64,000 nucleotides of DNA from Hyphomicrobium album (GTDB taxonomy: Bacteria; Pseudomonadota; Alphaproteobacteria; Rhizobiales; Hyphomicrobiaceae). Position 1 is the first letter of the stretch; every line of letters starts with the position of its first letter. Location of the stretch: the NCBI RefSeq assembly GCF_009708035.1, contig NZ_WMBQ01000001.1:1612001-1676000 (forward strand). The letters run 5' to 3'. Shown here piece by piece: positions 1-64,000 of the stretch. The notes under the pieces are model-generated. The model saw nothing but the letters and a program-made list of their open reading frames with translations, did no database searches and was not told where the DNA came from. The position numbers were made by a program, and so were the translations under genes.

Positions 1-966
1 TGTGACCTCTGGAGCGTTCTTGTACTGATCGTAGACCTGCAGAAAGCGCGACGTCTGACCGGTGGCGTCGTTCACGACCTGCTGCTTGTAGCCTTCTGCA
101 CCTTGTAGAATGCGATCGGCCTGGCCGCGCGCCTCCGGCACGACCTTGTTGAAGTAGGCATAGGCCTCGTTCTGCAGACGCTCCTTGTCGGCGCGGGCGG
201 CCTGAACGTCGCGGAACGCATCGATGACCTCACCCGGAGGGTCGACCTTCTGCAGCTGCACCTGGTCGACCTGAATACCGGCGCCGTAGCTGTCGAGCGT
301 CCTCTGCATCAATGCCTGCACGGCTTCCTCGGTCTTCTGTCGCTCCTGCGTCAGGATCGGCTGGATGTTGGACTGGCCGACGACCTCGCGCATGGCGCTC
401 TCGGCCACTTCCTTCACGGTGGTGTCCGGGTTCTGAATGTTGAAGAGGTACTTCTCGGCGTCCTGGATCCGCCAGAAGACGACGAAGTCGATGTCGACGA
501 TGTTCTCGTCGCCCGTGAGCATCAGGCTCTCGGCGCGCTCGTCGCGCACGCCGGCATTGAGGCGGCCGGCGGTCGAGCGCACGCCCACCTCAATGATGTT
601 CTGGCGCGTGACCTTCGGTAGCCGGACCTCGTCTATCGGATAGGGCAGGCGGAAGTGGAGGCCAGGCGGATACTTCTCGACGAACTTGCCGAAGCGCATG
701 ACGACGCCGAGCTCATCCGGATTGACGCGGAAGGTGAACGCCTGCCACGCGATCACCGCGCAGGCGATGACGGCGACGAGGAACAGGAGAGGGCCGGGGA
801 TGCCGCCGCCGTGCATGACCTGTTTCACCTTGTCCTGACCGCGCTTCAGCATTTCCTCCAGATCCGGCGGCTGTCCACCGCCGCTCGGCCCCTGCCCCCA
901 CGGACCTCCGCCGTTGCCGCCGCCGCTTTTCCAGCCGCCGCCGCCACTCTGATTATTCCAGGGCAT
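1..966 (-). CDS. hflK: HflK, FtsH protease modulator (3' end outside window)
   Basis: HflK forms a membrane complex with HflC that surrounds and restrains the FtsH protease. 322 codons are visible and the frame runs off the left edge, so the C-terminus is missing. The Met-Pro-Trp-Asn start is followed by a Gly/Pro-rich cytoplasmic stretch (residues about 8-33), one transmembrane helix (about 60-77), then the SPFH/Band-7 domain beginning NPDELGVVMRFGK. The motifs RLPYPIDEVRLP and the Ala/Glu-rich segment KERLQNEAYAYF are typical. It is the last visible gene of the minus-strand run CPBP-thyA-folA-hflK; hflC would be expected next, beyond base 1. The 219-base gap to folA could hold its own promoter, but I see no clear one. 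Confidence 0.95.
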   Translation of the reverse strand, partial: MPWNNQSGGGGWKSGGGNGGGPWGQGPSGGGQPPDLEEMLKRGQDKVKQVMHGGGIPGPLLFLVAVIACAVIAWQAFTFRVNPDELGVVMRFGKFVEKYPPGLHFRLPYPIDEVRLPKVTRQNIIEVGVRSTAGRLNAGVRDERAESLMLTGDENIVDIDFVVFWRIQDAEKYLFNIQNPDTTVKEVAESAMREVVGQSNIQPILTQERQKTEEAVQALMQRTLDSYGAGIQVDQVQLQKVDPPGEVIDAFRDVQAARADKERLQNEAYAYFNKVVPEARGQADRILQGAEGYKQQVVNDATGQTSRFLQVYDQYKNAPEVT

Positions 967-1185
967 TATAGAGGTCCTTCAATCCTTTAGGGGGTAGCGC
1001 CATCTCTGCGGCCGCAGGGTTCGGCCGCCAGGTCCCATCCCTTATTCTCGGCGGGAAGGTTGGCGTCTCGCTTATAGGACAGGCTGTCCCTGCAGCGCAA
1101 ACACGCTCGTTAGATTTGGTGGCTGGGTCGCACCTTCAAGCGGCGGCGAGCCGAAGTACCGGCAAACCTTTACCTTGCTGACCGA

Positions 1186-1689
1186 TCAGCGGCGTCGCAG
1201 CTCGATCAATGTTGCCGAGAAATCGTCGTTCGGGCCGCGCGGCAGCGCCTCGCGCGCCGCCTCCTGCCATTCACCCCAATCGATTGTCGGAAAGTGCGCG
1301 TCGCCTGGGGGGCTGCCGTGGACCTCCGTCTTGTAGATACGGTCGGCGATGGGCAGCGCTGCGGCGAACACCGATGTGCCGCCAATGACGGCGATCTCGT
1401 CGACACCACGTTTATTCGCACAATCACGCGCGATGGCGAGCGCGGTGTCGAAGTCGCTGGCGATGATGGCGCCGTCTGGCTTGTAGCCGGCGCTGCGGGA
1501 CACGACGATGTTGTCGCGCCCGTCGAGCGGCTTCTTCAGCGACTGGAACGTGCGCCGCCCCATGATCAGCGGCTTGCCCATGGTGAGGCGACGGAACGTC
1601 TTGAGATCGGACGAGATATGCCACGGCAGCGTTCCGTCGCGGCCGATGACGCCGTTGTCGGCAACCGCCACGACGAGGGAGATGATCAT
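1186..1689 (-). CDS. folA: Dihydrofolate reductase
   Basis: Reduces dihydrofolate to tetrahydrofolate with NADPH, regenerating the cofactor oxidised by thymidylate synthase encoded just upstream. 167 residues, normal for a chromosomal DHFR. Visible family features: N-terminal strand MIISLVVAVADNGVIG, substrate loop LPWHISSDLKTF with the active-site Asp, the KPLIMGRRTF segment and the NADPH-binding VIGGTSVF. The start lies 9 bases after the thyA stop, so the two genes are almost certainly cotranscribed. This is the true FolA; a second DHFR-fold protein near 11.6-12.2 kb is a RibD-like paralogue. Confidence 0.95.
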   Translation of the reverse strand: MIISLVVAVADNGVIGRDGTLPWHISSDLKTFRRLTMGKPLIMGRRTFQSLKKPLDGRDNIVVSRSAGYKPDGAIIASDFDTALAIARDCANKRGVDEIAVIGGTSVFAAALPIADRIYKTEVHGSPPGDAHFPTIDWGEWQEAAREALPRGPNDDFSATLIELRRR

Positions 1690-1698
1690 GCGCGCTGC

Positions 1699-2493
1699 CT
1701 AGACCGCGATGGGCGCGGCGATGTGCGGGTGGGGATCGTAGCCGACCAGCTTGAAGTCGTCGTACTTGAACTTGAAGATCGACGTGACGGCCGGATTGAT
1801 TTCCATGCGCGGCAGCGCCCGCGGCTTGCGGAGCAGCTGCTCATCGGCCTGGTCCAGGTGATTGAGATAGAGGTGCGCGTCGCCGAAGGTGTGCACGAAT
1901 TCCCCGGGTTTGAGGCCCGTCACCTGCGCCATCATCAGCGTCAGTAAGGCGTAGGAGGCGATGTTGAACGGTACGCCGATGAACACGTCAGCCGAGCGCT
2001 GATAGAGCTGGCAGGAGAGACGGCCATCGGCGACGTAGAACTGGAACAGGCAATGGCACGGCGCCAGCGCCATGTCGGGAATGTCGGCCGGGTTCCAGGC
2101 CGACACGATCATGCGGCGGCTGTCGGGATTGGTCTTGAGCGTCTCGATGACCTCGGTGATCTGGTCTATGGACCGGCCGTCGGGTGTCGCCCACGACCGC
2201 CACTGCTTGCCGTAGACCGGACCGAGGTTGCCGTCCTCGTCCGCCCACTCGTCCCAGATGGTGACGCCATTTGCCTTCAAGTAGGCAGTGCTGGTCTCGC
2301 CGGCGAGGAACCAAATCAGTTCGTGGACGATCGACTTCAGGTGCAGCTTCTTGGTCGTCACCAGCGGAAAGCCGTCGGCGAGGTCGAAGCGCATCTGGTG
2401 GCCGAAAACGGACAGCGTCCCGGTGCCGGTGCGATCCGTCTTCCGGACACCTTCATCGCGCACGCGGCGCATCAGATCGAGATACTGCTGCAT
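1699..2493 (-). CDS. thyA: Thymidylate synthase
   Basis: Converts dUMP to dTMP using methylene-tetrahydrofolate, making dihydrofolate for FolA. The ATG at 2493 gives 264 residues, the usual length of the E. coli-type enzyme, and opens [11 protein letters not shown] as in the family; the frame stays open 28 codons further upstream, but that extension is Arg/Ser-rich and not family-like. Catalytic Cys lies in [10 protein letters not shown], followed by the phosphate-binding [30 protein letters not shown] near the N-terminus is also typical. It follows the CPBP protease gene by 31 bases and precedes folA by 9. Confidence 0.97.
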
Positions 2494-2524
2494 GGTCTGA
2501 ATATAGGGCGATTCCGCCGACCCT

Positions 2525-3229
2525 CTAAGTCGGCGGCACCGGTACCGGCGGCAGCGTGATGAAATACAGCGCCACACCGATCGCCGTGTTGTAGACGGCG
2601 TGGCAGAAAATCGTCACCCACACGCTCCCCGTGCGCACCAGCAGCCACGAGAAATAGAGGCCGATCGCCAGCACCTCTATGAGCCCGAAGACTGAATAGC
2701 CGTGAATGACTGTCCACAGCGCAGAGGTTATGCCGGCCGCGCCCCATAGACCCAGCCGCGATTTGGCCAACCCGGAGAAGAGGAAACCGCGAAACAACAG
2801 CTCCTCCGACAGGGGGGCGCCGATGCCAATTGCGAGCAGCGCCAGAACCGGCTCCTTCTGGATCAAATCGCCGATAAGGCGCAGGTCGCCCACCACGACC
2901 TCTGGTTTCCACGTGGCCACCAGCGCCGTCCACGCGCCGGTGACAACGAATAGCGGGATCAGAGCGAGGAAGGCCACTTTCCATCCCCCGCGAGGTGGTC
3001 GCAGCGCGAGCATCTCGGAGCGATTGGATGAGTAAAATCCGGCAGCTCCCCAAGTGAGCAGGATCAGCGGAATTTGACCCGCAAGGAGTCCGACCGCGAG
3101 AGGTAGAGGCGACATCAAAGCCGTCTCCAAGCCGGTCTCGGCCTGGCCGCTGAGGAACACCACAGCCAGTGAGGCACCAATGCTGATGGCGATGGAGAGG
3201 AGCCCCATCACCACGGCCCCCGGAAGCAC
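2525..3229 (-). CDS. CPBP family intramembrane glutamic endopeptidase
   Basis: Multi-pass membrane protein of the CPBP/Abi (CAAX protease-like) family, 234 residues from the GTG at 3229. The signature is present: EELLFRG (about residues 153-159) for the catalytic Glu pair, His in WTVIHGYS, and CHAVYN near the C-terminus. Hydrophobic segments cover most of the rest. Substrates of bacterial CPBP proteins are mostly unknown. The reading frame is open back to a stop at 3338-3340 and encodes a plausible amphipathic lead-in (PAYVPRTGWPAW just before the GTG), but no ATG, GTG or TTG exists there, so the start is uncertain. It lies 31 bases upstream of thyA on the same strand. Confidence 0.87.
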
Positions 3230-3478
3230 CGCCCACGCGGGCCAGCCAGTGCGCGGGACGTAAGCTGGAGTTGCCTCGCCCGCGCTGGCTTCTATCGCTG
3301 GAACTGTCAGTTTCGGCTCCCACTTCCGGCCCCGCAGTCAAGCGCGCGGCACTCCCATGCTTGCGCTATAGCACGACCGCGGCGACACGCATCTGGTCGT
3401 TCATGCCGCGCCGCAAAGCCGTGTGCGACAGGCTCGGGCATGCTTACCGAATGCTTGGTGCGGAGTGCGTTGCGGGAG

Positions 3479-3513
3479 GCCTGCACATGTCCCGGGAGGA
3501 GCAGGCTTTTTTT
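3479..3513 (+). terminator. Intrinsic terminator with no obvious upstream gene
   Basis: Plus-strand hairpin GCCTGC (3479-3484) / GCAGGC (3501-3506) followed at once by seven T (3507-3513). The stem can be extended by A-T and G-T pairs into the T-run. No plus-strand gene ends here: the nearest gene upstream is the CPBP gene on the other strand. Bases 3230-3478 hold no recognisable CDS or tRNA. Either an unrecognised short transcript ends here or the structure belongs to the ssrA promoter region. Confidence 0.5.
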
Positions 3514-3535
3514 CCGCCGCATCTGCCTCTATATT
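3507..3535 (+). promoter_or_regulatory. Possible ssrA promoter
   Basis: TATATT at 3530-3535 is a good -10 box placed about 7 bases before the first hairpin of the acceptor RNA. A 17-base spacing puts the -35 box in the T-run 3507-3512, which is a poor match, so only the -10 is persuasive. This is inference from position and composition. Confidence 0.35.
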
Positions 3536-3539
3536 GAGC

Positions 3540-3836
3540 GGGCCGGATTCGTCCGGCTATGGCGATAAACGCGGTCGTAATAAGCCGATCGGACCCGGGG
3601 GCAGTACCCGGCGCCTCCACCACATGCCCGTGTAGCGCACAGCTCGGCGCGGGCATCTGATGGGGGCGAACTAGGATCGACGAAGGTGTAAAGGGCTTAG
3701 CTTTCGCTCGGCATGGTTCCGCCGTCATCGGGCCATTCAGAATAGTTGCCAATGACAACTATGCTGAGGCTGCTCTCGCTGCGTAATGCAGTGCGATTAG
3801 CCTGAACTTGAAGCCCTTACCCTTAGCCGGGTAAGG
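3540..3836 (+). ncRNA. ssrA: tmRNA, circularly permuted two-piece form
   Basis: tmRNA rescues stalled ribosomes and tags the peptide for proteolysis. Gene order is reversed as known in alphaproteobacteria: acceptor piece first, then coding piece. The acceptor piece begins near a perfect hairpin GCCGGA-TTCG-TCCGGC (3542-3557), contains a T-arm (CCGGG 3595-3599, seven-base loop, CCCGG 3607-3611) and ends CGCCTCC-ACCA (3612-3622) with an encoded CCA. After a 39-base intervening segment the coding piece starts GGGGGCG (3662-3668), which pairs with CGCCTCC as the acceptor stem (one G-U). The tag frame at 3748-3786 reads ANDNYAEAALAA followed by TAA. An AAGGGCTT/AAGCCCTT pairing (about 3691 and 3811) closes the coding piece. 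The outer ends are approximate. sspB, which recognises the tag, follows directly. Confidence 0.93.
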
Positions 3837-3844
3837 CGCGGTCC

Positions 3845-3880
3845 GGAGGGCACCGGGCAACAGAAGCCCTCCAATTATTC
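3845..3880 (+). terminator. Probable ssrA terminator
   Basis: GGAGGGC (3845-3851) and GCCCTCC (3866-3872) form a 7-bp stem followed by AATTATTCTC, an AT-rich but not pure T tail. An earlier 8-bp hairpin CCTTACCC/GGGTAAGG (3815-3836) overlaps the presumed 3' end of the coding RNA and may be a processing signal instead. Confidence 0.45.
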
Positions 3881-3936
3881 TCTCGAGCCACCGACGGGGT
3901 GCTAGAGGGACGACCGGGGACCAATAAGCGAGACCG

Positions 3937-4641
3937 ATGGCGGCCGAGCCGACGATCGACTACGAGGCCTTAGCCCAGGACGCCCTGCGCGGCGTCGTGC
4001 GCACTGTCCTTGTCCAGGCGGCCAAGACGGGCCTGCCGGGGGAGCACCATTTCTATATTTCGTTCGATACGGGCGCCTCTGGCGTCGTCCTCTCCAAGCG
4101 CTTGAAGGACAAGTATCCGTCCGAAATGACCATCGTCCTCCAGCACCGCTTCTGGGATCTGTCCGTTTCGGATTCCGGGTTCGAGGTGAAGCTGACGTTC
4201 GACGGCATCCCCGAGCGCCTCGTCGTTCCGTTCGCTGCCATCCGCGTGTTCTTCGATCCATCCGTGCGCTACGGCATGCAATTCGAAGATCCGAACGCCG
4301 AGCCAGAGTTGGGCGATAGCGTGGGCCAACGCTTCGGCGCCCGTACGAATGAGCGAGCCAACGGCGGTCGCACCAATTTGCGCTCCACCGCGCCGAAGAA
4401 ACCGCGCGTTCCGCGCAAGAAGAGCGAGCCTGCCGCGGCGACGCCAACGCCCGGCCCGCAGCCGGCCGCCGGGGCGACGCCCGCGGCGCCACCTGTACAG
4501 CTCAAGCCGCAAGCGCCTGCACCTGCGCCGACGCCGCTGCAGCCCGTAGCAGCCAAAGCCAACGATGCAGGCGACGACAAGCCCAAGCAGGACAATGGCG
4601 GCGCACAGATCGTGCGGCTCGACGCCTTCCGCAAGAAGTAG
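3937..4641 (+). CDS. sspB: SspB, ssrA-tag adaptor for ClpXP (alpha type)
   Basis: Binds the ssrA degradation tag and hands tagged proteins to ClpX. 234 residues. The N-terminal half (about 1-125) is the folded tag-binding domain: DYEALAQDALRGVVRTVL, HHFYISFDT, then LSKRLKDKYPSEMTIVLQH and the end of the fold in VPFAAIRVFFDPS. The second half is a Pro/Ala-rich linker ending in a short basic/hydrophobic tail (IVRLDAFRKK), the expected place for the ClpX-binding peptide. It lies about 100 bases downstream of ssrA on the same strand and could be cotranscribed or have its own promoter. It converges on the DUF302 gene. Confidence 0.93.
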   Translation: MAAEPTIDYEALAQDALRGVVRTVLVQAAKTGLPGEHHFYISFDTGASGVVLSKRLKDKYPSEMTIVLQHRFWDLSVSDSGFEVKLTFDGIPERLVVPFAAIRVFFDPSVRYGMQFEDPNAEPELGDSVGQRFGARTNERANGGRTNLRSTAPKKPRVPRKKSEPAAATPTPGPQPAAGATPAAPPVQLKPQAPAPAPTPLQPVAAKANDAGDDKPKQDNGGAQIVRLDAFRKK

Positions 4642-4646
4642 TCTTT

Positions 4647-5150
4647 CTAAACGCTTTCCCGGCCGCAGATTGCCTGCACGACCGCGTCGATCTTGTCGTC
4701 GAGCTGACGGCCGATCGCGTCGATCGTCGCGTTGCCGAGCGTTGCGAGAGACGAGCCCGGTCTATCGAATGAAATCCGCGCACCGCTGCCATCACCTGCG
4801 TAGATCGCGACGCGGAACGGCACGTACAGAGCCCCCAGCGGATCGATGTCTAGAATCCGCGTCGCGATGACGGGGTTACCGACGAGATAGAGGCGGCACT
4901 TTTTCGGATACCCGGATAGCGACGTGAGCTGTCCCTGGTTGATCGCCGCAATGATCATCAGCCCGAAGCTGCCGGCAATCTTCGCGGCCTCCGCCTCCAC
5001 GTCCGGCCACGGCGCGCGGCGCTCGACAAATCCCTGCGCCGTCGCCGGATGCCAAGTCCCCAATGTGCTCTCGAAGCGTTGCGACAGCTCGTCGTACGGC
5101 AAGCCCGTCGGAACATCGGTTCGCGCAATGGTTCCAGTCATTGTGGTCAT
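4647..5150 (-). CDS. DUF302 family protein
   Basis: 167 residues from ATG 5150 (MTTMTGTIAR). It matches the DUF302 fold family: the LPYDELSQRFESTLG segment, a central FGLMIIAAINQG segment, YLVGNPVIATRILDIDPLGALYVPFRVAIYA, and an Asp/Gln-rich C-terminal helix. The biochemical role is not established; DUF302 proteins have been suggested to bind small molecules. There is no signal peptide, so it is probably cytoplasmic. It ends 5 bases from the convergent sspB stop. Confidence 0.75.
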   Translation of the reverse strand: MTTMTGTIARTDVPTGLPYDELSQRFESTLGTWHPATAQGFVERRAPWPDVEAEAAKIAGSFGLMIIAAINQGQLTSLSGYPKKCRLYLVGNPVIATRILDIDPLGALYVPFRVAIYAGDGSGARISFDRPGSSLATLGNATIDAIGRQLDDKIDAVVQAICGRESV

Positions 5151-5260
5151 GGGCGCCTCGCTCGCTGCGGCGCCATTTAGTGGATGCAGTGGTTGCGGCC
5201 AGTTTAATGGAGGCGCCGAGGCCGAGATTGCTCAGCTGGCGCACCCCAATGAGAGCTCAC

Positions 5261-5995
5261 CTACCACTTTGCCTTCCCCCAATCGACGACCCCAAAATCG
5301 GTGACGAGCGCTGCTACGCGGCCCTGCGCGTCGTAACCGAACCAAGAGGCATAGAACCCGTCGCCCCAGCCGCTGGTGAACATGACGATGTTGCCCGGCC
5401 CCATATCGACATCGAGGTGAAACGTCGGCGTGCCGGGACCAGCGGTGAGCTTATCGCCCTGCGTGATCCAGCCCTGGGCGATGTCCTCGTCCGCCATCAT
5501 CTTCGGCGACGCGGCAGCACCCGTCTCGGCATCGAGGAAGCTACCGGTGCCGGCATCCACCGGATAGCCGAAGATCTCGTCCACCTTCAGGGTCGCTGCG
5601 TCTTGCCCGGCGACGAGCGCCATCTCCCAGCGCACTACCAGCGCGGAGGAAATCGCGAGCCGCGCGAGCGCTACGCGCCGAGCGTCGTTGCCGCCCTCGA
5701 CCAGCGCCAGCCGCACCGGATACTTCCCGGCCGGCACCGACACCGTGAACGCGGGGCGATCCATATTCACAAACGGATCGCAGGCAATGACCTTGCCGCT
5801 CGGCAGGCGTAACTGGCCCGCCTCGAAGACGCGGAAACCCACCGTGTCCTCGCCGACTTGCGCTTTCCAGCCCGGCACGAATGCCAAGTCGAACGCGCGG
5901 GCGTAGGGGGGCGGCGCGCCACCGGCGCCAGCGACCGGCGCCGCCGCGCTTACTCCGGCGAACAGCCACGTGATGTACCGCAGGAGACGTTGCAT
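5261..5995 (-). CDS. DUF4241 domain protein with signal peptide
   Basis: 244 residues from the ATG at 5995 (MQRLLRYITWLFAGVSAAAP), which opens a clear signal peptide ending near AGA; longer upstream starts add non-hydrophobic sequence. Mature protein: AFDLAFVPGWKAQ, a LPSGKVIACDPFV segment, YPVRLALVEG, IFGYPVDAGTGSFLDAET, then the C-terminal block IVMFTSGWGDGFYASWFGYD and VTDFGVVDW. These are the conserved blocks of DUF4241, a family of unknown function. Export to the periplasm is inferred from the signal peptide. It diverges from the gene beginning at 6059, 63 bases away. Confidence 0.78.
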   Translation of the reverse strand: MQRLLRYITWLFAGVSAAAPVAGAGGAPPPYARAFDLAFVPGWKAQVGEDTVGFRVFEAGQLRLPSGKVIACDPFVNMDRPAFTVSVPAGKYPVRLALVEGGNDARRVALARLAISSALVVRWEMALVAGQDAATLKVDEIFGYPVDAGTGSFLDAETGAAASPKMMADEDIAQGWITQGDKLTAGPGTPTFHLDVDMGPGNIVMFTSGWGDGFYASWFGYDAQGRVAALVTDFGVVDWGKAKW

Positions 5996-6058
5996 CGGCC
6001 GGCCGCGTGCTATGCGTTCAGGTCGTACTGAGGATGGGCTTACGCCGGATTTTTGTCC

Positions 6059-6811
6059 ATGCGACCACAGCTGCACGCCGTCATCGAGGAGGCTTATGAG
6101 GTCTTCGGCGACTATCGCGTGCGCCATTCGCTCAGCGTCTGCCACTGCAATTGCTGCATGACGGAGGAGAACGAGCGCGGCTTGCTGAATACGCCGCTGC
6201 GCGACATCCCCTCCAACCTGCTCGCCGAATATACGAACTCGGCGCATGGCTGGGACGATGGGCCGGTGGCGCGCGAGATGCGCTATTTCCTGCCGCGCTA
6301 TCTCGAACTGCTCGCGATTGACGATCCGCCCGACAACGGCGGGATCGACATTTGTCTGCGCCGGCTAGGCTACGCCCATTGGCGCACCAAGTGGCCGGAT
6401 CGCGAGCGCGACGTCATCGATCGCTTTTTCGATGAGTACATGCGTTCGAGCCTCGGGCGTACCGACCTCGTCCTATGGCCCGTCGGCTGGCGGCTCGCCT
6501 TCGACGTCAGTGACGTCCTGACGCTCGTCGTCACCGCCCACGGCGATCTGCAGCGCACCCTCGCTGTGTGGGATGCGGCCGACGACCCATGCGCCGTCAT
6601 CCACATGGCGGCACTGCGCGGGCGCGTGCTGCGCGAGACGTGTCGCACATACTTTCATTCCGCCTATTTGGAGAATCATCGCGAGGCGGCGGACACCATC
6701 GGCGCGTTCCTCATGCGACCCGAGGTGACGCAGCGGATCGAAACGGGGTTCTTTCAGATCGAGGATCCGCGTCTGCAGCAGCTCGTGTCCGACGCTGCGT
6801 GGACCGGATGA
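6059..6811 (+). CDS. Conserved hypothetical protein with CHCNCC motif
   Basis: 250 residues from ATG 6059; a TTG two codons earlier is the only alternative. A Cys cluster near the N-terminus (SVCHCNCCMT, about residues 24-33) is followed by LRDIPSNLLAEYTNSAHGW and REMRYFLPRYLELLA. I have seen the combination Cys cluster plus FLPRYLEL in uncharacterised proteins but cannot give it a function. No signal peptide or membrane helix is visible, so it is probably cytoplasmic. The clustered Cys could bind metal, but that is inference. It shares a short divergent promoter region with the DUF4241 gene. Confidence 0.72.
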   Translation: MRPQLHAVIEEAYEVFGDYRVRHSLSVCHCNCCMTEENERGLLNTPLRDIPSNLLAEYTNSAHGWDDGPVAREMRYFLPRYLELLAIDDPPDNGGIDICLRRLGYAHWRTKWPDRERDVIDRFFDEYMRSSLGRTDLVLWPVGWRLAFDVSDVLTLVVTAHGDLQRTLAVWDAADDPCAVIHMAALRGRVLRETCRTYFHSAYLENHREAADTIGAFLMRPEVTQRIETGFFQIEDPRLQQLVSDAAWTG

Positions 6812-6952
6812 TAGGGTGCGCACGGTTAACAGGTTTGAGTAGGCGGCGACCGCGGATTTGTTACGTCAACCCGGCAAAATTTCGCGCGTAACCAACGCTA
6901 GCGAGGCGCCGTAACTCTCTGCGTGGAAGCAACCCCGCACGGAGAAATTGCC

Positions 6953-7237
6953 ATGAACAAGATCATCATTGGCGCAATCGCGCTCGCCGCGACGGCATCA
7001 CTCGCCTTCGCCGCCGAAGACAGCAGCCTGACCACGAAAGCGATGGACGATCAGCCCGGCACGATGGGCGGCAGCACCTCTACGCCGACTGCGAAGGCGT
7101 CGGACGGCAACCTGACGACCAAGGCTATGCAGGACCAGCCGGGCACGATGGGTGGCAGCACATCGACGCCGACCGCGAAGCCGGACAGCGGCAGCCTTTC
7201 CGAAAAAGCCATGAAGGATCAGCCGGGCACCAAGTAG
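6953..7237 (+). CDS. Small exported protein with 28-residue repeats
   Basis: 94 residues from ATG 6953 (MNKIIIGAIALAATASLAFA), a textbook signal peptide with cleavage after AFA. The mature part is almost only a repeat: two complete copies of a 28-residue unit containing LTTKAM-x-DQPGTMGG followed by STSTPTAK, then a truncated third copy SLSEKAMKDQPGTK. The mature protein is low-complexity and hydrophilic, probably disordered. I do not recognise a family and propose no function. A good AG-rich stretch (CGGAGAAATTGCC) precedes the ATG. Confidence 0.78.
   Translation: MNKIIIGAIALAATASLAFAAEDSSLTTKAMDDQPGTMGGSTSTPTAKASDGNLTTKAMQDQPGTMGGSTSTPTAKPDSGSLSEKAMKDQPGTK
7028..7234 (+). repeat. 84-bp tandem repeat inside the small exported protein
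   Basis: Units at 7028-7111, 7112-7195 and a partial unit 7196-7234, in frame with the coding sequence. DNA copies differ mainly at third positions, which indicates an old duplication under protein-level constraint rather than a very recent one. Confidence 0.85.
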
Positions 7238-7284
7238 CAGCCGCGCCACTAACGAGCTGGGCGGCGCACATCGCGTCGCCTAGC

Positions 7285-9459
7285 TTAGGTCGCGCGTAGC
7301 AGATCCGCCTTGAGCGGCAGCTTGCGCACGCGCACGCCGGTCGCCGCGAACACCGCGTTCGCGACTGCCGGTATCACCGCCGAGGTTCCCGGCTCGCCAA
7401 TGCCGCCGGGAGCTTCGCCGTTGTTGACGATCTCAACCTCGATCTTCGGCGCCTCGTCGATGCGCAGCACGCGATAGTTGTCGAAGTTCGACTGCTCGAC
7501 GCGGCCGTTCTTCAAGGTGATCTCGCCCCACAGCGCCGCGCTGATACCGAAAATGATGCCGCTCTGCAGCTGCGCTTTGACGGTATCGGGATTGACGACC
7601 TGACCGCAGTCGACGACGGAGACGACGCGATCCACGTGAACTTCGCCGCTATCGTTGACGCTCACTTCCGCGACCTCGGCGAGATAGGTGCCGAAGGCGA
7701 ACAAGAGCGCCATGCCGCGGCCCTTACGTTCGCCGAGCGGCGTGCCCCAGCCCGACAGCTCTGCTGCCCGCTCCACGACGTGCCGCGCGCGGGGGTGTTT
7801 GGCCGTCAGCTGGCGACGGAACTCGACAGGATCTTTTTTTGCCGCCGCGGCCAGCTCGTCGATGAAGCTCTCGACGACGAAGCAGTTACGGGTTGGCCCG
7901 ACGCCGCGCCAGAACGCGGTGGGAATACCGGGTGGCTCCTCGCGCACGTAGTCGACGAAAACGTTCGGGATGTCGTAGGGCAGCTCGATCGCGCCGTCGA
8001 CCGCATCGGAATCGAGGTCGTTCTGGAACGCCGCCGGGAAGAAGCGCGCCATGATCGACGAGCCGACGATGCGGTGCTTCCAGGCGATGAGCTCGCCCTT
8101 GGGGTCGAGCCCGGCGCTGATGCGGTCGTAGTAGTACGGCCGGTACATGTCGTGCTGGATGTCCTCCTCGCGGCTCCACACGATCTTGATCGGGTCCTTC
8201 GACTGCTTGGCGAAGAGCACCGCCTGGACGATGAAGTCGAACTCCAGCCGGCGCCCGAAACCGCCGCCCAGCAGGTGATTGTGGATGCGCACCTTGTCGC
8301 GCTCGATGCCGAGCGCGGTCGACGCGGCGAGCTGCGCGTTGGCCGGGACCTGCGTGCCGACCCAGATGTCGCAACCTTCGGGCGTCACGTGCACAGTGCA
8401 GTTGATTGGCTCCATGGCCGCATGGGCGAGGAACGGATTCTCGTAAACGCTCTCCAGTCGCTGCGCCGCCTTGCCTAGCTCGCCGGCGGCGTCGCCGACC
8501 GACTTGCCGACGGCGCCATCGCGCTCGGAAGCCTTGGCCAGCGCCGCAACGACATCCGCCGTGGTCACCGAGGCATTCGGACCGGCGTTGAACTTCGGTG
8601 CGGCGGCTTCGAGACCCTTGCGCGCCGCCCAATAGTGATCGGCAACCACCGCGACCGCGTCGTCGATCTTGATCACCTGGCGCACACCCGGCACCGCCAA
8701 AGCCGCCGCCTCATCGACCGAAGCGAGAGTCCCGCCGAACACCGGCGAGGCGGCAACGGTGGCGACCTTCATGCCCGGCACTTGCGCATCGATGCCGAAC
8801 TTGGCCGTGCCGTCGACCTTGCCGGATGCGTCGAGACGCTTCACAGGTGTGCCGATGATACGGAACTGGCTCGGCTCCTTGAGCACGACCTTGTCGGGCA
8901 CAGGCAGCTTCGACGCCGCGTCGGCCAGCGCGCCATAGCCGATGCGCTGTCCGCTCTTGGCGTGGATGACCTCGCCCTTCTCGGTCGTCAGCTCGGTGGC
9001 ATCGACGCCCAGCTTCTCCGACGCGGCCGCAACCAGCATCTGCCGCGCGGCCGCTCCCGCCTCGCGCAGCGGCTTGTAGAAGCCGCGCACAGAGTTCGAG
9101 CCGCCCGTGAGCTGCGCGCCTCCAACCGCCGGATTGCCGTATAGCTTGTCGCTCGGCGGCGCGATGCCGTAGGTGACCTGCGCCATGTCGGCATCAAGCT
9201 CCTCGGCAACGAGCATCGGAAGCGCCGTGTACGTTCCCTGCCCCATCTCGATGGACGGCGAGATGACCGTCACCTTGCCGTCGAGGCCGATCCTGATGAA
9301 GGCGTTCGGGGAGAACTCGGCGGCGGGCGCACTGCCCGGCTCGGCGCCCGCGACGTCGACCCAGCCGATCAGCATGCCTCCGCCAACGGCAGCGCTCGCT
9401 TGCAGGAAGCGGCGGCGCGAAAGGGAAGCGGTTTCGGGCTTCCAGTCCTTCAATATCAT
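7285..9459 (-). CDS. Molybdopterin-binding subunit of an aldehyde/isoquinoline-type oxidoreductase
   Basis: Large subunit of a xanthine-dehydrogenase-superfamily molybdenum hydroxylase of the IorB-like kind, 724 residues. The N-terminus carries a Tat signal (LSRRRFLQASAAVGGG), so it is exported folded. Catalytic features include GGGFGRRLEFDFIVQA, a substrate-channel block FWRGVGPTRNCF, and the C-terminal GGIGEPGTSAVIPAVANA with the expected active-site Glu. It pairs with the 2Fe-2S subunit whose stop lies 11 bases upstream. There is no FAD subunit, consistent with the two-subunit periplasmic type that passes electrons to a cytochrome. The true substrate cannot be read from sequence. MoCo maturation genes are not in the window. 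Confidence 0.9.
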   Translation of the reverse strand: MILKDWKPETASLSRRRFLQASAAVGGGMLIGWVDVAGAEPGSAPAAEFSPNAFIRIGLDGKVTVISPSIEMGQGTYTALPMLVAEELDADMAQVTYGIAPPSDKLYGNPAVGGAQLTGGSNSVRGFYKPLREAGAAARQMLVAAASEKLGVDATELTTEKGEVIHAKSGQRIGYGALADAASKLPVPDKVVLKEPSQFRIIGTPVKRLDASGKVDGTAKFGIDAQVPGMKVATVAASPVFGGTLASVDEAAALAVPGVRQVIKIDDAVAVVADHYWAARKGLEAAAPKFNAGPNASVTTADVVAALAKASERDGAVGKSVGDAAGELGKAAQRLESVYENPFLAHAAMEPINCTVHVTPEGCDIWVGTQVPANAQLAASTALGIERDKVRIHNHLLGGGFGRRLEFDFIVQAVLFAKQSKDPIKIVWSREEDIQHDMYRPYYYDRISAGLDPKGELIAWKHRIVGSSIMARFFPAAFQNDLDSDAVDGAIELPYDIPNVFVDYVREEPPGIPTAFWRGVGPTRNCFVVESFIDELAAAAKKDPVEFRRQLTAKHPRARHVVERAAELSGWGTPLGERKGRGMALLFAFGTYLAEVAEVSVNDSGEVHVDRVVSVVDCGQVVNPDTVKAQLQSGIIFGISAALWGEITLKNGRVEQSNFDNYRVLRIDEAPKIEVEIVNNGEAPGGIGEPGTSAVIPAVANAVFAATGVRVRKLPLKADLLRAT

Positions 9460-9470
9460 GGCGTCGCCCC

Positions 9471-9935
9471 CTACTTGCTCGCGGCGGCCTTGGCCGCCTG
9501 CTTAACGGCCTCGCGAATCCGCACGTAGGTGCCGCAGCGGCAGATGTTGCCCGACATGCCCTGGTCGATGTCGGTGTCGGTCGGTTCGGGAATCATGTCG
9601 ATGATCGCCGCCGCCGTCATGATCTGTCCCGACTGACAGTAGCCGCACTGCACGACCTCCAGTCCGAGCCATGCATCCTGCACGGCCTTGCCGCTCTTGG
9701 TTGCGCCGATGCCTTCAATGGTCGTGATGGCGCTGTCGGCGACGTTAGAGACCGGTGTCAGGCAGGAACGGCGCGGCTCGCCGTCCACATGCACGGTGCA
9801 GGCACCGCACTGGCCGATGCCGCATCCAAACTTCGTGCCGGTCATGCCGAGAACGTCGCGGATCACCCACAACAGGGGCATATCGCCCTCGACAGGCACG
9901 GAAACTTTCGTGCCGTTGACGGTGAGATTGATCAT
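9471..9935 (-). CDS. 2Fe-2S subunit of the molybdenum hydroxylase
   Basis: 154 residues, the small electron-transfer subunit (IorA-like). The N-terminal ferredoxin-type cluster ligands lie in FGCGIGQCGACTVHV and a later Cys in RRSCLTP; the C-terminal all-helical domain has the second cluster in CGYCQSGQ and GNICRCGTY. There is no signal peptide, so it probably travels in complex with its Tat-bearing partner encoded immediately downstream. First gene of the two-gene operon; the 106 bases before it (9936-10041) hold no further gene. Confidence 0.93.
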   Translation of the reverse strand: MINLTVNGTKVSVPVEGDMPLLWVIRDVLGMTGTKFGCGIGQCGACTVHVDGEPRRSCLTPVSNVADSAITTIEGIGATKSGKAVQDAWLGLEVVQCGYCQSGQIMTAAAIIDMIPEPTDTDIDQGMSGNICRCGTYVRIREAVKQAAKAAASK

Positions 9936-10041
9936 GCTGGCTACTCCCTCGCCTGGGGTTGGCTGAGGTCAATATAGCGTTGCGCCGACGGGTTGCCACC
10001 CCTCGGCGTTTTTAGTGACAACCAGCATCTATTCGAGGTCG

Positions 10042-10389
10042 CTACGACTTTTCGACAAATGTTTTGAGGCGCGCGAGGGCATCGTCCCACTGGCGCGCGA
10101 TGCGATCGAGATAGGCGCGCGCATCGTCGATGGACCGCGCCTCCAACTCGAAAAGCGTTTCCCGCCCGGAGCGCGCGCTGCGCACGACGCCGGCATCCTC
10201 CAGGACGCGCAAGTGCTTCGACACCGCCTGACGCGTCAGGTGCGTCCCCTCGGTGAGCCGCGAGATCGATTGCGGATCACCACTGAGCAGCTTCGAAAGG
10301 ACCGTGAGCCTTGTCTCGTCGCCGAGTGCGGCGAACACTGTGGCACGCGTCTTGAGCGCGGCGAGGCTGCTAGGCCGCTTTTCGGACAT
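10042..10389 (-). CDS. ArsR-type winged-helix regulator
   Basis: 115 residues from ATG 10389 (MSEKRPSSLAALKTRATVF); a TTG at 10398 closer to a GAGG ribosome site would add three residues. The winged helix is clear: FAALGDETRLTVLSKLL, then the recognition helix in TRQAVSKHLRVLEDAG and wing VRSARSGRETLFEL. There are no ArsR/SmtB metal-site cysteines, so it is not an obvious metal sensor. It overlaps the 3' end of the SRPBCC gene by 20 bases, so the two are translationally coupled. Two identical-architecture palindromes upstream of the SRPBCC gene are its likely operators. Confidence 0.88.
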   Translation of the reverse strand: MSEKRPSSLAALKTRATVFAALGDETRLTVLSKLLSGDPQSISRLTEGTHLTRQAVSKHLRVLEDAGVVRSARSGRETLFELEARSIDDARAYLDRIARQWDDALARLKTFVEKS

Positions 10390-10822
10390 GGCGTGCAATG
10401 TTCCTCATCTGCTCCTCCCAGCCGCCCTCATTCATCCGGAAGGCTTCGTCGCGGCGGTGCTTGGGAATTTTGTCGAATCCGCTTTCGACCACGCGCAGCA
10501 GCGTGCCGGTAGGCGTCGGCTCGAGGGTAAACTCGACCAGCGTCGGCGTCTCCTTGGAATAGTCGACGTCGGGCTCGACCGCGTACGGGTGCCAGGTGAA
10601 CGAGAACAGGCGTTCCGGCTCGATTTTCTGCACGACGACCTGCATGCGCACGTGCTCGTAGCCTGGATAAGTGATCTGACCGCCCGAAGCCTTGCCCGCC
10701 ACGAACGGACCTTCGAGCTTGACGCGAAACCACGCGCCGAACTCGCGATAGTCGGTGAGGGCCTTCCACACGCGTGACACCGGCGCCTTGAGATCGATGG
10801 TCTTTTCGATGTGATCGCTCAT
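10370..10822 (-). CDS. SRPBCC (AHSA1-like) domain protein
   Basis: 150 residues from ATG 10822 (MSDHIEKTIDLKAPVSRVWKAL). The START/SRPBCC fold is recognisable: KAPVSRVWKALTDYREFGAWF, ITYPGYEHVRMQVVV, LFSFTWHPYA and TLLRVVESGFDKIP. These proteins have a hydrophobic ligand pocket; ArsR-SRPBCC pairs are common in proteobacteria, but the ligand is usually unknown. The ribosome site AGGAGG sits inside the operator-like palindrome directly before the start. First gene of the pair. Confidence 0.86.
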   Translation of the reverse strand: MSDHIEKTIDLKAPVSRVWKALTDYREFGAWFRVKLEGPFVAGKASGGQITYPGYEHVRMQVVVQKIEPERLFSFTWHPYAVEPDVDYSKETPTLVEFTLEPTPTGTLLRVVESGFDKIPKHRRDEAFRMNEGGWEEQMRNIARHVRKAA

Positions 10823-10824
10823 AC

Positions 10825-10886
10825 GCAACCTCCTGGTTGCGCACATCCATACAACCGGCTTTGCTATTGAGCAACCCTTTCGTTGC
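10825..10886. promoter_or_regulatory. Twin GCAAC-N6-GTTGC palindromes, likely ArsR operators
   Basis: Two palindromes of identical architecture: 10825-10840 and 10871-10886, each GCAAC, six bases, GTTGC. Centres are 46 bases apart. The first overlaps the ribosome-binding site of the SRPBCC gene; the second lies next to the end of the GST gene. Position upstream of an ArsR-containing operon suggests autoregulation. Binding itself is inference. Confidence 0.6.
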
Positions 10887-10893
10887 GCTTTTT

Positions 10894-11553
10894 TCAATCG
10901 CGGTCCGGGGCACCGGGCGGAAACATCTCTCTATAGGGACGCGCGTCATCCACGGCCCGCGCGTACGACGGCCGCGCGAGCAAGCGCGCGCGATAGGCCC
11001 TCAGGTTTGCGAGACCCTCGGGGATGGGATGCACCCAGTCGGCATAGAAGAGCGACGGTGCCGCGGCGCAGTCGGCGAGGCTGAACGTTTCTCCCGCCGC
11101 CCATGTGCGCGTCGCTATCGCGCCGTCGAGCCAGGCATAGGCGCGATCCAGCATGGCGCCGGCCTCCTCGACGCCCTTGGGGTCGCGCACCTCCGGCGCC
11201 CGGATGAAGTCGAAGACGATCCGCTGCATCGGCGTCATCACGTAGTTGTCGAACATGCGATCCATGCCGCGCACCTCGAGCGCCGCGTCCGCCTCCTGAG
11301 GAACGAAGCGCTCGCGACCGGGATGGTGCACATCGAGGTACTCGACGATGACGCTGCTCTCGACTACGGCGCGCTCGCCGTCGACCAGAACCGGCATGCG
11401 GCGCATGGGCGACAGCTTGGCGAATTCGACCAAGTTCCGCTTCTCGTCCGGTGCCAGCATGCGGAATTCGAACGGCGTGTCGTTCTCGTAGAGGGCGATG
11501 AGCACCTTCTGGCAGTAGGACGAGAACGGATGGGCATAGAGTTGCAACACCAT
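10894..11553 (-). CDS. Glutathione S-transferase family protein
   Basis: 219 residues. N-terminal thioredoxin-like domain: MVLQLYAHPFSSYCQKVLIAL, the cis-Pro block RMPVLVDGERAVVESSVIVEYL with the glutathione-binding Glu-Ser. C-terminal helical domain: WAAGETFSLADCAAAPSLFYADW, the conserved N-capping Asp region. Substrate unknown. The ATG overlaps the stop of the RibD/DHFR-like gene by one base (TAATG), so the two genes form an operon. Confidence 0.9.
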   Translation of the reverse strand: MVLQLYAHPFSSYCQKVLIALYENDTPFEFRMLAPDEKRNLVEFAKLSPMRRMPVLVDGERAVVESSVIVEYLDVHHPGRERFVPQEADAALEVRGMDRMFDNYVMTPMQRIVFDFIRAPEVRDPKGVEEAGAMLDRAYAWLDGAIATRTWAAGETFSLADCAAAPSLFYADWVHPIPEGLANLRAYRARLLARPSYARAVDDARPYREMFPPGAPDRD

Positions 11554-12197
11554 TATACAGCCTTCTCCAATACGACGTGTGTGACGTTGTCGGTCGGCAC
11601 ATGATGGACGACCTGGTAGCCGACTTTCGGCAGGTCGAGACCGGCAAAGAGCGGCTCTCCCGACCCGAGCATCACTGGAGCGACGGCGAAGTGCAGCTGG
11701 TCGATCAGGCCGGCCGTCAGATATTGGCGGATGGTGCTGGCACCGCCGCCGACGCGGACATCCTTGCCATCAGCTGCGGCGAAGGCTTGGCCCAGCGCCG
11801 CGTGAATGCCGTCGACGAAGTGGAAGGTGGTGCCGCCGTCCATGGTGAATGACGGGCGCGGGTGGTGGGTCAGCACGAAGACGGGGGTATGGTACGGCGG
11901 GTTGTCGCCCCACCAGCCCTTCCAAGAGTCGTCGGGCCACGGGCCGCGCACCGGCCCGAACATGTTGCGGCCGAGTATCCACGCGCCGACGTTCTCGATC
12001 CCGCGCTCCATGAAGCCGTTGTCGGTGCCCGTCGTGCCGCCTTCATTGCCGAGCATCTTCTGGAAGAAGCGCGTCGCGTACGCCCATGTGTGCAGCGTCG
12101 TACCGCCGACACCCAGCGGATCGGCCAGGCTTTGAGTGGGGCCAGCACCATAGCCGTCAAGCGAGACGGCAAAATTATGAACGCGAAGTTTAGCCAT
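11553..12197 (-). CDS. RibD/DHFR-fold reductase family protein
   Basis: 214 residues. Dihydrofolate-reductase-like fold of the RibD C-terminal type: MAKLRVHNFAVSLDGYGAGP, IENVGAWILGRNMFGP, FVLTHHPRPSF, and the NADPH-binding DVRVGGGASTIRQYL followed by LIDQLHFAVAPVMLGSGEPLF. It is not the housekeeping FolA, which is encoded at 1186-1689; proteins of this group are usually annotated as general dihydrofolate reductase family members with unknown substrate. First gene of a two-gene operon with the GST, which fits a detoxification or secondary-metabolite role only loosely. Confidence 0.87.
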   Translation of the reverse strand: MAKLRVHNFAVSLDGYGAGPTQSLADPLGVGGTTLHTWAYATRFFQKMLGNEGGTTGTDNGFMERGIENVGAWILGRNMFGPVRGPWPDDSWKGWWGDNPPYHTPVFVLTHHPRPSFTMDGGTTFHFVDGIHAALGQAFAAADGKDVRVGGGASTIRQYLTAGLIDQLHFAVAPVMLGSGEPLFAGLDLPKVGYQVVHHVPTDNVTHVVLEKAV

Positions 12198-12790
12198 GCG
12201 CGCGCGTGCCTCTGCTTAACCGGTCGTAAGCGCCGACCATCGTCCGTTTGCACATCCTCGCGCAAGTGTCGGATATGCGCGGGTCGACGCGCCTGTCGTG
12301 CTCACGCGCGCGCTACAGCATCCGCTTTGCGGGACCACAGCGTTGCGGTCACGCGGTTGGACATCGCCTACGACATGCGCGCGACAAATTATCGACGCCA
12401 ACATTTTCATGCGCTACAAAGATGCGACGTCCATCGCGAGGCAACGGATGCCTAAGACGGGTGAGTCCAACACTTCACCATCCCTTACGCTGGCGCGCCG
12501 GCGCCGCCGCGCGTCGCGGCGTGGCGTGATCTGCCGGCGCATCGGCGAGCATCAGGCGCGACGTCGGGCCTTCTCTTACCCCGCGTCTCTCCCCTTCGGC
12601 CATGCACCGATGCAGCTGCCGCTACCCCCATGCCTTCGCTTCCGCCACCGCCAGCATCGGTCGAGCTTGCGCGCCGCCCGCCGCTGGAGCCGCCTCTGGC
12701 AGCGCGGCGAAGGACACATCAGCCGCACGATGGTGTTGCGAGGCACCGTCTATGGCGGAGCTACGCTCCTCGACGCGGTGGGGCCTGAAA
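12198..12790. other. 593-base stretch without recognisable gene
   Basis: Short open frames occur on both strands but none has a family-like sequence, sensible codon pattern or good start. The sequence is GC-rich with local Arg-coding runs in several frames. No tRNA, no strong hairpin with T-run and no insertion-sequence ends were found. It could be degenerate coding sequence or simply a long spacer holding the promoter for the plus-distal minus-strand RibD-like gene. Confidence 0.6.
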
Positions 12791-13720
12791 TCAACCGTGC
12801 GCTCTGGCAAGGAAGCGCTGCAGCGACGCCAGAACGTCGGCCGGCCGCTCCTCGCATACGAAATGGCCGCCGGGGACAGAGTGCCCCTCGGCGTTATCGG
12901 CCCATGCGGACCAGGTCTTCAACGGCTCACCGCGGGCAACGCTGAAATCCTCGCTCCACACGACGAGTAGAGGTGCAGCGATTCGGCGAACGCCGCGATC
13001 GGCCTCATCGTGCACACGATCGACGGCCCAGCCGGCGCGATAGTCCTCGCAGCTCGCGTGGATCGACGCCGGGTCGCTAAAGCAGGAAACGTAGTCCTCC
13101 ATGCTTGCGGTATCGAACTGGAAGCCCGTGCCGGCCCAACTGCGCACGATGGTGCGCAGAAAGAAGTCCGGAGCGGCGCCGATGAGCGTCTCCGGCAGCG
13201 GCCGGGCCTGCGCCAGGAAGAACCAGTGGTACATGCGCATGGCGCCGTCGGCTTCGGCCCGCGCCCAAACGTCGGCGGTGGGCAGGATATCGAGCAGGGC
13301 GAGCGCGGTTACGACCTGCGGATGATCGAGCGCTAGACGATAGCCGACGCGGGCGCCGCGGTCGTGCCCGGCGATGGCGAAGCGGTCGAAGCCCAGCGCC
13401 CCCATGGTTGCCAGCTGATCCTGCGCCATCGTCCGCTTGGCATACGTCATGTGCTCTGCGTCGCCGACCGGTTTGTCGGAGCGGCCGTAGCCGCGCAGGT
13501 CCGGCACCACGACCGTGTACTGCTGCGCCAGCGCCGGCGCGATCGCCCGCCACATGACCCGTGTCTGGGGGTAGCCGTGCAGCAGCAGCAATGGCGGCCC
13601 CGATCCCCCCACGAGTGCGTCAATGGTCAGGCCGGCGCCGGGCAGGCGGTGGCGCTCGAAACCATCGATCAGTCCTTCGGGAAACGGGTTCGAGGTCATC
13701 GGACTAGTGGGCGTGCTCAT
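12791..13720 (-). CDS. Alpha/beta hydrolase similar to fluoroacetate/haloacetate dehalogenase
   Basis: 309 residues from ATG 13720 (MSTPTSPMTSNPF); MTSNPF at 13699 is an alternative. Alpha/beta-hydrolase fold: LLLLHGYPQTRVMWR (oxyanion region), nucleophile elbow AGHDRGARVGYRLAL with Asp as nucleophile, LLDILPT, and the catalytic His in GGHFVCEE. Asp rather than Ser as nucleophile, the paired Arg, and the His-Trp of MYHWFFLAQ that in fluoroacetate dehalogenase sits at the halide pocket all fit the haloacetate dehalogenase subgroup. Epoxide hydrolases share part of this pattern, so the substrate is inference. It stands alone on the minus strand. Confidence 0.83.
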   Translation of the reverse strand: MSTPTSPMTSNPFPEGLIDGFERHRLPGAGLTIDALVGGSGPPLLLLHGYPQTRVMWRAIAPALAQQYTVVVPDLRGYGRSDKPVGDAEHMTYAKRTMAQDQLATMGALGFDRFAIAGHDRGARVGYRLALDHPQVVTALALLDILPTADVWARAEADGAMRMYHWFFLAQARPLPETLIGAAPDFFLRTIVRSWAGTGFQFDTASMEDYVSCFSDPASIHASCEDYRAGWAVDRVHDEADRGVRRIAAPLLVVWSEDFSVARGEPLKTWSAWADNAEGHSVPGGHFVCEERPADVLASLQRFLARAHG

Positions 13721-13912
13721 TGCAAGCTTCAGTAATCCAGCAATAGCATCTTGGGGATGAGATCGCCCGGTGCTCAAATGCCTTTTTCAGGTGTGGGATA
13801 TGGGAGGCGGTCATGCATATCGCCGCCAGGGCGGCCGTCACGGCCTCGGCCGAGTTACCGTGAGCCGCCCAGCCCGCTTTCGCCGGGCTCGCAGATGCGC
13901 TACGACGCACGC

Positions 13913-14119
13913 ATGGAAGAGCCCATTATCGATCGTGCCGCCATGGGGAAGCTTGCCAAGGCGCTCGCCTTCATCTGCAGCCCAGATCATCCGACGACGC
14001 TCGCGCTCAAGGCTGCGGCCGAAAGCGGCTCGGAGAAGGATATCAAGGCGGCCCGTGCCGCCTTTCTCAAGCTGAAGCCGGCGGATCGCCGCTCGGCTCT
14101 GGCGATGTTGCGCGATTGA
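13913..14119 (+). CDS. Small conserved-looking protein coupled to YkgJ-type gene
   Basis: 68 residues from ATG 13913 (MEEPIIDRAAMGKLAKALAF); MRYDARMEEP at 13895 is possible. Mostly helical and charged, with ALKAAAESGSEKDIKAARAAFLKLKPADRRSALAML. No signal peptide or known domain. Its TGA overlaps the next ATG by one base, so it is cotranslated with the YkgJ-family gene. Function unknown. Confidence 0.65.
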   Translation: MEEPIIDRAAMGKLAKALAFICSPDHPTTLALKAAAESGSEKDIKAARAAFLKLKPADRRSALAMLRD

Positions 14120-14427
14120 TGGGTTCGGTCGTCCCGTCGCCGTGCAATGCTTGCGGAGCGTGCTGCTCCTATTCTGCCGATTGGCCGCGCTTCACCCTTG
14201 AGGATGATGCAGATATCGCGCGCCTGCCGCCTGAGTTCGTATCCGACACGATGAGCGGCATGCGTTGCGATGGCGAGCGTTGCTGCGCGCTTCTCGGCAA
14301 GGTCGGCGTCGCAACATCTTGCAGCGTTTACGCTCAGCGGCCCGACGTGTGCCGCGCGTGTCAGCCCGGCGATGAGGCCTGCACGATGGCGCGCCATCGC
14401 TTCGGTCTGACGCCTCTTGCCCCTTAG
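14119..14427 (+). CDS. YkgJ-type cysteine-cluster protein
   Basis: 102 residues. Cys pattern CNACGACCSYSADWPRF at the N-terminus, then RCDGERCCALLG, TSCSVYAQRPDVCRACQPGDEAC: the conserved arrangement of the zinc/iron-chelating YkgJ domain (UPF0153-like). The metal and client are not known for most members. It overlaps the upstream 68-residue gene by one base and stops one base before the convergent esterase gene. Some YkgJ proteins act near metal or cofactor assembly, but nothing here shows which. Confidence 0.85.
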   Translation: MGSVVPSPCNACGACCSYSADWPRFTLEDDADIARLPPEFVSDTMSGMRCDGERCCALLGKVGVATSCSVYAQRPDVCRACQPGDEACTMARHRFGLTPLAP

Positions 14428-14428
14428 C

Positions 14429-15622
14429 TCAAGCACTTTGCCGTGCATGCTCGAGAAAGAACCGGAGCATCTCCCGGGTGGCGTCTGGCCCTGATGGATC
14501 GGTAAAGGATCCCGCGGCACTGCCGCCCGACCACGCGTGTCCCGCACCATGGATCTCCCACAGCTCGACGATGCTGCGGCCCGTGGAATCGCGGCGGATC
14601 GAACGCGTGAACCGGCCGAGTGTCGGCTGCGCCTCTGGTTCCGTCTGCACTTCGCCGCCGGCGCGCGCGATGACCTCCGCGCCGTTGCGTGGATGCACGG
14701 TCGTGTCCCGATCACCGTGGAACACGATGGTCGGTACGGCGTGACTCGTCGGGACAACGCGGGTTGCAACGCGCGTCCCGACGCGTGCAGGACCATTGCC
14801 GTTCATGGCGGCGAACGCGGACGGCAGATCGCGCGCGGCCCCACAGGCGAGCCCCGAGTGTACGCCTACCGCTGCGTAGAGATCGGGATACGCTTCGCCC
14901 ATGACTGCGGCAGCGGCACCGCCAGCCGACAGCCCGGCGATATAGATGCGCTGCGCATCTATATTGTAGTCACTCACGACTTGACGCGTGATGCCGGCGA
15001 TCAGAGCGGGCTCGCCCAGGTCGCGCTGCTGGTCGCTGGGTTTGAACCAGTTCCAGCACCGCTGCGCATTGGCCGCCAATGGTTGCTCGGGATACACCAC
15101 GAAACAGCCGTGCTCTTCAGCGGCAAAGTTCATGCGCGTGCCGGCGGCAAAGTCATCGGCTGATTGCGTACACCCATGCAGCATGACGATCAGCGGCCGC
15201 GGCCCGTCGATGCCGCCGCTGGGGACATAAAGCTTGTACGCCCGCGTTCCGGCGGCGCTAGTAAAGCTACCGGCGATGTAGTTGCCGGCGGCCGGGGCGA
15301 CATCGGCGGACGCCGGCGTCCCTCGTCTCGGCAAGCTGCGCAGACCAGGAAGACCCGTATCGAGACGGCCGAGGATTCCCAACAAGGCGGCCGGCGCAGC
15401 GGTGGCAGCTGTCGCTTTGTCCACGTTCGTCATCACTGCGTCCACAACGGTGAGCTCAAGCGGCTGCAGCAAGATCGCGGCGTCGGCCGCTGCAGTTGTC
15501 TCAGGCCCGCTGGGGCGTCCGCCGCGCAGGACGCTCTGGATCAGCGCCACCGCCTCGTTCAAGCGGCCGCCGCGGGTCAGTTGCGTCGCCTCGGTGATGT
15601 CGCGGAGATTGATCGGTTTCAT
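14429..15622 (-). CDS. PHB depolymerase family esterase
   Basis: 397 residues from ATG 15622 (MKPINLRDITEATQLTRGG). The N-terminal 120 residues are a helical family extension. The catalytic domain begins near AYKLYVPSGG and shows PLIVMLHGCTQSADDFAAGT, lipase box GLSAGGAAAAVMGEAYP, Asp region FHGDRDTTVHPRNG and the final His in GAGHAWSGG. This is the LpqC/PHB-depolymerase family with esterase activity on short polyesters or feruloyl esters; no obvious secretion signal, so an intracellular or non-classical role is likely. An RHH regulator gene lies 57 bases upstream on the same strand. Confidence 0.88.
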   Translation of the reverse strand: MKPINLRDITEATQLTRGGRLNEAVALIQSVLRGGRPSGPETTAAADAAILLQPLELTVVDAVMTNVDKATAATAAPAALLGILGRLDTGLPGLRSLPRRGTPASADVAPAAGNYIAGSFTSAAGTRAYKLYVPSGGIDGPRPLIVMLHGCTQSADDFAAGTRMNFAAEEHGCFVVYPEQPLAANAQRCWNWFKPSDQQRDLGEPALIAGITRQVVSDYNIDAQRIYIAGLSAGGAAAAVMGEAYPDLYAAVGVHSGLACGAARDLPSAFAAMNGNGPARVGTRVATRVVPTSHAVPTIVFHGDRDTTVHPRNGAEVIARAGGEVQTEPEAQPTLGRFTRSIRRDSTGRSIVELWEIHGAGHAWSGGSAAGSFTDPSGPDATREMLRFFLEHARQSA

Positions 15623-15679
15623 GCGGACCTTTCTGTCGGTCAATGCGAGGAGAGGAGCCAATCGGAAACTCTGCGCCGG

Positions 15680-16099
15680 CTAACGTATGCGGTCCGCCAG
15701 CGCTGCCTTGACCTCCGCGCTCGCGTGGAGCGCCCCCAGAACGGTGATCGAGGAAATTGTTGCGCGGGCGAGTTCGGGTGAGACATCGGATGCGATGCTC
15801 AGCAGCCCGAGGACGTGCAGAGCCAGTGTCTGCTGTGAAGCGCGGATCGCCTCGAGGTCTGCGCGCGTGTAGTGGCGTAGGCCCAGATCGAGCGTATTGC
15901 GCGCGACGCTTTGCTTGACGACGTCGGAGTGGCGCTCGAGCTGGTTGCGGATCGCGGTGCGAATGAAGTCAGTGCGGTTCGAGTAAAAGCCCTCATGCAC
16001 CATCAGGTCGATGTGGCCGAGATCGACGTAGCCGAGATTGACTGTGACCTTTTCCAGGTCCCCTGATTTTGGCCGCAGTTCCCGAACGTTGGTCGCCAT
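15680..16099 (-). CDS. Ribbon-helix-helix regulator, CopG-like
   Basis: 139 residues from ATG 16099 (MATNVRELRPKSGDLEKVTV). The N-terminal RHH DNA-binding segment is EKVTVNLGYVDLGHIDL followed by helices in GFYSNRTDFIRTAIRNQL. The C-terminal 80 residues are Ala/Leu-rich and helical. It precedes the PHB-depolymerase-type gene by 57 bases, a pairing known in alphaproteobacteria, and is likely cotranscribed with it. A CATCC-ATGT-GGATG palindrome 20 bases upstream of its start is a candidate autoregulatory site. Confidence 0.83.
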   Translation of the reverse strand: MATNVRELRPKSGDLEKVTVNLGYVDLGHIDLMVHEGFYSNRTDFIRTAIRNQLERHSDVVKQSVARNTLDLGLRHYTRADLEAIRASQQTLALHVLGLLSIASDVSPELARATISSITVLGALHASAEVKAALADRIR

Positions 16100-16118
16100 C
16101 CGCTTGCCATCCCATGAA

Positions 16119-16132
16119 CATCCATGTGGATG
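16119..16132. promoter_or_regulatory. Candidate RHH operator
   Basis: Inverted repeat CATCC (16119-16123), ATGT, GGATG (16128-16132), close to an AT-rich -10-like TATACC read on the minus strand. It sits just upstream of the RHH gene start. RHH proteins usually bind such short palindromes; binding here is inferred. Confidence 0.4.
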
Positions 16133-16255
16133 GTATATGGCGTTCCGGCCCGGACTTGCAAGTATCCCTTTTAATCCCTCCCCGGGAGCGTCGAGGGGCA
16201 GGCCGTCACCCGGCAACAGGCCGCGCTCGATAGAGCCTGGTAGTGGTCGCGCAGG

Positions 16256-18064
16256 CTAGCAGCTCGCCGCCGTGGCTTCTTGGCGGTTCGCCAGCAGGCC
16301 TTCGACCTCGCCGGCCGGAACGGCCTCGCTGAAATAGAACCCCTGCACCTCGTCGCAACCCGCGTTCAAGGCAGTGGTGAGGTGCTCGGCAGTCTCGACG
16401 CCCTCGACGACAGTTTTCATCTCGAGCTGGCGCGCAAGACCGGTTACCGCGTTGATGATCGCCACGCAGTCGCGCCGCTCGGGATGGGTGACATCGCGCA
16501 CAAACGATCGATCGATCTTGATCTTGTCGAAGGGAAAGCTGCGCAGGTAGCTCAGCGAAGCGTACGCCGTACCGAAATCATCGAGCGCGATGCTCACTCC
16601 GAGGTCATGCAGGCTGCGCAGTGTCTCGTTGGTGCTGAAGTCGTCGCGCAGCAGCAATCCTTCAGTGATCTCCAACTCGAGGCGTCGCGCCGGTAGTCCC
16701 GCATCGGCGAGCGCATCGGCGACCACTCGGTCCAGGTCGCCACCCTGGAATTGCACCGGCGACAGGTTGACCGTGACATTCACGTCGCGGCTCCAACCGG
16801 CCGCATCCTTGCATGCGACCCTTAGCGCCCAGGCACCCATATCGACGATCAAGCCGGTCTCCTCGGCGATCGGAATGAAGTCGCTGGGGCCGATCAGGCC
16901 AAGCGTCGGGTGATGCCAGCGCATCAGCGCCTCGAACCCGGCGACGTCCTCGGTGCGCGCGTCGTAGATCGGTTGATAATAGAGCTCGAGCTCGCCCTTG
17001 CTCAGCGCGCTGCGCAGATCGATTTCCAGCGACCGTCGCAGGCTGCCATGCTCGCCCTCGCCGCCGCGGAAAACCCGATATGTGCCGCGCCCCGCCGCCT
17101 TGGCTTCGTACAGGGCGATGTCGGCCTCCTTAACGATCTCCTCGGCGTCGACAGCGTTGTGCGGCGCCAACGCGATGCCGATGCTCGCGCCGACCTCCAC
17201 GGTGTGGCCGAGAATATAATGCGGCTGGGTGATGGTGCGGATGACGCGGTTGGCGAGATGCGACGCCTGCTCTTCCGTCGTTGCCCCCCGCTGGATAATG
17301 GCAAACTCGTCGCCGCCGAGGCGGGCGACGATGTCGGGACCGCGCAGCACCTCGCGCAGGCGACGCGCCACGCTCTTCAGTAGTGCATCCCCCACGGGAT
17401 GACCGAACGTATCGTTCACCTCCTTGAAGCGATCGAGGTCGATCGCGTGCAGGGCAAATCCATCGTCCGGTCCCGCGCTCAGCGTGGCACTGAGCTGCTC
17501 GCGAAAATGGAAGCGGTTGGCAAGCTCGGTAAGAGTGTCGTGCCGGGCGAGCCAGGAGATCTTGTCTTCCGCCTGGCACTTCTCGGTGATGTCCTCCAAG
17601 AGATCCACCCAGCCACCATCCGGCAACGGCTGGTTGCTGACCTGAATCGTCCGGCCATCCCTCAAGTGTCGCGTGCCGGAGAACGATTTGCCGAGCCCCA
17701 TCTCGGCCACGTGCGCCGCAATCCACCGGCGTTGGCCGGCCAGCTCCTCCGGCCCGTCGCGGCCACCTTCGTGCTTTACGTGGTAGCGCACGATCTCCGC
17801 GAATGGCGTTCCAGGTTGTGTCAGCGACTCGGGCAGCGAGAAGATGTCGCGATAGCGCTTATTGCAGACGATGAGGCGTTGATCCGCATCGAACATCGAC
17901 AAGCCGCGGCCCATGTTGTTCAAGGCGATTTCGAACCAGCGATTAAGCTGCGCGAACTCCTTCTTGCTGCGCTTGCCGCTTCGCGCCGCCTCGAAGGCGC
18001 GCAAACTGTGGCTGAGATCGACGCTGAGACGCGAGGCGTGTTTGTTGGATTCTTCTATTGGCAT
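16256..18064 (-). CDS. PAS-GGDEF-EAL cyclic-di-GMP protein
   Basis: 602 residues. N-terminal helical segment (1-35), PAS-type sensor (about 40-165; LNNMGRGLSMFDADQRLIVCN, WVDLLEDITEK), GGDEF (about 175-330; LTELANRFHFREQL, DLDRFKEVNDTFGH, ARLGGDEFAIIQ) and EAL (about 345-590; AGFEALMRWHHP, NLSPVQFQ, ALDDFGTAYASLSYL, KIDRSFV, VVEGVE). The GGDEF and EAL active-site motifs are both intact, so it may make and break cyclic-di-GMP. There are no membrane helices, so it is cytosolic. It diverges from fumC across a 264-base intergenic region. Confidence 0.94.
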   Translation of the reverse strand: MPIEESNKHASRLSVDLSHSLRAFEAARSGKRSKKEFAQLNRWFEIALNNMGRGLSMFDADQRLIVCNKRYRDIFSLPESLTQPGTPFAEIVRYHVKHEGGRDGPEELAGQRRWIAAHVAEMGLGKSFSGTRHLRDGRTIQVSNQPLPDGGWVDLLEDITEKCQAEDKISWLARHDTLTELANRFHFREQLSATLSAGPDDGFALHAIDLDRFKEVNDTFGHPVGDALLKSVARRLREVLRGPDIVARLGGDEFAIIQRGATTEEQASHLANRVIRTITQPHYILGHTVEVGASIGIALAPHNAVDAEEIVKEADIALYEAKAAGRGTYRVFRGGEGEHGSLRRSLEIDLRSALSKGELELYYQPIYDARTEDVAGFEALMRWHHPTLGLIGPSDFIPIAEETGLIVDMGAWALRVACKDAAGWSRDVNVTVNLSPVQFQGGDLDRVVADALADAGLPARRLELEITEGLLLRDDFSTNETLRSLHDLGVSIALDDFGTAYASLSYLRSFPFDKIKIDRSFVRDVTHPERRDCVAIINAVTGLARQLEMKTVVEGVETAEHLTTALNAGCDEVQGFYFSEAVPAGEVEGLLANRQEATAASC

Positions 18065-18328
18065 AACGCCCCCGAACGTCAGTACAGCGACGGTCCGCTA
18101 ACATACAGATGACAGCTGGAAGAAGAGCCTACGGGGCGCTATCAATTTGGCGCGCTGCGTTAACTTTCGGGCAGCAGGCAGCCTTCGAATGGCCTAGATG
18201 AGCAGAGCACACGTCTCGTGGGCTGCGCCCGGCGAGCGGCACTTCGACAGCCGCAGCCAACTGTCTACTGCCGACGGTCGCGCCCTGTGCTATGGCGCCC
18301 CAGACCAACCCGCGTAATGGACCTGCCC

Positions 18329-19726
18329 ATGACCTCCAAGAAGACCCGCACCGAGACCGACACTTTCGGCCCCATCGAGGTTGCCGCCGACAAATACTGG
18401 GGCGCCCAGGCGCAGCGCTCGCTCGGCAACTTCAAGATCGGCTTGGAGAAGCAGCCGCTGGCGATCGTGCGGGCGCTCGGAATCGTCAAGCGTGCAGCCG
18501 CGGAGACCAACATGGCGCTCGGCCGGCTCGACAAGAAGGTCGGCGAAACCATCGTCAAGGCGTCGCAGGAGGTGATCGAGGGCAAGCTCGACGGCCACTT
18601 CCCGCTCGTTGTCTGGCAGACGGGCTCCGGTACCCAGTCGAACATGAATGCCAACGAGGTGATCTCCAACCGCGCCATCGAGATGCTGGGCGGCGAGCAG
18701 GGTTCGAAGAAGCCCGTGCACCCGAACGATCACGTCAACATGAGCCAGTCGTCGAACGACACGTACCCGACGGCCATGCACATCGCCTGCGCCGAGGAGA
18801 TCGTGCACCGGCTCATCCCCGCACTGCACAAGCTGCGCAATGCGCTGAACGACAAGACGCAGGCGTGGAAGGACATCGTCAAGATCGGGCGTACGCATAC
18901 GCAGGATGCCACCCCGCTCACGCTGGGTCAGGAGTTCGGCGGCTACACGCAACAGGTCGAGAACGGCATCAAGCGTATCGAGCAGACGCTGCCGTCGCTG
19001 ATGGAGCTGGCGCAGGGTGGCACCGCCGTCGGCACCGGCCTCAATGCGCCGAAGGGTTTCGCCGAGAAAGTCGCGGAGCGTATCGCCGCGATCACGCAGC
19101 TCCCGTTCACCAGCGCCCCCAACAAGTTCGAGGCATTGGCGGCGCACGACGCCATGGTCATGAGCCACGGCGCGATCAACACGATGGCGGCCGCCCTATT
19201 CAAGATCGCCAACGACATCCGCCTACTTGGCTCCGGCCCGCGCTCCGGTCTCGGTGAGCTGTCGTTGCCGGAGAACGAGCCTGGCTCCTCGATCATGCCG
19301 GGCAAGGTCAACCCGACCCAATGCGAGGCGCTGACCCAGGTGTGCGTGCAGATCTTCGGCAACAACGCCGCCGTCACCTTCGCCGGCAGCCAGGGCCACT
19401 TCGAGCTCAACGTCTATAATCCGGTGATGGCGTACAACTTCCTGCAGTCGGTGCGGCTGATGGCCGATGCGGCAGTTTCGTTCACCGACAACTGCGTGGT
19501 CGGGATCGAGCCGCGCGTGGACAACATCAAAGCGGGGCTCGAGCGGTCGCTAATGCTGGTAACGGCGCTGGCGCCGAAGATCGGCTACGATGCGGCCGCC
19601 AAGATCGCCAAGACTGCGCACAAGAACGGTACCACCCTGCGCGACGAAGCGGTGGGCGGCGGCTACGTCACCGACAAGGAGTTCGACGAAATCGTCGACC
19701 CGAAAAAGATGCTGGCGCCCGACTGA
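18329..19726 (+). CDS. fumC: Class II fumarase
   Basis: Hydrates fumarate to malate in the citric acid cycle. 465 residues from ATG 18329 ([18 protein letters not shown]); an ATG at 18317 is the alternative. Signature blocks: [31 protein letters not shown], the superfamily signature [16 protein letters not shown] with catalytic Ser, and [16 protein letters not shown]. Class II enzymes are iron-free homotetramers. It is followed by an inserted ccdAB module and then the DUF4169/RHH pair that I would expect next to fumC in related genomes. Confidence 0.97.
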
Positions 19727-19736
19727 TCGAGCGGCT

Positions 19737-19784
19737 TTGACGGGCATCCCGGCATTGAGTAGTATGCGCATGGACAATGCGCAT
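19737..19784 (+). promoter_or_regulatory. ccdAB promoter with overlapping palindromic repeats
   Basis: -35 TTGACG (19737-19742), 17-base spacer, -10 TAGTAT (19760-19765): a near-canonical sigma-70 promoter. ATGCGCAT, itself a perfect palindrome, occurs twice (19764-19771 and 19777-19784), overlapping the -10 and the probable start site, which is where a CcdAB autorepressor would bind. Regulation is inferred from position. Confidence 0.6.
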
Positions 19785-19803
19785 TAAGCGTAGGGGAAAC
19801 ACG

Positions 19804-20043
19804 ATGGACAACCGCCCGTCGTCCCGCAAGAAGGCCGTTAATCTCTCGATCGACGCCGAACTCGTGGCCGAGGCAAAGGCTGCGGGAACGAACATGTCTG
19901 CCGTGCTCGAAAAGGCGCTGGAGCGAGAGCTGCGCGAGCGGCTCCACGAGAAATGGCGCGACGAAAATCGCGAGGCCATCGGCGCTTACAACAAGTTCGT
20001 CGAAGAGCATGGCCTACTCAGCGACGAGTGGCGCTCCTTCTGA
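19804..20043 (+). CDS. ccdA: CcdA-type antitoxin
   Basis: 79 residues from ATG 19804 (MDNRPSSRKKAVNLSIDAEL). CcdA architecture: N-terminal RHH DNA-binding part (KKAVNLSIDAELVAEAKAAG, then NMSAVLEKALERELRERL) and C-terminal toxin-binding tail (WRDENREAIGAYNKFVEEHG ending SDEWRSF). It neutralises the toxin and, with it, represses the operon. A GGGGAA stretch precedes the ATG. The TGA overlaps the ccdB ATG by one base. Confidence 0.92.
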   Translation: MDNRPSSRKKAVNLSIDAELVAEAKAAGTNMSAVLEKALERELRERLHEKWRDENREAIGAYNKFVEEHGLLSDEWRSF

Positions 20044-20360
20044 TGCGCCAGTTTGATGTGTTCGAGAACCCGTCAGATAGGACTCGCACGGCAATTCCGC
20101 TGCTGCTGATCGTTCAGCACGACCGGGCGTCCGAGACGGCGTCGGTGGTAGTGGCAGGATTGGCACCATTGGCCAAGGGCAAGGCTATGGCCAAGTCGCG
20201 CCTCTATCCGGTGGTCAGGATCGCGTCCAAGGACTACGTGTTACTTACGCCGAACATGGCCGCGATCCCGCGCACGCAGCTCGAAAAGCGGGTGGCGAAC
20301 GTCGACAGCGAGGACCGCCGAATCATTGATGCCATAGACATGTTGTTCACGGGTGTCTGA
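20043..20360 (+). CDS. ccdB: CcdB-type toxin
   Basis: 105 residues, starting ATG at 20043 inside the ccdA stop. The family is clear from MRQFDVFENPSDRTRTAIPL, LLLIVQHDR, SRLYPVVRIASKDYVLLTPNMAAIP and the C-terminal helix IIDAIDMLFTGV. E. coli F-plasmid CcdB poisons DNA gyrase through its last residues Trp-Gly-Ile; here the corresponding end is Thr-Gly-Val, so the key Trp is absent. The toxin may be weakened or act differently. The module sits between fumC and genes usually adjacent to it, suggesting insertion. Confidence 0.9.
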   Translation: MRQFDVFENPSDRTRTAIPLLLIVQHDRASETASVVVAGLAPLAKGKAMAKSRLYPVVRIASKDYVLLTPNMAAIPRTQLEKRVANVDSEDRRIIDAIDMLFTGV

Positions 20361-20363
20361 CCG

Positions 20364-20564
20364 ATGACCGCCGAGATCATCAACCTGCGCAAGGCCCGCA
20401 AGGCGAAGGAGCGTCGCGCGGACGAGGCGCGCGCCGAGGAGAACCGCGCCAAGTTCGGGCGCTCGAAGGCTGAGCGGAAAGCGAGTGAGGCAGAGCGCGA
20501 CCTGGCGGAGCGGCGCCTCGACGGCGTCCGGTGCGAACCTGACAGCGACGAGCGCGGCGAATAA
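20364..20564 (+). CDS. DUF4169 family protein
   Basis: 66 residues, highly charged: MTAEIINLRKARKAKERRAD, then Glu/Arg/Ala-rich coiled-coil-like sequence. Matches the short DUF4169 family of alphaproteobacteria; function unknown. It starts 3 bases after ccdB and ends 2 bases before the RHH gene, so it is at least cotranscribed with the latter. Commonly found downstream of fumC in the order. Confidence 0.82.
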   Translation: MTAEIINLRKARKAKERRADEARAEENRAKFGRSKAERKASEAERDLAERRLDGVRCEPDSDERGE

Positions 20565-20566
20565 CA

Positions 20567-20833
20567 ATGGCGGCGCCCGACGAGGATACAGCTTCGCGGC
20601 GGCTGATGCGTCCGCTGAAGCGCTCGTTCGCCATCAAGGGACACCGCACCTCGATCTCGATGGAGGGGCCGTTCTGGGAGGCGTTGCAGCAGGCGGCCGC
20701 TCTGGAGAAGAGGACGCTTGCAGGTCTCGTCGCCACGATCGACGAAACACGCGGCGACGCGGGCCTATCGAGCGCCGTGCGCGTGTGGATTCTCGACTAT
20801 TTCCGCAAACGTGCACTGCCGATCGCGCGCTGA
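20567..20833 (+). CDS. Ribbon-helix-helix domain protein
   Basis: 88 residues. A basic N-terminus is followed by the RHH-4-type segment LKRSFAIKGHRTSISMEGPF and helix WEALQQAAALEKRTLAGLVA, ending SSAVRVWILDYFRKRAL. Found widely next to DUF4169 in alphaproteobacteria. Probably DNA-binding; target unknown. It converges on the asmA-type gene, 16 bases apart. Confidence 0.85.
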   Translation: MAAPDEDTASRRLMRPLKRSFAIKGHRTSISMEGPFWEALQQAAALEKRTLAGLVATIDETRGDAGLSSAVRVWILDYFRKRALPIAR

Positions 20834-20849
20834 TCTGCCTTAGCCCCGG

Positions 20850-23800
20850 CTAGTTGGACGGGTTGAGGTTGCGCATCACCTGGTCGCGAACCTGCAGCTG
20901 TCGCTCCGGCGGGCGCCGCGGCCGGTACACGCCCGTGCCGGTTGCTTGCGGCGTTGTGCTGCCGGGTTCCGCAGGTAGCCCCGTGGCGGGATCGACGGGC
21001 GCTGCACCGAATGTTTGGCCTTCCTGCCCGGGGGCCGGCGGCACGACGAGCCCTGGCGCGCTGGCGCTGCTCGGCGGAATGGCCGGCGCTGCGGAGGCGC
21101 TCGAGGGCGCTGCCGGATCGAGTGGCACCGCGTCGGCCGACGGCAGCGCACCGGACATCGGTGCGGCCTGTGGGGCCGGCGCCACCGGCACCGGAGCACC
21201 GGGTGGCGGCGCCGCGCTGTCATCGGATTCAAGGGCGCGGCGACGCTCCTCGTCACGCCGCGCGCGTTCGGAGTCGGCATCGCGCAGGCGCTCGAGCTGG
21301 TCGGCATCGAGCTCCATGCGGCGGATGGCGAGCTCGCGCTCAAGCGGCTCGGCGGTGATGCGCGAGTCGAGCGCCCAGGCATTGGCGAGCGGTCCGGTAT
21401 AGACGACGCCGATGCTCGGCAGCGCGCCGCCGCGCGGCCTATCGGCCTGCGGCACGTCGGGGGCGCGCGGTTCGACGATCCAGGCGCTGTCGACGACCAG
21501 CGATGCGAGGTCGACCGTGGTTTCGACCTTCGTCGTCCCGGCCTGTGAATCGAGGGCAAAGAGCGCCAGCTTGGCGGCACCGTCGGCAATGTCGATGGGG
21601 ATGGTGCGCGGCCCGACAGCGACCTCGCTGGCCTCGATCTGCGCGCGCAGTGCCGTGACGAGCTGCTCACCGGTGCCTCCGGCGCCGCCACTCAACACCG
21701 CCTCGGACGTCGAGACCACGGCCAGCGGCGTCGGCACGTGCAGGCTCAGCTCGCCGAGCTTCAGCTCGCCCTTGCCGGCCGCCACGGAAACGAGCGCTCC
21801 CGGCGTCGATCCGCGACCAGTGAACTGAAGCGACAGCGACGCCTGAGCCGCCGCGTCCGCACCCGCCGCGCCCGTCTGGCGGATTTGCATGCCATCGATG
21901 GCTAGATCGCCGCTGAGGCTGGCGCCGCCCGGGGCCCGCTCAATGACGACGTTAGCGGCGAGATTGCCTCCCAGCACCTTCCCTTCGAGCTTGCCGATGG
22001 AGACCTTGCCTGGCGCCAGCGCCACTTCGGCACGCGCGTTGGGGATGTGCATGCGATCGGTCAGGACGAGGCTGCCGAAGTTGACGTTGAGCTTGCCTTC
22101 GACGCCATCGAGCGCGGCAAAGTCGAAACCGTGCTCCGGCCAGATCGTCTTTCCGGCTGCAAGCGGCTCGGCGCCCGGCGCTTCGGCCACCTGCTTGCGG
22201 TCCAGAACCATGCCGAGCAACGAAGGGATCGACGCGGCATCGACAGAAACATCACCGGTGACGATAGCCGGCCCCTCGCTCGGGTAGGAGAGGGCGACGC
22301 TGCCGTCGATCTTGCTGCCGCCGATGCTGAGACCCTGCGGTGTCAGCTCGGTGGCGTGATTGGCGGAGCTGAGCTTGAGCGTGCCCACCACCGGCGTCTC
22401 GCTCAACGCGGCACCGCTGCCCAAGCCGGCGACCGACATCGCGTCGCTCAGCGCGCGCGCCGAGATGCGCAGATCGCCGTCGAACGCGCGGCTGCCATCG
22501 TCCGGGAGCGTGATGCGGCCATCGTAGCCGAAGAACAGGCCGGTGGCCTGGGCCGATGCGGTCGCCGTCATGCCCTTGGAAGGCGTGCCGACGGCCTTGA
22601 AGAAAACCTCGCCGGGTTGGGGTGCGCCAGCCGCACTCGGTGCGCCCGAACCGCGAGCGCCGAAGCTGGCGACGATGGGCGCCACGTCGGTGCTGTCGAT
22701 CGTCAGCGTGATATCTGCCGGGGCCGCACGCCAATTACCGAGGCCACCATCGAGCAGCGCGCTGGCAACGAGCCGGCCACCGTTCTGCACCCGGCCGTCG
22801 GCGGCAATGTCGCCCGCACCCGGCTTGCGCACGCCGAGCTGCAAGCTGCCGGCGACGCGCATGGGCGCAAGCGTTGCGAACGCGTCCGCCTTGCGGCGCG
22901 CATCCTCGGGAAGGTCGAACAAACCGACCAGCGTGGCAAAGGTCTCACGCGTTGGCGCCGCGACGACCCACTGGACCGCCCCGCGCGGACTCTTGAGAGC
23001 GTCGGCGACGTCGCCTTGCAACTCGACGCTTAGGCCGTCCTCGGTGGCGAACTTGCCAGCGCGCAGACTGAGGCGCCCCTGCTCGATGCCGACGTCGAGG
23101 TCGACGTCCCGCAAGTGACTTTGCCCAGCAACGAGCTGTCCGGTGCGCACCCGCAGGTGCAGGTCGGTCGTATTGGGATCGAGCCAGGCGAACTTTGCCT
23201 CGCCCGGCGCTTCGCTCCCGCCCGCCACGATGCGCTTGAACGCACCGACGCCCGTGGGCCAGAACTCCCCCGCTTCGATTTCCGCGCCTTCCAGGGACAC
23301 CGAAAGGCGCGGCCGCTCCTTCTTGGCGTAACGCATTTCACCGGTGATCGGCCGACCGCCGAATTCGGCACCCGCGTCGGTTAGGTCGATGCCGCGCTCA
23401 CTCATAGCGAGGCGCCCTTGCAGCGAGAAGGGGCCATCGTTGCGGAGCTCCTCCGCCAGCGCCTTGTCCTTCGTCGCCCAATCGAGGAAGCGTGCAAGGC
23501 TCGTCCCGTGCAGGGTCAGGTCGCCGCTGAAAGCCTGCCCGGTCGCAGCGTCGGCGACCGCGCCGTCCATGGCCAGCTTGGCGCCGCCGGGCAGCCCGGC
23601 GCGCAGATTGTTGAGCAGCAGCGCGCCCTGCTTGCGCGCGACCTCGAGTTTGATGTTGCTGACCGCGTCGCCGCCGAGGGTTGCCTGGTCGAGGTCGAAG
23701 GCGACCTTGCTGTCGGCATTCTTGGGTAGCGCCTCCATCATCGCCGAGATGAAATTGCGCGCCGTATCGAACGGACTGCCGGCGCTCTCGCGCGATGTCG

Positions 23801-24809
23801 CCACCTTGTCGAGATCTAGCCAGCGCGACGACAAGGCCATCTCGACATTGAGATTGTCCTGCCACTCCGCCGTCGCCGAGCCGGCAATGAGCTGGGGTTG
23901 GCCGACGTGCTCGAAGGAAAGCGTGATGCCGTCGACGCGCAAGCCCTTTGCATCGCCGGCGACGCGCGCCTTGAAGTCGATAAGCGGCGCTTCCTTCTTG
24001 CCGCGTACACCGGCGGGAGCAGGCTCCGCAGCCGCCGCGAACGTTTCCGACGCGAGCTCCACCTTGGCGGTTATCTCGCCGTCGATGCGCGGACGGCCCT
24101 TGAGGTCCTCAAGCCGTCCATCGAGAGCGTACGTTCCGGAGTTGCCTGAAGTTGCGCGAACCGTCGCCTTGAAGCGGATGCTGCCGTCGGCCTCGGTGGT
24201 GCCGGTGGCGATGCGCACCTCGCGCTCGGTTTCGCGCCAGTTGGTCGTTCCCTTGAACGCGAACGGTCCTTGAATCGATTCGGCCTTCAACTCGCCGTTG
24301 AGGCCGCCGAGCTCGGCGAAGCCGATGCCGCGCGGACCGTGGAAGGCCACCGTCCCGTCGGCGATCTTGACCGATTGCAGGGTCACGCCCGCAGGAACGA
24401 ACGGCAGCGACCCGGCCGCGACGGAAAAGCTGCGCCAGTTACCGGCGCCTTCGGAATCGACCGCGAGGCGCAGCACCGGCTTTTCCAGTACGATCTCGTT
24501 GGCCTCGATGATGCCTTTCAGGAGCGGCGGCGCGGAGAGGCGCATCGTGAAGCTTTCGGCGCGGAAGAACGGCTCGCCGGTGGTGCCGGACGGGTCGGCG
24601 ATGCGCAACTTCTCAAAGCTCACGTAGGGCGACGGCAGCAGGCGCACGTTGACGTCGCCGCCGACACGGACTTCGCGCCCGAGAATGCGTGTCGCCTCCT
24701 CCTCGAACACGCCGCGATAGCCGTTCCAGTCGATGAAATAGGGAACGGCAAACAGCGCCGCGAGGGCCAGCGAGATCAGCCCCGCAATATAAAGAAGCCC
24801 GTTATTCAT
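20850..24809 (-). CDS. AsmA family protein, large
   Basis: 1319 residues. The N-terminal helix (LLYIAGLISLALAALFAVPYF) anchors it in the inner membrane and is followed by the AsmA start WNGYRGVFEEEATRILGREV and YVSFEKLRIADPSG. The long periplasmic part is a repetitive beta structure with an AsmA_2-type C-terminal section (LSGDLAIDGMQIRQTG, LQFTGRGSTPGALV). The last 150 residues are Pro/Ala/Arg-rich (APVPVAPAPQAAPMSG) and probably disordered. AsmA-like proteins are thought to act in outer-membrane lipid or assembly homeostasis by bridge-like lipid transfer; the precise role here is unknown. It diverges from uvrD across 372 bases. Confidence 0.9.
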   Translation of the reverse strand: MNNGLLYIAGLISLALAALFAVPYFIDWNGYRGVFEEEATRILGREVRVGGDVNVRLLPSPYVSFEKLRIADPSGTTGEPFFRAESFTMRLSAPPLLKGIIEANEIVLEKPVLRLAVDSEGAGNWRSFSVAAGSLPFVPAGVTLQSVKIADGTVAFHGPRGIGFAELGGLNGELKAESIQGPFAFKGTTNWRETEREVRIATGTTEADGSIRFKATVRATSGNSGTYALDGRLEDLKGRPRIDGEITAKVELASETFAAAAEPAPAGVRGKKEAPLIDFKARVAGDAKGLRVDGITLSFEHVGQPQLIAGSATAEWQDNLNVEMALSSRWLDLDKVATSRESAGSPFDTARNFISAMMEALPKNADSKVAFDLDQATLGGDAVSNIKLEVARKQGALLLNNLRAGLPGGAKLAMDGAVADAATGQAFSGDLTLHGTSLARFLDWATKDKALAEELRNDGPFSLQGRLAMSERGIDLTDAGAEFGGRPITGEMRYAKKERPRLSVSLEGAEIEAGEFWPTGVGAFKRIVAGGSEAPGEAKFAWLDPNTTDLHLRVRTGQLVAGQSHLRDVDLDVGIEQGRLSLRAGKFATEDGLSVELQGDVADALKSPRGAVQWVVAAPTRETFATLVGLFDLPEDARRKADAFATLAPMRVAGSLQLGVRKPGAGDIAADGRVQNGGRLVASALLDGGLGNWRAAPADITLTIDSTDVAPIVASFGARGSGAPSAAGAPQPGEVFFKAVGTPSKGMTATASAQATGLFFGYDGRITLPDDGSRAFDGDLRISARALSDAMSVAGLGSGAALSETPVVGTLKLSSANHATELTPQGLSIGGSKIDGSVALSYPSEGPAIVTGDVSVDAASIPSLLGMVLDRKQVAEAPGAEPLAAGKTIWPEHGFDFAALDGVEGKLNVNFGSLVLTDRMHIPNARAEVALAPGKVSIGKLEGKVLGGNLAANVVIERAPGGASLSGDLAIDGMQIRQTGAAGADAAAQASLSLQFTGRGSTPGALVSVAAGKGELKLGELSLHVPTPLAVVSTSEAVLSGGAGGTGEQLVTALRAQIEASEVAVGPRTIPIDIADGAAKLALFALDSQAGTTKVETTVDLASLVVDSAWIVEPRAPDVPQADRPRGGALPSIGVVYTGPLANAWALDSRITAEPLERELAIRRMELDADQLERLRDADSERARRDEERRRALESDDSAAPPPGAPVPVAPAPQAAPMSGALPSADAVPLDPAAPSSASAAPAIPPSSASAPGLVVPPAPGQEGQTFGAAPVDPATGLPAEPGSTTPQATGTGVYRPRRPPERQLQVRDQVMRNLNPSN

Positions 24810-25181
24810 CTAACCTTTCAGGGGCCCGAACGGCATTCGGCCCTCTCTGCCAGAAATCGCGGCGTTGATGACGCGACAGCGCCCCGCCGGCATGCCCCTA
24901 ATTTATGTCGTCCATTCGCGGCAACGGGCTGATCAGCCTCGTCATCTGCCACCCGCTTCGATCGCGGCGCACTCTAGCTTATTCGCTTTGCCTCGTCTTG
25001 ATCACGATGGAAGGACGATTTCACGGCCTAGCAACAGAAAAATGGCGGCAACGCGGGAGATTTTGGCGTCTCCGCGGGCCGCCGCCGGGCGTTCATTTGG
25101 CCGCTGCGAACCCCATATCTGGGTGTGGGCGGAGGCAGCGCAACCGTTGCCGCGCGGGGCCGGGTGTTATAGTTCGGAAGC
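24810..25181. other. Divergent intergenic region between asmA-type gene and uvrD
   Basis: 372 bases with no credible CDS. A TTGCCG (25147-25152) and TATAGT (25168-25173) pair lies in front of uvrD but the 15-base spacing is short, so it is only a weak promoter guess. No palindrome or riboswitch-like structure stands out. Confidence 0.5.
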
Positions 25182-27707
25182 ATGGCGCAAAGCGGAAAAC
25201 ATTTGGCGAACGCGGCTCCACCGGAGGACGCGGACGAACTCCCGTTTGACCTGCCGCCCGCGGGGCGTCCGCAGGTACCGGCAGAGTCGGCGGGCAGCCC
25301 GCCCGTAAGCAATGATGATGATCCGCCGTTCGATCTGCCGCCGGCCCACCCCGCGCGCCAGTCGATCTCGGCGCGCGCCCTGCAGGGCGCCGCGCCAGCG
25401 ACCACGCCCACGCCCTACCTCGACGGGCTCAATCCTGAGCAACGGGCGGCGGTGGAAGCGCTCGACGGTCCGGTGCTGGTGCTCGCCGGCGCCGGAACCG
25501 GAAAGACGCGGGTGCTGACGACGCGCATCGCCCACATCCTGGCGACGCACCGCGCCTTCCCCGGCCAGGTTCTGTCCGTCACCTTCACCAACAAGGCGGC
25601 ACGGGAGATGAAGGAGCGCGTCGGCCTTTTGGTCGGCGGAGCAGTCGAGGGCATGCCGTGGCTCGGCACGTTCCACTCGATTGGCGTCAAGATCCTGCGC
25701 CGGCATGCGGAGCTCGTCGGGCTGAAATCCGGTTTCACCATCCTCGACACCGACGACCAGATCCGCCTGTTGAAGCAGGTGATCGAGGTGGAAGGCCTCG
25801 ACAAGGACCGCTGGCCGGCACGCCAGCTCGCCGGGCTGATCGACGGATGGAAGAATCGCGGACTGGTACCCGAAAAGGTACCGGCGGGAGAGGCGTTTGG
25901 CTTTGCCGCCGGCAAGGGCGCGCAGCTCTATGCCGCCTATCAGCGCCGCCTAAAGGAGCTCAATGCCTGCGATTTCGGCGATCTGCTGCTGGAGAACATC
26001 CGCCTCTTTGCCGACCACCCCGACGTGCTCGCCGACTATCAGCGCCGTTTCCGCTACATCCTCGTCGACGAGTACCAGGACACCAACGTCGCCCAATATT
26101 TGTGGCTGCGGCTGTTGGCGCAGGGCTCGCCCAACATCTGCTGCGTCGGCGACGACGACCAGTCGATCTACGGCTGGCGCGGCGCGGAGGTCGACAACAT
26201 CTTGCGCTTCGAGAAGGATTTCCCCGGGGCGCGCGTCATTCGGCTCGAACGCAACTACCGTTCGACCGGCCACATCCTCGGCGCCGCCGCCGGGCTCATC
26301 TCGGCCAATCAGGGGCGCCTCGGCAAGACGCTGTTTACCGACGGCGAGCACGGCACGAAGGTGACGGTCACGGCGGTGTGGGACGACGAGGAGGAAGCGC
26401 GCAGCATCGGCGACGACATCGAGGCGATGCAGAAGCGCTCCAATCAGCCGCTCAACGAGGTGGCGATCTTGGTGCGCGCCTCGTTCCAGATGCGCGCCTT
26501 CGAGGATCGCTTCATCACGCTCGGCCTGCCGTATCGGGTCATCGGTGGTCCGCGCTTCTATGAGCGCCAGGAAATCAAGGACGCGATCGCCTATCTCGAG
26601 ATAACTGCCAATCCGGCGAACGACCTGAAGTTCGAGCGCGTCGTCAACGTCCCGAAGCGCGGCCTCGGCGACACGTCGGTCAAGCGCGTGCACGAGCTGG
26701 GGCGGGCGCGCTCGATCCCGATGTACCAGGCGGCGCAGCTCATCGTCGAAACCGAGGAGCTACCGGGCAAGGCCCGCAAGTCGCTTACCGATCTCCTGGC
26801 GAGCTTCGAGCGCTGGCGCGGCCATATCCGCCACATGAAGCACACCGAGCTGGCCGAGCTGATCCTCGATGAGTCCGGCTACACGGCGATGTGGCAGGCG
26901 GACAAGAGCCCGCAGGCGCAATCGCGGCTGGAGAACCTCAAGGAGCTTGTGCGCTTCATGCACGAGTTCGAATCGCTCGAGGGCTTCCTCGAGCACGTCA
27001 GCCTCGTCATGGACGTCGACCAGGCGGGTGACGGCCAGCGCGTATCGCTGATGACTCTGCACGGCGCCAAGGGCCTCGAGTTCGAGGTCGTCTACCTGCC
27101 CGGCTGGGAGGAGGGTCTCTTTCCGCACCAGCGCTCGCTCGACGAGAGCGGGCAGGCGGGTCTGGAGGAGGAGCGGCGCCTCGCCTATGTCGGGCTGACG
27201 CGCGCCAAGCGCATCGCCAAGGTGTCGTTCGCGCAGAACCGGCGCAACCGCGGGCTCTATCAGTCGGCGCTTCCGTCGCGCTTCGTCGACGAGCTACCCG
27301 AGGCGCACGTCGAGGTAGCGGAAGCGAAGATGCCGTTCGGTGGCGCGTATCAGAATTTTGGCGGCACGTTCGGCCGCGCCGGCTACGGCCGCAGCCGCTT
27401 CGATGAGGCCGAGCCGTTCGAGGGCCACTACGACACGCCCGGCTGGCAGCGGGCGCAGGAGCGCACGCGTGAGCAACCGACGAAGTGGAACCCGGCGGAC
27501 CAGCGCAAAAAGCGCGGGCCGCAGACCATCGAGGGCGAGCTTGTCGCCTCGTCCAGCGAGCAGGCGAGCTACAAGCGCGGCGAGCGGGTCACGCACCAGA
27601 AGTTCGGCACCGGCACGGTGACCGACGTAGACGGCAACAAGCTGACCATCGAGTTCGACGAGGCGGGCCGCAAGCGCGTCGTCGACAGCTTCGTCGACCG
27701 CGCTTAG
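25182..27707 (+). CDS. uvrD: UvrD/PcrA-type superfamily 1 DNA helicase
   Basis: 3'-5' helicase for excision and mismatch repair and removal of protein roadblocks. 841 residues. Motifs in order: LAGAGTGKTRVL (Walker A, about 101-112), FTNKAAREM, VDEYQDTN, GDDDQSIYGWRGA, LERNYRST, LMTLHGAKGLEFE, GWEEGLFPHQRS and RRLAYVGLTRAK. The C-terminus holds a Tudor-like fold (RVTHQKFGTGTVTDVDGNKL) as in PcrA, which contacts RNA polymerase. The N-terminal 75 residues are an unusual acidic/Pro-rich extension with PFDLPPA repeated at about 21-27 and 49-55. It ends one base from the convergent TPR gene. Confidence 0.96.
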   Translation: MAQSGKHLANAAPPEDADELPFDLPPAGRPQVPAESAGSPPVSNDDDPPFDLPPAHPARQSISARALQGAAPATTPTPYLDGLNPEQRAAVEALDGPVLVLAGAGTGKTRVLTTRIAHILATHRAFPGQVLSVTFTNKAAREMKERVGLLVGGAVEGMPWLGTFHSIGVKILRRHAELVGLKSGFTILDTDDQIRLLKQVIEVEGLDKDRWPARQLAGLIDGWKNRGLVPEKVPAGEAFGFAAGKGAQLYAAYQRRLKELNACDFGDLLLENIRLFADHPDVLADYQRRFRYILVDEYQDTNVAQYLWLRLLAQGSPNICCVGDDDQSIYGWRGAEVDNILRFEKDFPGARVIRLERNYRSTGHILGAAAGLISANQGRLGKTLFTDGEHGTKVTVTAVWDDEEEARSIGDDIEAMQKRSNQPLNEVAILVRASFQMRAFEDRFITLGLPYRVIGGPRFYERQEIKDAIAYLEITANPANDLKFERVVNVPKRGLGDTSVKRVHELGRARSIPMYQAAQLIVETEELPGKARKSLTDLLASFERWRGHIRHMKHTELAELILDESGYTAMWQADKSPQAQSRLENLKELVRFMHEFESLEGFLEHVSLVMDVDQAGDGQRVSLMTLHGAKGLEFEVVYLPGWEEGLFPHQRSLDESGQAGLEEERRLAYVGLTRAKRIAKVSFAQNRRNRGLYQSALPSRFVDELPEAHVEVAEAKMPFGGAYQNFGGTFGRAGYGRSRFDEAEPFEGHYDTPGWQRAQERTREQPTKWNPADQRKKRGPQTIEGELVASSSEQASYKRGERVTHQKFGTGTVTDVDGNKLTIEFDEAGRKRVVDSFVDRA

Positions 27708-27708
27708 C

Positions 27709-29028
27709 TCAAAGGAGCTTCCAGGCGCACCACAGGTCGGCGACGGCCGACCGGAGGCGCATAAGGCACAGATTTATGATGCCGCGGCCGATAAACAGCT
27801 CGGCATCCTTCGGATCCATGCCGATGGCGGTGTCGATATCCGACAGGGCGCGCCGCCTGTCACCCAGCGAATTATAGATGTACGCACGCCGCTTGAAGAG
27901 ATCGGCGTCGCCACCGGCGATGGCGATGGCGCGATCGAGGTCGGCAATCGCGGCGGTGGAGTCGTCTTTGTGCTCGTAGAGCTGCGAGCGATAGCGGTAG
28001 TTGTCGACATAGTCGGGGTTCAGCTCGATGGCGCGCGTGTAATCGGCGAGCGCCTTATCCCACTCGCTTAGCATCAGCCAGCAGTTGGCGCGGCCGCCGA
28101 AGGCATTGCCGAGCTTTGCTTCGATCAGCGGTAGTTCGGTGGCTTTGGTGAAGTCTTCGGTCGCCCGGGCGTAGTCGTCGCGCCGATAGTGCACGCCGGC
28201 GCGGTTCAGATAGGAGATGGGAGAGACGGGCTCGATATCAATCGCGCGCGAATAGTCGGCGAGTGCCCGGTCGTCGTCGCCCATGAGCTGGAATGCGTAG
28301 CCGCGATTGTTGTAGGTAAAGGCGCTGTCCGGATCGATCGCCAAGGCGCGCTCGTAGTCGGGGAACGACAGATGAAAGTTGCCCTTCAGGTCGTTCGCAA
28401 TCGCGCGGCCGTTCAGAGCGTTTATCGTCTTCGGATCTATACGCAGGGCCAGCGTGTGCTCCTCGATGGAGCGGTCCAGATCGCCGCGCTCGCGCCAGAG
28501 GCGCCCGCGGCCGCAATAGGCGGCGGCGAGCCCCACGTCGATCGCCAGCGCCGCATCGTAGTCGGCGAATGCGTCGTCGGTTCGGCCCAGGCTTTCGTAA
28601 ACGCTGGCGCGGCCGAGGAGCGCGTGCACGTGCTCGGGGACCATCTGCAGGACTTTGGTAAAATCGGCGATGGCGAGGTCGGGCTTGGCCCACGAGTCGT
28701 AGCAGTGTGCACGCAGGTAAATCGCATGATGCCGCTCCGGCTCGTCTACGGAAACCGTGGTGAAATCGGCGGCGGCGGCCTCCCAGTCACTGAGCATCAG
28801 ACGGGCGTAGCCGCGCGAAAAGCGCGCCTCGACGTTGGCGGGATCGACCTCGATGGCGCGTGCGTAGTCGAGCAGCGCCCGCCCCCAGTCGCCGGCGCTC
28901 TCGTACACGGCGCCGCGCTCGACATAGGCGTCGGAGTCGCTCGGATCGCGCTCGATCTCGTGGTTGGGGCGGGCCAGCGCGCGCCGCAGGTCGGGCAGTG
29001 CGCGGGCGTCCTCAAAATGGGCAGACAT
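27709..29028 (-). CDS. Tetratricopeptide repeat protein
   Basis: 439 residues from ATG 29028 (MSAHFEDARALPDLRRAL). At least ten TPR units of about 34 residues can be read, for example SDAYVERGAVYESAGDWGRA, ALLGRASVYESLGRTDDAFA, FTYNNRGYAFQLMGDDDRAL and VDNYRYRSQLYEHKDDSTAA. No signal peptide, no catalytic domain. TPR solenoids mediate protein interactions; the partner is unknown. It follows folC by 115 bases on the same strand and may share its transcript. Confidence 0.88.
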   Translation of the reverse strand: MSAHFEDARALPDLRRALARPNHEIERDPSDSDAYVERGAVYESAGDWGRALLDYARAIEVDPANVEARFSRGYARLMLSDWEAAAADFTTVSVDEPERHHAIYLRAHCYDSWAKPDLAIADFTKVLQMVPEHVHALLGRASVYESLGRTDDAFADYDAALAIDVGLAAAYCGRGRLWRERGDLDRSIEEHTLALRIDPKTINALNGRAIANDLKGNFHLSFPDYERALAIDPDSAFTYNNRGYAFQLMGDDDRALADYSRAIDIEPVSPISYLNRAGVHYRRDDYARATEDFTKATELPLIEAKLGNAFGGRANCWLMLSEWDKALADYTRAIELNPDYVDNYRYRSQLYEHKDDSTAAIADLDRAIAIAGGDADLFKRRAYIYNSLGDRRRALSDIDTAIGMDPKDAELFIGRGIINLCLMRLRSAVADLWCAWKLL

Positions 29029-29143
29029 GTTCCGGCTCGTTGCAAATTCGGCCGCCCAAATAGACGCGGACCGGCAACGCGGGCTGTTACCCGCGTTACA
29101 GGTCGCACTGAGTGTGGAATCTTGGCGGCGGAGCCTAGCAGCC

Positions 29144-30487
29144 CTAATTGGCCTGAGGCTCGACGCCTTCCTGCAGGCCGAGGACATGGCCGGCGAGGTA
29201 GAGCGAGCCGCAGATGAGGATGCGCTTCGGCCCCGGCTCGTAGGCATCGGTGCGCTTCAACGCGGCCGCGACATCGGTGGCGCTCTCCGCCTTGAGCCCG
29301 ACCTCGCGGGCCGTCTCGGCGAGCGTCTCGGGTGCGTGCGGCGCCTCGTGTGCACCGGGGATGGGCACGGTGACGACGTGGCTGGCGAGCCCGCGGAAGG
29401 CCGAGAGAAAACCGCCGGCATCCTTCAGCCCCATCATGCCGACTATGAGGTGTAGCGGCTTGGGCGAGCGCTCTTCCAGATCGGCCATGGTCTGGGCGAG
29501 CGCGCGCCCGGCGGCAGGGTTGTGCCCCCCGTCGAGCCACAGCTCCGCGCCGGGCCGCAACAGGGACGGGAGCGGACCGGCGTCGAGACGCTGCATGCGT
29601 GCCGGCCAGCGCGCCGCTGTGAGACCCTGCTCGATGGCGCGCTCGCCGAGGCCGAGTTGCGGCAGGCTCTGACCGAGACGCAAGGCGGCGGCGACGGCGG
29701 TGCCGGCGTTGACTACCTGGTGGCGGCCGATGAGCGATGGCAGAGGCAGGTCGAGCAGTAGTTCCTCGGACTGTACGACCAGGCGCCCGCGCTGCTCGTA
29801 GGCATCGAAGTGCTCGCCCCACACGATGAGCGGCGCGCCGACGCGCAACGCCTCGGAACGGATGACGTCCTCGGCCTCGGGTTCCTGCTGCGAAACGATC
29901 GCCGGCACGCCGGAGCGGAGGATGCCCGCCTTCTCGAACGCGATCTTGGCCAGCGTGGCGCCGAGCTTTTCGGAATGATCGAGCGAGACGGGCGTGATGA
30001 CGTCGAGCACCGGGCGGTCGACGACGTTGGTCGCGTCGAGCCTGCCGCCGAGCCCCACCTCGAGCAGCAGCACGTCGGCCGGCTGCTCGGCGAAGGCGAG
30101 GAACGCCGCGGCAGTGGTGATCTCAAACTGGGTGACGTCGTCGCTGCCGTTCGTTGCCTGCGTGCGCGTCAGTATGTCGACGAGCGTCTCCTCGCCGATG
30201 GGCAGCGACTTGCCACTCGCGCCAGCGAGCTCGATGCGCTCGTGGAAGCGCACCAGATGCGGCGAGGTATAGACGTGCACGCGCGCGCCGGAGGCTTCCA
30301 ACATCGCCTTTAGATACGCGGTGACCGATCCCTTGCCGTTGGTGCCGGCGACGTGCACGACGGGCGGCAGCTTCGTGTGCGGACTGCCGAGCTTGTCCAG
30401 CAGACGCTCGACGCGGCCGAGCGATAGGTCGATCAGCTGCGGATGGAGCAATTTCATCTCGGCGAGGAGCTTGGCGCTCGTCGGCAT
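29144..30487 (-). CDS. folC: Folylpolyglutamate synthase / dihydrofolate synthase
   Basis: Adds glutamate to dihydropteroate and folates. 447 residues. ATP-binding P-loop VAGTNGKGSVTAYL, the SPHLVRFHERI block, LLEVGLGGRLDATNVV, ITPVSLDHSEKLG, and the C-terminal LDGGHNPAAGRALAQ. It follows accD in the minus-strand block, as in many Hyphomicrobiales (trpFBA-accD-folC). A large hairpin lies in the 101-base gap between accD and folC. Confidence 0.96.
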   Translation of the reverse strand: MPTSAKLLAEMKLLHPQLIDLSLGRVERLLDKLGSPHTKLPPVVHVAGTNGKGSVTAYLKAMLEASGARVHVYTSPHLVRFHERIELAGASGKSLPIGEETLVDILTRTQATNGSDDVTQFEITTAAAFLAFAEQPADVLLLEVGLGGRLDATNVVDRPVLDVITPVSLDHSEKLGATLAKIAFEKAGILRSGVPAIVSQQEPEAEDVIRSEALRVGAPLIVWGEHFDAYEQRGRLVVQSEELLLDLPLPSLIGRHQVVNAGTAVAAALRLGQSLPQLGLGERAIEQGLTAARWPARMQRLDAGPLPSLLRPGAELWLDGGHNPAAGRALAQTMADLEERSPKPLHLIVGMMGLKDAGGFLSAFRGLASHVVTVPIPGAHEAPHAPETLAETAREVGLKAESATDVAAALKRTDAYEPGPKRILICGSLYLAGHVLGLQEGVEPQAN

Positions 30488-30491
30488 GCCG

Positions 30492-30537
30492 GCCTCCCGC
30501 CGCTACGCTCGCAGCGTCGGCCGCGATAGCGGGAGGC
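30492..30537 (-). other. Large hairpin between accD and folC
   Basis: A perfect 9-bp stem GCCTCCCGC (30492-30500) / GCGGGAGGC (30529-30537) encloses an inner ACGCT/AGCGT stem. No T-run follows on the minus strand and the hairpin begins five bases from the folC ATG, so it is more likely a translational or processing element than a terminator. Function inferred only. Confidence 0.5.
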
Positions 30538-30588
30538 GCCCGCCGATCGAGGACCGCGCGGGAAGCGGCAATGGAACGCTGCGGAGCA

Positions 30589-31677
30589 TCAGTGTCTGTC
30601 TTTTGGGCGCTGCGAGCGCGTTGCCGGCACGTCCTCGTCATCATCGTGCTGGCGCTCGTGATGCTCGATGCGCGCCGGATCGAAGCGCTCTTCGGGACCG
30701 ACGATTTCCGGCTCTATCGCCGGGGTCGAGCCGTTGCGCGAGCCGATCAGATTGGCTTCGACGCCGCTGCCGTTTGTGGTGTGCGTCTTGCCGTTGAGCT
30801 TCTTCTTGTCGACGGTCTTCACCGGCCGCTCGTTCATGAGCAGGTGGCAGAGGCGGCTCAGCGTCTCGCGCAGCTGGTGGCGGTGCACGACCATGTCGAT
30901 CATGCCGTGCGCCAGGAGGTACTCGGCGCGCTGGAAGCCTTCGGGTAGCTGCTCGCGGATCGTCTGCTGGATGACGCGCGGCCCGGCGAAGCAGATGAGC
31001 GCGCCCGGCTCGGCAATGTGGATGTCGCCCAGCATGGCGTAGGACGCAGTCACGCCGCCGGTGGTCGGGTCGGTCAGCACGACGATGTAGGGGAGTTTCG
31101 CTTCGCGCAGGCGCTGCACGGCGATGGTCGTGCGCGGCATCTGCATCAGCGACAGGATGCCCTCCTGCATGCGCGCGCCACCCGAAGCGGCGAACAGGAT
31201 GAAAGGCGATTTCTTTTCCGCGGCGCGCGTCATGCCCGCGATCACCGCCTCGCCCGCGGCCATGCCGAGCGAGCCGGCCATGAAACGAAAGTCCTGAGCG
31301 GCCGCGACGATAGCTTGTCCGTCGAGCTTGCCGTCGGCGACGAGCACGGCGTCTTCCATCTCGGTGTTCGCCTTGGCGTCCTTGAGGCGCTCGGAATAAC
31401 GGCGGCCGTCGCGGAATTTCAGCGGATCTTGTGCAACAGGCGGGACCGGGACGCGATCGTAGTGGCCGCCATCGAAGAGGTGCTGCAGGCGCACGTCGGC
31501 GCCCATGCGCATGTGGTAGTTGGACCCCGGCACAACGAACTGATTGGCCTCGAGGTCCTTGTAAAAGACCATCTGACCCGTCTCTGGGCACTTGATCCAG
31601 AGATTGTCCGGAACCTCGCGCTTCGTCGTCAGGAAGCTGCGAATCTTCGGCCGGACGACGTTGTTAATCCAGTTCAC
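30589..31677 (-). CDS. accD: Acetyl-CoA carboxylase carboxyltransferase subunit beta
   Basis: Transfers the carboxyl group from biotin to acetyl-CoA together with AccA. 362 residues from GTG 31677 (read [16 protein letters not shown], the usual family start). The carboxyltransferase core includes [53 protein letters not shown] and [18 protein letters not shown]. In the N-terminal zinc-ribbon position only KCPET remains, and the second Cys pair is replaced by VVPGSNYH, so the E. coli-type four-Cys ribbon is lost. A 70-residue hydrophilic tail ends in Arg/Asp/His-rich sequence. The start overlaps a 20-codon leader ORF by four bases. Confidence 0.95.
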
Positions 31678-31736
31678 GCTCTGCGCCTCTCGACAACTTG
31701 GCCGGACCGGGCGGCGATGCTTGCCTTGTCATTCAT
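31674..31736 (-). CDS. Possible 20-residue leader peptide coupled to accD
   Basis: ATG at 31736, sequence [23 protein letters not shown] at 31676-31674 overlapping the accD GTG as GTGA. An AGGGA ribosome site lies about 8 bases before the ATG. The arrangement would couple accD translation to the leader. It is short, and coding status rests only on the start, the ribosome site and the exact stop-start overlap. Confidence 0.4.
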
Positions 31737-31772
31737 GGGTCTCGATCCCTAACAACAGGGACCGAAAGACCC
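31737..31772 (-). promoter_or_regulatory. Hairpin sequestering the leader ribosome site upstream of accD
   Basis: On the minus strand GGGTC (31772-31768) pairs with GACCC (31741-31737) and, inside, CCCT (31760-31757) pairs with AGGG (31750-31747). The AGGG is the core of the leader ORF's ribosome-binding site, and the outer stem ends directly at the leader ATG. Folded, it would mask initiation. A regulator is not known. Confidence 0.45.
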
Positions 31773-31779
31773 CCTAATA

Positions 31780-31813
31780 TGGCGCTTTCTCGCGCCTTGC
31801 CGCACTGCGGCAA
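31780..31813 (-). terminator. Tandem hairpins after trpA
   Basis: Read on the minus strand after the trpA stop: TTGCCG-CAGTG-CGGCAA (31813-31797) followed by GGCGC-GAGAAA-GCGCC (31796-31780). No T-run follows, so termination would be partial or Rho-assisted; alternatively they protect the trp mRNA end or separate trp from accD expression. Confidence 0.35.
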
Positions 31814-31844
31814 TTAAAGCGGTTAACTGCGGCTTCAGGTGAGC

Positions 31845-32672
31845 TCAGGCGGCCCGCAGCGCGGCAGCCAGAGAGCCGACCAAATCTAGGACAGCCGGGA
31901 CCGTCTTACTAGTGGAGCGGCCGTCGGCGCCGAGACTCTTCTCGATCGCGCCCACGAGGGCCGAGCCGACCACGACTGCGTCGGCGACCTCGCCCAGCGC
32001 CTTCGCTTGGTCAGGACTTTTTACGCCGAAACCGACCGCCACGGGAAGGGCCGTGGCCGCCTTTATGCGCCGGACCTGAGTGTGAACACTGTTAACATCA
32101 GGCGCAGCGGCACCGGTAATGCCGGTTATCGACACATAGTAGAGGAACCCAGAGGTGTTACGCAGCACTGTTGGCAGGCGCTTGGCGTCGGTCGTGGGCG
32201 TTGCCAGGCGGATGAAGTTGAGACCTGCTTGGGCGGCGGGAATGCATAGCTCGTCGTCCGCTTCGGGTGGCAGGTCGACCACGATCAGTCCGTCGACACC
32301 GGCCGCAACCGCATCGGCAAGAAACGCGGGGCCTGGATAGACGTAGATCGGGTTGTAGTACCCCATCAGCACGATGGGCGTGTCGTTATCGGTTTTGCGG
32401 AACTCGGCCACGAGCGCCAGCGTGTCGCGCATCTTCTGCCCCGACTTCAGCGCACGCAGCGATGCGGCCTGAATAGCGGGGCCGTCGGCCATCGGATCGG
32501 AGAACGGCATGCCGAGCTCGATCACGTCGGCGCCGGCTTGCGGCAGCCCCAAGAGAATCTTCTTCGATGTTACAAAATCGGGGTCGCCGGCAGTGACGAA
32601 GGTGACGAGGCCGGGGCGGCCGTCACGCTTCAGCTTGGCGAAGCGGCGATCGATGCGCGTCTCTTTGCTCAT
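31845..32672 (-). CDS. trpA: Tryptophan synthase alpha chain
   Basis: Cleaves indole-3-glycerol phosphate and channels indole to TrpB. 275 residues from ATG 32672 ([15 protein letters not shown]). Catalytic Glu in [18 protein letters not shown] and Asp in [13 protein letters not shown]; later [21 protein letters not shown] and [14 protein letters not shown] phosphate-binding loop. It begins 8 bases after the trpB stop. The frame is open far upstream through trpB in another register, but that extension is not coding. Confidence 0.96.
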
Positions 32673-32680
32673 GCCGTTGA

Positions 32681-33922
32681 TCAAATTTCCATGCCGAGAT
32701 AGCCGGCGACGGCGAACACGTCCTTGTCGCCGCGCCCGCACATGTTCATTACCAGCAAGTTGTCCTTGGGTAGAGTCGGCGCGAGCTTGCGGACGTAGGC
32801 GAGCGCATGCGCCGGCTCGAGCGCCGGGATGATGCCCTCGCGCTGCGCGCAGAGCTGGAACGCATCGAGCGCTTCTTTGTCGGTTGCCGGCACATACGTG
32901 ACGCGGCCGGTGTCGCGCAGCCAAGAATGCTCGGGGCCGACGCCCGGATAGTCGAGGCCGGCCGATATCGAGTGGCCCTCGAGGATCTGCCCCTCTTTGT
33001 CTTGCAGAAGATATGTGCGGTTGCCGTGCAGCACGCCGGGGCGCCCGCCGGTCATCGAGGCGGCATGGCCGTTCTCCACGTCGATGCCGTGCCCGCCGGC
33101 CTCGACGCCGTAGATCTTGACGCTCTCGTCGTCGAGAAACGGATGGAACAGCCCGATGGCGTTGGAGCCGCCGCCGATGCAGGCGACGAGCGTATCCGGC
33201 AAGCGGCCCTCGGCCTCCTGCATCTGCTCGCGCACTTCCTTGCCGATGATCGACTGGAAGTCGCGTACCAGCTCCGGATAGGGATGCGGGCCGGCGGCCG
33301 TGCCGATGATGTAATAGGTGTCGTGCACGTTGGTGACCCAATCGCGCAGCGCCTCGTTCATCGCATCTTTCAGCGTGCCGGCACCGCTGGTCACCGGATT
33401 GACCTTGGCCTTGAGCATGTGCATGCGCGCGACGTTCGGCTTCTGCCGCTGCACGTCGGTGGCGCCCATGAAGATCTCGCACGGCAGCCCGAAGCGCGCG
33501 CACACGGTGGCGACGGCGACGCCGTGCTGACCGGCGCCCGTCTCGGCGATGATGCGCGTCTTGCCCATGCGCCTGGCAAGCAGGATCTGGCCGAGGCAGT
33601 TGTTGATCTTGTGGCTGCCCGTGTGATTGAGCTCGTCGCGCTTGAAGTAGACCTTGGCGCCGCCGAAATGTTCGGTCAGGCGCTCGGCGAAATAGAGCGG
33701 GCTCGGGCGTCCCGAATAATGCTTGTTGAGATGGGTGAGCTCGGCGTGGAATTTCGGGTCGGCCTTGGCGTCGGCGTAGGCCTTTTCCAGGTCGAGGATC
33801 AGCGGCATCAGCGTCTCGGCGACGAAGCGGCCGCCGAAAATGCCGAAGTGGCCGCGCTCGTCGGGGCCGCCGCGGAACGTGTTGAGCTTGGCGTCCTTCG
33901 CCTTGTCTGTCGCCGTCGCCAT
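32681..33922 (-). CDS. trpB: Tryptophan synthase beta chain
   Basis: PLP enzyme joining indole and serine. 413 residues. [19 protein letters not shown] start, PLP lysine in [47 protein letters not shown] phosphate loop, and the end of the fold in [15 protein letters not shown]. 38 bases follow the trpF stop. Middle gene of trpF-trpB-trpA; no trp leader peptide or attenuator is visible in front of trpF. Confidence 0.97.
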
Positions 33923-33960
33923 GATGATCCTTTGCGGCCGTGCCGTACGCGGGGCGGTCG

Positions 33961-34614
33961 TCAGGTGGTCTGCTTAACGATCTTTGCCGCCTGAATAAAG
34001 CGGCGGATGAGGTCGGGGTCTTTTTCGCCCGGGCGGCTTTCGACGCCGGACGAGACATCGACGGCGCGCGCACCCGTGAGCCGGATGGCTTCGCCGACGT
34101 TGCCGGGGGTGAGGCCGCCGGCGAGCATGAAATCGACGCGGCCCTCAAGCCCGGCAAGCGCCTGCCAGTCGAAGGCTATGCCGTTGCCGCCGGGGAGCGC
34201 TTCGCCGGGGACCGGCTTGGCGTCGAACAGGATACGGTCGGCGTGCCCGGTATATTCGAGCGCTGCGGCCACGTCGTCGGCCGTCGCGATGGCCACCGCT
34301 TTCATCACCGGCTTGCCGAAGCGACGAGCGATCTCATCCACACGTCCCGGCGTCTCGGCGCCATGCAGCTGGACGATATCCGGGGCCACGGTAGCGATCA
34401 CGTCATCGAGCAGCGCATCGTCGGGATCGACGAGCAGGGCAACGATCTTGGCGCGGCCGCGCGCCTTGTCGGCCAGAGCGCGCGCCGCGGCAGGCTCGAT
34501 GTTGCGCGGGCTGCGCGGATAGAACACGAAGCCAACGTAGTCGGCGCCGCCCGCAAGCGCGGCGTCGAGCGCCGGCTCGCTGCGTAGTCCGCAGATTTTG
34601 ACTTCGGTGGTCAT
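33961..34614 (-). CDS. trpF: Phosphoribosylanthranilate isomerase
   Basis: Amadori isomerisation in tryptophan synthesis. 217 residues. Catalytic Cys in [10 protein letters not shown] near the N-terminus, [21 protein letters not shown] and catalytic Asp in [11 protein letters not shown]-terminal [18 protein letters not shown] and [14 protein letters not shown] phosphate-binding blocks. First gene of the trpFBA group; the gap to lapA upstream is 105 bases. Confidence 0.96.
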
Positions 34615-34719
34615 TGCCTAGTGCGAGATCGTTGGGGCGGGCTCACCCGCGCGGATGCGACATCGGCTGTCAGTCTACATATAGTGTCGCCGGATCGCCG
34701 GTGACGGCGCAGTCACGCC

Positions 34720-35085
34720 TCAGGTGCCGGTAGCTGCAAGGCGCGGGCGCGTCGGGGCGTGGGGACCCGCGGCGACAGCGGCGTCGCGCTCGCGCGTGAG
34801 ACGATCGGCCTCCGCATGCCATCGCGTCGCCGCGCGGCCCTGATGGCGCGCATGTTTGCGCCACCGCGCCTGGCTGAGCCACATCGCCGTGCCGCCGACC
34901 AGCACGCCGATGAGCAGCGCAATGAACAGGTAGGCGTAGAACGGCATAGCCAGGGAGACGACCGGCGCCTCAGGGCGAAAGGGATCGAGCACGAGGCGTA
35001 CTTCGTGGCGATTGACCACCGCGAGCGTGACGAGCAAGAGCCCGACAGGAAAAGCGATGAGCAGCCAGACGATCCGCCTCAGCAC
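34720..35085 (-). CDS. lapA: LapA domain (DUF1049) membrane protein
   Basis: 121 residues from GTG 35085. Two membrane helices (IVWLLIAFPVGLLLVTLAVV and FYAYLFIALLIGVLVGGTAM) with NRHEVRLVLDPF between, then a basic cytosolic helix (WLSQARWRKHARHQGRAATR). LapA in E. coli works with LapB/FtsH in LPS synthesis control. Located between ihfB and trpF as in related genomes; 20 bases from the ihfB stop. Confidence 0.85.
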   Translation of the reverse strand: MLRRIVWLLIAFPVGLLLVTLAVVNRHEVRLVLDPFRPEAPVVSLAMPFYAYLFIALLIGVLVGGTAMWLSQARWRKHARHQGRAATRWHAEADRLTRERDAAVAAGPHAPTRPRLAATGT

Positions 35086-35105
35086 AGTCTACGCCTCGAA
35101 ATTAG

Positions 35106-35399
35106 CTAATGGCTTTCTTTGCCCCGGTTGAGCCTATCGCGCAGCTCTTTACCGGTTTTGAAGAACGGAACGAACTTTTCAGCGACCGACACAGACTTGC
35201 CGGTGCGCGGGTTGCGGCCCTGGCGCGCGGCGCGGTGCTTCACGGTGAACGCTCCGAAGCCGCGTAGCTCGACGCGGTCACCGCGCGACAGCGCCTCGAC
35301 GATCTCATCGAACACGACTTTGACGATACGCTCAACGTCGCGATGGTAAAGATGAGGGTTCGTATTCGCGATCTTATGGATCAGTTCCGACTTAATCAT
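35106..35399 (-). CDS. ihfB: Integration host factor subunit beta
   Basis: 97 residues from ATG 35399 ([17 protein letters not shown]); longer upstream starts would overlap sppA and are not family-like. DNABII signature: [50 protein letters not shown] with the intercalating Pro, [15 protein letters not shown]-bending heterodimer with IhfA. Follows sppA by 32 bases. Confidence 0.96.
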
Positions 35400-35431
35400 C
35401 GCTCCGCCCCGCCCCAAATGACTGTAATCTA

Positions 35432-36391
35432 TTACTTTTCCGAAGGGTGCCAAACCGAAATAAACCCGTCAAGGCCAAGACCCGATAGGGACGGGTCCCG
35501 GGCCAGCATTTGACCCAAAGTAGTGTTGTTGAAAAAGCTCGCTGCCGCCTCGCCGATCGAGCTGAAAAGGCCCAGCGATCCCGCGGCTTGCACCTTCCAG
35601 TCGACGACTTTGAGGCTCTTGTCGATCTTGCGCTCGGTGCGCAGCCACTCGACCGCCTCCTCCTCGCCGCCGATTGAATCGGCGAGCTTCAGCTGAACCG
35701 CCTCGCGGCCGGAGAATACACGCCCCCGTGTGAGGCCGGGAATGGCGTCCGCCTTTACGCCGCGACGCTGCTCGACAAGGCCCAGGAACCAGCGGAAACC
35801 CTCGTCGATCATCGCCTGGGTCACCTTCTGCCCGTCGGCGTTGAGGGGCTCGAAAGGCGACGGCACGGCCTTGAGGTCGCCGCTCTTGATCTCGTTGAAC
35901 TTGACCCCGATCTTGCCGAGCGCTTCGCTGACCTCGGGCCACTGAATGAGGACGCCGACCGAGCCGGTGATGGTATTGGCGCGGGTGACGATATGGTCGG
36001 CGGCGAGCCCGACGATGTAGCCGGCCGAAGCGGCGACGGTGCCGAACTGGGCCACCACCGGCTTCTTCTTGGCGACCTCGCGCAGCGCCGCAAACAGCGC
36101 CTCGCCGCCGGTCGTGGTGCCGCCGGGGCTATTGACGTAGACGAGGAGCGCGGCGGCGTTGTCGCTGTCGGCGATCTTCTTCAGAAGCTCGAGCTGATCG
36201 CGGTCCTCGGTGATGGTGCCGGAGATGGAGACGCGGGCGATCTGCTTCGATCCGAGCGACGACCACTGATCCCCGCTCAGCCCTATGGCGAACAGTGCCA
36301 GAACCGCCGCGGCGATGGCCAGTGAGCGCCACACGGTCAGGCGGCGGCGCAGTCGGCGCCGATCCAGCACAGTGTCGATCTCAGCCGTCAT
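35432..36391 (-). CDS. sppA: Signal peptide peptidase SppA (36K type)
   Basis: Membrane-anchored S49 protease digesting cleaved signal peptides. 319 residues: cytosolic Arg-rich start, one helix ([17 protein letters not shown]), the first domain [27 protein letters not shown], catalytic Ser in [11 protein letters not shown], and catalytic Lys in [16 protein letters not shown]-terminal [19 protein letters not shown]. It sits between the rpsA 3' palindromes and ihfB, in the same direction. Confidence 0.94.
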
Positions 36392-36498
36392 TCAATACTC
36401 CGCGCGCGTCCGAGCGCCCCAAGGCGCTCCCCGCCGGCGACGTTAGGCAACGAAAAGGCACCCGACAAGGGATGCGCGGATCGAGCCTTGCCAAAATG

Positions 36499-36578
36499 CT
36501 AGTGTGATGATCGGGAAGTCCGCTCCATCGCGCTCGGCTCGGGTGGCGCAGCGGACTTCTCGATCTGAATCACACTAG
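36499..36578. repeat. CTAGTGT palindrome, copy 1
   Basis: 80-base inverted repeat from CTAGTGTGAT (36499) to ATCACACTAG (36578). The arms continue GATCGGGAAGTCCGCT on the left; the right arm read backwards is GATCGAGAAGTCCGCT preceded by an extra TCA. So the arms differ by one base and a 3-base TCA indel, around a roughly 25-base centre. It shares its ends with copy 2 but not its middle. Confidence 0.9.
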
Positions 36579-36592
36579 AAACGTTAACTTGG

Positions 36593-36667
36593 CTAGTGTC
36601 CTTCAGATCGCGAAATTCGTTCCGACATCGCCGCACACTGAGACGAATTTCGCGATCAGGACACTAG
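36593..36667. repeat. CTAGTGT palindrome, copy 2
   Basis: 75-base inverted repeat from CTAGTGTCCT (36593) to AGGACACTAG (36667). Arms continue GATCGCGAAATTCGT; here the left arm carries the TCA that the right arm lacks, the reverse of copy 1. The centre is about 22 bases. Fourteen bases separate the two copies. Both look like members of a dispersed palindromic repeat family, which cannot be confirmed from one window. Confidence 0.9.
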
Positions 36668-36693
36668 CGCGGCGGAGTGTTCCCCCGCCGCGC
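36667..36693 (-). terminator. Hairpin after rpsA
   Basis: Perfect 9-bp stem GCGCGGCGG (36667-36675) / CCGCCGCGC (36685-36693), 33 bases past the rpsA stop on the minus strand and abutting palindrome copy 2. It lacks a T-run, so it is a weak intrinsic terminator candidate, possibly acting with the palindromes to end or stabilise rpsA mRNA. Confidence 0.45.
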
Positions 36694-36725
36694 CGAGTTG
36701 TCGTGACCGCCTAAACGAGGGGCGG

Positions 36726-38456
36726 TTACTCCTTCTTCTCCTCTTCGCCGTCCTCGTTTTCGCGCTTGCGAATGGCGGCCTTGAAGATGTCGCCCAGCGA
36801 AGCGCCGGAGTCGGACGAGCCGTACTGCGCGACGGCCTGCTTCTCTTCGGCGATCTCGAGTGCCTTGATCGACAGCGACAGACGGCGCGCGGCCTTGTCG
36901 GCGCTGGTGACGAAGGCGTCGACCTTGTCGCCGACGTTGAAGCGCTCAGGACGCTGCTCGGAGCGGTCGCGCGACAGGTCGGAGCGCTTGATGAAGGCGG
37001 TGAGCTCGCCGTCGGCGGTCTTCACTTCGATGCCATTCTCCTGCACGGCAATGACGTTGCAGGTGACGGTGTCGCCCTTCTTGTACTTCGACAGGTTGTC
37101 GATCGGGTCGCCGCCGAGCTGCTTGATGCCCAGCGAGATACGCTCCTTGGCGCTGTCGACGTCGAGGACGACGGCTTTGACGTTGTCGCCCTTCTTGTAG
37201 TCCTTGATCACCTCGTCGCCGGGCTTGGACCAATCGAGGTCCGACAGGTGCACCATGCCGTCCACGCCGCCATCGAGACCGATGAACAGGCCGAACTCGG
37301 TGATGTTGCGGATCGGACCCTCGACCTCCGAACCTTTCGGGTGCACGGCGAGGAACGACTCCCAAGGATTGTCCTGGGTCTGCTTGAGGCCCAGCGAGAT
37401 GCGGCGCTTGTTGGCGTCGACCTCGAGCACCTGCACTTCGACTTGCTGGCTGGTCGACACGATCTTGCCGGGGTGGATGTTCTTCTTGGTCCAGCTCATC
37501 TCGGAGACGTGGATCAGGCCTTCGACGCCCGGCTCCAGCTCCACGAACGCGCCGTAGTCGGCGATGTTCGTGACGGTGCCCTTGACGCGGGCGCCGACCG
37601 GGTACTTCGCCTCGATCGACTGCCACGGATCGGCCTGCAGCTGCTTCATGCCGAGCGAGATGCGCTGCGTCTCCGGGTTGATGCGGATGATCTGCACCTT
37701 CACCGTGTCGCCGACGTTGAGGATCTCGGACGGATGATTGACGCGGCGCCAGGCCATGTCGGTGACGTGCAGCAGGCCGTCGATGCCGCCGAGGTCGATG
37801 AACGCACCGTAGTCGGTGATGTTCTTGACGAGACCGTCGATGACCTGGCCCTCCTCGAGGCGGGCGACGATGTCGGCGCGCTGCTCGGCACGCGTCTCTT
37901 CCAGCACCGAGCGGCGGGAGACGACGATGTTGCCGCGGCGGCGATCCATCTTGAGGATCTGGAAGGACTGCGGCTGGTGCATCAGCGGGCCGATGTCGCG
38001 CACCGGACGGATGTCGACCTGCGAGCCCGGAAGGAAGGCCACCGCGCCGTCGAGATCGACGGTGAAGCCGCCCTTGACCTTGTTGAAGATGACGCCCGAG
38101 ACCTTCTCGTTCTTCTCGAACATCTTTTCGAGACGCGTCCAGCTCTCCTCGCGGCGGGCCTTGTCACGCGACAGCACCGCTTCGCCCAGCGCGTTCTCGA
38201 CGCGCTCGAGATAAACCTCGACCTCGTCGCCGATCTTGAGGTCGGCCTTGCCGCCGACGGAGAATTCGCGCAGCGCCACGCGGCCTTCGGTCTTCAGACC
38301 GACGTCGATGACGGCGAGATCCTTCTCGATGCCGACGATCTTGCCTTTGACGACGCTGCCTTCGAACAGGTCTTCCTTGGCAAGGCTCTCGGCGAGCAGC
38401 GCGGCGAACTCGTCGCGCGAGGGGTTGAAGTCCTTGGAAACGGCGGTTTCGGCCAT
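36726..38456 (-). CDS. rpsA: 30S ribosomal protein S1
   Basis: Binds mRNA leaders and helps start translation on structured mRNA. 576 residues with six S1 domains, each opening with a GSVVKGKIVGI or GARVKGTVTNIADYGAFVEL-type strand, for example GQVIDGLVKNITDYGAFIDL and GSEVEGPIRNITEFGLFIGL. The C-terminal tail is acidic/basic (KRENEDGEEEKKE). It follows cmk with a 186-base leader and precedes the CTAGTGT repeats, in the conserved order aroA-cmk-rpsA. Confidence 0.97.
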   Translation of the reverse strand: MAETAVSKDFNPSRDEFAALLAESLAKEDLFEGSVVKGKIVGIEKDLAVIDVGLKTEGRVALREFSVGGKADLKIGDEVEVYLERVENALGEAVLSRDKARREESWTRLEKMFEKNEKVSGVIFNKVKGGFTVDLDGAVAFLPGSQVDIRPVRDIGPLMHQPQSFQILKMDRRRGNIVVSRRSVLEETRAEQRADIVARLEEGQVIDGLVKNITDYGAFIDLGGIDGLLHVTDMAWRRVNHPSEILNVGDTVKVQIIRINPETQRISLGMKQLQADPWQSIEAKYPVGARVKGTVTNIADYGAFVELEPGVEGLIHVSEMSWTKKNIHPGKIVSTSQQVEVQVLEVDANKRRISLGLKQTQDNPWESFLAVHPKGSEVEGPIRNITEFGLFIGLDGGVDGMVHLSDLDWSKPGDEVIKDYKKGDNVKAVVLDVDSAKERISLGIKQLGGDPIDNLSKYKKGDTVTCNVIAVQENGIEVKTADGELTAFIKRSDLSRDRSEQRPERFNVGDKVDAFVTSADKAARRLSLSIKALEIAEEKQAVAQYGSSDSGASLGDIFKAAIRKRENEDGEEEKKE

Positions 38457-38642
38457 GCGTTAATAGCTCCTCGAAAGTTTGATCGGGACCGCGAGCGGCC
38501 CGGGATGCGGAATGCGGCAATGACCTCCGTCACGACGAGCGCGAGGGGACAGTCTCCTGCCGGCGGTTGTGTTTGAGATCGGGGCCGCTGTGATGGGCCG
38601 TTGGCCCTGCCAATATGAATTTGGAGGCCCGTTTCGGGCGTC

Positions 38643-39269
38643 CTATTGGCCGATCTTCCTCTTGATCAATCCGACAGCGGCGTCGAATGCGGCCTCTATA
38701 TCCAAGTCTGACGTATCCAGCAAGTCGGCGTCGTCGGCGGGCCGCATGGGGGCGCTGCCCCGCGAGGCGTCGCGCTCGTCCCGGCGCCGTATATCGGCGA
38801 GGATTCCTTCAATGGTGACGCCTTCCCCGCGCCCCTGGCACTCCAGGAAACGGCGTTTGGCGCGCACTTCGGTGCGGGCCGTCACATAGATCTTGGCGTC
38901 AGCGTCCGGGCAGACGACCGTACCGATGTCCCGCCCGTCGAGCACCGCCCCCCCGGGCTGGGTCGCGAACGCCCGCTGATAGACGAGGAGCGCGGTCCGC
39001 ACTTGGGGGATGCGGGCCACGATGGAGGCGGCGTCCCCCGCTTGCGGGGTGCGCAGGTCCGGGTCCAGCAGCTCTGCCGGGTGCAGGCTACGGGCGGCAA
39101 TGAGCGCCGCCCAGGGGTCGTCGATGCGGAATCCAAGCAACACGACGTCGCGCGCCACCGCCCGATAAAGCAGCCCGGTGTCGAGGCAGGGCAGCCCCCA
39201 GTGCTCGGCGATGCGCTTGGCAAGCGTGCCCTTGCCCGATGCCGCGGGCCCGTCGATGGCTATGATCAT
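38643..39269 (-). CDS. cmk: Cytidylate kinase
   Basis: Phosphorylates CMP and dCMP. 208 residues. P-loop AIDGPAASGKGTLAKRIA, LDTGLLYRAVARDV, VLDGRDIGTVVCPDADAKIYV, LID-region RGEGVTIEGILADIRRRDERD. The ATG overlaps the aroA TGA (ATGA), so the two are translationally coupled. Confidence 0.96.
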   Translation of the reverse strand: MIIAIDGPAASGKGTLAKRIAEHWGLPCLDTGLLYRAVARDVVLLGFRIDDPWAALIAARSLHPAELLDPDLRTPQAGDAASIVARIPQVRTALLVYQRAFATQPGGAVLDGRDIGTVVCPDADAKIYVTARTEVRAKRRFLECQGRGEGVTIEGILADIRRRDERDASRGSAPMRPADDADLLDTSDLDIEAAFDAAVGLIKRKIGQ

Positions 39270-40618
39270 CGTGCCCGCCCCGGGCCGGCGCCGAAGCGGG
39301 CACCAATGCTTTCCATCAGCGCGACGAACTGCGGGAAGCTGGTGGCGACCATGCCGATATCGTCGACCGTGACGGGGTCACGGCTGGCGAGACCCATCGT
39401 CAGAAATGCCATGGCGATGCGGTGGTCGAGGTGAGTGGCCACGCTCCCCCCGCCGCGTACCTCGCGGGCGCCGCGCACCGTGAGGGTGTCGCCTTCTGCC
39501 CGCGCGATGACGCCGTTGGCGGTCAACCCGGCGACGGTGGCAGTCAGACGATCGCTTTCTTTCACTTTCAGCTCGGCGAGGCCGTCCATGCGCGTCTCGC
39601 CTTCGGCGAACGCGGCGACGACGGCGAGGATTGGGTACTCGTCGATCATCGAGGGCGCACGATGCGCCGCGACTGAGACGCCCTTGAGTGGCGCATGGCG
39701 CACGCGGATGTCGGCGACGGGCTCACCACCCTCCTCGCGCGCATCGACAAAGGTGACGTCGCCGCCCATCTCGCGCAGCACCTCGTAGAAGCCGACGCGC
39801 GTTGGGTTGACGAGCACGCCTTCGATGACGATGTCGGAGCCAGGCACCAGCGCCGCCGCAGCGGCCAGAAACGCTGCCGAGCTGGGGTCGGCGGGAACCG
39901 CAAAGTCGCGCCCCTGCAGTTCGGCCTCGCCGGCCACCGTGATGCGCGTCTTGCCGTCGCGCTCTTGCACCCGGACGTCGGCGCCGAACGCTCGCAGCAT
40001 GCGCTCGGTGTGATCGCGCGTGGCCTCGCTCTCGATGACGCTGGTGTCGCCGGCGGTGTGCAGACCGGCGAGCAGAACGGCGCTCTTCACCTGCGCCGAC
40101 GGCACCGGCAGCACATACTCGGTCGGGACGAGATTGGCCGAGCCGCGCGCCACGAGCGGCAGCCGGTCACGGCCGCCTTCAATCTCTAGGCCCATTTCGA
40201 TCAGCGGGGCGAGGACGCGGCCCATCGGGCGGCGGCTGAGGGAAGCGTCCCCGACGATCTCAACCGTCATGTCGTGACCGGCGATGATGCCGAGCATAAG
40301 CCGCGTGCCGGTACCTGAGTTGCCGAAGTCGAGCGGACCCTCGGGCTGGCGCAGGCCGCCGACGCCGCGGCCCCTGACGTGCCACTCGTTGCCAATCTTC
40401 TCGACCGGAGCGCCCAGCGCCTGCAGGGCCTTCGCGGTGTTGAGCACGTCCTCCGCCTCGAGCAGGCCCGTCAGCCGTGTGACGCCGGTCGCCAGCGCGC
40501 CGAGCATCAGAGCCCGGTGCGAGATCGACTTGTCGCCCGGGACGCGGACGCGGCCCTTTAATGGACCGGCGGCGTGCGCGGCCAGAGGCCGGGTGGCGAT
40601 CGCGGTGTCGGAGGGCAA
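39266..40618 (-). CDS. aroA: 3-Phosphoshikimate 1-carboxyvinyltransferase (EPSP synthase)
   Basis: Penultimate shikimate-pathway step. Signature blocks: RVPGDKSISHRALMLGALA, LDFGNSGTGTRLMLGIIAG, SAQVKSAVLLAGLHTAG, SSAAFLAAAAALVPGSD and ESDRLTATVAGL. Proposed start is TTG 40618 (then PSDTAIATRPLAAH), with GGAG nine bases before it, giving 450 residues, the usual length. The frame is open to an ATG at 40780, but that 54-residue extension is not family-like and nearly reaches the divergent gene at 40804. Its Gly at the glyphosate-relevant FGNSGTGTR site is present; the class cannot be settled by eye. Confidence 0.92.
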   Translation of the reverse strand: MPSDTAIATRPLAAHAAGPLKGRVRVPGDKSISHRALMLGALATGVTRLTGLLEAEDVLNTAKALQALGAPVEKIGNEWHVRGRGVGGLRQPEGPLDFGNSGTGTRLMLGIIAGHDMTVEIVGDASLSRRPMGRVLAPLIEMGLEIEGGRDRLPLVARGSANLVPTEYVLPVPSAQVKSAVLLAGLHTAGDTSVIESEATRDHTERMLRAFGADVRVQERDGKTRITVAGEAELQGRDFAVPADPSSAAFLAAAAALVPGSDIVIEGVLVNPTRVGFYEVLREMGGDVTFVDAREEGGEPVADIRVRHAPLKGVSVAAHRAPSMIDEYPILAVVAAFAEGETRMDGLAELKVKESDRLTATVAGLTANGVIARAEGDTLTVRGAREVRGGGSVATHLDHRIAMAFLTMGLASRDPVTVDDIGMVATSFPQFVALMESIGARFGAGPGRAR

Positions 40619-40803
40619 GCGGCTAAGCTCCAGCGCTGGCGTGTAATGCAGGATGGCACGGGGTTCGCGAGCGATAGAGCCGACGGGACCTTCCCCTGTC
40701 AACGCCAGCCTGCGGGGCGCCCAAGCTTTGTTTTTGACAAGCCGGAAAGCATGTGGCATGCCCCGAAAAAATCCCCCCACACCACCAATAAGGTTGGCTC
40801 CAA

Positions 40804-41184
40804 ATGGCGACCAATAAAGACCGCGGGACCAAGCGCACCTGCCAGAACGGCGATTGCGGCGCCCGCTTTTACGATCTCAATCGCAGCCCGGTCCTCTGCC
40901 CCATCTGTGGCAGCAAGTACGCGATCGCCCACTCGCCCACGGCGGCGGCGGCCATCGCGCAGGAGGAGAGGGCGCAGCGCAAGATGAAGAAGCCCGAGTT
41001 CGAGCCTGTGAAGGCCGAAGCCGACGCAGAGGTCGAAACCGAGGAAGCGCTGGTCGATGTCGAGACGGACGAGGCCGACGATGCGGGCGCGGAGGCGGAC
41101 GAGACCTTCCTCGAGGAAGAGGAGGAGGACGGCAACGTCTCCGATATCGTCGGCGGTCCTGCCGGAGGCGAGGAAGAGCGCTGA
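40804..41184 (+). CDS. TIGR02300 family zinc-ribbon-like protein
   Basis: 126 residues. The conserved N-terminal domain reads KRTCQNGDCGARFYDLNRSP then VLCPICGSKY, giving two CxxC-type pairs that could bind zinc. The C-terminal two-thirds is very acidic (EEALVDVETDEADDAG, EEEEEDGN) and probably disordered. This family occurs next to aroA in alphaproteobacteria; function unknown. Confidence 0.9.
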   Translation: MATNKDRGTKRTCQNGDCGARFYDLNRSPVLCPICGSKYAIAHSPTAAAAIAQEERAQRKMKKPEFEPVKAEADAEVETEEALVDVETDEADDAGAEADETFLEEEEEDGNVSDIVGGPAGGEEER

Positions 41185-41268
41185 TCGGCGTCCAGCCTCA
41201 TTCCGGCGCCCGTTTCCGGAGGGCCGGCGGGGGCCGTTGCCGTGCCGCCTTCACAACCAAATTGAGGC

Positions 41269-41297
41269 TTGAGTTTTCAGGTCGATCAGCCTAATGA
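41269..41297 (+). promoter_or_regulatory. Promoter of tRNA-Ala
   Basis: -35 TTGAGT (41269-41274), 17-base spacer, -10 TAATGA (41292-41297), placing the start about 40 bases before the tRNA 5' end. Reasonable sigma-70 match. Confidence 0.5.
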
Positions 41298-41342
41298 AGC
41301 CGCTCCTCGCGGCTCGGCAGGCGATTGCGCCGATGCGATTAA

Positions 41343-41418
<76 letters not shown>

Positions 41419-41519
41419 ATTTCCTCGATCTAACGACCTACCCACTGCGACACGCAGCTAGGCGACCGCTGACATCCGTCGCGATCGCCTTGGGCTCGCC
41501 GGTACCAACCGCGCGTCGC

Positions 41520-41771
41520 CTAGCGGCGGTGGCGGCGTGCCCGGTAGTAGCGTCGCGGCTCATAGTAATTGCCGCAGGCCGGGCTGCGTGTACCGCTGGA
41601 GCACCCATAGCGCTCGAGCAGCTCATAGTCGCGCTCACTCACCGGCCCGCCAGCACGCGCGTTGGCCCGGGCATGCTCGAGCTCGGCGCCTTCAGTGACG
41701 CCGCCAGCCGAGGCAGCGGTCGGTAAGCCGAGTAGCAACGCACCGGCGAGGGCGAGATACGACTTCTGCAT
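41520..41771 (-). CDS. Small exported Arg/Tyr-rich protein
   Basis: 83 residues: signal peptide MQKSYLALAGALLLGLPTAASA, then a mature part with two Cys (YGCSSGTRSPACGNYY) that could form a disulphide and a basic Tyr/Arg tail (EPRRYYRARRHRR). I recognise no family. Position just after the tRNA on the opposite strand. Probably periplasmic. Confidence 0.65.
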   Translation of the reverse strand: MQKSYLALAGALLLGLPTAASAGGVTEGAELEHARANARAGGPVSERDYELLERYGCSSGTRSPACGNYYEPRRYYRARRHRR

Positions 41772-41874
41772 GCGTCGCCTCCTTGCATGGCTAACAGGCA
41801 GAACGCTCGCGCACGCCTATTGTTCAATGCCCGAGCCGGCGTAGGCCGCCGAATGCGACGAGCCACCCGTGGTC

Positions 41875-42255
41875 TCAAGCCGAAAGTGACGCCGGAGCGC
41901 CATGCGGCGCCCGACCCATAGCGCGGACGAACATCGGTGTTTCCAGCAGATAGTCATCCCGCACCGCTTCTGCCGATTGGGCCGTGGCAAGCACCGCATC
42001 CGCGGGCCTGACGGTCATGCGGCTTGGCGCCCGAGCGACGTTAGAGTTCCGCGCGCCGTGCTCGTTTGCCTCGGCGGCAAGCCAGGCGACCAGCACCCGC
42101 TCCCCTGCGGTGACTATGAGAGCAAGCGACAGACCGGCGCAGGCCCCAGCGGCGCCGCCCAATCCGGCCCCGATGATCACTCCGGCGAAGATATTGACGA
42201 CGGGTATCAGCATCATCCCGGCAAGGATGACGATCGCAATCATATCCAGCAGCAT
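41875..42255 (-). CDS. Small membrane protein, unknown
   Basis: 126 residues from ATG 42255 (MLLDMIAIVILAGMMLIPVV), preceded by GGGGGAAAAG. A Gly-rich hydrophobic region spans residues 5-55 (AGVIIGAGLGGAAGACAGL), enough for two close helices; the rest is hydrophilic with no known domain. Function unknown. Confidence 0.55.
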   Translation of the reverse strand: MLLDMIAIVILAGMMLIPVVNIFAGVIIGAGLGGAAGACAGLSLALIVTAGERVLVAWLAAEANEHGARNSNVARAPSRMTVRPADAVLATAQSAEAVRDDYLLETPMFVRAMGRAPHGAPASLSA

Positions 42256-42432
42256 CTTTTCCCCCGATGCAGCTACCACCCCTAAGTGACGGATACCGTG
42301 ACTGAATCGTTGGCCGTCAGCGCGGCGAGCGCGTGGCCAAGTCATGGCGTCGTGCGCAAACGGCTAACCCAGTCGGGAGTTCCGACCCCTGCGGGGATTC
42401 TTTCGCATCGGCGGCTCGTACCAGGGGGATGG

Positions 42433-42475
42433 AAAAAAGAGCGCCTCGGCCCGATTCGGCGCTCGGCCGAGGCGC
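42433..42475 (-). terminator. Strong intrinsic terminator of the candidate small RNA
   Basis: Perfect 11-bp stem GCGCCTCGGCC (42441-42451) / GGCCGAGGCGC (42465-42475), loop of 13, followed on the minus strand by TCTTTTTTCC (42440-42431). It is the strongest terminator in the window and is orientated to stop a minus-strand transcript for which no protein gene exists. Confidence 0.8.
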
Positions 42476-42560
42476 CCGCGGCTGAGGGGAAGAGTTGCCT
42501 CTGCCCCGCCGGTTCTTCAGGCGCGCCGACCCGCTCACGCAGGCGTGCGCCGAATGTGCA
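42433..42560 (-). ncRNA. Candidate structured small RNA divergent from oxyR
   Basis: No gene on either strand occupies 42256-42629, yet the minus strand shows a complete transcription unit. Promoter: TTAGAA (42595-42590), 18-base spacer, TATATC (42571-42566), putting the start near 42559. Downstream lie a GGGG-C-AGAG-GCAA-CTCT-T-CCCC hairpin with a GNRA-type loop (42507-42486), and an 11-bp GC-rich stem followed by TCTTTTTTCC that ends the RNA near 42433. Predicted length about 127 bases. The region contains no credible ORF. Its promoter shares sequence with the oxyR promoter region. It could be a member of a known alphaproteobacterial sRNA family that I cannot place. OxyS of E. coli is also divergent from oxyR, but homology is not implied. 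Confidence 0.55.
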
Positions 42561-42629
42561 GCCTTGATATAGACAGCCCCCAACATAAGTTCTAATCGTA
42601 TATTGTTCTCTCGCGGATCAGAGTTTCTT

Positions 42630-43592
42630 ATGCCCCCGCATGTGACGCTCAAGCAGCTCCGCTATTTCGATGCGCTCGCCCGCGAGCAGCATTTCGGACG
42701 CGCGGCCGAGGCCTGCGCTGTCACCCAGCCGGCCCTCTCGATGCAGATTCACGAGCTCGAGGAGCAGCTCGGTCTCATGCTGGTCGAGCGCACGCGCGCC
42801 GGCGTGCTGCTGTCCGACAAGGGGCGCGAAATCGCCGCCCGCGCCGCCGGCATCCTCGGCGACGTGCACGAGATGATCGAGTTCGCAAAGCACTGCCGCA
42901 ACGTCCTCTCGGGCTCGCTGCGCTTGGGCGTCATTCCGTCGATTGCGCCCTACATGCTGCCGCCGCTACTGCCGCTGTTGCGCGACGGCTATCCCAATCT
43001 CGAGCTGCACGTGCGGGAGACGCAGACTTTGCCGCTCTTGCAGGAACTGATCGAAGGCAAGCTCGACGTGCTGTTGCTCGCTCTGCCGATTGTCCAGGCC
43101 GAGCTCGAAACGCTGTCGCTGTTCGACGATCGCTTCCTCTTGGCACTGCCACAGTCGCGCCGGCTGTCGAGCCGCGTGCGCGCGACCAAGGACCTCGTCG
43201 AGCACGAGCGACTGCTGCTGCTCGAGGAAGGGCACTGCCTGCGCGACCAGGCATTGACCTACTGCAATCTGCAGCAGGTCTCGACCGTCAACACGTTCGG
43301 CGTGTCGAGCCTGTCGACCATCGTCGAAATGGTGGCGGCCGGCTACGGCATCACCCTGCTGCCGGAGATGTGCCTCAACGTGGAGATTCGCGGACGCGAT
43401 ATCGGCGTGACGCGCTTCGTCGAGCCCGAACCCTATCGCACCGTCGGCCTTGCGTGGCGGGCGACGTCGCCGCGTTCGGGCGATTTCCGCGAGTTGGGAC
43501 GGCTTATCAAAGTTGCGTGGTCGCGCGGCTGCGTTCCACCGGGCCGGAAGAATCCGCGTCACACCCGTCCGCTCAACGCGCCGACGTCCTGA
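42630..43592 (+). CDS. oxyR: OxyR-type hydrogen peroxide sensor, LysR family
   Basis: 320 residues from ATG 42630 (MPPHVTLKQLRYFDALAREQ). N-terminal LysR helix-turn-helix (GRAAEACAVTQPALSMQIHE), then the regulatory domain. The peroxide-sensing disulphide pair is visible in EEGHCLRDQALTYCNL: the two Cys are nine residues apart, like C199 and C208 of E. coli OxyR. GYGITLLPEMCL follows. Activates antioxidant genes on oxidation; targets are not in the window. Its 3' end overlaps the convergent DUF882 gene by 20 bases. A TATATT (42599-42604) is a plausible -10. Confidence 0.92.
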   Translation: MPPHVTLKQLRYFDALAREQHFGRAAEACAVTQPALSMQIHELEEQLGLMLVERTRAGVLLSDKGREIAARAAGILGDVHEMIEFAKHCRNVLSGSLRLGVIPSIAPYMLPPLLPLLRDGYPNLELHVRETQTLPLLQELIEGKLDVLLLALPIVQAELETLSLFDDRFLLALPQSRRLSSRVRATKDLVEHERLLLLEEGHCLRDQALTYCNLQQVSTVNTFGVSSLSTIVEMVAAGYGITLLPEMCLNVEIRGRDIGVTRFVEPEPYRTVGLAWRATSPRSGDFRELGRLIKVAWSRGCVPPGRKNPRHTRPLNAPTS

Positions 43593-45186
43593 CCGCACGC
43601 GAGGTGATGCCGCTCGCGGCGGCACGCTTCTGGTCCGTCTCATGGGCAGCGAAATCGACGGCCCGTCCCTGGAACTGCTGCGCCCACATCACCTCGGAGA
43701 CCTGGTCGCCGGGGCGCAGGCGCATCGGCAGCACGATCTGCTTGTCGTCGAGCAGCGCGAGCGTGCGCTGCAGGTCGGGGTGCACGAGCTTCACCAGTGC
43801 CTTGTCGTCGGCAGAGGCGGATTCGGTCAGCAGCGGCGCGATCGGAAACGGCCGGTAGGCCAGCTCCTCGGGGTGGTCTTCGTCGAACTCGGGCGCCGGT
43901 GCCCAGCGGCCCTTGTTGTCGTTCGCCGGCTCGATCGGAGCGGCGTTGTCGACGTCGAGGGCCGCCACGCGCGCTGCCGTTGGTGCGGCCCGCGCTGCGG
44001 GTGCCTGAGCTGCGGATGCCTGCGCTGCGGATGCCTGCGCTGCGGGTGTCTGGGCAGGTGGCGCCGCTTGCGTCGTTGCGGTGCTCACCATCTCGTTGAG
44101 GCGCAGCCGATCGGCGTCGGAGCTAGGCGCCGGCGGGCGGCGCGGCGCCACGAGCGCGTCTGTCGGATCGAGCGAGGCGAGCGTCACCAGATGATCGAGA
44201 CGACCCCGGTCAACATCGGAGGGCGGCGGTACGGCGGGACGCGCAGCTAGCACCAGCCTCGGTGACGGAGCGATAAGTGGTTCGGTTTCGGATTGGCCGA
44301 CCTCGGCCATGGCGACGCGAACCGGCGGCGACGGACGCACCGCCTCGGCGGGTGTACCCCTCAGCACCGGCGCATCCGGGGCGACGCCGGTCTCGGCCAT
44401 GGCAATTTCGGTCTCGGACTTCTGATGATTGCGCAGCTCGAAGTAGGCGGCGACCTGCGTCGCCACATCCTTGTTGGCGCGCGCCTTGCGAACGTCGTCC
44501 CGGGTCAGCGAGCCGCCGTCGGCGGGGCTGTGCTTGGTGCGGCCGTCGGGGAACAGCAGTGCCAGCTCGCTGCGTGGCAGGCGCGGCCAGGCGCGGACGG
44601 GACCGGTGTCGACGTGCACGAACGGGATGCCGGAGGTCGGGTAGTAGCCGATGCCGCCGACCTCACGGATGGCGGCCGACCAGCGCAGCTGCTTCAGCGG
44701 AATATCGGGGAACGCCGCGTCGATTGCCTGCCCCGTCATGTGCTTGCTCTTCTTCGCCTGACCGCCGACGGTCTTGCGCAGCATTTCGTTCGTCGCCTCG
44801 GAGCGGTGGCCGCAGATGACGTGAATGGGCTCCTTGCTGCCCAGCTCCGTGTGCATTTCCCAGAGCAGGTCGATGGTGCGCGGATCCATCTCGACCGCTT
44901 TGTTCTGACGCCAATCGCGCATCAGCCAGTCGATCTTCTTCAGCGCCTCGCGATCGTACTTGCCATCACGCTTGTAGGTGATGGTCAGCGTCTCTTTGGT
45001 GTGGATGTGGAAGAACGAGATCGTGCGCGTCGAGCCGAAGGCGGCGACGACGTGGGGCGAGCCCGCGCTCATGCCCAAAATGGCAGCGGCCAGGCCGCCG
45101 AGGATAGCCTTCTTACGCAATACCAACGTGCCACCCCGTTCCTGACCAGTCGCGGTCCACCCTGCGCAAAAGCGGCTTACGGGCAT
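43573..45186 (-). CDS. DUF882 / M15A-type murein peptidase-like protein
   Basis: 537 residues. Signal peptide near KKAILGGLAAAILGMSAG; the ATG at 45186 gives a long n-region, and TTG 45126 would give a standard one. The catalytic DUF882 domain (about 50-210) has the zinc ligands of M15A peptidases: ICGHRSEATNEML, KHMTGQAIDAAF and PFVHVDTG. A long Pro/Ala-rich tail includes a 5-residue repeat (AAQAS). Likely acts on peptidoglycan in the periplasm, next to an L,D-transpeptidase gene on the same strand. Confidence 0.88.
   Translation of the reverse strand: MPVSRFCAGWTATGQERGGTLVLRKKAILGGLAAAILGMSAGSPHVVAAFGSTRTISFFHIHTKETLTITYKRDGKYDREALKKIDWLMRDWRQNKAVEMDPRTIDLLWEMHTELGSKEPIHVICGHRSEATNEMLRKTVGGQAKKSKHMTGQAIDAAFPDIPLKQLRWSAAIREVGGIGYYPTSGIPFVHVDTGPVRAWPRLPRSELALLFPDGRTKHSPADGGSLTRDDVRKARANKDVATQVAAYFELRNHQKSETEIAMAETGVAPDAPVLRGTPAEAVRPSPPVRVAMAEVGQSETEPLIAPSPRLVLAARPAVPPPSDVDRGRLDHLVTLASLDPTDALVAPRRPPAPSSDADRLRLNEMVSTATTQAAPPAQTPAAQASAAQASAAQAPAARAAPTAARVAALDVDNAAPIEPANDNKGRWAPAPEFDEDHPEELAYRPFPIAPLLTESASADDKALVKLVHPDLQRTLALLDDKQIVLPMRLRPGDQVSEVMWAQQFQGRAVDFAAHETDQKRAAASGITSRAVRTSAR
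43988..44047. repeat. 15-bp tandem repeat in the DUF882 gene
   Basis: Four consecutive units of the GCCTGCGCTGCGGAT type at 43988, 44003, 44018 and 44033; two middle units differ by a single base. In frame, encoding a repeated Ala/Gln/Ser linker. Such near-identical units can change number by slippage. Confidence 0.85.
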
Positions 45187-45358
45187 CCCGGTGTGCGACC
45201 GGCATTCACGTTCCCTAAGGGTTAATCCCCAACCATTAATGATCGGTAACCAACCTCCTAAGGGGGGAATGGGGGCGCAAGGCGGCTCTCAAAGGGCAAT
45301 ATCGGGGCAGGCTCCCCGTGCTTAAGCCGCTGTCGCGCTTAATGGAATTGGCGCAGTT

Positions 45359-47149
45359 TTAGAAACCGCCGAGCGCTTGGCTGATGAAATCGCCGACGCT
45401 GCCGAAGCCGCCGCTGTAGACCGGCTCCGGCGCGCGCACGGGTGCGAGGTGGTTCGGCCCCTTGGCGATCTGCGCCCACTGGCCGGAGAGCGCCTGGCTG
45501 ATGCGCCGCTCGTGCCCGTACACGTCGCGCGCGGTCTGCAGCGCGCCTTGCTCGTCGACCCAGGCGGTAAAGTAGGTGACGTGCACGCCGATCTTGCGGT
45601 CGATCGGCACCTCGTTGTTGGGCGGTCCATTGGCGATGAGGTCAGCGATCTTCGCCGCGTCCCAGCCCTTGTCCTCGTTGAGCAGGATCTCGGCCATGCG
45701 GCGCGGCTCGCGCACGCGCATGCAGCCGTGGCTAAACGGGCGGCTCGGCTGCTCGAACAGCTGACGGGCGTTCGTGTCGTGCATGTAGACGGTGTGCTTG
45801 TTTGGGAAGTTGAATTTCAGCTCGCCCAGCACGTTGCTGGCGCCCGGCGGTTGGTAGACGTCGTAGGTGCGGATATCGGTCGAGCCCCAGTCGACGCTCT
45901 CGGGATCGACGTCACGGCCGTTGCGCGACAGGCGCAAGCCCTGGCGGTGGAACGAAGTGCCGCCGCGCGCCAAGCTCGGATAGAGCTCGTTGACCTTGAT
46001 CGAGTTCGGCACGTTCCAGCGCGGCTGGAAGGCGATCGACTTCATCGTCTCGGAAAACACCGGCGTCTGCTTGTCGACAAGGCCGGTGATGACGCGCTCG
46101 GTGTGGATGACCGCGCCGCTCTTGACGATGCGTAGCGTGAACTCGGGGATATTGACGGTAACGTAGAGGTCGCCGCGGTCCTCCGGCATCCACCGCCACT
46201 CTTCCATGTTGGCGATCAGCTTCTCGGGGCCCAACTCTTCTACGTCGTTGAGCAACGCGCGCGTGGCGTTGCCGACGTAGCCGTCCGGCCGCGTGCCTTG
46301 CTCGGTCTGATAGGCGACAACGGCTGCTTTGAGCACGTCGTCATAGAGGTTGGGGTCGGCCCCATCGGCGAGCGCCACCTTGAGGCGCTGGCGCAGCAGC
46401 GGCACTTGCGGGTCGCTCTTGCCCGGTGCCAGCACCTTGCCCGGCGGCAGCATGACCACCTGCGCAGCCGCGGTGGCATTGCGCATCTCCAAGTATTTTT
46501 GGCGCAGCTTCTCGAACTCGGGGTGCTGCGGGTTTAGTCCGCGCAAATAGGCATCCGCCTCGCCGGCTGCGGCGATCTTCTCGATGACGTCCTTGGGTTC
46601 GAGCAGCTGCGGCTTGCGGTCGAGGTACGACGACAGCTGCGTCGCCGGATCGATGATACGACCGCCCCGCGCGTAGCGGGCGTACTTGAGCGCGGCGAGC
46701 GACAGCTCCAATTCGGCATTGGCGAGCGCGTCGGGTGACGGCGCATCACCGGCGGCAGCGACGATCACGGGCGGCGGGAAGTCGGTAGCGGCGAGACCCC
46801 AGTCGTCGGCCTTGCCGAACTCGGCGATGACCGCCGTCGCCTTGGCGTTAAATCCACTGGTCGTCACCCAGATCGGTGCGTAGATGCGCGCGGCGTAAAA
46901 TCCGACGAGCGCGGCGCGGTCTCGCGCCTGCCCCTCGTCGGCGCGCGCCTTCGCTGGCGCGGTGAGTTTCTGCTGGAGAGCGATGCCGAGAGGATCTTGC
47001 GGGGCGGGCGCGGGCGCGACTGCCGGAGCTACGGCGGGGAGCGGCTCGGCGGTGGCGACGCGGGGCGATTTCGCCTGCTGGGCTTCGCCCACAGCCACAA
47101 AAAGAAGGCTCGAGGCCATGCCCAGAGCCAACGGACGCCAACGCAACAT
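45359..47149 (-). CDS. L,D-transpeptidase (YkuD / LdtD type)
   Basis: Makes 3-3 cross-links in peptidoglycan. 596 residues from ATG 47149 (MLRWRPLALGMASSLLFVAV), with GGTGGAGG just before it; signal peptide to about GEA. Helical scaffold region, a peptidoglycan-binding domain (LLRQRLKVALADG to DGYVGNATRALLND, about 245-310), then YkuD domain starting LYVTVNIPEFTLRIV, with His in YMHDTNARQLFEQ and catalytic Cys in PFSHGCMRVREP. Domain order fits the large YcbB/LdtD group. Confidence 0.93.
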   Translation of the reverse strand: MLRWRPLALGMASSLLFVAVGEAQQAKSPRVATAEPLPAVAPAVAPAPAPQDPLGIALQQKLTAPAKARADEGQARDRAALVGFYAARIYAPIWVTTSGFNAKATAVIAEFGKADDWGLAATDFPPPVIVAAAGDAPSPDALANAELELSLAALKYARYARGGRIIDPATQLSSYLDRKPQLLEPKDVIEKIAAAGEADAYLRGLNPQHPEFEKLRQKYLEMRNATAAAQVVMLPPGKVLAPGKSDPQVPLLRQRLKVALADGADPNLYDDVLKAAVVAYQTEQGTRPDGYVGNATRALLNDVEELGPEKLIANMEEWRWMPEDRGDLYVTVNIPEFTLRIVKSGAVIHTERVITGLVDKQTPVFSETMKSIAFQPRWNVPNSIKVNELYPSLARGGTSFHRQGLRLSRNGRDVDPESVDWGSTDIRTYDVYQPPGASNVLGELKFNFPNKHTVYMHDTNARQLFEQPSRPFSHGCMRVREPRRMAEILLNEDKGWDAAKIADLIANGPPNNEVPIDRKIGVHVTYFTAWVDEQGALQTARDVYGHERRISQALSGQWAQIAKGPNHLAPVRAPEPVYSGGFGSVGDFISQALGGF

Positions 47150-47376
47150 CTTCGCCTCCACCTGTACCCGCGGGCACGCTACCCGAGCCGCGGTGCACTG
47201 GCCACTGGCGCGGATGGCCTGCGGCGCAAGGGCGCGAAGCTGCGCTATGACTGTTGCGCAATTGCGACGTCACGCGTTTGTCATCTTGGCATCCACCCGC
47301 AATTTCGTGGCTTTGCGGCGCGTGTGAGTAGCCCCGCGACTTTGATTCCGGCGAGTATCGACACGGGGGAGGCGGT

Positions 47377-47415
47377 AAAAAACGACAACGCCGCGCGACC
47401 CGAAGGCCGCGCGGC
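47377..47415 (-). terminator. Intrinsic terminator of the sigma-54 activator gene
   Basis: 8-bp stem GCCGCGCG (47390-47397) / CGCGCGGC (47408-47415) followed on the minus strand by GTTGTCGTTTTTT (T-run at 47382-47377). It ends the transcript of the sigma-54 regulator gene, 37 bases past its stop, and separates it from the L,D-transpeptidase gene. Nothing else is seen in the 302-base gap 47150-47451. Confidence 0.8.
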
Positions 47416-47451
47416 GCGTCTCACGAGCCGGGAGCTGCGCGCTTCCTAGGT

Positions 47452-48957
<1,506 letters not shown>

Positions 48958-49203
48958 GAGGGACTCGGACTCGAACCTGAACGGACTGCCCCGGTCGGAC
49001 CCCCCGAATTGCTTCAGGATTGGACACTCGGCCACCGGTAGCTCACTCAACCAAGTCAAGACTGCCCAACAAGGGTAAATAACCTGTTGCGAGAGAGCCC
49101 AGGTTGAGCCTTTTTTGGGCAGGCTGCGTCCCCTATGTCACGGAAGTGCCGCGGCGAGCGGCGCACCAACACGCCAAAAATCCCCGTTTTCCCGGAGCCA
49201 ATG

Positions 49204-51066
49204 ATGCGATCTGACGCCAGCGCCTTCGATTTGCCCCGCACCTTCAATGCGCCCGATGGCGCGGCAGCGAAGGCGGCGGACGCTCTCGGACCGATGCCCG
49301 AGTGGAACCTGGCGGACCTCTACCCCTCGCCGACGGCGCCGGAGATCGCGCGCGACCTTGGACGGGCCGCGGACGAGGCGCGGCGCTTGAAGGAATCCTA
49401 TTACGGCAAGCTGGCGTCGCTCGCCGCTGACGGCGGCGTGCTCGCGCTCGCCATCGAGGAATTCGAGCACTTCGTCGAGCTGACGGGACGGCTCGGCTCG
49501 TTCGCCGGGCTCTACTACGCCGGCAACCAGGCTGATCCGGAGCGCGCCAAGTTCTACGGCGACATCGCCGAGAAGCTCACCGCGATCGCGGCCGACATCA
49601 TTTTCTTCGAGCTCGAGCTCAACCAGATCGACGACGCGACGATGGACAAGGCGCTGCAGAACGCGCGCCTTGCCCGTTACAAGCCGTGGATCGCCAACAT
49701 CCGCAAGGAAAAGCCGTATCAGCTCGAGGAGAAGCTAGAGCGGCTGTTCCACGAGAAGGGGCAGACGTCGAGCGGGGCGTGGAACCGGCTGTTCAACGAG
49801 ACGATCGCGGCGCTGCGGTTCCCCGTTGCCGGCGAGCCCGAGCCGCTCGCGCTGGAGATGACCCTCAACCTGTTGTCGAGCCCCGACGAGAAGAAGCGCC
49901 AAGCCGGCTCGGAAGCGCTCGCCAAGGTGTTCAAGGACAACGTCCGGCTCTTCACGCTGATCACCAACACGCTGGCGAAGGACAAGGAAATCTCCGACCG
50001 CTGGCGCGGCTTCAAGGATGTCGCGGACGCGCGCCATCTCGCCAACCAGGTCGAGCCGGAGGTCGTCGATGCGCTGGTTGCCAGCGTGCGCGCCGCCTAT
50101 CCGCGCCTTTCGCATCGCTACTACACGATGAAGGCGAAGTGGCTCGGCAAGGAGCGCCTGTCGCACTGGGATCGCAACGCGCCGCTACCCGAGCGCCCCG
50201 AGCGCGCCTTCGCGTGGGAGGAGGCGCAGCGGCTGGTGCTCGGCGCCTATAACGACTTCGCGCCGCAGATGGCGGACGTCGCCCGCGAGTTCTTCGACAA
50301 GCAGTGGATCGATGCGCCGGCGCGACCCGGCAAAGCACCGGGTGCGTTCGCTGCGGCGACGGTGCCGTCGGTGCACCCGTACGTGCTGTTGAATTATCTC
50401 GGCAAGCCGCGGGACGTGATGACGCTTGCGCACGAGCTCGGGCACGGCGTGCATCAGATGCTGGCGCGTCCGCAGGGCGCGCTGCTCGCCTCGACACCAT
50501 TGACCCTGGCGGAGACGGCGTCGGTGTTCGGCGAGATGCTCACCTTCAAGGCGCTGCTCAAGGAGACCAAGGACGCGCGCGAGCGCAAGGCGCTGATCGC
50601 CGGCAAGGTCGAGGATATGCTCAACACGGTGGTCCGGCAGATCGCGTTCTACACGTTCGAGCGCAAGCTTCATGAGGCGCGCCGGCAGGGTGAGCTGACG
50701 CCGGACCAACTCGGCGCCATCTGGCTGGAGACGCAGACGGAGAGCCTCGGTCCGGCGATCGAGTTCAAGCCCGGCTACGAGGTCTTCTGGGCGTACGTGC
50801 CGCACTTCGTGCACTCGCCGTTCTACGTCTATGCGTACGCATTCGGCGACTGCCTCGTGAACTCGCTCTACGGTCTTTACGAGGAGGCGCACCCGGGCTT
50901 CGTCAACAAGTACTTCGATATGCTCAAAGCCGGCGGGTCCAAGCATCACTCCGAGTTGCTGGCGCCATTCGGGCTCGATGCGTCGAAGCCCGAGTTCTGG
51001 AACAAGGGCCTGAAAGTCATCGAGGGCATGATAGACGAGCTGGCCGCGGCTGATGCCGCCGGCTGA
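49204..51066 (+). CDS. pepF: M3 family oligoendopeptidase
   Basis: 620 residues from ATG 49204; a second ATG lies one codon earlier, and GGAG is six bases before the later one. Zinc site TLAHELGHGVHQML with the downstream Glu in TLAETASVFGEMLTF. N-terminal PEWNLADLYPSPTAPEI is typical of the PepF/M3B group. Cytosolic, degrades short peptides. Diverges from the sigma-54 regulator across about 245 bases. Confidence 0.93.
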   Translation: MRSDASAFDLPRTFNAPDGAAAKAADALGPMPEWNLADLYPSPTAPEIARDLGRAADEARRLKESYYGKLASLAADGGVLALAIEEFEHFVELTGRLGSFAGLYYAGNQADPERAKFYGDIAEKLTAIAADIIFFELELNQIDDATMDKALQNARLARYKPWIANIRKEKPYQLEEKLERLFHEKGQTSSGAWNRLFNETIAALRFPVAGEPEPLALEMTLNLLSSPDEKKRQAGSEALAKVFKDNVRLFTLITNTLAKDKEISDRWRGFKDVADARHLANQVEPEVVDALVASVRAAYPRLSHRYYTMKAKWLGKERLSHWDRNAPLPERPERAFAWEEAQRLVLGAYNDFAPQMADVAREFFDKQWIDAPARPGKAPGAFAAATVPSVHPYVLLNYLGKPRDVMTLAHELGHGVHQMLARPQGALLASTPLTLAETASVFGEMLTFKALLKETKDARERKALIAGKVEDMLNTVVRQIAFYTFERKLHEARRQGELTPDQLGAIWLETQTESLGPAIEFKPGYEVFWAYVPHFVHSPFYVYAYAFGDCLVNSLYGLYEEAHPGFVNKYFDMLKAGGSKHHSELLAPFGLDASKPEFWNKGLKVIEGMIDELAAADAAG

Positions 51067-51283
51067 TCGGAGGCGGCCGGTTACCTGTCCAGCGGCGAAT
51101 TTTGCGCAGAGCAACATTGTTGCAGCACGCGGGGCGAGCTTTGCTCCAACTTCAGAATCTAGCGCTATTGTCAAGGCTATGAAGCGTTGACCCGAGCGAA
51201 TAAGGGTTTCCCTTAGCGCGCATTAGGGGCTAGAAGCGCCGGCCAATTGCTGCGCTGCAGCCAGCCATACGTGGAGTGCCGAA

Positions 51284-53197
51284 GTGGCACAATCGCAGTT
51301 GGTGACGAAGGGCGCCGAACCGGCTTCCACCGACCCCGTGCATGGCGAGAAGTATTGGGCGCTCGTCATCGGGTCGATTGGGGTCGTTTACGGCGACATC
51401 GGCACCAGCCCTCTCTACGCCTTCAAGGAAGCCATCCACGCCGCGAAGGCCACGAGCTTCGCCGGCCGCGAAGCCGTGTTCGGCGTGCTGTCGCTGATCA
51501 CTTGGGCGCTGCTGCTGATCGTGACCCTGAAGTACGTCTTCATCCTGCTGCGCGCCGACAACCGCGGGGAGGGCGGCATCTTCGCTCTCATGGCTTTGAG
51601 CCAGTCCGTCGCCAAGCGGAGTGCCCCCGTCATCATGGGTCTCGGCATCGCGGGCGCGGCGTTCTTCTACGGCGACGCCGTCATCACCCCGGCAATATCG
51701 GTTCTATCGGCGGTAGAGGGCCTGCATCTCGTCTCACCCGCCTTCGACCACTGGGTGCTACCGCTTACAGTCGTCATCCTCATCGGACTTTTCATCGTCC
51801 AGTCGCGCGGCACCGCGCAAGTCGCCGCGTTCTTCGGCCCGATCACCGTAGTGTGGTTCATCGCCCTGTTCATCGGCGGTTTCATCCACGTCGTGGCCAA
51901 CCCTGATGTGCTGGTCGCGCTGAACCCGCTCTATGGTGTGAAGTTTATCCTGAAGCATGGGGTCGTCGGCCTCACCGTGCTTGGCCTAGTGTTCCTCGCC
52001 GTCACCGGCGCCGAAGCGCTCTATGCCGATTTGGGCCACTTCGGCCGCAAGCCGATCCAGACGGCGTGGCTGTATTTCGTGCTGCCGGCGTTGATGATGA
52101 ACTACTTCGGCCAGGGCGCGCTCGTGCTCTCGAACCCGGCGGCCCTGTCGAGTCCGTTCTACCTGCTCTATCCGGAGTGGGCGCTCGTGCCGATGGTGAT
52201 CCTCGCCACCGCGGCTACGATCATTGCCAGTCAGGCGGTGATCACTGGCGCGTTCTCGCTGACCCGGCAGGCGATCCAGCTGGGGCTGCTGCCGCGCCTC
52301 GGTATCACGCATACGTCGGAGTCGATGGCCGGGCAAATCTACATGCCGCGCGTGAACTGGCTGCTGCTCATTGCCGTGCTGTTCATGGTGCTGCTGTTCA
52401 AAAATTCGAGTGCGCTTGCGGCGGCCTACGGCGTCGCCGTCACCGCCGAGATGGTGATCACCTCGCTGATTGCGTTCTTCCTCATCTGGCGTCTGTGGGG
52501 CTGGAGCGTATGGCAGACGGCGCTGCTGATCGTGCCGCTGCTGTTCATCGAGCAGGCGTTCTTCGCGGCCAACATGCTGAAGATCTTCGAGGGCGCCTGG
52601 GTGCCGCTGCTGATGGCGGCCTGCGTCGGCCTCGTCATGGTGACGTGGGTGCGCGGCGCCCGCCTGCTGGCCAAGCAGACGCGCAAGAACGAGGCGGACC
52701 TCGACTGGCTGTTGCGCAAGCTGGAAGCCAAGCCCCCGCACCGCGTGCCGGGGACCGCCGTGTTCTTCACGGCCGATCCGACCGCCGCACCCACCGCGCT
52801 GATGCACAACCTGAAACACAACCGCATCCTGCACGAGCGCAACATCATCCTCTCCATCAAGACCGAGGATATTCCGCGTGTGCCGCGCTATGAGCGCGTC
52901 ACGGTCGATCGCGTCACCGACACCTTCATCCGCGTCGTCGCCCGCTATGGCTTCATGGAAACGCCGAGCGTGCCGAAGATCCTCGACGTCTGCCGACGCA
53001 AAGACCTCAACATCGACATGAGCGCGACCTCGTTCTTCCTGTCGCGCCGCAACCTGAAGCCGACGCCGAAATCCGAGATGCCCGCGTGGCAGGACCGGCT
53101 GTTCGTGGCGCTCGCCCGCAGCGCCCAGGACGCGACGACCTACTTCCAGATCCCGACCGACCGCGTCGTCGAGGTCGGGACGCAGGTTGCGGTCTGA
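51284..53197 (+). CDS. kup: Kup potassium uptake permease
   Basis: 637 residues from GTG 51284, with GGAG seven bases before. KUP signature [16 protein letters not shown]; about twelve membrane helices, for example [17 protein letters not shown] and [15 protein letters not shown], and [19 protein letters not shown]. The cytosolic C-terminus (from about 490) includes [12 protein letters not shown] and [13 protein letters not shown]. Proton-coupled K+ import independent of ATP. The preceding 217 bases contain no gene. Confidence 0.96.
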
Positions 53198-53251
53198 CGC
53201 ACGCCGGCAAGACTTGCCGCCGCGACGCGGCATGCCGATATCCCGTTCACC

Positions 53252-54610
53252 ATGGCCAATGAAGAGAACCGCTTCTCGGCGCGCGCCGCGCGCTACGTGA
53301 AGGTCGGCGCCAACGTGGGTGGCATTGCCGCGCGCATGGCCGGTGAGCGCCTGTTCGGCGTCGAGCATGATCGCGCCCGCGGTGCCACCGAGCTTGCCGC
53401 CGCGCTCGGCTCCCTCAAAGGCCCGCTGATGAAGGTGGCGCAGCTCCTTTCCACCATCCCCGAGGCGCTGCCTGCCGACTACGCGCGCGAGCTGGCGCAA
53501 TTGCAGTCGGCGGCTCCGCCGATGGGACCGGCGTTCGCCAAGCGCCGCATGCAGGCGGAGCTCGGACCCGATTGGGCGAGGCGCTTTGCGGCCTTCGACC
53601 TCAATGCAGCCGCGTCGGCTTCACTCGGGCAGGTGCATCGCGCCACGGCGCACGACGGTCGCGCCCTGGCGATCAAGCTCCAGTACCCGGACATGCCATC
53701 GGCGGTCGAGGCCGACCTAGTGCAGCTGCGCGCCATCTTCGCCATCCACGCCCGCATGAACCCGGCGGTGGAGACGGGCGAGATTTTGAAGGAAATTTCG
53801 GCGCGGCTGCGCGAGGAGCTCGATTACGAGCTGGAGGCGCGTCACACGCGCCTGTACGCCGGCATCTTCGCCGACGAAAAGCGCATCCGCGTGCCAGACG
53901 TGCTGCCCGAGCTGTCGACCAAGCGGCTACTGACCATGACGTGGCTCGATGGCCGCAAGCTGCTCGACTACAAACCCTCGCCGCTGGAGGACCGGAACAC
54001 CATCGCCCAGGCGATGTTCCGCGCCTGGTGGTTCCCTTTCAGTCACTACGGCGTCATCCACGGCGACCCGCACCTCGGCAATTACACGATCATCGAGGAA
54101 GGCGGGCGCCCGGCCGGCATCAACCTCTTGGACTACGGCTGCATCCGCAGCTTCCCGGTGCCGTTCGTGCAGGGTGTCATCGATCTTTACCGCGGGCTCT
54201 TCGCCGGCAACCGCGACCTGATCGTGCATGCCTACGAGACATGGGGGTTCGGCGGGCTGTCGACCGAGCTGATCGACGCGCTCAGCATCTGGGCGCGCTT
54301 CATCTATGGGCCGTTGCTCGACGATCGGGAGCGGACAATCGCCGAAGACACGACACCGGGCGAGTACGGCCGGCGCGAAGCTTTCACCGTGCATCGCATC
54401 CTGCGCGAGAAGGGCCCGGTGAAGGTGCCACGCGAGTTCGTATTCATGGACCGCGCGGCGATCGGACTGGGCGGCGTGTTCCTGCACCTTGGCGCGCGGC
54501 AGAACTGGTACCGGCTGTTCAACGAGACGATCGAAGGCTTCGATCTGGCGACCGTCGCCGAGCGCCAGCGCGAGGCCTTCACCGCAGCCGGCGTGCCACT
54601 TCCTACGTAG
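53252..54610 (+). CDS. ABC1/UbiB (AarF) kinase-like protein
   Basis: 452 residues. Atypical-kinase features: KVAQ (canonical KxGQ with Ala), the Ala-rich loop AAASASLGQVHRA, ALAIKLQYP with the Lys, ELDYELEARHTRLYAG, HGDPHLGNY with catalytic Asp/Asn, and DYGCIRS in the metal loop position. Members influence ubiquinone synthesis or lipid homeostasis. No C-terminal membrane helices are seen, unlike classical UbiB, so it is probably a cytosolic relative. It follows kup by 54 bases. Confidence 0.88.
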   Translation: MANEENRFSARAARYVKVGANVGGIAARMAGERLFGVEHDRARGATELAAALGSLKGPLMKVAQLLSTIPEALPADYARELAQLQSAAPPMGPAFAKRRMQAELGPDWARRFAAFDLNAAASASLGQVHRATAHDGRALAIKLQYPDMPSAVEADLVQLRAIFAIHARMNPAVETGEILKEISARLREELDYELEARHTRLYAGIFADEKRIRVPDVLPELSTKRLLTMTWLDGRKLLDYKPSPLEDRNTIAQAMFRAWWFPFSHYGVIHGDPHLGNYTIIEEGGRPAGINLLDYGCIRSFPVPFVQGVIDLYRGLFAGNRDLIVHAYETWGFGGLSTELIDALSIWARFIYGPLLDDRERTIAEDTTPGEYGRREAFTVHRILREKGPVKVPREFVFMDRAAIGLGGVFLHLGARQNWYRLFNETIEGFDLATVAERQREAFTAAGVPLPT

Positions 54611-54783
54611 TGGGCGACCAGGTGATCGTGGGCTTTCTGCGGAGCCCCAAGCATCAGTATCCCTTCGGCCGCAGGGACGAACCGGCCTCGGATCCGCTGT
54701 CGCGGGCCGGGGCCTCTTTCATTCCACCGTACCCTGAAAACCGTTATGCTGACTTACGTCCAAACCCACCTGGGAGAAACGTC

Positions 54784-55626
54784 ATGTCAGCCGTACCGGC
54801 CCGTTTCGTTCGTGCGGCCATGCTCGGCGCGGCCGTCGTGTTGGCGCCAATTTGCGCCCCAGGGCCGTGGACCTGGCCGGCCGCACATGCCCAGGCGCCG
54901 GACGCGACCGAGAAGGCATTCAACGCCGCGAAGGAGCTCGGCACGGCCGAGGCGTGGAGCGCCTTCCTCACCAACTACCCGACGGGCTTTCATGCCGATC
55001 TGGCCCGCGCCTACCTCAAGAAGATCGAGGGCGGCGCGTCACCAGCCCCCGTCGAGGCAGCGACACCGTCGCCGCCGGCGGAGGAGCTGAGTTGCACCCA
55101 GGCGGGCAAGCTCAAGTCGGGGCGCTCCGACGAGCCGGTGAAGATCCGCTTCGTCAACGAGTCGGAAGCGACCCTCGTCATCCAATGGATCGACTCCAAG
55201 GGTGCACTAAAAGAGTACGCAGAGTTGCAGCCCGGCGCGGAGATGACTCAGGATACCTTCGCCTCGCATCCGTGGATCGCGGCCTATCAGGAGGGAAGTT
55301 GCCGGCAGCTCTTTCTGCCCAACGGCACCATGTCCGTGGCACGTCTGCGCCCCGAGAAGGAGCTGCAGGACGCGAAAAAGGACGACGACGAAAAGCCCGC
55401 CAAGAAGACTGAGAAAAAGGCCGCCGACAAGCCGTCGAAGGCGACGGTCGAAAAGCGCGCGAAAGCCGCGTGCGTCGACATGGGAATGATCTACCTCAAC
55501 GGCAAATGTGCGCCAAAGGTCAAAGCGCAACGCGACCAGGGCACGAAGAACAAGACCAAGGCCTGTCCGCCGGGCATGTACCGGAACCCCTACGGCCAAT
55601 GCCAGCCGAACGAGACCGGAGGCTAA
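54784..55626 (+). CDS. Exported protein with VHL-beta-like domain
   Basis: 280 residues from ATG 54784, with GGGAGAAACGTC before it. Signal peptide MSAVPARFVRAAMLGAAVVL to AHA. The helical segment TEKAFNAAKELGTAEAWSAF resembles one sel1/TPR-like unit. Central domain (about 110-185) EPVKIRFVNESEATLVIQW, then KEYAELQPGAEMTQDTFASH and CRQLFLPN, matches the beta domain of von Hippel-Lindau protein in strand order and key positions. A Lys-rich linker is followed by two Cys-containing C-terminal motifs (YLNGKCAPK, CPPGMYRNPYGQCQ). Function in bacteria unknown. Confidence 0.8.
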   Translation: MSAVPARFVRAAMLGAAVVLAPICAPGPWTWPAAHAQAPDATEKAFNAAKELGTAEAWSAFLTNYPTGFHADLARAYLKKIEGGASPAPVEAATPSPPAEELSCTQAGKLKSGRSDEPVKIRFVNESEATLVIQWIDSKGALKEYAELQPGAEMTQDTFASHPWIAAYQEGSCRQLFLPNGTMSVARLRPEKELQDAKKDDDEKPAKKTEKKAADKPSKATVEKRAKAACVDMGMIYLNGKCAPKVKAQRDQGTKNKTKACPPGMYRNPYGQCQPNETGG

Positions 55627-55758
55627 GGCTGGCGACCGCAAAGGCCCACTATACCGGCACCTTGGGGGACTAATTGCCGGGGCGTACCCGCTTGATAGCC
55701 GGCCGCCCTTGAGGTAACGAGGGAGCCAAGTCTCAAAAAATCCCGAGGGAGGGGCACT

Positions 55759-55902
55759 GTGGCGATCGATCTATCTGGCGGAAATCCGGAAATGGACTAC
55801 CCGCAAGCCGAAGCGACCTATAAGCAGTTCATCCGGCTGACGAAGATATCGATCGTATTCCTCGTGGTGCTGATGGCCGGCATGGCCTACTTCCTGGTCT
55901 AG
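55759..55902 (+). CDS. aa3-type cytochrome c oxidase subunit IV
   Basis: Short frame GTG 55759 to TAG 55902, 47 residues: MAIDLSGGNPEMDYPQAEAT then YKQFIRLTKISIVFLVVLMA and a final GMAYFLV. This is the one-helix subunit IV family of alphaproteobacterial aa3 oxidases. GAGGGG lies six bases upstream. The oxidase core genes are not nearby; family members often lie beside the transhydrogenase genes as here. Small size means it is easily missed. Confidence 0.85.
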   Translation: MAIDLSGGNPEMDYPQAEATYKQFIRLTKISIVFLVVLMAGMAYFLV

Positions 55903-55992
55903 AAGAGACCGCCGCGCGCTGGAGTTCACGGCGCCGGTTTTGAGGCGCCCGGTTCCGGCGGTGTGAAAACCTCCACGCGATCGGACGAGTGC

Positions 55993-57129
55993 ATGGTCAC
56001 CATAGCGGTTACGGCCGAGCCTGCGGATGAGCCGCGTGTTGCGGTTTCGCCCGAGACGGTCAAGAAGCTCGTCGGGCTCGGCGCGACGGTGAAGGTCGAG
56101 GCGGGCGCCGGTGCGCGCTCGCGCTTCTCCGACGAGACGCTGCGCGCCCAGGGGGCGGAGATCGCACCCACGGCCGCCGACGCCTTGCGCGATGCCGACA
56201 TCCTCCTGAAAGTTCGCCGCCCGAGCGCGGCAGATGTTGCGGCGCTGAAGCCTGGCGCGCTCGTCATCGCCATGCTCGACCCTTACGGCGACCGCGCCGC
56301 GCTGCAGGCGCTGGCAGGCAGCAAAGCATCCCTCTTCACCATGGAGTTCATGCCGCGCATCACCCGCGCGCAGTCGATGGACGTGCTGTCCAGCCAGGCG
56401 AACCTCGCCGGCTACAAGGCCGTCGTCGATGCGGCGGCGATGTTCCAGCAGGCCATGCCGATGATGATGACCGCGGCGGGCACGGTGCCGGCCGCGAGGG
56501 CGTTCATCATGGGCGCCGGTGTCGCCGGCCTACAGGCCATCGCCACGGCACGGCGCCTCGGCGCGCAGGTCTCCGCCACCGACGTCCGCCCCGCCTCCAA
56601 GGAGCAGGTCGCCTCGCTGGGCGGCAAGTTCATCGCCGTGGAGGACGAGGAGTTCAAGCAGGCGCAGACCGCCGCCGGCTACGCCAAGCCGATGTCGGCC
56701 GAGTACCAGGCCAAGCAGGCCGAGCTCGTCGCCAACCACATCAAGAACCAGGACATCGTCATCACCACCGCGCTCATTCCCGGGCGCCCGGCACCGCGGC
56801 TCATTACGCGCGCCATGGTCGAGAGCATGAAGCCCGGGTCGATCATCGTCGACCTCGCGGCCGAGCGCGGCGGGAACTGCGAGCTGACCAAGGCGGGCGA
56901 GATCGTCGAGCACAACGGCGTGCGCATCTATGGGCCACTCAATCTTGCCGGCGAGATCTCCGTCAACGCCTCGAGCCTCTACGCCAAGAACCTCTATGCC
57001 TTCCTCGAGACGCTGATCGACAAGAAGGAAAAGAAGCTGGCGATCAATTGGGACGACGAGATCGTCAAGGGCACGCTCGTCGCGCGCGACGGGGCGATCG
57101 TCCATCCGAGCCTGCAGGGAGCGACCTGA
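55993..57129 (+). CDS. pntAA: NAD(P) transhydrogenase subunit alpha part 1
   Basis: NAD(H)-binding domain I of the proton-translocating transhydrogenase. 378 residues from ATG 55993 ([18 protein letters not shown]); an in-frame GTG at 55963 would add ten. [55 protein letters not shown] (Rossmann), [15 protein letters not shown] and [18 protein letters not shown]. Part of split PntA as in alphaproteobacteria; overlaps pntAB by one base. Confidence 0.95.
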
Positions 57130-57536
57130 TGAAAACATTCCTACGCGCCCTCGCGGCCGTTGCCGCTCTCACCGCCGCCGCACCGGCATACGCCGCGACG
57201 GGGATCGGCGGCGCCATCGACCCGGTCGTCTACGAGCTCATGGTGTTCGTGATGGCGATCTTCGTCGGCTACTACGTGGTGTGGAGCGTCACGCCGGCGC
57301 TGCACACGCCGCTGATGTCGGTGACCAACGCCATCTCGTCGGTGATCGTCGTCGGTGCCCTGCTCGCCGTCGCGGTGGAGCACGGTGGCCTCGACGGCTT
57401 CATGAGCGGCTCGACGGTCGCTTCCAAGACGTTCGGCGTGCTGGCGCTGGCGATGGCCGCCGTGAACATCTTCGGCGGCTTCCTCGTCACCCAGCGCATG
57501 CTCGCCATGTACAAGAAGAAGGGCGACAAGCGGTGA
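57129..57536 (+). CDS. pntAB: NAD(P) transhydrogenase subunit alpha part 2
   Basis: Membrane part of split PntA, 135 residues. An N-terminal hydrophobic signal-like segment ([16 protein letters not shown]), then three to four helices, including [19 protein letters not shown] and [15 protein letters not shown], and the end [15 protein letters not shown] overlaps the pntAA TGA by one base. Forms the proton path with PntB. Confidence 0.93.
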
Positions 57537-57570
57537 TCGATACAGCGCGCGCCCACGGGGGAAGAGAGTA

Positions 57571-58977
57571 ATGCTGACGCCCAATCTCGTCGCCGGCCTC
57601 TACCTCGTCTCTGGTGTCCTCTTCGTCCTCGCCCTGCGCGGATTGTCGAGCCCCGCCACGTCGCGGCAAGGCAACTACTTCGGCATGCTGGGCATGACCA
57701 TCGCCATGGGCACGACGCTGGCGGTGGCCAACCCGCAGCTGCCGCTCACCTGGATCCTGCTCGGCGGCGGCCTGGGCATCGGCGGCCTCGTCGGAGCCGT
57801 CACTGCCCGCCGTATCGCCATGACGGCGATGCCGGAGCTGGTCGCCGCCTTCCACTCGCTGGTCGGCCTTGCCGCGGTGTTCGTCGCCGCCGCCGCGCTC
57901 TACGCGCCGAGTGCCTTCGGCATCGGCGAGCCCGGCGCCATCCACTTCGCCAGCCTCATCGAGATGTCGCTCGGCGTCGCCATCGGCGCCATCACCTTCA
58001 CGGGCTCGGTCATCGCGTTTGCCAAGCTGTCGGGCAAGATGTCCGGCAAGCCGATCATCCTGCCGCTACGCCACGTCATCAACCTCGCGCTGTTTGGCGG
58101 GCTGATCTACCTGATCTACCTGTTCTGCCTGTCGGGCGGCGACCCGCTGCTGTTCTGGGCGATCACGCTCACGGCGATGCTGTTCGGCGTGCTGATCATC
58201 ATCCCCATCGGCGGCGCCGACATGCCGGTCGTCGTGTCGATGCTCAACTCCTACTCGGGTTGGGCGGCGGCTGGCATCGGCTTCACGCTGTCGAACATCG
58301 CGTTGATCATTACTGGCGCGCTCGTCGGCTCGTCCGGCGCAATTCTCTCCTACATCATGTGCAAGGGGATGAACCGCAGCTTCATCTCCGTCATTCTCGG
58401 CGGCTTCGGCGGCGAGGTGGCCGGCCCGGCCGGCGGCGGCGAGCAGAAGCCGGTCAAGCTTGGCTCGGCCGAGGACGCGGCCTACGTGATGAAAAACGCC
58501 AGCAAGGTGATCATCGTGCCGGGCTACGGCATGGCCGTCGCCCAGGCGCAGCACGCCCTTCGCGAGATGGGCGATCAGCTCAAGAAGGCCGGTGTCGAGG
58601 TCAAGTACGCCATCCATCCGGTCGCCGGGCGCATGCCGGGCCACATGAACGTGCTGCTCGCCGAGGCCAACGTGCCCTACGACGAAGTGTTCGAGCTGGA
58701 GGACATCAACTCGGAGATGCCGCAGGCGGACGTCGTCTACGTCATCGGCGCCAACGACGTCGTCAATCCGGCGGCGGAGACCGACAAGACCTCGCCGATC
58801 TACGGCATGCCGGTGCTGCAGGCGTGGAAGGCGGGAACGGTGCTGTTCAACAAGCGCTCGTTGGCGTCGGGCTATGCCGGCATCGACAATCCGCTGTTCT
58901 ACAACGACAACACCGTGATGGTGCTGGGCGACGCCAAGAAGATGACGGAAGAGATCGTCAAGTCGCTCGCGCATTAG
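57571..58977 (+). CDS. pntB: NAD(P) transhydrogenase subunit beta
   Basis: 468 residues. Membrane domain II (about 1-260) with around nine helices, e.g. ITFTGSVIAFAKLSGKMSG and YSGWAAAGIGFTLSNIALII; NADP-binding domain III (about 290-468): IIVPGYGMAVAQAQHAL, HPVAGRMPGHMNVLLAEA, VIGANDVVNPAAETD and KRSLASGYAGIDNPLFY. Completes the operon that makes NADPH using the proton gradient. It starts 34 bases after pntAB. Confidence 0.96.
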   Translation: MLTPNLVAGLYLVSGVLFVLALRGLSSPATSRQGNYFGMLGMTIAMGTTLAVANPQLPLTWILLGGGLGIGGLVGAVTARRIAMTAMPELVAAFHSLVGLAAVFVAAAALYAPSAFGIGEPGAIHFASLIEMSLGVAIGAITFTGSVIAFAKLSGKMSGKPIILPLRHVINLALFGGLIYLIYLFCLSGGDPLLFWAITLTAMLFGVLIIIPIGGADMPVVVSMLNSYSGWAAAGIGFTLSNIALIITGALVGSSGAILSYIMCKGMNRSFISVILGGFGGEVAGPAGGGEQKPVKLGSAEDAAYVMKNASKVIIVPGYGMAVAQAQHALREMGDQLKKAGVEVKYAIHPVAGRMPGHMNVLLAEANVPYDEVFELEDINSEMPQADVVYVIGANDVVNPAAETDKTSPIYGMPVLQAWKAGTVLFNKRSLASGYAGIDNPLFYNDNTVMVLGDAKKMTEEIVKSLAH

Positions 58978-59117
58978 TGGCGAGCGCGCCACGCGCTCAC
59001 CTCAACACGAACTTTCGACGAAACGACACGCGCCGCCGGACGAATACTTGGCACCGGCTGGCCATGCGGATGACCGCACGGGCCGCGCGCCGGGATGCCA
59101 CTTCGCACGGGTCATTC

Positions 59118-59858
59118 ATGCGCCGTCACATTTTCCCCTTGCTCATTGCTTCGCTCATCTGCCTCGGCAGCGAGGCGCAAGCCGCGCCGCGCTTCAAGGC
59201 GGTCGCCTTCGACTACTTCGTGATCTTCAACCCGAACTCCGTCGTGCCCGAGGTAGAGAAGGCTTATCCCGGCAAAGGTGTGGAGTTCACCAAGGCGTGG
59301 CGCGCCAAGCAGTTCGAGTACGGGTTTCTGCGCTCGCTTACCGGTCGGCACGAGGATTTCTTCAAGGTCACCGAGGACGCGCTCGTTTATACGGCCGAAG
59401 CGATGCAACTGCCGCTGCCACTGGACGTGCGCGACCGCCTGCTCAACGCGTATCTCTCACTGCAACCGTGGCCGGACGCTGTCGACGGGCTCCGCAAGCT
59501 GAGGGCGGCGGGCGTGCGCATCATCACCATCGCCAACTTCTCGCCGCGCATGCTGCGCGCCAACGCAGAACACGCGGGCATCGTCGATCTTTTCGACGAG
59601 CTGCTGAGCACCGAGGTCAACAAAACGTACAAGCCCGACCCGCGCGCCTACGCACTCGGCATGGAGCGCCTCGGACTGAAAAAGGATGAGGTCGCCTTCG
59701 CCGCCTTCGGTGGCTGGGACGCCTACGGCGCCAAGAGCTTCGGCTATCCGACCTATTGGGTGAACCGCTTCAATCTGCCGGCCGAGAAGCTCGGGCTGGC
59801 GCCGGATGCGACGTCGACCGACTTCGCCGGGCTCCTGCGGTTCGTGCTTGGCGAGTAG
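59118..59858 (+). CDS. Exported HAD-superfamily, haloacid dehalogenase type II-like protein
   Basis: 246 residues from ATG 59118: signal peptide MRRHIFPLLIASLICLGSEA. Mature HAD fold: FKAVAFDYFVIFNP (nucleophile Asp, but the usual Thr motif lost), IITIANFSPRML (motif II Ser), KTYKPDPRAYALGM (motif III Lys) and FGGWDAYGAKSFG (motif IV Asp). It resembles L-2-haloacid dehalogenases but the substrate-site Ser and Asn of the classical SSN segment are replaced by AFG. Export of this group is unusual. Activity uncertain. Confidence 0.82.
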   Translation: MRRHIFPLLIASLICLGSEAQAAPRFKAVAFDYFVIFNPNSVVPEVEKAYPGKGVEFTKAWRAKQFEYGFLRSLTGRHEDFFKVTEDALVYTAEAMQLPLPLDVRDRLLNAYLSLQPWPDAVDGLRKLRAAGVRIITIANFSPRMLRANAEHAGIVDLFDELLSTEVNKTYKPDPRAYALGMERLGLKKDEVAFAAFGGWDAYGAKSFGYPTYWVNRFNLPAEKLGLAPDATSTDFAGLLRFVLGE

Positions 59859-59861
59859 CCC

Positions 59862-61046
59862 TCAGGCGCTCTTAATGTCCGCATCGGCGGCGCCGGCGCG
59901 CCCCGGCTCCTCTTCGGCCACGCGGTTGCGGCCGGCCTTCTTGGCGAGATAGAGCGCCCGGTCGGCGCTGATCAGCAGGGACGGCAAGTCGGAGTATTCG
60001 GCCGCCGAGACGGCCAGTCCGGCGCTGACCGTGGCGCCGAACCCCTTCTCGCTGCCTTGCTGCACCTCCGCCTCAAAGGCGAAGCGCACGCGCTCGGCGA
60101 TGATGCGCGCGTCCTTAGCCCCGACGTCGACCAGCAGACAGGCGAACTCCTCGCCGCCGATACGCGCGAAGAGATCGCCTGGGCGGAGCTGGGACGTGGC
60201 GACGGCGCAGAACGACCGCAAGACGGAGTCGCCCGCGGCGTGCCCGTACTCGTCGTTAATCGACTTGAACCTGTCGAGATCGAAGAGCAGCAGCGACACC
60301 CGGCGCCCCTCGGTCGCGGCGCGCTGAACCAGACGGGCGCCCTGGTGAAGGAAGGCGCGCCGATTGGCGACGCCGGTCAGCGGATCGATCGACGCGGCAT
60401 GCTCATAGAGCGCGGCAATCCTCTCTCGCACCAAGCTGCCGAAGAGGTAGGCGCCGGCGACGGCGAGCAGGATCGATTCAAGCAGCACGAACACGATGAG
60501 ACCGGTGTGGGTCGGGCGTGTACCTGCCAACTCCCCCACCAAGGGGATGCGCGTCGGCAGAGCCGCAGCGTGCATCAGGAGCAGTGCGATCGCCGGCCAA
60601 CGCGAATGCAACTTGTCGGCGCGGGCGCGCCACAGCTCCCAGGCGGTGAGCAGCGTGTAGGAAATGCCGATCGTCGCCATGATCGAGGCGCGCGCTTCGG
60701 GCCAGCCGTACAGCGACGGAATGAGCATCGCGATCAGCCAGACCAGCGCGCCGAGCATCGACTCGACGACAAATGCCTGCCGCCCCTCGAAGAGGCGGGC
60801 GCCGCTCCACATCATGCCGTATGCGAGGGCGAGCAGCGTATTGGCGAAGATGATCGACAGCACGTCGGGGATGTGGCCGCGCGCAGCGACGAGCGCGACG
60901 GCAATGGCGCCGACGGCGAATGCGAACCCCCAAACCCCCAGCGCCTCGAGGTCGCGACGCTGAAACCAGGAAAGCAGCAGGAGCGTCGCCGCGGCGGCGA
61001 ACGTGAAGCCCGCGATGACGATGGCGGCCGGTAGCCCGATTTCCAT
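59862..61046 (-). CDS. Membrane diguanylate cyclase
   Basis: 394 residues. Six or more N-terminal helices (AIVIAGFTFAAAATLLLLSW, LSIIFANTLLALAYGM and others, to about residue 205), then GGDEF domain: DPLTGVANRRAFLHQG, FDLDRFKSINDEYGHAAGD, and RIGGEEFACLLVD with the GGEEF active motif. Makes cyclic-di-GMP in response to an unknown membrane signal. Convergent with the HAD gene, 3 bases apart. Confidence 0.92.
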   Translation of the reverse strand: MEIGLPAAIVIAGFTFAAAATLLLLSWFQRRDLEALGVWGFAFAVGAIAVALVAARGHIPDVLSIIFANTLLALAYGMMWSGARLFEGRQAFVVESMLGALVWLIAMLIPSLYGWPEARASIMATIGISYTLLTAWELWRARADKLHSRWPAIALLLMHAAALPTRIPLVGELAGTRPTHTGLIVFVLLESILLAVAGAYLFGSLVRERIAALYEHAASIDPLTGVANRRAFLHQGARLVQRAATEGRRVSLLLFDLDRFKSINDEYGHAAGDSVLRSFCAVATSQLRPGDLFARIGGEEFACLLVDVGAKDARIIAERVRFAFEAEVQQGSEKGFGATVSAGLAVSAAEYSDLPSLLISADRALYLAKKAGRNRVAEEEPGRAGAADADIKSA

Positions 61047-61198
61047 GGGGTAGTTCTAGATGGACAATCTGCAGAACTGGTTTGCGACACCGATAGAATG
61101 AGCGCGACCGGCTGATGCCCGCACGGGCGGCGGCAACACTCTTATCGCGGTCCCCCTAAGAATTTCCCCGTTCAGACCCGCTGTTGTGTATGTGAACA

Positions 61199-62080
61199 AT
61201 GATCGGATCGGGCGTCGTTTGCCCACTGCGCAATAACGAAGAGCCAAGGTTGCACGTGAGAGCCGGTGCCCGTTTCTCAATCGCAATGCTGATGGCGGCG
61301 GCGGCCAGCGCCGCCCTGTCGGCCGAGGGGTTCTTCACCGACGACCGGCCGCCGGCCGTGCGCGCCGCCTGGGGCTCCGTCTACGCCTTCGTCTGCGAAG
61401 GCCGCGGCGACGCCTACACGGCCACGGCCTTCCTCATCGGGCGCGGGGCCCGCGGCAAGAGCACGGACTACTTCTTCATCACCGCCGGACACGCCATCGA
61501 GGACTGTCGGCAACCGCACCGCTACCTCGTCGACAACATCAACCAGCCGCGCCTCGAGAGCGATGGCATCACGCTCGCAGCCCGGCCACCGCGGTTGAGC
61601 GATATTGCGCTGGTATATGTCGACGACGCCTACGACCTGGCAGTCATCAAGGTGACAGCCGGGGCGCTGCGCACGGGAGCGCCGCTTCCGGTCGGCGACA
61701 CCTGCGAGCGCGCCCTGCACCAGGAAGTTTACGCCATTGGCTTTCCGGGCGTCAGCAAGCGCCGCTCGCTGCGGCTGTCGCAGGAAATGAAGCGTTGGAG
61801 CAAAGGCGAGTTTGTCGGCTTCGGGAAAGCCGAGTTCCGCGGAACCCAGTCGATGTACATCGCGGCGAGCGTGGATTCGCTCCCCGGCAACTCTGGCGGT
61901 CCCGTCGTCGATGCACGGGGCGAACTCGTCGGCGTCGTCGTCAAAGGCGCCGCCGCGCCGGAGAACGGATTTCGCTACGACGTCGATCCGACAAAGAAAG
62001 GTGATTGGCACTCCTTCCTGGTTCCCTGCCAGGCCGTTCTGCGTATCATGCAGCGCATCGGGCTACGGCCGACGAACTGA
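61199..62080 (+). CDS. Exported trypsin-like serine protease
   Basis: 293 residues from ATG 61199; GTG 61256 would give a tidier signal peptide (RAGARFSIAMLMAAAASAAL). S1-type triad: His in FITAGHAIEDC, Asp in DDAYDLAVIKV, Ser in LPGNSGGPVVDA. No PDZ domain, so it is not DegP-like. Probably periplasmic. It diverges from the diguanylate cyclase across 152 bases and precedes the MoaD/ThiS-like gene by 16. Confidence 0.85.
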   Translation: MIGSGVVCPLRNNEEPRLHVRAGARFSIAMLMAAAASAALSAEGFFTDDRPPAVRAAWGSVYAFVCEGRGDAYTATAFLIGRGARGKSTDYFFITAGHAIEDCRQPHRYLVDNINQPRLESDGITLAARPPRLSDIALVYVDDAYDLAVIKVTAGALRTGAPLPVGDTCERALHQEVYAIGFPGVSKRRSLRLSQEMKRWSKGEFVGFGKAEFRGTQSMYIAASVDSLPGNSGGPVVDARGELVGVVVKGAAAPENGFRYDVDPTKKGDWHSFLVPCQAVLRIMQRIGLRPTN

Positions 62081-62096
62081 CGCTTGGGAGCGATCG

Positions 62097-62366
62097 ATGG
62101 TGCGGGTCACCTTCACGCCGACGCTGCAGCGGCACATCGCTTGTCCTCCAGTGGAGGTGAAAGCTGCCACGGTGCGCGAGGCGCTCGAGGGCGCATTCGC
62201 CGGCAATGCGCGTGCCCGTGCTTACGTGCTCGACGACCAGTCGGCGCTGCGCAAGCACATGGTGATCTTCGTCGACGGCAAGCGCATCGAGGATCGCGCC
62301 GCGCTTTCCGATCCCGTTCGCGAAAACGGCGAGATTTACGTGCTACAGGCGTTGTCGGGCGGCTAA
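62097..62366 (+). CDS. MoaD/ThiS family ubiquitin-like protein
   Basis: 89 residues from ATG 62097 (MVRVTFTPTLQRHIACPPVE). Beta-grasp fold ending in the free Gly-Gly (LQALSGG) needed for thiocarboxylate formation: TVREALEGAFAGNARARAYV, FVDGKRIEDRAALSDPV, ENGEIYVLQ. It is probably not the housekeeping MoaD since no moa genes are near; it is 31 bases before a BNR-repeat protein gene, a pairing seen in other bacteria with unknown meaning. Confidence 0.88.
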   Translation: MVRVTFTPTLQRHIACPPVEVKAATVREALEGAFAGNARARAYVLDDQSALRKHMVIFVDGKRIEDRAALSDPVRENGEIYVLQALSGG

Positions 62367-62397
62367 AAAACCGAACGAAAAACACGCGGGAGGAACC

Positions 62398-63501
62398 ATG
62401 AGCGACCGCATCTTCGTGGGGACACGCAAGGGCTTGTTCACGCTTTGCCGCACGGGCAGCGGCTGGTCGATAGAACGCACCGACTTCCTCGCCGACAATG
62501 TCTCGCTCATGCTTGCGGATCATCGCAGCGGGCACCTTTACGCAGCGCTCGACCACGGACATTTCGGCGTGAAGCTGCATCGCTCCAATGGGAACGGCGC
62601 GTGGGAGGAATGCGCCACGCCGACCTATCCTGAAAAACCGGAGGGCGAGGACGACAAGGACATGTGGGGCAAGCCCATCCCCTGGTCGACAGTCAGGGTC
62701 TGGGCGCTCGAGGCAGGCGGCCCCGACGAGCCGGGCGTGCTGTGGTGCGGCACCATCCCCGGCGGGCTCTTCCGCTCGAGCGACGACGGCGCCAGCTGGG
62801 AGCTGGTGCGCTCGCTGTGGGATCACCCCAAGCGCAAAAAGTGGTTCGGGGGCGGCGCCGACTTGCCGGGCATCCATTCCATCTGCGTCGACCCGCGGGA
62901 TGCCCGGCGCGTGCAGCTCGGCGTCTCCTGCGGCGGCGTGTGGACGACGGCCGACGGCGGCGCGACCTGGGACTGTTCGGGCGAAGGCATGCGCGCGGCC
63001 TTCATGCCGCCCGAGCAACAGTACGATCCGGACATCCAGGACCCGCACCGCCTCGTGCAGTGCCGCGCGCGCCCTGAACGCCTGTGGGTGCAGCACCACA
63101 ACGGCATCTTCCGCTCGGACGACGGGGGCGGGCATTGGCAGGAGATCACCGAGGCCGGACCGTCGGTGTTTGGCTTCGCCGTCGTCGTGCATCCCGAGGA
63201 GGCCGATACCGCGTGGTTCGTGCCCGCCATCAAGGACGAAAAGCGCATTCCGGTTGCTGGCCAGGTGGTCGTCACGCGCACGCGCGACGGCGGCAAGAGC
63301 TTCGAGACGCTGCGCGATGGACTGCCGCAGGACCACGCCTACGATCTCGTCTTCCGCCACGCGCTCGATATCGATACGTCCGGCAACCGCCTCGCTTTCG
63401 GCAGCACGACCGGCAACCTGTGGGTGTCGGAAACCCAAGGGGACAGCTGGCAGTACGTCTCGCAGCACCTGCCGCCCATTTACGCGGTTCGCTTCGGCTA
63501 G
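62398..63501 (+). CDS. BNR-repeat / sialidase-fold protein
   Basis: 367 residues, no signal peptide. Repeated Asp-box-like motifs (SSDDGASWELV, TADGGATWDC, RSDDGGGHWQEI, TRDGGKSFETL) indicate a beta-propeller of the exo-alpha-sialidase/photosystem stability family. Opens MSDRIFVGTRKGLFTLCR. GGAGGAACC precedes the ATG. Catalytic sialidase residues cannot be confirmed; function unknown, and paired with the MoaD-like gene. Confidence 0.85.
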   Translation: MSDRIFVGTRKGLFTLCRTGSGWSIERTDFLADNVSLMLADHRSGHLYAALDHGHFGVKLHRSNGNGAWEECATPTYPEKPEGEDDKDMWGKPIPWSTVRVWALEAGGPDEPGVLWCGTIPGGLFRSSDDGASWELVRSLWDHPKRKKWFGGGADLPGIHSICVDPRDARRVQLGVSCGGVWTTADGGATWDCSGEGMRAAFMPPEQQYDPDIQDPHRLVQCRARPERLWVQHHNGIFRSDDGGGHWQEITEAGPSVFGFAVVVHPEEADTAWFVPAIKDEKRIPVAGQVVVTRTRDGGKSFETLRDGLPQDHAYDLVFRHALDIDTSGNRLAFGSTTGNLWVSETQGDSWQYVSQHLPPIYAVRFG

Positions 63502-63592
63502 GCCGTGGCGTTTTGGGCGCAGTTCTTGCCGTTCGCTTCACCATGATGGCGCACCGCCTGCCCGCCGCGTCGGCGCGATGCTATAATTAAGC

Positions 63593-63904
63593 ATGGTTCT
63601 CGCCCGACCATTCCTGATGATTGCTCTTCTGGCCGCACCACTCGGTGGCGGCGCGTTCGCCGCACCTCTAGGCGCCGATGGTCCGGATGCGGGCACCCTC
63701 GTCGAGCCGGCACAGCGCAAGGGGACGCGCAACTATCGCGCCGACGGAACGACGGCGACCGACACGACGACCACCACGACCACGACGACCGCGTCGCGCA
63801 ATGAAAAGCTCTCCCAGTGCATGGACACATGGGACAAGGGCACGCACATCACTAAGAGCAAGTGGCGCGAAATCTGCCTGCGCCAGCTCGACGCGCGCGA
63901 ATAG
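63593..63904 (+). CDS. Small exported Thr-rich protein
   Basis: 103 residues. Signal peptide MVLARPFLMIALLAAPLGGG to AFA, a Thr-rich stretch (TTATDTTTTTTTTTAS), and a C-terminal motif LSQCMDTWDKGTHITKSKW then CLRQL. The two Cys may form a disulphide. C-termini of this type occur in small secreted proteins of related bacteria; no function known. The codon run of ACN produces a short simple repeat in the DNA. The last 96 bases of the window hold nothing I can support. Confidence 0.72.
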   Translation: MVLARPFLMIALLAAPLGGGAFAAPLGADGPDAGTLVEPAQRKGTRNYRADGTTATDTTTTTTTTTASRNEKLSQCMDTWDKGTHITKSKWREICLRQLDARE

Positions 63905-64000
63905 CCATCGTCATCCGCTCCGGTTTCCGGCGGCGACCTTTGCGCCGCAACGCTCCATCGGCGGCGCCGTGGTCGTCCATCCATCTTTCGTCACCGTGAC

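Follow-up and report, generated by a model that had tools for sequence, protein, structure and literature searches.

Comparison within the Hyphomicrobiaceae supports a predicted RNA gene in Hyphomicrobium album, on the minus strand at positions 42559–42433 of the window (the whole stretch of DNA analysed, 64,000 nucleotides of contig NZ_WMBQ01000001.1), divergent from an oxyR-like gene. The best explanation, in which we have moderate confidence, is that the gene encodes an OxyR-induced RNA that would act in trans with the loop of its terminator as the contact site, and our best reading is that the predicted RNA would be analogous to OxyS without being homologous to it, apparently an independent counterpart. 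If true, this would extend OxyS-like RNAs to a group for which our searches of the open-licence literature, judged by titles and the starts of abstracts, gave no report of an RNA at this site. The initial annotation of the window, made from its letters, had suggested a structured RNA gene in this position, and the suggestion is strengthened by hairpins that are kept while the neighbouring sequence drifts, by compensatory changes and by a LysR-type site.

The locus and the parts of the predicted RNA

42433–42559, minus strand: predicted small RNA of about 127 nt, both ends predicted
42617–42631, minus strand: distal half of the OxyR-type site, ATAAG-N5-CTGAT (T-N11-A), overlapping the oxyR start codon (36 of 37 RNA loci scanned)
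42585–42600, minus strand: proximal half of the OxyR-type site, TACGATTAGAACTTAT, which includes the −35-like TTAGAA at 42595–42590 (36 of 37 loci)
42566–42571, minus strand: −10-like TATATC, seen in the sequence; the RNA would start near 42559
42512–42559, minus strand: variable 5' region (36% mean pairwise identity, eight members of the genus)
42479–42511, minus strand: stem-loop 2 with a GNRA loop (GCAA), from alignment and pairing counts
42439–42477, minus strand: stem-loop 3, the intrinsic terminator hairpin with loop GCGCCGAA at 42462–42455, from fold and conservation
42433–42440, minus strand: U-rich tail TCTTTTTT, seen in the sequence
42630–43592, plus strand: oxyR-like LysR-family regulator, from profile and structure-relative searches

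The divergent gene is, by its sequence, OxyR-like: the best solved relatives of its product are OxyR proteins (2.3e-56), among NCBIfam models that of OxyR fits best, scoring 241 bits and falling short of its curated cut-off of 329, and the protein contains GHCLRDQALTYC, which we take to be the spacing of the OxyR redox cysteines. The regulator is 87–94% identical to three Hyphomicrobium records, and the RNA interval matches once in its own genome (3.9 Mb). The 374-base gene-free gap described initially (42256–42629) holds if the minus-strand reading frame is taken to start at 42255 and oxyR at 42630, but its size varies with the chosen start because the ORF list opens that minus frame at 42345. 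The other elements were found where they had been placed, all on the minus strand, with TTAGAA (42595–42590) and TATATC (42571–42566) separated by 18 bases, the GCAA-loop hairpin at 42507–42486, and 11-bp arms at 42475–42465 and 42451–42441 followed by TCTTTTTTCC.

A conserved LysR-type double site

The initial annotation also gave the RNA its own promoter. The two boxes are present and a LysR-type double site is conserved, but no sigma-70-type promoter emerged from a simple consensus scan of 41500–43500, and different loci have different −10 regions (TATATC, TCTAGA, TCTATG and TACCGT, by eye). For an activator-dependent alphaproteobacterial promoter, absence from such a scan is no surprise, and the best-conserved promoter feature is the double site and not an E. 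coli-like −35/−10 pair. The distance from the distal to the proximal block is 33 nt in all 35 loci showing both.

A composite pattern of an ATMAG-N5-CTKAT-like block with a CGATTAG-like block 33 nt from its start, sought within 420 nt of oxyR, recovered this rigid double site in 39 of 41 RNA loci, 11 of 16 outgroup katA loci, 3/5 family katA loci, 5/8 katG loci and 6/22 other loci, and not once on the one strand scanned further out (132,375 bases beyond 450 nt). Because the RNA loci supplied the pattern, independent evidence comes only from the katA and katG sets and from the off-site count. One example each of catalase, KatG-type peroxidase and GapR was verified with Pfam, and the remaining loci were found by tblastn (katA and gapR) or by eye (katG). 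As the double site occurs both at RNA loci and at the catalase loci of relatives, the RNA therefore appears to stand behind the type of promoter that drives catalase in those relatives. The proposed link to peroxide would rest on this position and on the site common to relatives' catalase genes.

Folding, conservation and compensatory changes

The stem predicted for the last hairpin has 15 pairs and a single bulge, and it closes a loop of 8 nt that reads GCGCCGAA (42462–42455). This hairpin had been described as a strong terminator, and folded together with the GNRA hairpin and the U tail it does better than all 200 dinucleotide shuffles (42510–42433: −48.5 kcal/mol against −35.1, sd 3.4; z −3.93; 0/200 as good), but the consensus scan did not list it; the scan permits loops of 3–8 and no bulge, and missed the hairpin for this reason. 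The single terminator-like site that was listed in 41500–43500 lies on the plus strand, against 1.1 expected by chance. Folding of 42568–42427 was also better than every shuffle (z −3.10, 0/200), while the GNRA hairpin alone (z −1.94, 10/200 shuffles as good) and the 5' part alone (z −1.63, 11/200) are unremarkable. We note that the U tail is poor in several relatives.

Identity along the interval, taken as the mean pairwise value for the eight genus members with gaps counted as differences, is 70% in the promoter, 36% in the 5' region, 72% in stem-loop 2 and 86% in stem-loop 3. It had been set down beforehand that hairpins failing to outlast the drift of the surrounding sequence would count against an RNA here, and both hairpins clearly exceed the 5' region. 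The covariation check suggested at the same time, on the oxyR upstream regions of related genomes, likewise gave a conserved secondary structure with compensatory changes, as looked for in a small RNA, in two genera.

In genus g10 (16 sequences), 86.7% of cells in a three-hairpin structure are paired and both sides have changed in 12 of 35 pairs. Such changes affect 31 cells compared with 11.9 in shuffles, and the covariation score of 0.257 was reached by none of 500 shuffles and lies above the slid controls (0.073–0.125). In the window's own genus (g1, eight sequences), 93.0% of cells are paired and both sides have changed in 5/27 pairs; when the structure is slid by +2 or +3, the score nearly reaches the one observed (0.188 and 0.196 vs 0.212), with only 58% and 57% of cells paired. 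Further standard pair types do not exceed shuffles in either set (g10, 34 vs 32.6, 146/500; g1, 14 vs 12.9, 120/500), and it should be noted that the structures counted were drawn from the same sequences. Within stem-loop 2 of the window's genus the outer helix (four pairs) is paired in 100% of cells, and the inner helix (eight pairs) in 81.3%, with both sides changed in three pairs. By eye, the loop of this stem is mostly of the GNRA type in g1 and g10 and mostly of the UUCG/UCCG type in g21. A further feature was seen in the first hairpin region of the g10 RNAs, where ATCAC and the TTT after it do not vary in any of the 16 (alignment A3, L036:1305–1452, RNA positions 45–55); this element, which the window's RNA does not have, is possibly a second contact site.

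The predicted RNAs might alternatively be short mRNAs for a small peptide, and an ATG or GTG frame does begin within 5 nt of the predicted start in 9 of the 14 g10 members scanned. We regard this as extremely improbable, as no frame of at least 10 residues is common to the eight g1 members (four have none at all) or to the seven g21 members (three have none), and three of the 14 g10 members scanned have none of this length either.

Distribution of the hairpin in the family

A search with the regulator at 1e-60 matched 79 of 103 family genomes, which provided 77 loci with upstream sequence (L018–L054 and L074–L113; G078, where the match is at a contig edge, and G126 were left out). In 41 of these 77 loci a hairpin lies some 150–550 nt from oxyR, and its loop, RCGCCGAA, hardly varies. 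Among the first 30, a strong hairpin with an RCGCCGA loop was present in 28 (L032 and L042 are without it) on quite different stems. A regex-plus-fold test within 420 nt found 39 loci, from which the weak L089, L092 and L095 were set aside, and five were added by the covariance model R1 described below or by eye (L076, L080, L083, L084 and L087). The position and the loop CCGCCGAA of L076 (R1 score 21.7 bits) led us to count it, yet L092 (22.0) and L094 (23.4), which score as well, were left uncounted, as were L089 and L095; counting all four would give 45/77.

The RNA is found in every member of g1 (8/8), g21 (7/7), g22 (4/4) and g5 (1/1), in part of g10 (16/22), g23 (4/6) and g15 (1/2), and in no other genera of the family; two of the remaining g10 genomes have katA with the hairpin and four have neither. 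An OxyR tree of 91 rows (without L032, L055, L060, L062 and the oxyR of G060) requires at least five changes of RNA state, three of them forced by well-supported branches (quick method). A GapR-like neighbour occurs in 45 of 96 loci and is convergent in all 45.

R1 was built from 28 linked hairpins, which therefore match it by construction. Because alignment A2 shifts part of the g10 stems by one column, the RNAalifold consensus was poor and R1 was given a hand-written 11-pair structure. It also finds hairpins outside the model, in g22 (E 5.8e-7 and 1.1e-6) and in G119 (6.8e-7), as well as the katA-linked hairpins considered below, and in its own genome gives one strong match (8.6e-15) with the next at E 0.17. 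At E 5e-4 it matched 5/297 order genomes, of which four belong to the family and the fifth, the non-family G132, has its match at a distance from oxyR. The 2/289 class genomes matched are the window's own and one from outside the family. Silence of R1 is weak evidence, because the g10 hairpin of G085 (L053) was missed and few candidates per genome were scored in the large searches.

The loop was then compared with 241 distinct terminator-like hairpins from the loci and the window, 22 of which have CGCCGA near the middle; on reading, 19 of these are linked to oxyR or katA (about 14 separate places) and three are unlinked, in a set that is no random sample because the loci are rich in oxyR neighbourhoods. 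Among the covariance matches away from oxyR, those at L238 (G005:C35), L239 (G105:C84) and L244 (G132:C7) do have CGCCGA(A) at the loop of a hairpin, and by eye that of L238 precedes a YbjQ-like reading frame. The matches in G104, G075, G087, G108 and G428 were rejected as the motif does not lie in the hairpin loop.

The hairpin and katA

In Rhizobiales the gene divergent from oxyR is described as katG (katA in some studies), with a bidirectional promoter region and regulation by OxyR, and 45 RNAs are reported to be affected by peroxide in Agrobacterium (PMC11975290). The locus described here is like these pairs in its bidirectional promoter region and unlike them in its divergent product, predicted to be a short RNA in which no reading frame is conserved. 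The slot is occupied by katA in 16 of 19 order loci, which are the best-matching of 120 genomes with a match and an uneven sample.

Six family loci have katA near oxyR, and the loop hairpin lies behind katA in three of them, with loops GCGCCGA in G090 and G092 and CCGCCGAA in G011 (R1 E values of 0.0037, 1e-4 and 3.9e-7, respectively); no loop hairpin was found behind the katA genes of G067, G009 and G013. In G090 and G092, both from g10, katA sits between promoter and hairpin, and in G011 the RNA lies between oxyR and katA. As three of the six loci carry it behind katA, the 3' hairpin is apparently the constant part of an OxyR-driven transcript, and the gene order (oxyR, promoter, katA or nothing, hairpin, with gapR convergent in 31 of the 41 RNA loci) suggests that the hairpin may belong to this transcript with the reading frame being optional.

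When the 3' flanks of family katA genes were read (30 loci, with L162 left out), three had the loop hairpin and 26 others had none, CGCCGA letters in five of the 26 lying outside hairpin loops (by eye). Sixteen outgroup katA flanks were fetched, and the loop hairpin was found in 0/14 read in the right frame by script and eye (L187 and L192 excluded). The katA hairpin of G034 resembles that of G011 (E 0.0013), on a contig without an assembled oxyR. A KatA tree (46 rows, with L103 replacing L162 for the same gene) leaves the hairpin-bearing katA genes unjoined, and for this reason katA loss and katA insertion are both possible. We had considered G011 (L026) as an intermediate in which the RNA was a katA leader and dropped it, as its KatA is sister to the unlinked KatA of G104 and, by eye, its katA has its own promoter-like stretch after the hairpin. 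In two genus members with the RNA, G004 and G007, a search for catalase (PF00199) at E 1e-20 found nothing.

Two other accounts bear on this arrangement. The RNA could be a 5' leader or attenuator of a downstream minus-strand gene, given that in the window a reading frame (41875–42255, without a Pfam or NCBIfam match) follows on the same strand and that katA follows the hairpin in G011. This seems very unlikely to us, since the next gene found is a convergent GapR-like gene in 31 of the 41 RNA loci and the promoter-like stretch in G011 would serve its katA separately. The promoter and terminator could also be a relic left after katA loss and making a short RNA without function. The slot does hold katA in many relatives, the 5' part of the RNA drifts and both the RNA hairpin and katA are missing from four of the 22 g10 genomes, but we find such a relic quite improbable, as it would be unlikely to keep a nearly invariant 8-nt loop or a second hairpin with compensatory changes.

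Comparison with OxyS and a possible mechanism

The OxyS RNA of E. coli is about 110 nt long, divergent from oxyR, activated by OxyR and ended by an intrinsic terminator, with stem-loops as contact sites, and it pairs with targets such as fhlA in an Hfq-dependent manner. The window's RNA is like OxyS in being divergent from oxyR with a shared regulatory region, which is the arrangement looked for in a member of this class, and also in its similar predicted length, its terminator end and its stem-loops, with OxyR activation here only expected; it is unlike OxyS in its loops, in the class of bacteria and in having katA as a frequent neighbour in relatives. The Rfam search suggested by the initial annotation gave no family: at the gathering threshold the interval matched neither OxyS (RF00035) nor any other small RNA family, and OxyS was absent from the five weak sub-threshold matches in the interval, which we took as chance (the best, ctRNA_pGA1, scored 17 bits vs 45). 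In the whole window the gathering threshold returned only an alphaproteobacterial (permuted) tmRNA at 3503–3875, found by two overlapping models, and one tRNA at 41343–41415.

We propose that OxyR in its oxidised form would occupy the double site between both genes and switch on the RNA promoter, and that RNA polymerase would make about 127 nt before stopping at the terminator hairpin. The exposed terminator loop GCGCCGAA may then pair in trans with target RNAs, probably helped by Hfq, a gene for which is encoded in the genome, and the GNRA hairpin before the terminator may stabilise the RNA. The complement of 10 bases of the loop occurs at 31 sites in the same genome (one being the RNA itself) compared with 17 for the reversed control, and the search gave no convincing target among the 30 of 31 sites that had loci, 10 of which were inspected closely.

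This target search is in keeping with a hairpin kept for itself, as a terminator, an RNA stabiliser or a protein-binding loop of transcripts from this promoter and not as part of a base-pairing regulator, and so is the same loop trailing katA in three oxyR-linked cases. We nevertheless consider this doubtful: a terminator has no need of a fixed loop, and CGCCGA lies near the middle of just 22 of the 241 terminator-like hairpins, only three being linked to neither oxyR nor katA (with the loci being non-random). An OxyR-induced RNA acting in trans is the reading we prefer.

How such an RNA may have arisen is a more tentative matter. OxyS itself reportedly originated from a peroxidase mRNA, as Krieger et al. 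are said to have described in Mol Biol Evol in 2022, and the present case would be similar in that an RNA linked to peroxide occupies the site of a gene for a peroxide-removing enzyme and has the same type of promoter, and different in that the enzyme is a catalase and the setting is the Hyphomicrobiaceae. It is possible, though we would not call it probable, that OxyS was in effect invented a second time here, when the loss of its reading frame turned an OxyR-induced catalase mRNA with a regulatory 3' hairpin into a free-standing small RNA, with one and the same loop regulating targets from within a katA 3' UTR as well as in an independent RNA. The series of loci, with katA alone, katA with a trailing loop hairpin, RNA with a trailing katA, and RNA alone, makes an origin of a small RNA from an mRNA testable by comparison and by experiment.

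The slot upstream of oxyR varies in other ways. In three g23 loci (L041, L045 and L048) the interval from promoter to hairpin contains, by eye, insertions of a repeated palindromic GATTGYCGCKTCCGAC unit. Six g25 members (L054, L096, L098, L099, L101 and L102) are without the hairpin and, also by eye, share a TCACGTTTTYGRAA-like element that follows the OxyR-type promoter within the first 120 nt upstream of oxyR; another RNA may occupy the slot in these genomes.
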